The position numbers and the translations under genes are program-made. A stretch of DNA of 42,622 bases from positions 1 through 42,622 of the forward strand of contig CAIYOZ010000194.1 of assembly GCA_903927945.1 (NCBI GenBank), in the 5' to 3' direction. A model generated the notes under the pieces. It was not told where the DNA came from and did no database searches. It was given only the letters and a program-made list of their open reading frames with translations. This document shows positions 1-42,622 of this stretch, in pieces; the stretch's first letter is position 1, and each line of letters begins with the position of its first letter. The stretch comes from an uncultured Bacteroidales bacterium (lineage in GTDB: Bacteria; Bacteroidota; Bacteroidia; Bacteroidales; Paludibacteraceae).

Positions 1-379
1 GTAATCCACCGTCAATCCATACCACTGTCTTTCCTTCTGAAGCAAGGGAGTGGGCTTCCTCGTTGGTTAAACTTTCGGCTTTCCCAAGTTTGACAGATAT
101 CTCCTGAAAACGTTTCAGGTTTTTCAGATTCTTAGGTGAGGTGATAATTGCCATTTTCTGTGACCTGCCTTCAGGCGTTTTCCCGATCTCAACAAGCTTG
201 AGGCGGTCGGATTCTTTTTCCAGTTTTCCCCAATACTCAAGGAGTTGGGTGTAATTAGCCAGGAAATAGTCGTCACCGACTGTGTACTCACCGAACTTAG
301 GTTCCGATATAGTACCTGCGGTAACAAAGTTTAAACTGAAAAACAGTGTAACCAATAAAAGGAAATAGTTTTTTTTCAT
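1..379 (-). CDS. M14-family zinc carboxypeptidase-like protein, N-terminal part (truncated by window edge)
   Basis: Open minus-strand frame from ATG at 377-379 to the window edge, absent from the ORF track because it has no stop: MKKNYFLLLVTLFFSLNFVTAGTISEPKFGEYTVGDDYFLANYTQLLEYWGKLEKESDRLKLVEIGKTPEGRSQKMAIITSPKNLKN...EEAHSLASEGKTVVWIDGGL. Signal peptide and M14-like N-terminus with the 'IDGGL(H)' zinc-ligand region. Confidence 0.8.
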   Translation of the reverse strand, partial: MKKNYFLLLVTLFFSLNFVTAGTISEPKFGEYTVGDDYFLANYTQLLEYWGKLEKESDRLKLVEIGKTPEGRSQKMAIITSPKNLKNLKRFQEISVKLGKAESLTNEEAHSLASEGKTVVWIDGGL

Positions 380-440
380 TTTTTCTTATTTTATATTTTT
401 TATATTCCGACAATCAGGTTAAATGCACGCAAAGTGCATT

Positions 441-1616
441 TTATACCCAAATGTTATCTGCATATTTGTATCCGTTCCCGGTGTTTATCAGTACCACTTT
501 ATCCGTATCGGAAATGATATTCTGAGCCTTTAGTTGCTTTGCCGCGGCCCAAAGGGAAGCACCTTCGGGTGCCGGAAACAGACCCTCGTAGCGTGAAATT
601 TCGCTCAACGCTTCCAGGATATCTTCGTCATTTATTGATATAGCTGTTCCTTTGTAATCATGAAGAATACGTAATACTAATTTATCGGCATAAGGTTTTG
701 GGACACGCAATCCGTTGGCTACAGTAAATCCACGGTCGATAGCATCTACCGTTAAACTGTTGCTATGGAATGCGCTCACCACACCATCACAATTAGTGGA
801 TTGTACGGCTACAATGCGTGGTCTCTTTTTACCGATCCAACCCAATGCTTCCAGTTCTTCAAAAGCTTTCCAGAAACCGATCAATCCGGTTCCACCACCT
901 GTGGGGTAAAGTATTACATCGGGCAATTCCCAGTTAAACTGTTCTGCCAGTTCATAACCCATCGTTTTTTTACCTTCCAGACGGTAAGGTTCTTTCAAGG
1001 TGGATATATTGAAATATCCTTCTTTCTGACATAATTCTGCTACCAGTTTGCCACAATCTCCTATATTCCCGCCAATTTCGATCACCTTGGCTCCATAAAA
1101 CCGGCATTCCTGTTTATGTTGCTCCGGTGTTTCAATGGGCATATATACCACCACTTCGATATCTGCTTTTGCACCGTAAGCTGCAAGTGCAACTCCGGCA
1201 TTTCCGGCTGTGGGGATTGCCACTTTAGTTATTCCCAGCTCCCTGGCTTTCGAAATTGCAGCGCTCATGCCACGTGCTTTGAATGAGCCCGTTGAATTAC
1301 CACCTTCATCTTTGATATACAATTCCGAAAAACCGAATGCTTTTCCCAAACGGTCAGCTTTCAACAACGGCGTTCCGCCTTCACCCAGGGTGACAATATT
1401 GGCTGGGTTTAAAACCGGTAAAAATTCCCCATAGCGCCACATCGTGAAAGGACGGTTTTTAATATCCTCCCTGGTGACTGTTGACCCCTTTAAATCATAC
1501 CAGGCCAACAGGGACCCTTGACAAGTGGGATCAGTGCATACATTTTGAAGGATATTACCTTTATACTCTTTATTGCATTCTGCGCAAACTAAGTGGGAAA
1601 ATTTACTTTGTGACAT
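441..1616 (-). CDS. Threonine synthase-like PLP-dependent enzyme with N-terminal Cys-pair (zinc-ribbon-like) segment
   Basis: 391 aa; PLP-lysine motif GNSTGSFKARGM, glycine loop PTGGGTGL, N-terminal CAEC...CTDPTC. Confidence 0.85.
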   Translation of the reverse strand: MSQSKFSHLVCAECNKEYKGNILQNVCTDPTCQGSLLAWYDLKGSTVTREDIKNRPFTMWRYGEFLPVLNPANIVTLGEGGTPLLKADRLGKAFGFSELYIKDEGGNSTGSFKARGMSAAISKARELGITKVAIPTAGNAGVALAAYGAKADIEVVVYMPIETPEQHKQECRFYGAKVIEIGGNIGDCGKLVAELCQKEGYFNISTLKEPYRLEGKKTMGYELAEQFNWELPDVILYPTGGGTGLIGFWKAFEELEALGWIGKKRPRIVAVQSTNCDGVVSAFHSNSLTVDAIDRGFTVANGLRVPKPYADKLVLRILHDYKGTAISINDEDILEALSEISRYEGLFPAPEGASLWAAAKQLKAQNIISDTDKVVLINTGNGYKYADNIWV

Positions 1617-1621
1617 TCTGA

Positions 1622-2566
1622 TTATTTATTTGAAAGTTCTTTGGATTCTTTTGTTCTTGTGGATTTTCTTGGTTCTTTGATTACCTGGCGAATATTAAGA
1701 TCATATTTTTGACCTTTACTCAGGAAGAAAAATGGTCCGTTGGAGGCGGTAAAGTTTTCATTATTCCCATTGACATGTTTTTCACCACTGCCAATGATTG
1801 TTTTATAATCATATACTGCTACGTATGATTTACCGACTACTTCAAAAGTATCACGCTGAACAACAATGCCTGTGGATTCATCTAATCCGATGCCAATCAG
1901 TTTCGGGCTTTCTTTAATGACATTAATCAGGTCGAACTGACGGTTGCGACGAAGGATATGTTGGTCAATAACCGAGTTCTTAAGAAAACCAAGTCCTTGT
2001 GTATGATCGCCAATTGTAATCTGGGCTCCCGAGGTATCCCCTCTCCATAAAAATGAGCCCTGAATGCTGGCACCTGCGGAAGTTCCGGCAATGACCCCAC
2101 CACGATTCAATACTTCCCAGAATGCCTGATGTGTTAATGTATTCAGGTACGAATCGGCAATTCTCCATTGACGGCCACCTTCGAAAAAAACACCTGTAGC
2201 ATTTTTTAATTGGGCAATAAACTTTTCACTATTTGCCTCCTTAAGGTCATTTGTATGAAGCAACGTCACTCTTTTAATGTTCGTTTCCTTCTTGATTAAA
2301 TCAACCGTTCTGGTTTCAACACCTGCTGAATCACCTGCAGCTGTGGTAACAACTACTATATTAGCATTCTGTACTCCACCGGCCAGTTCTGTGAACTTTG
2401 CCCATATATCGGCCGGAATCAATCCTCCTCCAATAATGATAAGCGAACCGTTTTCAGGGCCATGTTTTGTACCCGAAGATTTTATCTGAATGGGAGAAGA
2501 GGCAAAAGCATTCAATGCTATGATTGCCAGTAAGAGTGTTACAATATTTTTTTTCATTTTATTCAA
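1622..2566 (-). CDS. Cyanophycinase-like peptidase (S51 family), secreted
   Basis: 314 aa; signal peptide; IIGGGLIP, FFEGGRQWR, IAGTSAGASIQG (nucleophile Ser motif) and IDQHILRRNRQFDL. Confidence 0.9.
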   Translation of the reverse strand: MNKMKKNIVTLLLAIIALNAFASSPIQIKSSGTKHGPENGSLIIIGGGLIPADIWAKFTELAGGVQNANIVVVTTAAGDSAGVETRTVDLIKKETNIKRVTLLHTNDLKEANSEKFIAQLKNATGVFFEGGRQWRIADSYLNTLTHQAFWEVLNRGGVIAGTSAGASIQGSFLWRGDTSGAQITIGDHTQGLGFLKNSVIDQHILRRNRQFDLINVIKESPKLIGIGLDESTGIVVQRDTFEVVGKSYVAVYDYKTIIGSGEKHVNGNNENFTASNGPFFFLSKGQKYDLNIRQVIKEPRKSTRTKESKELSNK

Positions 2567-2576
2567 TTGTTGAGTG

Positions 2577-4040
2577 TTAATTTTCTTTCCTATAATCTAA
2601 TTCAGGTTTGCCCGGTACAATCGGGGCATATTTAAATCCTTCGCCACGTGCCTTTTCAAATTCTTCTTTAATTGGAATTAACAGTGCAGGATTTGAGAAC
2701 AAATCAATGGCAGTCAATGCAAATACTTTTGCGGCCACAATCGCTCCTTTAGTGCCAATTGAAGTGCCTCCTGCCGCTACATTTTGCCATGAATGACCTG
2801 GAGAGCCCGGAACAAATGTTGATGCTACAAACGAACCCACAGGCACATTCCAACTAACATCCCCCACATCACTTGATCCTGATTGGAGTTTACCAAATTC
2901 ACTCTCCTTATAAGGAGTCACGTTCTTCACTTTTTCTATTTCCTTGGGCGAAGTATTTGTTGATTTGCCTATTTCATTGGCAAATGCCACTTCTTTTTCT
3001 GTCCACTGAACGCCTCCCACTTTTTCGAGATTTTTCTCTATGAGCCTGCTGAACGCTTTATTTGGTAAAACAGGATAAATAGCACCTGCCAGACGTTTTT
3101 TAGTGACTGTTGTTCCGGTGCCTAATGCTGCACCGTCTGCGGCATTGTCCACTCTTCCCAATATATCAAAAAGTTCGGGTATGCTTTTAGCCCTGACATA
3201 GTACGAAACTTCTGCATGAGCAGGTACTACATTCGGGGAAACTCCACCACCGTCGGTGATTACATAGTGAATGCGGGCATCCGAAACAATGTGTTCACGC
3301 AGTTGATTCACCATGTTATCGAATGCTTCCACGCCATCCAACGCTGACCTTCCCTTTTCAGGATTGGCAGCCGCATGTGCAGCTTTCCCGTGAAATTTGT
3401 ACAGGATACTTATGCGTGCGAGGCTGGTTGAAGCATTGACAGCATTCTCCGAAGCGGGGTGCCAGTTCAGCACTGCATCCACATTTTTGAAGAATCCTTC
3501 TTGTGCGAAAAACACTTTACCGCCTCCACCTTCCTCGGCCGGAGTACCAAATACTTTTAGTGTTCCTTTTGCTCCGGTGGTTTCAATCCATTTTTTAATG
3601 GCCACAGCTCCTGCAATCGAGGCAGTTCCCAACAACTGATGACCGCATCCATGTCCGTTTCCGCCCGGCACGAGCACCTTTTCAAAAGGGACCGTATCCT
3701 GTGAAAGTCCGCTTAAGGCGTCAAATTCAGCCAGTATGCCGATAACGGGTAATCCACTGCCATAAGTTGCCACAAAGGCAGTAGGTATTCCTGCAACCCC
3801 TTTTTCAACCGTAAAGCCATTTGCCGTTAAATGGTTTTGTAGGGCCGTGCTGCTGTTTACTTCCAAAAAACCAAGTTCAGGTGCACTCCATATCTGTTTT
3901 TGCAATCTATTATAAGTGTCGAATGATTTATTTAAATAATCAATGGCGATACTTTCTTTGCTCGACTTACTCTGTTTTTTCTCAGCACCGGCACTGATTA
4001 CTCCGGCACATATAATTAGCAATACTATATATTTTCTCAT
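2577..4040 (-). CDS. M20-family amidohydrolase (AbgB / p-aminobenzoyl-glutamate hydrolase-like), secreted
   Basis: 487 aa; signal peptide; ILAEFDALSGLSQ, GGNGHGCGHQLLGTA, GTPAEEGGGGK, VLNWHPA, SSDVGDVSWNVP metal-binding/amidohydrolase motifs. Confidence 0.9.
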   Translation of the reverse strand: MRKYIVLLIICAGVISAGAEKKQSKSSKESIAIDYLNKSFDTYNRLQKQIWSAPELGFLEVNSSTALQNHLTANGFTVEKGVAGIPTAFVATYGSGLPVIGILAEFDALSGLSQDTVPFEKVLVPGGNGHGCGHQLLGTASIAGAVAIKKWIETTGAKGTLKVFGTPAEEGGGGKVFFAQEGFFKNVDAVLNWHPASENAVNASTSLARISILYKFHGKAAHAAANPEKGRSALDGVEAFDNMVNQLREHIVSDARIHYVITDGGGVSPNVVPAHAEVSYYVRAKSIPELFDILGRVDNAADGAALGTGTTVTKKRLAGAIYPVLPNKAFSRLIEKNLEKVGGVQWTEKEVAFANEIGKSTNTSPKEIEKVKNVTPYKESEFGKLQSGSSDVGDVSWNVPVGSFVASTFVPGSPGHSWQNVAAGGTSIGTKGAIVAAKVFALTAIDLFSNPALLIPIKEEFEKARGEGFKYAPIVPGKPELDYRKEN

Positions 4041-4101
4041 TTTTTTATGGATTTCAGGAAGAGCAAGTTAGTTTAGTTGCTCTTCCTATGGTGTGATTAA
4101 A

Positions 4102-5457
4102 TTATTTATAAGCCACGTTTTGTTCCAGATCAGGATCGGCAACAATAGCGGAATACGGAATTGGGAATACCCAACGCCCGGGATCAGCAAACAAGGTGTT
4201 TAAAGCTCCAAATACTGTTGCTGCTCTACCTGTACGTACAATATCACTAAACCGGTGTCCTTCGAATGCTAATTCGTATCGACGCTCGTTTTCAATAGCT
4301 AATAAAACATCATTTGCTGTCGTAGTTCCTGAAGCAACGAAAGATGCAACATCCGACCGTGTTCTGATTGTATTTAAATCTATTATGGCATTTGTCAAAT
4401 CAGGAGTTGCTTTTTTTACCCTTGCCTCGGCTCTGATTAAATACTGTTCGGATAACCGAAGAACATACAGTGAACTTGAACCATCCTGATTGGCATACTC
4501 TGTTGGTTCATATGCTCCTGTTGATAGCAGTTTAATAAGGCTTTTTCGAGCCCCACCTTTCGTAGGATCCAATAGTTGAGCAGCAAATCCCGGCTCTACA
4601 ATGTAGTCAAGCCTACCTCCTTCACTCGCCGATAAAAGATAGGTATAAATCGGGTTTTTGTCCGAAGTACTAAATGACAACTCAAAAATTGATTCAGTCG
4701 ATTTGAGTGTTGTATAGAATGTTGAGTAAGGTTTTACTAATTTAAACCCGGTAGAATTAGCGATTACCTTGGTTGCATATTCCTCTGCTTTATCCCAGTT
4801 TCCCGTGTATAAATAAAGTCGGGCTTTAAGTGCGTAAACTGAAAACCGGTTAGCACGATTTCTTACAATTGTTTCACTCAGTAACGTATCGGCAGCATTT
4901 AAATCAGCCAGTACCTGAATATACGTGTCCGCTAATGTGGCTCTCTTTATTCCGTTATCCTGAGTCGGAGACAAAGTAGGATTCGTAATCAGCGGTACTC
5001 CACCATAGGTTCTTCCTAAATCGAAATAGGTTAATGCCCGTAAAAAATAGGCTTCTCCCAGATATTGTTTTTTCGAGGCGGGTTTTATCACAATACTATT
5101 TAAAGCAGCTGTTTTACTGATGACGAAGTTTGCCCGATTGATGGCAGAAAATGCAGATGAATACCCGGCTCCACTTGTCGGGTCGAACGCACCCGAACCT
5201 GAAGCGGTGAGAGTGGGTATGATATTTCCCGGAGCTGTACTGCTCACCACATTATCTGCAATTACATTATGTGCAAGTTGATCTACACCAAAATATCCTT
5301 GTACACCATCATACACTCCTATCAAGGCAGCCAGCGATGATTTTTCATCAATAATAACCGAGGCATCCGAGATGGTTGTTTGGGGAACAGTGTCAAGTAT
5401 CCCGTTGCAAGATACGCTTGCAAAAGCTATGGATGCTATGAATATATATTTCTTCAT
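4102..5457 (-). CDS. SusD/RagB family nutrient-binding outer-membrane lipoprotein
   Basis: 451 aa; lipobox ASVSCNG; TPR-like SusD pattern, YFLRALTYFDLGRTYGGVPLIT and C-terminal NERRYELAFEGHRFSDIVRTGRA. Confidence 0.95.
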   Translation of the reverse strand: MKKYIFIASIAFASVSCNGILDTVPQTTISDASVIIDEKSSLAALIGVYDGVQGYFGVDQLAHNVIADNVVSSTAPGNIIPTLTASGSGAFDPTSGAGYSSAFSAINRANFVISKTAALNSIVIKPASKKQYLGEAYFLRALTYFDLGRTYGGVPLITNPTLSPTQDNGIKRATLADTYIQVLADLNAADTLLSETIVRNRANRFSVYALKARLYLYTGNWDKAEEYATKVIANSTGFKLVKPYSTFYTTLKSTESIFELSFSTSDKNPIYTYLLSASEGGRLDYIVEPGFAAQLLDPTKGGARKSLIKLLSTGAYEPTEYANQDGSSSLYVLRLSEQYLIRAEARVKKATPDLTNAIIDLNTIRTRSDVASFVASGTTTANDVLLAIENERRYELAFEGHRFSDIVRTGRAATVFGALNTLFADPGRWVFPIPYSAIVADPDLEQNVAYK

Positions 5458-5475
5458 TTCTTTATTTTTTTATTA

Positions 5476-8400
5476 TTATAATGTTATGTTTACACCAATA
5501 GATACTGATTTTGGTTGAGGTGGTGTTCCAAAGTCCATTCCCTGAACTAATGCCCGTGAATCACCGGCACCCACATTTACTTCAGGATCCGGTCCGCTGT
5601 ATTTTGTCAATGTATAAAGATTTGTGGCAGTGACATATAAACGGGTTGCACTGATATGCAAATGAGCAAGAGCGCGTTTCGGGAAATTATAACCAACTGT
5701 GATGTCTCTCAGGCGTAAATAAGAACCATCTTCTATATAACGGCTTGATTGTTGGTCGTAATTAAATCCTCCATCGGCATTGACTGTTGATTTTGGTCGG
5801 GGCAAGACATTGGTATCCCCCGGTTTCTTCCAATAGTTCATGGAGCTTTCCAGGATTGAACGTGTCACACCTCTGGTACCACCCGATTCGAGAAACGAAC
5901 TGGTATAATTATAAATTTTATTTCCATATTTATAATAGATATTGATATCCAGGTCAAATCCTATGTATGAGAAAGTGTTTTTCAAACTACCTTCTACTAT
6001 TGGCCATGCATTTCCTACAATTTGTTTATCTGCAACAGTGATCTTACCGTCTTTATTCACATCCTGGTAAATAGCATCACCGGTTTGTGAATTCACCCCC
6101 AGGTATTTATATACCCACATGGAATAGAGCGGGAATCCCTGTTGAACCTGATAGGTTTGATAACTACTTGTTATAGGAGTATTTAGTTTTTCAACATTAT
6201 TGACATTGTGCGAGATTGAAAAGTTTGTTTTCCATTCAAAATGCTTAGTTTTTATATTCACTGAGTTCAATGCGACTTCTATACCGCGGTTACTTATTTC
6301 ACCAATATTCTTTGTGACGGATGAATACCCTGTTTTTGCAGGAACCGGATCGTCCAAGAGCAAATCACTGGTATATTTGTCATAATAGTTAACATCAAAG
6401 CTTAATCGTTCTTTCAGCAATTCACCTGTAAGTCCAACATTCCATTGACGGGTAGTTTCCCATTTCAAATTAGGGTTACCTAATTGGGAAGGTGATATTC
6501 CGGCAACACCATCATAATTGCTGCCACCACTCCACAGGCCTAAAGATGAAAAGTCATTGATACTTTGATTTCCTGAATAACCTAAACTGGCTTTCAGCTT
6601 GAGGTTTGTTACTACATCCGTTTTGGGGATGAATGACTCATTCGAAATGTTCCAGGCTGTACCCACGGAAGGGAAATAACCCCATTGATTGTTTACTCCA
6701 ATTCGAGAGGAACCATCATAACGGATATTGGCATCGATACTGTAGCGGTTTCTATAGGAAAAGTTACCCCCAGCAAAATATGAAATCAATGCTGAAGAGG
6801 TGCCTGTGCTTGAAGCTGTTTGTACAGCAGCCGAAGCAATTCTCTTAAACTGATTACTTGGAAATACTGTACCGGTCAGACTTTCTTTCTCTATTGTGGT
6901 TGTTTGAGCAGAGTTTCCCAGGAAAAAGGCCAGATCACTTTCTTTAGCCAATGATAAATTGTAATTTAATACCTGTTCTTCGATTAAAGTTTGTTTGGCT
7001 GTTAAGATATCGGTAGCCTGGCCATTGGGTTGTCCATTTATTAAAAATGTATTCCAGTAAGTTTTTTCATGATAACTGTTGTAGTCATTGCTCCAGGATG
7101 ATTTGAAGGATAAACCTTTTACAATATCCCATTTCAGGTAGACATTATTTACACTGCGAAGGCTATAAGCATGGTCATCTGAATTATTAAGGATTGCTTC
7201 CGGATTATCAAATGCGACCGGTTTATTGTAAGTTCCGTCTGCATTGTAAATAGGATAGAAAGTTGGTGTATGGAGGGCAGCCTGAAATAATCCGGCTGGA
7301 CCATCCCCCACTGCAACAACCTGTCTGTCTACTTTCGAAAGGCTGTTACTGGTTCCGATTTTTATCTGTTTAGTAATAGAGTGGTCTAAATTTAATTGGA
7401 ACGAATATCTGTCAAAATTTTCGAGTTTTAAGGTTGCTTGTTGCTTTTGGTACTCACCGCCCAGATAGAAGTTTGTTTTGGCATCACCGCCCGAAACGGA
7501 TAAATTGTATTTCTGAAGTTGTGCTGTCCTGAAAACTTCATCCTGGCGATCATATGTTTTTTGATCTGCCGGATTTCCATAAGCTGCATAACCGGTAATG
7601 ACTTCAGTTGTTGGTCTGAATGGCCTGGTAGCATAGGTCTTGCCATCATTAATCCAGCAATCATTTACAATTTGTGCATGCTCAGGTCCGGTGGTTAGTT
7701 TCCATAAATCGCCTGTTTTTGCAACCCCATATTCAGCCTGAAATTGTACTTTCGTCTTGCCATTTTTAGCTCCCCTTTTGGTTGTAATTAAGATTACACC
7801 ATTGGCACCACGTGATCCGTACATGGCGGTGGCATTAGCATCTTTCAATACGGATACTGATTCAATGTCATCGGTGCTTAAATCGGAAAGAGGATTGGAT
7901 ACCTGTCCTCCAAGACCATGTGATTGAAGACTTTCACTGTTTATAAATACTCCATCCACCACATACAATGGATCGTTACCTGCATTAATGGAGGTAGCCC
8001 CGCGTAAGCGAACCAATACCTGAGTTCCAGGTACTCCCGAACTATTAGAGACTAATAACCCGGGGACTTGTCCTTGAAGTTTTTCTGAAATAGTGGTATA
8101 GTTTGCTTTAGCCAGATCATCAGACGATACAGTTGTAATGGCACTCGCCAATGCATTCTTCTTTGTCTGTTGGTAACCTACCACGACCACTTCGTTCAGT
8201 CTGTTCAGATCCTCCGTCAGGTAGATAGTCACCGGGTCAGCTTCATACACATCAATTTCCTGTGTTTTAAAGCCCACCGTGGAGACGTCTAAAGTGGCGG
8301 GAAGTGATTTTACTTTAAGAACAAAGTTGCCGTTAGTATCGGATGTTGTACCTGTTTTCTGGCCTTTAACCCGGATGGTGGCACCAATGACAGTGAGTTT

Positions 8401-8556
8401 GGAACTCTCCTCAAAGACTTTTCCTTTAAGTTCTATCTGCTGAGCAAAGACAGAGAGTGTGGTGAAAACTGCAAACAGGAACAGGATTCCTGTTTTGCAT
8501 ACGAGAAAGGTAGGAAACGTTTTGCCGTTTCCAAAAATAAATGGTAATTTTGCCAT
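5476..8556 (-). CDS. SusC/RagA family TonB-dependent outer-membrane receptor
   Basis: 1026 aa; carboxypeptidase-regulatory-like N-domain, VVVVGYQQTKKNALASAI TonB box region, plug motif DPLYVVDGV...LSDLSTDDIESVSVLKDANATAMYGSRGANGVILITTK. Confidence 0.97.
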   Translation of the reverse strand: MAKLPFIFGNGKTFPTFLVCKTGILFLFAVFTTLSVFAQQIELKGKVFEESSKLTVIGATIRVKGQKTGTTSDTNGNFVLKVKSLPATLDVSTVGFKTQEIDVYEADPVTIYLTEDLNRLNEVVVVGYQQTKKNALASAITTVSSDDLAKANYTTISEKLQGQVPGLLVSNSSGVPGTQVLVRLRGATSINAGNDPLYVVDGVFINSESLQSHGLGGQVSNPLSDLSTDDIESVSVLKDANATAMYGSRGANGVILITTKRGAKNGKTKVQFQAEYGVAKTGDLWKLTTGPEHAQIVNDCWINDGKTYATRPFRPTTEVITGYAAYGNPADQKTYDRQDEVFRTAQLQKYNLSVSGGDAKTNFYLGGEYQKQQATLKLENFDRYSFQLNLDHSITKQIKIGTSNSLSKVDRQVVAVGDGPAGLFQAALHTPTFYPIYNADGTYNKPVAFDNPEAILNNSDDHAYSLRSVNNVYLKWDIVKGLSFKSSWSNDYNSYHEKTYWNTFLINGQPNGQATDILTAKQTLIEEQVLNYNLSLAKESDLAFFLGNSAQTTTIEKESLTGTVFPSNQFKRIASAAVQTASSTGTSSALISYFAGGNFSYRNRYSIDANIRYDGSSRIGVNNQWGYFPSVGTAWNISNESFIPKTDVVTNLKLKASLGYSGNQSINDFSSLGLWSGGSNYDGVAGISPSQLGNPNLKWETTRQWNVGLTGELLKERLSFDVNYYDKYTSDLLLDDPVPAKTGYSSVTKNIGEISNRGIEVALNSVNIKTKHFEWKTNFSISHNVNNVEKLNTPITSSYQTYQVQQGFPLYSMWVYKYLGVNSQTGDAIYQDVNKDGKITVADKQIVGNAWPIVEGSLKNTFSYIGFDLDINIYYKYGNKIYNYTSSFLESGGTRGVTRSILESSMNYWKKPGDTNVLPRPKSTVNADGGFNYDQQSSRYIEDGSYLRLRDITVGYNFPKRALAHLHISATRLYVTATNLYTLTKYSGPDPEVNVGAGDSRALVQGMDFGTPPQPKSVSIGVNITL

Positions 8557-8573
8557 ACAATTTTTGAATTGTA

Positions 8574-8622
8574 GCGGGCGTTCCCTCCATCAGTTTGCCG
8601 ACGGAGAAGAGGAAACGTTCGC
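8574..8622 (-). other. Intercistronic stem-loop between the SBP gene and susC-like gene
   Basis: GCGGGCGTTCCCTC (8574-8587) is an imperfect inverted match to GAGGAAACGTTCGC (8609-8622). Confidence 0.45.
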
Positions 8623-8652
8623 TTTTGTTTATAAATAATTATTGTTTTTCTT

Positions 8653-9587
8653 TTATTTAGAAGACAGAAACTTTTCTGCCAATTGATTTGTTTGTTCGGC
8701 CAAGTCCTGTTTGTCCAGGTTCAGGAATCCTTCCGCATGATTAAACTTCTGCCCATCCGTCAACACCCATTTCAGGAAATCCGACACCTCTTTGCGGGCA
8801 GTCTGTTGTGAGTAGATAAATCCGATTTTTTCTACCGGAATTGTTTCGACATGATTTTTCTCCAATACCTCAATCACATTGTCCAGGTTACCCGTCAGGA
8901 TTTCTTTTGCCTCTTTTTAAGCTCCAGTGGCAATAAGGCAAGTCCTTGCTTCAGGGATCGGGAATTTACATCGTATAAATAACCCAAATTATTGTAGGTG
9001 ATCCCGATAGAATCTTTTTTGACTGCTGAGAGCAAAAAGATATCATCGCCCAGTACTTTTTTCCCTTTAATATCCGAAGAAGCATGTCCAAAATATTGTG
9101 CCAGGGCGGTAGAAGCGCAAGCATGATTGTCCCGGGAATAAATGGTGGCTGCATATTTTTGTTTCTCTTTTGCACCGGGCTCATCATCATAATTAATCAC
9201 CTCAAAGAAAAGTTTGTCAATATCTTTTCTGTTTAGCCCTTTTCTCGGTGTGGAAGTAAGGATCGGATTATGGGTATTGGTGACCGGAAGTAATGCATAC
9301 CTTCCAGTATAGATAATTTCTTTATTCTCATTCAGCTCCTCTTTTGCCGGTTGATGGGCTATAATGTTTAGGTCTACGCTCCGGGTTGGAGTTGTTTTAT
9401 TTCCCAATTGAATGTTAGCGGTCGGATGGATCTTTTGATACTCCGTAATCCATTTTTCAATTAATGGATAGGTAAATTTTGTTCCGCTGATTACGATAGG
9501 ATCATTTGCAGAAGGATTTCCTGCAGCCAATGCGCTGGAAGAAATAAAGAATGCAAATAGCAGTTGATAAAAATAAGTTGTTTTCAT
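8653..9587 (-). pseudogene. PstS-like periplasmic substrate-binding protein, split into two frames (8895-9587 and 8653-8877) by an apparent -1 shift in an A5 run
   Basis: The 5' ORF (signal peptide, ISGTKFTYPLIEKWITEYQKIHP...) ends ...LLPLELKKRQKKS*. The other frame continues in register as ...KEAKEILTGNLDNVIEVLEKNHVETIPVEKIGFIYSQQTARKEVSDFLKWVLTDGQKF... up to the 8653 stop. The join is at AAAAA (8914-8918, minus strand). Confidence 0.7.
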
Positions 9588-9683
9588 ATTCTTTTTTTTT
9601 AATGAATATATGTATGGCTCATTCAGACTCTATGTACTGAAAAAACGTTCAAAATAAAATAAATATAGAAGGGTATAATTGGG

Positions 9684-9719
9684 TCTCGTTTACTTTGAGT
9701 AATAACAGATCAAACGAGA
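9684..9719 (-). promoter_or_regulatory. Stem-loop downstream of Cys-rich leader ORF (possible attenuator component)
   Basis: TCTCGTTT (9684-9691) / AAACGAGA (9712-9719), perfect 8-bp arms, beginning 9 nt past the leader ORF stop. A competing TTTGA/TCAAA pairing lies within it. Confidence 0.5.
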
Positions 9720-9728
9720 ACGTGGAGA

Positions 9729-17467: not shown

Positions 17468-20284
17468 TTATTTAGCAGGTGCCATGACCACTTCGAGCAC
17501 ATTCCCCGTGGAAACGATGCTTTTCAGGGTGGATTGAATCAGTTCGGGAGTCAACGCTTCCACTGAGGGTTTATAATCATCCACCAGATTCAGCTTGTCC
17601 TTGTAATAACGTTCGATGGCACTTTGCCAGAAGCCGTTTTCAGCTACATCTTCCGAGTACTTTTTCAACATGTTTTCTTTTACCTTCTGTACATCATCAA
17701 CACGGGGACCCTTGGTCAGGATTTCATCGATTTCCGAATAGATGATGGAAATCAACTTAGCCTGTTTTACGGGGTCGCAATCGAATTGCATCAACAGGGT
17801 GGCTTCATTGATCGGGGTATTGTTCAGGCTGCCACGAACTCCCACGCCATATGATCCGCCTTCCTTTTCACGGATGCTTTCGGTGTACCGGATGGTCAGG
17901 ATATTGCCGATGGCGGTCATTACTGTCCGGTTCTGCATATTGAAAGGCATTGGGACATGGTACAATACAAAATTGGAAGCTTTATTGACCTTCATCTCTT
18001 TGGTAAAATGATTATCGACCTTACCCTCCGGTTTGCGGACATTGTTGTCGGTAAACTTCTCGGAGCCTGCTTTCGATTTGAGCCCGCCCAGGTAGGTCAA
18101 TATGGCTTTTTTCATGGTTGGATTGGCAGGATCGATATTCCCGGTAAAGGAAAAGGTGAATTCAGCGGGTGTTGCAAAACGCTCTTTATAGATAGCCAAC
18201 GCTTTATCCTGATCGATCAGGTCGAGCGTTTTCAGGCTCATGATCACGGTACGCGGGTTGTGATTGGTGATCATGATGTTCACCGAGTCGGAGAATGCCT
18301 TACGCGGATCACTGGCAACGTTGCCCAGGCTGGCCCGGTAAGAATTTATCAATGCTTTGTAGGCGTTGTCATCCCTGCGCGGAGCGGTGAAGTTAAGATA
18401 CACCAGTTGGAGCATGGTTTCAAAGTCATTCACCGAGGAATTACCGTTCATTCCCTGGTCGTAGCCTCCTATGGAAGGATTCACAGAAGCAATTTTACCC
18501 GTGAGTATCTTGCTTAAGTCTATAGAAGTAAATCCATCCAGGCCATTATTCGATACAATCGAGGCAGCCAGTGTACCTGAAGGAAGATCGGCAACGTTGG
18601 ACACCTTGGAAAGACCTCCTTCACTGAAAGCATTCAGCAGGATTTCATCCTTTTTGAAGGTAGTGGGTTTAAGAACTACCTTCACCCCGTTACTCAGGGT
18701 CCATTCGGTTGTTCCGAGTATCTTGTTTTCTGTGGTTTTAATGATCTTACCGGGTGCGGGAGGTGTCTTGATCAAGGGTTTGTTCATGGTTTCGTCTACT
18801 TTTGCCGCCAAGGGCGCTACCTTAGATTTATCGATGGCAGCCCGTATCTGCTCCTCGGAAGGAATCTTCACAGCTTCCTTGTCGGGAGCCATGATGGATA
18901 CGATCATGTTGGTGTCGGTGACATATGATTTTGCCACCGCGTTGATCATTTCCAGTTTGAGCTGAGGCAACATGCCTTGCAGGGTCTTGTATTCCCATTC
19001 GATCCCCGGGATAGGCTCCTGGTTCAGGAAATTGCGCACGTATTCTTCTACCAGGTCATTGTTCTTCTGGTTGTCGCGTTCGTTGTAAGCTTTCTCTATA
19101 TTCTTTATAAAATCCGTTTTGGCGCGTTCCAGTTCAGCGTTCGTGAAACCGAATCGTTTTACTTTTTCAGCCTCCAGCAGGATGGCATTCAACCCTTGCA
19201 ACTCCTGGCCTTCCTTGGGGATAGCCAGCATCTGGAAAGCATCTTCCGATTTAACCAGTTCGCCGTAGTTGGCATAAGCAGCCACGAAAGGTGCATCGGC
19301 CTGTTGGGTGATTTCCTCGAAACGGTAACCGATCATCATGGATATCAGGTTGTTGATCGTACTGGTGACATACCCGCGGATCGACAATTTAACATCATCG
19401 GGTAGCTTGTCGTGTTTATATTCCAGTTCAATGCGGGTCATACGGGCTTCCTTGTCCTTGACCACGGAAACAATTGGTTTCTGGTTGTTGCTGATTGGGT
19501 AAATGGTTCGTTCAGCCTCATTCGTTTGTTTGGGGATATCTTTGAAGATGGATTTGATTTTAGCCTCCACCTTGTCCACATCAATATCACCGACAATCAG
19601 GATAGCCTGCAGATCAGGATGGTACCATTTCTTGTAGAAGTCACGGATCGTTTTATGATTAAAATTATTGATGATCGCTGTATCGCCAATCACATCGCGG
19701 ATAGCATATTTCGACCCCGGATATTTCAGCTTGTTCGATTCTTTCCACATACGCCTGTCAGCACCTGCACCGGTACGCCATTCTTCACGGATCACGCCGC
19801 GTTCAGCATCAATCTCACTGTCTTCCAAGGAAATGAAACTCGACCAGTCATGAAGTACCAGCAATGAACTGTCCACGGTGCCATCGCGCTCGGTAGGCAC
19901 ATCCGACAGGTTGTACACCGTTTCGTCCAACGAGGTATGGGCGTTGATATCGGCACCGAACTTGACCCCTATTTTTTCGAGGTATTCGATAATGCCTTTA
20001 CCCGGGAAATTCTTCGTGCCATTGAAAGCCATATGTTCCAGGAAGTGTGCCAATCCGTTCTGATCATCATTCTCGAGGATAGCCCCTACGTTTTGAGCGA
20101 TGTAGAAATCGGCTCGGTGTTTGGGTTCCTTGTTGGAACGAATGTAGTAGGTCAGGCCGTTATCCAGCTTTCCGTACCGTACTTTCGGATCCACGGGCAG
20201 GGGTTCAAGCTGCTGGGCAGCCAGGCTTACTGCAAAGAGCAGCATCAGACAAAATGGAATCAATCGAATGAGAGGTAGTTTCAT
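17468..20284 (-). CDS. M16-family (pitrilysin/insulinase-like) zinc peptidase, two-domain
   Basis: 938 aa; HFLEHMAFNGTKNFPG (HxxEH) with downstream E; second M16 domain. Confidence 0.95.
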   Translation of the reverse strand: MKLPLIRLIPFCLMLLFAVSLAAQQLEPLPVDPKVRYGKLDNGLTYYIRSNKEPKHRADFYIAQNVGAILENDDQNGLAHFLEHMAFNGTKNFPGKGIIEYLEKIGVKFGADINAHTSLDETVYNLSDVPTERDGTVDSSLLVLHDWSSFISLEDSEIDAERGVIREEWRTGAGADRRMWKESNKLKYPGSKYAIRDVIGDTAIINNFNHKTIRDFYKKWYHPDLQAILIVGDIDVDKVEAKIKSIFKDIPKQTNEAERTIYPISNNQKPIVSVVKDKEARMTRIELEYKHDKLPDDVKLSIRGYVTSTINNLISMMIGYRFEEITQQADAPFVAAYANYGELVKSEDAFQMLAIPKEGQELQGLNAILLEAEKVKRFGFTNAELERAKTDFIKNIEKAYNERDNQKNNDLVEEYVRNFLNQEPIPGIEWEYKTLQGMLPQLKLEMINAVAKSYVTDTNMIVSIMAPDKEAVKIPSEEQIRAAIDKSKVAPLAAKVDETMNKPLIKTPPAPGKIIKTTENKILGTTEWTLSNGVKVVLKPTTFKKDEILLNAFSEGGLSKVSNVADLPSGTLAASIVSNNGLDGFTSIDLSKILTGKIASVNPSIGGYDQGMNGNSSVNDFETMLQLVYLNFTAPRRDDNAYKALINSYRASLGNVASDPRKAFSDSVNIMITNHNPRTVIMSLKTLDLIDQDKALAIYKERFATPAEFTFSFTGNIDPANPTMKKAILTYLGGLKSKAGSEKFTDNNVRKPEGKVDNHFTKEMKVNKASNFVLYHVPMPFNMQNRTVMTAIGNILTIRYTESIREKEGGSYGVGVRGSLNNTPINEATLLMQFDCDPVKQAKLISIIYSEIDEILTKGPRVDDVQKVKENMLKKYSEDVAENGFWQSAIERYYKDKLNLVDDYKPSVEALTPELIQSTLKSIVSTGNVLEVVMAPAK

Positions 20285-20523
20285 AATTGAGTTATTAGTG
20301 GATTATTTTACTCGAAAATCGTTAAATACGGATATGTTAAATGAGTTGCAAAGGAAAGTATTATTTTCCAATTAACAAAATTACAGCAATGAATTAGGTT
20401 AATAATTCAATCATTTCATAACAGGTTGAAATACTCTGACCATATAGCAATCGAAAAACAGCGATGTTTTGCAGTCAATAGGATAGAAAATTGTATTTTT
20501 GCAATTCACTAAATGAAAACACG

Positions 20524-21012
20524 ATGTCAGAAGAATTGTTCATAGAGGCAGGTGCCGGAAAGAAAGAAACCTACGAATCGTTATTGCCGCAACTGGCAGC
20601 CTTGATAGAAGGGGAACCTGATCTTACGGCTAACCTGGCTAATCTGAGTGCAGCCCTGAAAGAGGCATTTGGTTGGTGGTGGGTAGGCTTTTATTGGGTA
20701 AAAGAGAATGAATTAGTGCTTGCACCCTTTCAGGGACCCATAGCCTGTACCCGGATAGCCAAGGGGAAAGGAGTTTGCGGAACGGCCTGGAATGAGGAGA
20801 AGAGTCTCCGGGTGCCTGATGTGAACGTTTTTAAGGGTCATATCGCCTGTAGCGGCAGTTCCGTGGCAGAGATAGTGGTTCCGGTGTTTGACGGGCTCCA
20901 TCGGGTCGTTGGGGTGCTTGACGTGGACAGCGAACTATACGACGTTCTGGACGAGACGGATGTATATTATTTAGAGCTAGTAAGCCAACTGATTACAAGG
21001 CTATTAAAATAA
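20524..21012 (+). CDS. msrC: GAF-domain free methionine-(R)-sulfoxide reductase (track ORF opens at 20491)
   Basis: WWWVGFYWVKENELVLAPFQGPIACTRIAKGKGVCGTAW...HIACSGSSVAEIVVPVFDG...GVLDVDSE, with the conserved Cys positions. Confidence 0.9.
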   Translation: MSEELFIEAGAGKKETYESLLPQLAALIEGEPDLTANLANLSAALKEAFGWWWVGFYWVKENELVLAPFQGPIACTRIAKGKGVCGTAWNEEKSLRVPDVNVFKGHIACSGSSVAEIVVPVFDGLHRVVGVLDVDSELYDVLDETDVYYLELVSQLITRLLK

Positions 21013-21043
21013 AAAATGCCATTCCCGCGGAATGACATTTTTA
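21010..21043. terminator. Bidirectional terminator between convergent genes
   Basis: AAAAAATGCCATTCC-CGC-GGAATGACATTTTTAT. Confidence 0.8.
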
Positions 21044-21057
21044 TATCCTGATCCCAG

Positions 21058-22962
21058 TTAATTCAGGGCTTCCATATTTTCTTTATTCTCTATGCTCTTG
21101 GCACCGGACGCATACAAGCTTTCAATCCGGTTGGCATAACGTTCCTCTACCTTAACCCGCATGATCTTCATGGTGCTGTTCACTAACCCGTTCTGTTCGG
21201 TAAAAGGCTCGCCAATGACGGCAACCGCAGCAGGCAGCCAGCGTTCCGGAAACATACCTTCGTACTTGCCACCTTTTTTGTACTCATTTATTTCAGACTG
21301 CAATTTATTCAGGGCAAGTATTTTTGCTTCTTCAGAACTCCAGTCGACCTGCGGTTTCTTTTGTAGTGCGTATCTTTTCATGGCCTCCTTGTTCGGCACT
21401 ATCAATGCGGTCGTATACGGGTTCTGGTTGTTGTAAAGCACTACCTGATCGATATAACTTGAATTATCGGCCAATGATTCTTCGATACCTTCCGGGCTGT
21501 ATTTTTCCCCGTCCCCTGAGATGAGCAGGCTCTTAAACCTTCCCACGACATACAGGAAACCGTCATTGTCCATATAACCCATATCACCGGTATGCAGCCA
21601 GCCATCAATCACCGTTTCGGCAGTGGATTTCTCGTTTTTATAATAGCCTGCCATCACGTTCTCCCCGTGAATGATAATTTCACCTTTTTCGAGAGGCGGG
21701 AGTTCAGTACCGTTGGCATCACATATTTTGAGTAACATGTCCTTTACCAGATATCCGGATGATCCCAGTTTGTGTTTCTTCAATCCATTGGAGGAAATAA
21801 TGGGGGTCGCCTCCGAAAGTCCATACCCCTGAAACATGGGCATCCCAATGGCATAGTAGAATCGTTGAAGATCGATGTCGAGCAGGGCACCTCCTCCGAC
21901 AAAGAAATCAAGTTTACCACCCAGGCCTTCCCTTACCTTCGAGAAGATAAGTTTGTCGAACAACAGGAGCAGTGGCTTTTTCAGAAACTGCAACCCGCCA
22001 CCCTTGTTGTAACCTTCCTTATTATAGGAATAGGATAGTTTAAGAGCTGCCTGAAACAACCAGTTAATAGCCTTTCCCTGGGAACGTATGCTGCTTTCTA
22101 TGTTTTTACGAAAGCTCTTCGCCAAAGCAGGCACGCTCAACAAGAGGTTTGGTTGGAGTTCTTTAATATTTAACGGAATATTTTTCAGGGTTTCCATGGC
22201 CGTTTTACCGCTTTGCACAGTTCCTACGCTGGCACCCGAGGCCATAAAGCTATAGAAACCGGCCACATGGGCAAAACAATGATCGAGGGGTAGAATGAGA
22301 AGGGTCCGGTACGTGGTGGGAATGTTCATCAGACTGAGTGCCTGCTCTACATTCGCTGTGTAGTTCCTGTGCGTGAGCATGATTCCTTTCGGATCAGCGG
22401 TTGTACCGGAAGTATAACTTATATTGGCCAGATCATTTGGTTTAACTGCTTTGCCCCTTTCAACTACTAAGTCTGGATTGGTCTGGATAAATTGCGTTCC
22501 TTCTTCCTGTAATTCCCGCAGACTGATTTCATTGGGTTGATAAGCTGCCTGTTCGTCAAAAACAATTATTTTCTTTATCAACGGCAATGAACCGATGATT
22601 GCCCTAATCTTCTTTAATTGACCTCCTGAGACAAGGATATAATGTGATTCAGAATGAACCAACCTGAATATCAAATCATTGCTTTCTTCCAACTTAATGG
22701 ATAGGGGAACATTTACAGCCCCCACATGCAGGATTGCCAATTCTCCTATTATCCAGGCGTTTCTTCCTTCTGATAATAATGCCACTTTTTCGCCTGCCTT
22801 TACACCCATTGAAAGTAGTCCGGCTGCCAGCAGATGAGTTAGTCTTTTTGTCTCAAGATAAGTGGTAGGAGTAAATTCGCTTGCGATTTTTTCCCAAAGG
22901 AAGGGTAAGCGAGCATATTTATCCACGCTTTGGTTAAACAAATCAATGATAGTAGGTTTCAT
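21058..22962 (-). CDS. AMP-dependent synthetase / long-chain fatty-acid-CoA ligase
   Basis: 634 aa; ISYTSGTTADPKGIMLTHRNY, GYGLSEATPIIS, GWLHTGDMGYMDNDGFLYVVGRFKSLLI. Confidence 0.93.
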   Translation of the reverse strand: MKPTIIDLFNQSVDKYARLPFLWEKIASEFTPTTYLETKRLTHLLAAGLLSMGVKAGEKVALLSEGRNAWIIGELAILHVGAVNVPLSIKLEESNDLIFRLVHSESHYILVSGGQLKKIRAIIGSLPLIKKIIVFDEQAAYQPNEISLRELQEEGTQFIQTNPDLVVERGKAVKPNDLANISYTSGTTADPKGIMLTHRNYTANVEQALSLMNIPTTYRTLLILPLDHCFAHVAGFYSFMASGASVGTVQSGKTAMETLKNIPLNIKELQPNLLLSVPALAKSFRKNIESSIRSQGKAINWLFQAALKLSYSYNKEGYNKGGGLQFLKKPLLLLFDKLIFSKVREGLGGKLDFFVGGGALLDIDLQRFYYAIGMPMFQGYGLSEATPIISSNGLKKHKLGSSGYLVKDMLLKICDANGTELPPLEKGEIIIHGENVMAGYYKNEKSTAETVIDGWLHTGDMGYMDNDGFLYVVGRFKSLLISGDGEKYSPEGIEESLADNSSYIDQVVLYNNQNPYTTALIVPNKEAMKRYALQKKPQVDWSSEEAKILALNKLQSEINEYKKGGKYEGMFPERWLPAAVAVIGEPFTEQNGLVNSTMKIMRVKVEERYANRIESLYASGAKSIENKENMEALN

Positions 22963-23046
22963 AATAGTATTTCATTTTTTAGAAAAAACGAATGTAAAGA
23001 TAATTATTTTTTAGTTAATGATCTTATTCGTTTGTGTTTTGACCAT

Positions 23047-23095
23047 CAAAAAAACGATAGAGCCTACAAAAATGCAGGCTCTATCGTTGATTTAT
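23047..23095 (-). terminator. Rho-independent terminator of the OmpA-family gene
   Basis: AACGATAGAGCCT (23053-23065) / AGGCTCTATCGTT (23076-23088), followed by a T tract on the minus strand. Confidence 0.9.
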
Positions 23096-23102
23096 TATTT
23101 TC

Positions 23103-24464
23103 TTAAAGTTTTCCGAAGAAGAAATCGCAGCGACGATTCGGACGGTATTTAATGCGTGGTTCAATCACTTTCCCTTTTCCATTAGCGATAATATGATCAA
23201 ACGGTATTTTCCACACATTCACCATTTCAGCTTTTACCCGGTCCGAACGACGTTGACTCAGCAAATTGTTGTACGGGTTGTTGCCCAAATAATCGCAATA
23301 ACCACGCACCTCAACGTACAGGTTTGGATCAGCCTTCATTTTAGTTGCAATTTTACTGATCGCTACTAAGGCATTATCGTCCAGGTCGATTCTATCGAAG
23401 TCAAAATAAACTGCAGGAATATCTTCGCCAACTACTGTTGTAGTGGCATTATTTGCCGGAATCTTTAAGGCCCTTCCCCAGAAATCAACGGGCGTGTTTT
23501 GAGGTGTGTTAGGCTCTAAATCGCGGACATCAGGGACACCATCACCATCTGAATCGGGTCCATCATTTGACAGTAGATTTTCAAGCCTGGCCACTCTGGG
23601 CATCAAGCTGTCCACTTTAGTTCCAATGGAATCAACTTTTCCTTTTAGTTTATCTAATTTTTTATCCAGCTTTTGGGCTAAGAGCAACCCTTCATCCGGT
23701 TGATAAACGTCCCAGACAATATTACGTAAATGAGGTTTATTATTGGCATTGAATTTATAACGCAAGAACAAAGTACCTGCTGCAATAAAATCATTCGTCA
23801 CACCATCCCAGTTCAAATTCGTTACTCCTTCCAGGTTATCTTTCGTGTAGGCACGATAATGAATTTTTGCACCGACAGCAAGGGGTTTTGAGAAATTATA
23901 TTCAACTGATAAAGTAACGGGCACCGAACCGGCTAATCCATATTTCATTGATTGTTGAGTTTGTGCCAATAGGATAGGTCTTATCTGACCATTATATTTT
24001 TGATCCACATAGGTGTCGCTTGGAAGAACAGGTGAACCATCCGCATATCTCACATTAAAGGTATACCTGGCAAATCCAACCCCTATGGACCCATTTACAT
24101 AAAACTTAGAGCGGGTTCTTGGAAATATCCATCGTGTAAAATTGATGGTAGCATTAAAATCAGAAGTGGACAAATCAGTATTAATGGATATTGGTGCCGG
24201 ACTATTGGTATTGGCTCTCAGTGGGAAAAAGTAATAATCGAGTGATAATCCCCAGATAGGAGTCATGGCATATTCCAGCGTTCCGCCAAAGGTTATATTT
24301 CTAAAAGAAGTAGGGAAAAGATTCGTCAAATTCTGGTTTATATCGCCATCAAAATAATTATACCCGTATTCGGGTGTAATCGACCATCTTGAAAAACCTT
24401 TATTTTCAGAATGAGCCGTTATAAAAATGAATGATGTAATAATAAACAATAAAAATCTCTTCAT
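23103..24464 (-). CDS. OmpA-family outer-membrane protein with C-terminal peptidoglycan-binding domain
   Basis: 453 aa; signal peptide, DSDGDGVPDVRDLEPNTP Ca-binding linker, YFDFDRIDLDDNALVAISKIA...VEVRGYCDYLGNNPYNNLLSQRRSDRVK. Confidence 0.95.
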   Translation of the reverse strand: MKRFLLFIITSFIFITAHSENKGFSRWSITPEYGYNYFDGDINQNLTNLFPTSFRNITFGGTLEYAMTPIWGLSLDYYFFPLRANTNSPAPISINTDLSTSDFNATINFTRWIFPRTRSKFYVNGSIGVGFARYTFNVRYADGSPVLPSDTYVDQKYNGQIRPILLAQTQQSMKYGLAGSVPVTLSVEYNFSKPLAVGAKIHYRAYTKDNLEGVTNLNWDGVTNDFIAAGTLFLRYKFNANNKPHLRNIVWDVYQPDEGLLLAQKLDKKLDKLKGKVDSIGTKVDSLMPRVARLENLLSNDGPDSDGDGVPDVRDLEPNTPQNTPVDFWGRALKIPANNATTTVVGEDIPAVYFDFDRIDLDDNALVAISKIATKMKADPNLYVEVRGYCDYLGNNPYNNLLSQRRSDRVKAEMVNVWKIPFDHIIANGKGKVIEPRIKYRPNRRCDFFFGKL

Positions 24465-24777
24465 GCAGTAAGAAAGATTAAAACTCAGAATAGAACAAAT
24501 TCACATCGCTGAAGTCATAAAAAAATAAGGGTCAAAGTTAAGAATATATTTGAATTTACAATATTTTACTGAATCTCTTTCTTGTTACATTTTATTACAG
24601 TCTTATCTATTCTAAAATATATTACATTAATTAGCTGTATATTAAAGCTGATACTCTTTAGTAATAAATTTATTATAAATTAGACTGACTGGTTTAATAA
24701 TATTGAAAAACCATAAATCATGTTAATAACAAATTTTCATTTTTATAATATTAACAACAAGCCATAAATGGACAGGA

Positions 24778-25884
24778 CTATTTCACAATTTGAACTCTTT
24801 TAGTAGCTTCCATAGTTGAATTTCGCACCTCTACCCTATCCACAACCCGTTGAGCCAGCTCTTTAAATGCTATTGACATCACAGTATCTTCATCATAGGC
24901 AACCGGCTTACCCGCATCTCCGCATTCCCGGATACTTTGCACCAGTGGGATTTGCCCTAAAAGTGGGATATTGAGTTCCTCGGCCAACCTTTTACCGCCC
25001 TCTTTCCCGAATATATAATACTTATTCTGCGGAAGTTCAGCCGGAGTAAACCACGCCATATTCTCCACAAGTCCAAGTACCGGGACATTCACTTTGTCAC
25101 CCATATACATATTTATTCCTTTGCGGGCATCGGCAAGGGCAACTTCCTGCGGTGTTGACACGATGACAACTCCTGTTATACTCATTGTCTGCACCAGGGT
25201 TAAGTGGATGTCTCCTGTGCCCGGTGGTAAATCCATGACAAAATAATCGAGTTCACCCCAATCAGCATCGGTGATCAGTTGTTTCAACGCATTGCTCGCT
25301 ACCGGGCCCCGCCATACCAAGGCATTCTGAGCATCCACAAAGAATCCAATGGACAATAGTTTAACACCGTATTTTTCAATTGGTATGATCGTATGTTTCC
25401 CTTCAATTTCAATAATTTCGGGGTGTGCATCCTCCACTCCAAACATTTTAGGAATAGAAGGCCCATGGATATCAGCATCCAGAAGTCCTACTTTATAACC
25501 AAGAGCAGCTAAAGCAACAGCTAAATTGGATGATATTGTTGATTTACCGACTCCCCCTTTACCCGAGGAGACAGCAATTATATTTTTTACATTGGGTAAA
25601 ATAGGTGTTGGTTTTGGCTTAGGGGCTTCCTTGGCAATAATGCCTATATTTCCTTTTATTTCAACCTGTTCGCCTATATAGGTCAGGATAGCTTGTTCGG
25701 CAGCCTTCACCACGGATTTAGAAAAAGGGTCGTTTGACTTTTCAAACACCAATGAAAATGAAATTTTATTTCCATCGATTTTCAAGTCATCGTGAACCAT
25801 TCCTGATGAAACAATGTCCTTCCCATTCCCGGGATACCGAACATGCACAAGGGCATCAAGAACCAATTGCGGATATATTGTCAT
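24778..25884 (-). CDS. Mrp/NBP35 (ApbC) family P-loop Fe-S carrier ATPase
   Basis: 368 aa; DUF59-like N-domain; IIAVSSGKGGVGKSTISSNLAVALA, DADIHGPSIPKMFG, DLPPGTGDIHLTL. Confidence 0.95.
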   Translation of the reverse strand: MTIYPQLVLDALVHVRYPGNGKDIVSSGMVHDDLKIDGNKISFSLVFEKSNDPFSKSVVKAAEQAILTYIGEQVEIKGNIGIIAKEAPKPKPTPILPNVKNIIAVSSGKGGVGKSTISSNLAVALAALGYKVGLLDADIHGPSIPKMFGVEDAHPEIIEIEGKHTIIPIEKYGVKLLSIGFFVDAQNALVWRGPVASNALKQLITDADWGELDYFVMDLPPGTGDIHLTLVQTMSITGVVIVSTPQEVALADARKGINMYMGDKVNVPVLGLVENMAWFTPAELPQNKYYIFGKEGGKRLAEELNIPLLGQIPLVQSIRECGDAGKPVAYDEDTVMSIAFKELAQRVVDRVEVRNSTMEATKRVQIVK

Positions 25885-25926
25885 AATAAATTACTTTTAA
25901 AAAATTATCGAAATAAAACAACCGGA

Positions 25927-26679
25927 CTACTCCAAATGTTGTCGTTTGCTTCTGCCAAAACTACGATATATGTCGTGTTCAATTTCCATCTCAGGTTCTA
26001 TGAAACTAGCGCGCTTTTCAAGTAAGAATTGGATATATTTGATGGTCAATCCCCGATCCAGCCATTGTTGTTCATAATAGGTTTTAATGCCTAAAATAGG
26101 ATCTTTTAGATCGGAAGCATATAAATTATCATTAGAGAACACTACAGGGTATTGATTCGACTTTACCATTTCACAGGTATAGGTAAACATAAAATTACTG
26201 TCTGTTTTTAAATGGATCAGGCCCTCTGATTTTAAAAACTGCTGGTAGGACTGCATGAAGTTTGTAGCCGTAAGTCGCTTGGTGACCTTTTTCATTTGAG
26301 GATCCGGAAAAGTGAGCCAGATCTCACTCACTTCATTCTCACCAAAGAAATGATGAATCATTTCTATATTGGTGCGAAGAAATGCTACGTTTGTCATAGA
26401 TTTCTCAAATGAATCTTTGGCTCCTGTCCATAAACGGGCTCCTTTTATATCAACACCCACAAAGTTCTTATCCGGATAGAGTTGCCCTAATCCAATGGTA
26501 TATTCTCCTTTTCCACAACCCAATTCCAATACAATGGGATTATTATTCTTAAAGAATAATTCATTCCATTTCCCTTTCATATCAAAATTCACTCCTTCGC
26601 GTACGGCATGAGATGAAACCTGAAAGACATGTGGAAACTCCTCCATATCAGCAAACTTAGCCAACTTATTCTTTCCCAC
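25927..26679 (-). CDS. trmB: tRNA (guanine-N7-)-methyltransferase
   Basis: 250 aa; [51 protein letters not shown]. Confidence 0.95.
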
Positions 26680-26733
26680 TTTATTAATTTACAATTTACG
26701 ATCTATAATTTCTTCTGAGCTACCAACTACCGA

Positions 26734-27216
26734 CTACTTACTACCTACTTTCTCGACCCGCATTCCAATATCATTAATGCCTCTCAGTATACTATCCCGC
26801 ATGCCATGAACTATTTTATAATGATATGTCCCAACGGTTTTAAACCGCACTTTTTGTTGATAAATAATGGGCATTTCCATAATTGAGCCCAGTCCCGAAC
26901 CAAGCCATTTGCCGCGTTGATCAGCCAGGTAACATTCAATTGAATCGCTTGTCTGTTTTTTATCCGGGGTAGTTTTACTCAGGAAAAACCAGATATTCTG
27001 ATATCGATATTCACCCCTGTTCCTAACATTTATGTACACATTGTAAGTGGCAGATGTATCTTTAATCGGCACATCAAAAGTAAATAAACTATCTTTACTC
27101 CAACCTTTCGAAGGCACCGATTTATATTGAAAGTATACATCATTGCTGGTGCAGGCAACAGCGAAAAGCAAAGTCAGGATTATCCAACTAAGTTTATTTA
27201 GCAATATTTTTGGCAT
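26734..27216 (-). CDS. gldH: GldH-like gliding-motility lipoprotein (track ORF opens at 27258)
   Basis: Lipobox TLLFAVACTS, NVYFQYKSVPSKGWSKDSLFTFDVPIKDTSATYNVYINVRNRGEYRYQNIW. Confidence 0.85.
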   Translation of the reverse strand: MPKILLNKLSWIILTLLFAVACTSNDVYFQYKSVPSKGWSKDSLFTFDVPIKDTSATYNVYINVRNRGEYRYQNIWFFLSKTTPDKKQTSDSIECYLADQRGKWLGSGLGSIMEMPIIYQQKVRFKTVGTYHYKIVHGMRDSILRGINDIGMRVEKVGSK

Positions 27217-28417
27217 CAGTGTCATTTTTCTTGACGGGTTTTTGAAATCTGGGCACATTTGTTTTGTTTTCCGGCGATTCCGGTTTTGTCAGTTGAGGTC
27301 GATTGTTGTTTGGACGTTTGTTTGACTTTCCGCCGGAACGCTTTTTAGTCGTATCGAAACGGGTTAAGCTGTCTTGACCAACACCATTTTCATAATCGAT
27401 AGCAATTGGTGTTACTTCATCATCAGCATGGTCATCCAATAAATCAGGCTTTAATCCTTTTTTATTCATGGCAATGATTTCCTTTGCTCTTCTGGAGGTT
27501 ATGGCGACTACATTGGCACCAAAATTCTGTGAAGTTGAATACGAAATGATTCCTTTAAAAACATCCGTCTTGAAATGATAATAGGTATTATCGAGAGTTT
27601 CAAGTTGAATCTCCTTTGAAGGGAAATTCTTTATGGCATCCATATATGAATCCAACTCATAATTCATGCAACATTTTAATTTGGCACATTGTCCTGCCAG
27701 TTTTTGAGGATTAAGGGATATATCCTGATACCGTGCAGCACTGGTGGACACTGAATTAAAGTTCGTCATCCAACCCGAACAGCATAATTCACGCCCGCAG
27801 GGACCAATACCTCCTATTCTCCCGGCCTCTTGACGAGCACCGATCTGCTTCATTTCAATCCGCACCCGAAAAGTTTCAGCAAAGACCTTGATTAATTGCC
27901 GGAAATCAACCCGTTCATCGGCTATGTAGTAAAAAATTGCTTTGTTTCCATCACCCTGAAATTCCACATCGCCAATTTTCATGTTCAGGTTTAGACTCTC
28001 TGCAATCTGCCGGGCTTTGATCATTGTTCCCTGTTCCTTTGATTTGGCTTCCTGATATTTCTCCAAATCAGTTTCTTTTGCCTTTCGATACACACGCCTT
28101 ACTTCAATTTTATCGGGATGGACGTTGTTCTTTTTCATTTGCAACAACACTAATCTTCCAACTAGGGTAATATCACCAATATCATGTCCGGGAGATGATT
28201 CAACAGCCACAATATCCCCTTTTTCAAGTGGAATCTTCGTACTGTTCAGGAAGTAACCTTTCCGGGTGTTTTTAAATTGCACTTCCACAAAGTCAGTATC
28301 TTGCTGCGTCTCCGGCAGATCACACATCCAGTCGAATGTGCTAAGTTTTTGGGTAGAGTTGCGATGACAACCCTTTTTATTCATTTGGCAACCGCCTGTA
28401 TCTAGTTTATAATCCAT
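27194..28417 (-). CDS. PSP1-domain RicT-family protein
   Basis: 407 aa; FQGDGNKAIFYYIADERVDFRQLIKVFAETFRVRIEMKQIGARQEAGRIGGIGPCGRELCCSGWM...KLAGQCAKLKCCMNYE. Confidence 0.92.
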   Translation of the reverse strand: MDYKLDTGGCQMNKKGCHRNSTQKLSTFDWMCDLPETQQDTDFVEVQFKNTRKGYFLNSTKIPLEKGDIVAVESSPGHDIGDITLVGRLVLLQMKKNNVHPDKIEVRRVYRKAKETDLEKYQEAKSKEQGTMIKARQIAESLNLNMKIGDVEFQGDGNKAIFYYIADERVDFRQLIKVFAETFRVRIEMKQIGARQEAGRIGGIGPCGRELCCSGWMTNFNSVSTSAARYQDISLNPQKLAGQCAKLKCCMNYELDSYMDAIKNFPSKEIQLETLDNTYYHFKTDVFKGIISYSTSQNFGANVVAITSRRAKEIIAMNKKGLKPDLLDDHADDEVTPIAIDYENGVGQDSLTRFDTTKKRSGGKSNKRPNNNRPQLTKPESPENKTNVPRFQKPVKKNDTDAKNIAK

Positions 28418-28545
28418 TTTGTTTTGTGATATTTATGATATGATTCGCGATAGTATACGATATTAATATTAACTTCACGTTATCTTCTGTTTTTTCCTTG
28501 TCAAACTTAATCAACCAATTAACCAATCAACTAATTAACCAATAT

Positions 28546-29703
28546 CTATTTCTTCAGCAACATAATAATTTTCAAAGTCAGGTCGAAGAAGACCATTTTA
28601 GCATTTACATTTTGTTCAATATGTCGTTCGGCTAAACTAAATTCGTTCATGAGTTCTTCCACATTCCGTTCATGAATAAAAGGTGAAAAACGCTTAGAAA
28701 AATCGGCTTCAAATGTCGTTAAGTAGTTTAAACCGGGTTGTTGTAAATTGTAAATGAAGTTTTCACGAGTCATTCGTTGGGCATAACTCAGGAAATTCTT
28801 CTGACGTTCACGCCCCATTGCAGCAGCTGCCATCTCATCCGACCACTTTTTCAAAGTTTTTAGCGATGCATGATCCTTTTTATTGCCTACCAACCACGAA
28901 AGTCGCATGACATTCATAAACCGTTCAAAGTTTTGTTTGTTTTCGTCCCCCTCATTCAAGATTGCTATAGCATTTAGGTAACTCCCGTTAGAAATATGTG
29001 CGGCAAATAATGCATCATCTTCTTCGATTTCCAATTCATCATCCCTCAGCAACGCCTTTACTATTTCAGTTTCAGCCAGACGCGGGATATGAATGTGTTG
29101 AGTTCTGGATAGAATGGTGGTGATTATTTGATCCGGTTCATTCGACACCATTAAAAAAACTGTTTTTTCAGGTGGTTCTTCCAGTATTTTCAACAACTTA
29201 TTTGCACAGGTAATGTTCATCTTCTCCGGCAGCCAGATTATCATCACCTTATACTCCGACTCATAGGTTTTCAAACTCAGTTTCCGAATGATTTCTTCAC
29301 TTTCATTTCCATAAATCATTCCTTGTTTAGCATCACCCGAAATCTTAGCATACCAATCATTTACACTGAAGTACAGGTTATTGAGCACCATGGCTCTGAA
29401 TTCTGTTATGAAATCATCACAGACCACACTGCTTTTATTGGCTGGTTTTATGACCGGAAATACAAAATGCAAATCGGGATGTGCCAGTTTTTTGTACTTA
29501 ACACAGGATGCACAAACACCACATGAATCAACTTCATTCCGGTTTTCACAGCATATATATTGAGCATAAGCAATCGCCAGGCCCAGTTTACCAACTCCTT
29601 CCGGTCCACGCAACAATTGGGCATGCGGTATCCGTTGTTCGTTTACCGTACGAATAAATCGTTTTTTAATTACTTGCTGACCAATTATTTCGGAAAATAA
29701 CAT
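28546..29703 (-). CDS. holB: DNA polymerase III delta' subunit
   Basis: 385 aa; HAQLLRGPEGVGKLGLAIAYAQYICCEN..DSCGVCASC, LLKILEEPPEKTVFLMVS. Confidence 0.9.
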   Translation of the reverse strand: MLFSEIIGQQVIKKRFIRTVNEQRIPHAQLLRGPEGVGKLGLAIAYAQYICCENRNEVDSCGVCASCVKYKKLAHPDLHFVFPVIKPANKSSVVCDDFITEFRAMVLNNLYFSVNDWYAKISGDAKQGMIYGNESEEIIRKLSLKTYESEYKVMIIWLPEKMNITCANKLLKILEEPPEKTVFLMVSNEPDQIITTILSRTQHIHIPRLAETEIVKALLRDDELEIEEDDALFAAHISNGSYLNAIAILNEGDENKQNFERFMNVMRLSWLVGNKKDHASLKTLKKWSDEMAAAAMGRERQKNFLSYAQRMTRENFIYNLQQPGLNYLTTFEADFSKRFSPFIHERNVEELMNEFSLAERHIEQNVNAKMVFFDLTLKIIMLLKK

Positions 29704-29837
29704 GAGTGAGATTTACAGTTTTATTCCAAATTCGGATAAAGTGCAAATATACAAAAAAGAAAGTAAAATGAGAAATGAATCAATTTTGATATAACACGAA
29801 TATCAGAATTCTATTGGGGAGAACATTCTGGGTCGTG

Positions 29838-31505
29838 TTATTTTACCTTGACCGAATCGGAAGTCACAAGGGTTGAGTCTGAAACAGTGCCATTCCCATA
29901 ATTTAAATCGACCATCTGAAGATTTTCCGGAGTGACAGGATATATGGCGACAATGATCATTCCCTTTTGTTTTAAACACACAAGTAACTGAAACTTATTT
30001 TCGAGGATTGTCACATTTTCGTCGGAATGATTTAAGTCTTTTTGATAGCCTTTTAAGGCTGTTTCAAGGAATTTAAGCACATCGTCTTCTCTTCCGAGTC
30101 CCTTCGATGTCAGATTGATGCGGTATGAAAATCCGGTATGGATATACTTCGGCTTGAGTGTATAACTAAAACCTAACTTGCCATTGTATTTTTCGTTCCA
30201 GGGTATCCCTAAAATAAAGAAATCCAATGTGGCATCATTCGAGATTCTTTCAGCCGATATGATTTTATGCTCCGAAGCATTTTTTGTAAAATCACCTTCT
30301 GTTTTGTTGTATTTTTTATAGATCAATGACATAGGTGTACTGAATCGCATTCCTTCCACAGTACTATCCGAAATGGCAGTTTTCAACCTGTTAATAATAG
30401 CATCCTTGTCAAAATAATCAGTCTGAACACTTTCAAACAAGGTTGTTCCTGACAGGAGATAACTTTTTAAATCATCAGAAATACCATCAAATTGTGGATG
30501 TATAATGTATTTTGCATTTTTATCGATAAAGCCACCCTTCCCGCCTGTCATAACATAAGCAACTTTCCCGTTAAATGGCAATGCCTGGTCAAATTGCTCT
30601 GCAATCATCATTTTTCCTTTCCGATTGATAAACCCAAATTTTACTCCTGTTCTTACCGGTGCCAGTTCGTTTCCATGAAAGGGATACGCCTCTGTAAATT
30701 GGGGGTCAATGGTGACTTTTCCCGTTTTATCACACCACCCCCAATTATTATTCCTTTTAATAATATATTGATCGCTATCCATTTCCATTTCCAAAAACTG
30801 AGGATTCACCACATATTTCCCTTTGTCATCAATGACTCCCCATTCATTGCCGTACTGTAGAATTGCACGTCCGTCTATAAAATCGTTGGCATGAGAATAT
30901 TGATAATTAATGCTGATTTTCCCTTCTGTATCAATATATCCCCATTCACCGGCTACATTTGCCACGGCACATTTCCCGTCACTGAAATTTGCGGCCGCCG
31001 TAAATTGGGGAGGTATCACAATAGTTCCGTTTTTATCCATGAATCCCCAGTTAACAGTAAGGCTATCCACACTGACACTAAAAGCGGCAAGGCCATCTTT
31101 AAAAATCCTGACTGTTTTTGCCCCTTTGATTGAAAATAATGAGTCCCCTTTAAAATCGATAGCTTTGGGAGCTCCATTTTCTGAAACTACCCAGGCAATA
31201 TTTTCACTGAACACTGTTGCTTCTTTGTAAATTGGTCTAACAGCATAGGTACCATCCGCATTTATGAAACCCCATGTGGGTTTACCACCAAAAACCTGTA
31301 CCAATGCCAGGCCTTGTCGAAAAACAGTTGCATTTTTAAATTGAGGATGAATGATTATCTTACCTGTCGGATCGATATATTTGAAAACAAATCCATTCCG
31401 CACTGGAAATAAATTGATGACTACAGATTCCTTTACCGAAGAATTACAAGAAATCATAAAAACTACTAGTAAAACAAAACTGAGTAATCTTATTTGTATT
31501 TTCAT
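29838..31505 (-). CDS. WG-repeat lipoprotein (track ORF opens at 31589)
   Basis: Lipobox VFMISCNSS; repeated WGFINADG/WGFMDKNG/WGYIDTEG/WGVIDDKG/WGWCDKTG units. Confidence 0.88.
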   Translation of the reverse strand: MKIQIRLLSFVLLVVFMISCNSSVKESVVINLFPVRNGFVFKYIDPTGKIIIHPQFKNATVFRQGLALVQVFGGKPTWGFINADGTYAVRPIYKEATVFSENIAWVVSENGAPKAIDFKGDSLFSIKGAKTVRIFKDGLAAFSVSVDSLTVNWGFMDKNGTIVIPPQFTAAANFSDGKCAVANVAGEWGYIDTEGKISINYQYSHANDFIDGRAILQYGNEWGVIDDKGKYVVNPQFLEMEMDSDQYIIKRNNNWGWCDKTGKVTIDPQFTEAYPFHGNELAPVRTGVKFGFINRKGKMMIAEQFDQALPFNGKVAYVMTGGKGGFIDKNAKYIIHPQFDGISDDLKSYLLSGTTLFESVQTDYFDKDAIINRLKTAISDSTVEGMRFSTPMSLIYKKYNKTEGDFTKNASEHKIISAERISNDATLDFFILGIPWNEKYNGKLGFSYTLKPKYIHTGFSYRINLTSKGLGREDDVLKFLETALKGYQKDLNHSDENVTILENKFQLLVCLKQKGMIIVAIYPVTPENLQMVDLNYGNGTVSDSTLVTSDSVKVK

Positions 31506-31524
31506 GTTGGATAATATTAATTCA

Positions 31525-32568
31525 TCATTGAGCACTATTGTTTTTTTCCAGGTCAAGGAGCCATTTTTTTCTCCAAAGACCGCCCCCATAGCCTGTCAGG
31601 TTTCCATCCTCACCAATTACACGGTGACAGGGTATCAATATGGAAATTCGGTTCATCCCGTTGGCATTTGCCACAGCACGAATGGCCTCAGGGCTGTCTA
31701 TTGATGATGCCTGCTGTTTGTATGACCGGGTGGAACCATAGGATATTCCTTTTAAGGAATTCCACACTGATAGTTGAAATGCTGTACCCGGAGAATACAA
31801 AGGTATTGAAAATTCTTTCCTCCGTCCTTCAAAATACTCTTCAAGTTGTAGTTTTAATAATTCAAAATGAGGATTGGCACCCGGGATTATATTCGCATTT
31901 AACTTTTTTGCCAGTGTCTTTAACTCTGTTTCCAGCATTTTACGGTCGCTAAATTCCAACAAGCAAATCCCCTGATCGACTGCACAGGCGATCATTGTCC
32001 CTAGCGGTGTTTCTATTCGGCAAATGTTTATCAGTTGTTTGTCCTTAATGTTGGATGGGGATACGCCAAATATCGATTTAAACGAATCGGCGAATCCACT
32101 TAATGATTCATAACCTGTATCAAAAGCAACACTAGTGACTGATTCACCATTTTGAATCCTTTTAAAGGCGGAATTTATACGAAACATCCGTTGGTAAGCC
32201 TGAAATGTAATACCATGATTTTTCAAAAACCATCGCCTGAGCTTACTCGGTTCAATGCCTTTTTGTACCAGATCCCAGTCCTTGAATTTCACTTCGGGAT
32301 GCAGATTTATTTCGTTTAAGAGGGTTTTGATATAGTCGGGTGTCTCCCCTGCTTTTTCCATTGGACGGCAGACTTTACAGGGTCTGTATCCTTTTAGGAT
32401 GGCTTCTTTTGTAGAATTGAAAAACTCCACATTCTCCGCTTTAGGTTTTCTGGCTGTACAGGTTGGACGGCAAAATATACCCGTTGTCTTGACCGCTGCA
32501 ATAAAGGTGCCCTCAAAAGTGACATCTTTATCAACCAGGGCTTTATACATAATCTCGTTTGTTAGCAT
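31525..32568 (-). CDS. ada: Ada-type bifunctional transcriptional activator / O6-methylguanine-DNA methyltransferase
   Basis: 347 aa; GIFCRPTCTARKPKAENVEFF...CKVCRP, AraC-like HTH, C-terminal IPCHRVIGEDGNLTGYGGGLWRKKWLL. Confidence 0.93.
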   Translation of the reverse strand: MLTNEIMYKALVDKDVTFEGTFIAAVKTTGIFCRPTCTARKPKAENVEFFNSTKEAILKGYRPCKVCRPMEKAGETPDYIKTLLNEINLHPEVKFKDWDLVQKGIEPSKLRRWFLKNHGITFQAYQRMFRINSAFKRIQNGESVTSVAFDTGYESLSGFADSFKSIFGVSPSNIKDKQLINICRIETPLGTMIACAVDQGICLLEFSDRKMLETELKTLAKKLNANIIPGANPHFELLKLQLEEYFEGRRKEFSIPLYSPGTAFQLSVWNSLKGISYGSTRSYKQQASSIDSPEAIRAVANANGMNRISILIPCHRVIGEDGNLTGYGGGLWRKKWLLDLEKNNSAQ

Positions 32569-32671
32569 ATTTTTTTTACAAAATTACACTTAACAAACCA
32601 ATTCTGCAACCGAAAAATTGACAAGTATTTTTATTTGTTTCCTTTTATTGGGGACAGAGAATAACCCACCT

Positions 32672-33400
32672 TTACCAGGGCAATTCCCCTTCCTCATTGA
32701 AATACTTTCCGGTAGGTCCATTATTGTCAAGTGTTGCATATTTCACAATAACTTTTGCCGATTGTTCCGGTGTTCTTTCTCCCCGGTGATTGTTGAAATC
32801 TGTTGCCGTGTAATTCGGATCGATAGAATTGACTTTTATGTCAGTGTCCTTTAAATCAAAAGCCAGCATAATGGTAAATCCATTCAATGCTGCCTTTGAA
32901 ATGCTGTATCCGGCTGACTTAAAGTGAAAATACTGCCAATTTGGATCGGTATGTAAGGTCAATGATCCCAGGCCACTGGTCACATTGACAATCCTGCCAC
33001 TATCCGATTTTCTAAGTAGAGGAATAAATGCCTGAGTTACCCGTATGGTACCAAAGAAGTTAGTATCGAACACTTTTCGTATTTCCTCCACCGAATACGT
33101 ACTGGCAGGTTGTGGAATCAACCCTAATATTCCGGCATTATTGATGAGAACATCCAGTTGGTTCGATTTATTCTCGATTGCTTTGCATGATTCCTTGATG
33201 GTTATAGGATCAGTTACGTCAAGCTGGATAGATTCAACATTTGTAAGTCCTGATTCGACCAATTTATCCACCGCTTCCTGACCCAGGCTCGCTTCCCTGC
33301 AACCCAAATAAACGTAGTACCCTAGTTTTGCCAGCTGTTTCGCAGTTTCGTAGCCAATGCCTTTGTTTGCTCCGGTTATTAATGCTGTTTTCATAATCAT
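32672..33400 (-). CDS. SDR-family oxidoreductase
   Basis: 242 aa; TGANKGIGYETAKQL, NNAG, YSISKAALNG. Confidence 0.93.
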   Translation of the reverse strand: MIMKTALITGANKGIGYETAKQLAKLGYYVYLGCREASLGQEAVDKLVESGLTNVESIQLDVTDPITIKESCKAIENKSNQLDVLINNAGILGLIPQPASTYSVEEIRKVFDTNFFGTIRVTQAFIPLLRKSDSGRIVNVTSGLGSLTLHTDPNWQYFHFKSAGYSISKAALNGFTIMLAFDLKDTDIKVNSIDPNYTATDFNNHRGERTPEQSAKVIVKYATLDNNGPTGKYFNEEGELPW

Positions 33401-33714
33401 AGGTTAATCTATTATTTTATAGTAAGCTATTTCAAAGTTACTCTTTAATTCAATTTCAAATTAATGGTATTAAAGTTTAAAATCTGTATATTTCTAATAC
33501 TATAACGAACAACTTCTGACCCAAAATGTTTATAACAATTTAAATAATTGTAATTTCACTCCTATTTTTGTTATTTTTTCGCAATGCAATCAACCTCATT
33601 AAAATGAACCGGCTGGTATCTTAAGAATAGTCCTTATCCTTAAAATACCTGCCGGAATATTTAATATGCATTCTTTTTTACACAATGTCCTGAGAAACCA
33701 CAATGCTTGTGTGC

Positions 33715-36171
33715 TTATTTCTCTGTTTCTTTAACCTGCACAAATGCAGCATGTACAGGAGCCGGACAAGGCTTTGACGTTCCACGGCAAGCTACCCATA
33801 TTACCTCATTCAATACCTGATCATTAACAAGATCCTCCTTGCTGAAGTCGAATTTCTCGCTTTTCTTTTGCCATTTATTATAGGCTGTATTCTTTTCAAA
33901 CAAATCGGTCTGTGCCTGGACTGACTTAAAAGGCATGTGCCGGCTGGTTGTATCAAAACACCTCCATAAAGGTTCTGCTGAGGCATCATATTGGCTCATG
34001 GGGGGCAGTCCTAATATTAATTCTATAGTACGCAGCACCGAGGATGTTGAATAGGGTGTTTTGTCTACAAACGCTTCCTTCACCAGACCACCGGCTACAT
34101 AAGTGGTACTGCGGTGTGCATCTACGTGATCAGGCCCGTTCTGGGAGTCATCTTCCACTATAAAGATGGCACTTTCTTTCCAGATAGGACTCTTGCTGAG
34201 GTATTCAACGAATAATCCTACTGCCAGGTCATTGTCGGCAACAGCAGCAAAAGGTGTCGGACGTCCTCTTTTCATTCCTTCCGTATGGTCGTTGATAAAA
34301 CGAATTGTATTCAACTGAGGCACTTGATTCATGGAAAGCAATGAATCAAAATCCTGTTTCCATTGCCTGAAGCGGGTCGTATCCATGACCGTCTGGTCCC
34401 ACCCTGTGAAATGCGTACAGACATGTCCTTCCAGCACAGGAATATTGGCCTTGTAATTATCGGCAAATTCTCCATACGTCCTGTAGGTCACACCCTGTCT
34501 CTTACAAAAATTCCATATAAATCCATCTTTATTATTTGCAATGGCCCTGTTTCCTTCTGCATCATAACTTCCTCCACGGTCGCCGTAATAGGTTGGCCAG
34601 GTTTTCTCCAGGTAATCGGTGGCATACGCTCCCAGGCTCCAGTTATGACCATCGGCACTCACTTCACCATCATTGTAGAAATTATCCAACAGCACAAACT
34701 GACTTGCCAGTGCATGTTGATTAGGGGTATATTTCTTCCCGAAAAGCACCAGGGTACTATCTCCGTTTCCTTGTGGCATATCACCCAATATCTGGTCGTA
34801 GGTCCTGTTTTCCTTCACCACATAAAATACATATTTTATCGGTGATTGATCACCTACCCTCATAGGAATTGGGTTTCCAAATATTCCTTTCGACTCGATT
34901 TCATTTTTCTTTTCAAAAGGAGTATTGGCATATACTAGCGTAGTCCATGATGCAAGTTTAGCTTTATCGGGTTGAGGAATGATGCTCAAAGCACCCTTGA
35001 AGAGCCCTCCAATGTATTGAACCTCTTCGGGCTTGTCAATTAATCCCTGTTGATATTTTACACGGCCTCCCTTTGTCGGATTCGGACCTTTGGGATTTGG
35101 CAACGAAGTGAGTCCTTTTCCATTGGCCACGAGTATTTTTCCATTGGCTATCCGCACACAACATGGATACCAACCGGTAGGAATAAAACCAAGGCTGTTA
35201 CTTAACCATTTATTAGTTACATCAAACACAGCCAGGCAATTATTGTCAGCATTAGAAATATAAAGTGTCCGGTCATCAAGACTTAGTGCCACACTATTGG
35301 TGGTTGAACCTGTCAGTGTTGTCGGGAAGAGTGCTGCATTGAGTGTTTCCACCACAGTAGAGTGACTGAGGTCAATCACCGAAACGGAATTATCATTCGA
35401 ATTAGCCACATAGAGTGTTTTCCCTTTTCGATCAATCACCATATCGTTCGGATGGTCCCCCACCTGAATGGATCCCTCAACCTCTAACGAGTCAGTATTG
35501 ATGATCACTATTTTATGGCACCCCCAGCAACTGCTGTACAGATGTTTCTTATCAGGAGATAATATACAGGTATATCCTTCCCCGCCGAGTGGTATTCGTT
35601 TGAGGATTTTTTTTGTTATCAGATCAATGACATATGCCGAATTATTATCCTTGGTGACGGCATACAGGCGATTTCCTTTTTCATCCACTGCTATGCCTGC
35701 AATAGAAATCCTTTCTTTCATCGGAAGCCCCAGTTGAATAGTGTCTTTACAGAACAGTTTATCTTGTAAAATAAAGAAACGGAGTATAAAATTATCGTTT
35801 CCACCCGAGGCGTACAAGTATTTGCCACTTTCACCAAATGCAAGCCCCAGCCATGATTTTCCGACTTCGTATGTGTCGAGCAGTTTTTCTGTCTTTACGT
35901 TGATGAGTTGAATAGATTGTTTGCTCTCTCCGTTATTGGTCACCGCTGCATATTGCCCGTTCGGGCTGAGTGCAATATTCAACGGCAAATCTCCCAGAGG
36001 TATCTGATTCCCCACAGGGCTTAGCCTCCAGCCATTGGGCAAGGTTACCTGTTTCAGATTATTTATGATTGACTGTGCCGCAGCTGTTGAAACTAGAAGA
36101 AACAAAAGGCAAATCATTAAAAAGAAATGATATCTGTGTCGGGTTCTTTCTTTAAAGTCGAATAAATCCAT
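33715..36171 (-). CDS. Bifunctional YncE-like beta-propeller / phosphoesterase (alkaline-phosphatase-superfamily) protein
   Basis: 818 aa; repeated YVANSNDNSVSVIDLS-type blades then VKENRTYDQILGDMPQGNGD...FIVEDDSQNGPDHVDAHRST. Confidence 0.9.
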   Translation of the reverse strand: MDLFDFKERTRHRYHFFLMICLLFLLVSTAAAQSIINNLKQVTLPNGWRLSPVGNQIPLGDLPLNIALSPNGQYAAVTNNGESKQSIQLINVKTEKLLDTYEVGKSWLGLAFGESGKYLYASGGNDNFILRFFILQDKLFCKDTIQLGLPMKERISIAGIAVDEKGNRLYAVTKDNNSAYVIDLITKKILKRIPLGGEGYTCILSPDKKHLYSSCWGCHKIVIINTDSLEVEGSIQVGDHPNDMVIDRKGKTLYVANSNDNSVSVIDLSHSTVVETLNAALFPTTLTGSTTNSVALSLDDRTLYISNADNNCLAVFDVTNKWLSNSLGFIPTGWYPCCVRIANGKILVANGKGLTSLPNPKGPNPTKGGRVKYQQGLIDKPEEVQYIGGLFKGALSIIPQPDKAKLASWTTLVYANTPFEKKNEIESKGIFGNPIPMRVGDQSPIKYVFYVVKENRTYDQILGDMPQGNGDSTLVLFGKKYTPNQHALASQFVLLDNFYNDGEVSADGHNWSLGAYATDYLEKTWPTYYGDRGGSYDAEGNRAIANNKDGFIWNFCKRQGVTYRTYGEFADNYKANIPVLEGHVCTHFTGWDQTVMDTTRFRQWKQDFDSLLSMNQVPQLNTIRFINDHTEGMKRGRPTPFAAVADNDLAVGLFVEYLSKSPIWKESAIFIVEDDSQNGPDHVDAHRSTTYVAGGLVKEAFVDKTPYSTSSVLRTIELILGLPPMSQYDASAEPLWRCFDTTSRHMPFKSVQAQTDLFEKNTAYNKWQKKSEKFDFSKEDLVNDQVLNEVIWVACRGTSKPCPAPVHAAFVQVKETEK

Positions 36172-36236
36172 AGCTGTTGATTTTTTAGTTTATTGATTTT
36201 GACCCAAATTGCATATATTTCATTTTAGGTGCAATT

Positions 36237-36873
36237 AAAATAAGGTAATAAGGTTAGGGTCAGAGGGGTTATGTTTTCTACTGAGGTTAAAAAAATAAAT
36301 AAGGTTTTTCTATTAAACACTTCAATACTTAAGTCAAAGGATATTGCTTAATATCTTGACAATAAATACAATGACACTTGACATTTCGTCTTTTTTAAAA
36401 CCTTATCCAGCTTTCTACATCTGATATTCAAATTTAACCTCAATAGAAAACATAACCCCTCTCTATTCTTATTACCTTATTTTAAAATTTAGTACCTGCT
36501 TGAAAACAAACTACTTACTTGCCTAAATACTCGATCTAAATAGTGATATTTAAAACCTCATTTTTAAAATTTCAACTTCAGTAGAAAACGTGACCCCATA
36601 CCTTATTTCGGAATGTAGTTACTTACTTGCTTAAATACTCAGTCTAAATACTTGATATTTAAAACCTTATTTTTATTATTTAACCTCAATAGAAAACATA
36701 CCCCCTCTGACTCTAACCTTATTACCTTATTTCGGAATGTAGAATCCCATGAAACCAAACTATTTACTTGATTTAATACTCAATCTAAATACGTGATATT
36801 TAAAACCTTATTTTTAATATTCAACCTAAGTAGAAAACATGCCCCCTCTGACCCTAACCTTATTACCTTATTT
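36237..36873. repeat. Repeat cluster: one inverted left copy and four degenerate direct copies of a GTAGAAAACATACCCCCTCTGACCCTAACCTTATTACCTTATTTCG unit
   Basis: 36237-36292 is near-identical to the reverse complement of 36820-36873; further copies around 36435-36490, 36572-36612 and 36681-36734. Confidence 0.9.
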
Positions 36874-36900
36874 CGAAATTTACTGCTTATGAAATGACCT

Positions 36901-37341
36901 TTAGTTCGTATGTATTGTTTTTTGATAGTGTGTTAGGAAAGCTTCATACTCTTCTGCATAAGTTTGTTTATGATGATGTTCTTTTTGTCCTAAAATATAC
37001 TCACACACTTTAGTTACATCACCCTTTGAAACTGAAAATGCAGAACAGGTATTCTGCCATTGAAACACACCAATGCATAGTTTGTTTTCATTAATAAAAT
37101 GACTTGTAGAGGTCGCAATTATTTCAGATAACCGATTTTCATCCATATATGATGCTCTTGACACTAAAAAATGAACATGCTCTGGATTTGCATAAACAGC
37201 ATACAACTTACAATCTAAATGATTGACAATTCCGGTAATGTATTTTTCTATTCGTTGCCTGTTTTCAGCCAAAATCAACAGCATTCTATGAAGTGTTGTA
37301 AAAATGAAATGTGTATACAGATTATTGTATTCAACTTTCAT
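36901..37341 (-). mobile_element. IS200-like / REP-associated Y1 (HUH) transposase
   Basis: 146 aa; YAVYANPEHVHFLVS (HUH motif) and VCEYILGQKEHHHKQTYAEEYEAFL (catalytic Tyr region). Confidence 0.85.
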
Positions 37342-37557
37342 ATTATGAAGGATTAAGGTTGTTTTGAAAACTTATTATTTAAAAAATTATTTTCAAACAC
37401 ACTAAAACGATTGTATTCGATATATAAACAATTAACGTTAAAAGTATATATAAAGTTTCATAACATTCAAACCTTCGCTAATTTTTACGCGACAGGATAT
37501 GCAAGACTAAAAGAAATTTCTTTATTTGGGATCTAATTCGTTTTAATCCCATAAACG

Positions 37558-37597
37558 CATAAAGGTGAAATTATTAGTTTCACCTTTATGTTTTTTG
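37558..37597 (+). terminator. Intrinsic terminator pointing plus-ward (no annotated plus-strand gene upstream)
   Basis: CATAAAGGTGAAA-TTATTAG-TTTCACCTTTATG then TTTTTTG. Confidence 0.7.
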
Positions 37598-37681
37598 AAC
37601 TATAATTACTTACCCTGTACCCATTCTAAATTTCGTAAAATATAAAAGTGACAGTATGTAATTCTCCCAATCGGTACTGGC

Positions 37682-37918
37682 TTATTTTTTATCGCAAGGG
37701 CGGTAAATAGCACTGGTTGCAAAGTCAACTACTGCACCCGGCCAAAAGAGAACGATATCCAGGATTAATGCACCTACCCGTACTTGTCTGGCTGGTTGTC
37801 CTGCTGCCGGAGTTGTCCGTTGGCATTCGCCTACTGGTCCGCAAAACAAAGTAGCACAAGAACTTAAAGAAGCTGCGATCAATACGATGGCTGTAAATTT
37901 CAATACTGTCTTTTTCAT
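37682..37918 (-). CDS. Small YceK-like lipoprotein (track ORF opens at 37993)
   Basis: MKKTVLKFTAIVLIAASLSSCATLFCGPVGECQR...ILDIVLFWPGAVVDFATSAIYRPC. Confidence 0.65.
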   Translation of the reverse strand: MKKTVLKFTAIVLIAASLSSCATLFCGPVGECQRTTPAAGQPARQVRVGALILDIVLFWPGAVVDFATSAIYRPCDKK

Positions 37919-38046
37919 TGAATTAATTTTTAATGTTTTCCTACTCTTCAGGCTTTTCGGTTGCTCCCCGTTTATAATTGTTTCTGGACTCAATTAAAAT
38001 TTATGGATTTAATTTTCAATCTGTTTTTTATTGCTCCGAATAGCCA

Positions 38047-38475
38047 TTACTGTATCATCGTGTTTTTTCTGTCAATGATTGCAGTCATGGTGATTCTGTC
38101 GTGTAGGCCTCGTGCTGAAAATAAATACGACAAGATATCAATCGGTATCATACGCATGATGGTTCGTATAAAAAGCCTGATAAAAAGATTATTATGATTG
38201 ATGGTTAATGGCTCCACCCTTGTTTTCGTAATCATTTTGCCAATTGTCTGTCCGGCAATGTATTCAAAGAGGAAGTAGTATAAAAAATAGAAGACACCCG
38301 CAATCCATTTCATGTTTTCAACCGGAATAATGTTTCTAAATGCTCCTATAAACAGTATCAGGAAGAGAAAGAATACCCCTGAGTCCAATAAAAAATTCAT
38401 TAATCTGATTGTTTTTCCGGTCATTGTTAGTTTGTTAAATACATTCATATACTCATAAAAAGAAAGACTGATCAA
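38047..38475 (-). CDS. RDD-family membrane protein
   Basis: 142 aa; RLMNFLLDSGVFFLFLILF...FEYIAGQTIGKMITKTRVEPL...LHDRITMTAII. Confidence 0.75.
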   Translation of the reverse strand: MISLSFYEYMNVFNKLTMTGKTIRLMNFLLDSGVFFLFLILFIGAFRNIIPVENMKWIAGVFYFLYYFLFEYIAGQTIGKMITKTRVEPLTINHNNLFIRLFIRTIMRMIPIDILSYLFSARGLHDRITMTAIIDRKNTMIQ

Positions 38476-38646
38476 CTCGGTAGATTCAGCAGGGGTTAGA
38501 ACGATTGTTCTGTGTTATATGACAAGTCTTTATTAAGAATAACTATCATTTTTTCGACTACAAACATACAAAATATTATTAACAAGTGCTGCAATTATAT
38601 AAATTAATTTTAAATAAAATGAGCAAATGAGTAAATATAATAAAAA

Positions 38647-38675
38647 CGAGGGCTTCACTTTTGGTGAAACCCTCG
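38647..38675. terminator. Terminator-like hairpin
   Basis: CGAGGGCTTCAC-TTTTG-GTGAAACCCTCG just past the 38694 stop. Confidence 0.8.
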
Positions 38676-38693
38676 CTAAATAATGAAGACTGT

Positions 38694-39155
38694 TTAATTT
38701 AATTTCGATTTATCTTCGTCCCGTTCCAGGGCATACGCCTCAAAAGCAATCTTCAGCCTGTCCAGGAAAGGTGTATGACTCTTATACTGCCCCACGTCAG
38801 TTTCTTGCAATACCCTGGAGCCTTTCAGCTGATAATTAAACAGCTTTTCAAACAACCGTAGCATTTCATCAAAAGATATTTTCTTGTTATTCCTTTGTTT
38901 GAGAGCCTCAGCCTTATACAATGCCGTCACTAATTCCAGCAAGTCTTCCTCCGAGCCTTTCCAAACCATGTCCGTTTCCAGGAATTTTTGTTCTACCTCC
39001 ATTTTCTTTTGGAGCCGTTCTATTTCTACCTGGCAAAGTCTTTCAAAATTAGGGGAAACAGCCAGCATACTTTTTAAAGATATATTTTTTTTTGATTCTA
39101 TCGCTAACTGTCTGTAATCATAGAGTTGATCTTCCATGAATTTGATTTTTGCCAA
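38694..39155 (-). CDS. RteC-like protein, C-terminal part (possibly split from 39104-39730)
   Basis: MVWKGSEEDLLELVTALYKAEALKQRNNKKISFDEMLRLFEKLFNYQLKGS...TPFLDRLKIAF resembles the RteC C-terminal pattern. Confidence 0.6.
   Translation of the reverse strand: MAKIKFMEDQLYDYRQLAIESKKNISLKSMLAVSPNFERLCQVEIERLQKKMEVEQKFLETDMVWKGSEEDLLELVTALYKAEALKQRNNKKISFDEMLRLFEKLFNYQLKGSRVLQETDVGQYKSHTPFLDRLKIAFEAYALERDEDKSKLN

Positions 39156-42622: not shown

Follow-up and report, generated by a model that had tools for sequence, protein, structure and literature searches.

What does a SusCD-type uptake operon import when it carries amide and peptide hydrolases, and to which regulon does it belong? SusCD systems are commonly read as glycan importers. 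Here, the question is raised by seven genes at the start of the window (the whole 42,622-nt stretch of DNA analysed; it spans contig C194 from end to end, in a draft genome of 450 contigs and 4.47 Mb), lying on the minus strand in the order SBP-SusC-SusD-M20-S51-ThrS-M14 (Table 1). This order and strand had been given in a preliminary description, whose family assignments were confirmed by profile matches. The locus had also been described there as something other than a glycan PUL, and consistently, no glycoside hydrolase family match was obtained among the window proteins scanned; a link to sulfur or cysteine had been suggested instead. An Rfam search at the operon returned no riboswitch.

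From SusC onward, the genes are as tightly packed as had been claimed, with measured gaps of 5-61 bp (SusC-SusD 18, SusD-M20 61, M20-S51 10, S51-ThrS 5, and ThrS-M14 61 bp). The coordinates given earlier also stand, except that M14 at 2-379 is only the N-terminus and not a whole gene, and that the SBP gene ends elsewhere. The SBP ORF at 8895-9587 is broken by a frameshift in an A-rich stretch, and a second frame extends to 8653, matching the C-terminus of 310-aa orthologues; the orthologues in sister species are unbroken (309-310 aa). This frameshift may be a draft error or a real mutation, and once it is allowed for, the SBP-SusC gap is about 97 bp rather than 338.

Table 1. Features of the operon and of its upstream region in the window
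Feature	Position	Strand	Remarks
PstS-like periplasmic protein (SBP)	8653..9587	-	Frameshifted near 8900-8945
SusC/RagA TonB-dependent outer-membrane transporter	5476..8556	-	TIGR04056, 810.9 bits
SusD-like surface lipoprotein	4102..5457	-	PF07980, PF14322
Secreted M20 amidohydrolase	2577..4040	-	PF01546/PF07687, TIGR01891; N-terminal signal by eye
Secreted S51 hydrolase, cyanophycinase fold	1622..2566	-	PF03575, TIGR02069; N-terminal signal by eye
Threonine-synthase-like PLP enzyme (ThrS)	441..1616	-	PRK08197; no signal peptide by eye
Secreted M14 carboxypeptidase, N-terminus	2..379	-	PF00246; rest on contig C67
cysE-like serine O-acetyltransferase	10726..11670	-	TIGR01172 (165.9 bits, under the cut-off of 210.65), EpsC-type (144 bits); operator upstream
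GNAT acetyltransferase between cysE-like gene and operon	10120..10629	-	
Tandem-dyad operator of the operon (before SBP)	10018..10057	-	Exact match
-7 promoter element TACTTTTG	9988..9995	-	22 nt past the operon's operator
Tandem-dyad operator of the cysE-like gene	11809..11848	-	-7 element GAACTTTG at 11779-11786

Contig C67 ends in the same 25 bases with which the window begins, and the genome has no further copy of this 25-mer. Read across the C67-C194 junction, M14 is one open gene of 938 aa (C67 part: C67:26325-28787), similar in length to its orthologues in loci L023 (943 aa), L026 (949), and L027 (940). After M14, C67 continues on the same strand with an SDF symporter, a porin-like protein (by eye), and Pst-like genes (PstS, PstC, and, by eye, a PstA-like protein and an ATPase), and then with CysD, CysN, CysH, a sulfite/nitrite-reductase-TusA fusion, CysJ, CysI, siroheme and heme genes, and ThiF. 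Joined in this way, the two contigs read as one sulfur island of about 40 kb in which the operon directly precedes the sulfate-assimilation genes, and given this sulfur-gene setting, the Pst-like transporter is most simply interpreted as a sulfate transporter. Relatives of the GNAT acetyltransferase, about 75% identical, adjoin the sulfur clusters of genomes G015 and G007. In G015, the GNAT genes are followed by a gamma-glutamyltranspeptidase, roughly where the window has its operon, a placement that hints weakly at gamma-glutamyl thiols.

Within this island, the operon shares its promoter architecture with the sulfur genes. A tandem operator, ATACC-N8-GGTAT-N4-ATRCC-N8-GGTAT, is present in identical form (ATACC-N8-GGTAT-N4-ATGCC-N8-GGTAT) at the SBP and cysE-like promoters, and a genome-wide search at <=3 mismatches identified six sites, all within the C67+C194 island and preceding the cysE-like gene, SBP, the porin/PstS unit, CysJ, the serine-hydrolase/siroheme unit, and ThiF; no site matched the reversed pattern used as a control. 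Patterns with N7 spacing returned chance-like sites only and were dropped, N8 being correct. No separate operator was found in front of the hydrolase genes, separate regulation of which had been named in the preliminary description among the observations that would speak against its reading. The tandem operator common to the operon, cysDNHJI, and cysE strongly supports, at the level of sequence, membership of the operon in the sulfur-assimilation regulon. Together with the synteny described below, it strongly supports the sulfur or cysteine link suggested earlier.

This operator is not restricted to the genome under study. At <=1 mismatch, it was detected in 16 of 60 genomes (this one counted), with 0 control matches, and at 43 sites a (T/G)ANNTTTG-like -7 element begins exactly 22 nt after it; at random places, a comparable -7 match within 1 nt of the 22-nt distance occurs in under 3%. 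The first gene after the operator encodes CysD, CysJ, CysK, PstS or its porin, ThiF, or CysE at 21 of these 43 oriented sites, the others being SBP (4), SusC (3), a LuxR-type regulator (3), a serine hydrolase (4), and other genes (8). Control regions, comprising 185 ORFs, included one CysK-like match. Each dyad of the operator has the form TACC-N8-GGTA, which is the 7-2-7 geometry of NarL-type regulators, and LuxR-type response-regulator genes adjoin operators in genomes G015, G005, and G032 and adjoin cysK in loci L137, L139, L140, and L142. Such a regulator may be at work in this genome too, activating transcription from a position beside the -33 region. No orthologue of the G015/G005-type regulator was found in this genome, in which the two 36% homologues lie beside an MnmA-like gene (by eye). 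An order-wide search for a single dyad was positive in 80 of 295 genomes (reversed control: a match in 4 genomes), and its sites fall into a sulfur class and a class located before feoAB and hemerythrin/LuxR genes. The latter sites, found in other genomes, are single dyads with the same geometry as the sulfur operator, and because of them we did not take single dyads alone as proof.

A comparison of 28 loci with S51 relatives revealed a conserved core, SusC-SusD-S51, to which SBP, ThrS, M14, a second M14 (M14L), M20, or a tandem S51 are variably added, so that the synteny anticipated for this locus holds across loci at the level of its core. With ten further S51 loci included, the proximal dyad with a -7 element at the right distance was matched 12 times, against 0-4 times at 13 control spacings. 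Six of these matches precede S51 operons (L009, L022, L023, L026, L027, and L033), while the others precede the SusCD-M14-ThrS unit of L026, cysK of L010, and the sulfite reductase of L027, or correspond to the two window promoters and to one site inside a gene in L015. The operator was not found in the S51 loci of Dyadobacter, Pontibacter, Sphingobacterium-type, Pseudarcicella, and similar genomes; in Dyadobacter, Pseudarcicella, and similar loci, sulfur genes are nevertheless adjacent, either MetN and MetQ with a Mo enzyme of sulfite-oxidase-like type or MetY. In other loci, two CysK genes (L010), siroheme-type genes (L026), and a PstC homologue and a sulfatase (L023) lie nearby, and L010, L023, L030, and L032 also have a member of the SDF symporter family. 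Co-occurrence with sulfur genes, raised as a check in the preliminary description, was observed in the form of cysK, sulfite reductase, siroheme, and Met-type genes near these loci. The S51 family as such was rejected as a sulfur marker, since the homologues that a phylum-wide search recovered from other families (about 46-55% identical) are for the most part not in sulfur contexts (those of 46-51% elsewhere lack both SusCD and sulfur neighbours), and only the SusCD-linked clade qualifies. In sister species, the SBP-SusCD slot is filled differently: G023 has OsmC, M20, and, by eye, an M14-like gene there, G007 has OsmC and S9, and G005 has an arylsulfatase and, by eye, an M28-like protein. S51 itself was not found in 59 sampled relatives at E<=1e-40, and the locus therefore looks like an exchangeable sulfur-source cassette.

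Based on the operon anatomy, the geometry of operator and promoter, the operator common to cysDNHJI and cysE, and the synteny with sulfur genes, we consider it probable that this operon is part of a sulfur-assimilation regulon and scavenges organic sulfur. Activation on starvation, transport, enzyme activities, and substrate class would then combine as follows. When usable sulfur (cysteine or sulfide) is low, a putative NarL/LuxR-type activator would bind the tandem operator beside the promoter and turn the operon on jointly with sulfate uptake and reduction. SusC/SusD would bring a small sulfur compound with an amide linkage through the outer membrane, and the secreted M20, S51, and M14 enzymes would trim it to amino acids in the periplasm. 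These could be taken in by the symporter encoded just downstream on C67, and the sulfur would enter cysteine metabolism, perhaps via the threonine-synthase-like PLP enzyme.

None of the operon's enzymes is sulfur-specific by family. The nearest solved relatives of M20 are HmrA and Xaa-Arg dipeptidase, and M14 retains, as judged by eye, a zinc motif of the HxxE type. By family score, ThrS belongs with the threonine synthases (PRK08197, 526.7 bits vs a cut-off of 303), as do its solved relatives, and its neighbours are sulfur genes in two settings. Our best guess at the substrate is peptide- or amide/isopeptide-bound cysteine, possibly glutathione-like, and in our judgement a Cys peptide or isopeptide ranks above other N-acyl or amide conjugates, followed by mixed peptides and finally cyanophycin. 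More tentatively, the locus could represent a conserved Bacteroidota system dedicated to a single organosulfur compound with an amide linkage, in which S51 would have acquired a new specificity on the cyanophycinase fold, a ThrS paralogue would have been recruited to sulfur assimilation, and control would lie with an undescribed NarL-type tandem-dyad regulator, a proposal that we consider possible rather than likely. General RagAB-like scavenging is a serious alternative, albeit one that we doubt: mixed peptides would be imported and placed under sulfur control as a supply of Cys and Met, with no dedicated organosulfur substrate. SusC does resemble RagA (6sli) and other SusC homologues (8aa4 and 5t3r), which are its best solved relatives, and the cargo consists of peptidases, with other peptidases (S9, M14, M20) in sister operons. 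However, the unusual invariant signature of the S51 clade suggests a narrow substrate, and these operons repeatedly include ThrS and tandem S51 genes.

Alternatively, the sulfur operator could serve SBP alone, and the SusCD-hydrolase block would be an unrelated cassette transcribed by chance read-through. The lack of S51 in the 59 sampled relatives does make the cassette recent here, and SBP is conserved in its own right, with differing SusCD pairs beside it. Yet in L009, L026, and L033, the operator lies directly before SusC, without an SBP, and in G493, ThrS (69% identical) and SusC-SusD-M14L-SDF flank cysK, along with encapsulin and cysteine desulfurase, without S51. Given, in addition, the short gaps within the window's operon, we regard an operator dedicated to SBP as improbable.

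A true secreted cyanophycinase would make this a locus for cyanophycin, with S51 releasing beta-Asp-Arg, M20 splitting it, and a gain in nitrogen and arginine. The S51 protein scores slightly over the TIGR02069 cut-off (133.4 vs 126.6 bits) and has the cyanophycinase fold (TM-score by target length of 0.81 to 7uqv and 0.77 to 3en0), with a triad of invariant Ser163 and His203 and nearly invariant Glu230; M20 is, as noted, kin to Xaa-Arg dipeptidase. The isoaspartyl dipeptidase of Bacteroidota is said to be undiscovered (PMC10206079). Against this, the SusCD-linked S51 clade has GGRQ in place of GGDQ and Asp at the position of CphB Arg183, because of which cyanophycin is improbable as its substrate, and the closest solved structure, 7uqv, was deposited as pseudo-CphB. 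For the IaaA family, moreover, neither this genome nor the genomes of L009, L022, L023, and L027 gave a match, and the operon promoter belongs to the sulfur regulon. The S51 substrate is thus probably not cyanophycin, and utilization of this polymer by the operon appears very improbable. A phosphate-linked uptake locus is the least credible reading: SBP (weakly similar to PstS by sequence, E 5e-4, and with PstS structures as best matches of a poor, low-confidence model, pLDDT 60) and the C67 transporter are Pst-family proteins, but within the regulon the Pst-like genes adjoin cysDNHJI and have their operator in common with cysJ, cysK, and cysE, and G460 has PstS/PstC homologues interspersed among its cysDNH and siroheme genes.

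Taken together, the window locus and its sister operons indicate that some SusCD systems belong to a sulfur regulon, and the operator at a fixed promoter distance offers a practical way to pick out such loci. By this signature, a cysteine/sulfate regulon can be delineated in the genus and in related families, and a candidate for its regulator is indicated. Taken singly, SusCD peptide importers, cyanophycin loci, and sulfur regulons are all known. In the open-access literature searched, we found no description of the operator, of such a regulon in these groups, or of a SusCD-hydrolase locus in a sulfur regulon, and nothing relevant on SusC plus sulfur starvation; within that literature, a SusCD-hydrolase locus under a predicted sulfur operator appears to be a new combination.

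Among known systems, RagAB of Porphyromonas gingivalis is a SusCD-type oligopeptide importer. The operon resembles it in associating SusC/SusD homologues with peptides and peptidases rather than glycans, peptide import being predicted here from gene content, but adds three secreted hydrolases, a PLP enzyme, and a sulfur operator at the promoter; to our knowledge, RagAB is not part of a sulfur regulon. Cyanophycin utilization loci, e.g., those of strain L21-Spi-D4 and Flammeovirga (cited in PMC10206079), likewise place a cyanophycinase-fold S51 hydrolase beside transport genes for scavenging from outside; the operon differs in its altered pocket residues, the lack of an IaaA match in the genome, its sulfur-type promoter, and its sulfur neighbours. 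With PULs, the operon shares SusCD and secreted hydrolases in a single operon, but its hydrolases are of amide-hydrolase families, its promoter is of the sulfur type, and no glycoside hydrolase is present among the proteins scanned. Cysteine- or sulfur-starvation regulons are known elsewhere, under CysB in Enterobacteria and CymR in Bacillus, and join sulfate assimilation to organosulfur scavenging, including M20 amidohydrolases in Bacillus. One operator appears to link the same two functions here; what sets this candidate regulon apart is that import would be TonB-dependent and that its Bacteroidota promoters carry a tandem dyad with NarL-like geometry.

FeoAB-like genes and hemerythrin-like/LuxR pairs are preceded by a single dyad with the sulfur operator's geometry, ATACCTAnnnnTAGGTATTG, lying just as far from the -7 element; these sites probably represent a second regulon controlled by a related regulator. 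In four genomes, LuxR-type response-regulator genes adjoin cysK and its operator, and their products are candidates for the sulfur regulator.

Within the window, the gene for the PstS-like periplasmic protein (SBP) carries a frameshift in an A-rich stretch and is unbroken in the sister species, and a DUF805 RNA motif (Rfam RF03081) was detected. After SusCD or SusCD-S51, several loci encode paired large membrane proteins that by eye look DoxX-like; the two tested had no Pfam matches. S51, the cyanophycinase-fold hydrolase, also occurs alongside an SDF symporter or the threonine-synthase-like enzyme (ThrS) in MAGs labelled Planctomycetaceae, reflecting either inter-phylum transfer or misbinning.

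Positions of the features discussed, in the window or in compared loci (L-numbers)
Feature	Location	Strand
SBP frameshift	window 8895-8945	
DUF805 RNA motif	window 37934-37999	minus
Paired membrane proteins	L024:10987-14097, L029:10870-14034, L016:15390-18543, L083:10382-13618	
S51 with SDF or ThrS	L030, L032, L035	
Single-dyad sites (both gene types)	L112, L120, L123-L127, L131; L114, L115	
LuxR-type genes near cysK	L137:7832-8482 and 9822-10454; L139:3148-3783; L140:10934-11584; L142:9683-11027	
Encapsulin and cargo	L061:14555-17663, L072:4806-8025, L136:3860-7211	
Cysteate-synthase-like gene and acyltransferase	L058:1375-3982	
ThiF-like E1 and JAB protease	L061:11216-13423, L144:10627-11841	

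The sulfur clusters of relatives also contain a Family 2B encapsulin and its cysteine-desulfurase cargo gene, flanked by cysE and SBP (genomes G015 and G023) or adjoining cysK (G493). On contig C163 of genome G000, a cysteate-synthase-like gene adjoins an acyltransferase judged by eye to be of the KBL/serine-palmitoyltransferase kind, perhaps for sulfonolipid synthesis. Finally, ThiF-like E1 and JAB protease genes are grouped with cysK/cysE and sulfate genes, an arrangement resembling a sulfur-carrier-protein route to cysteine.
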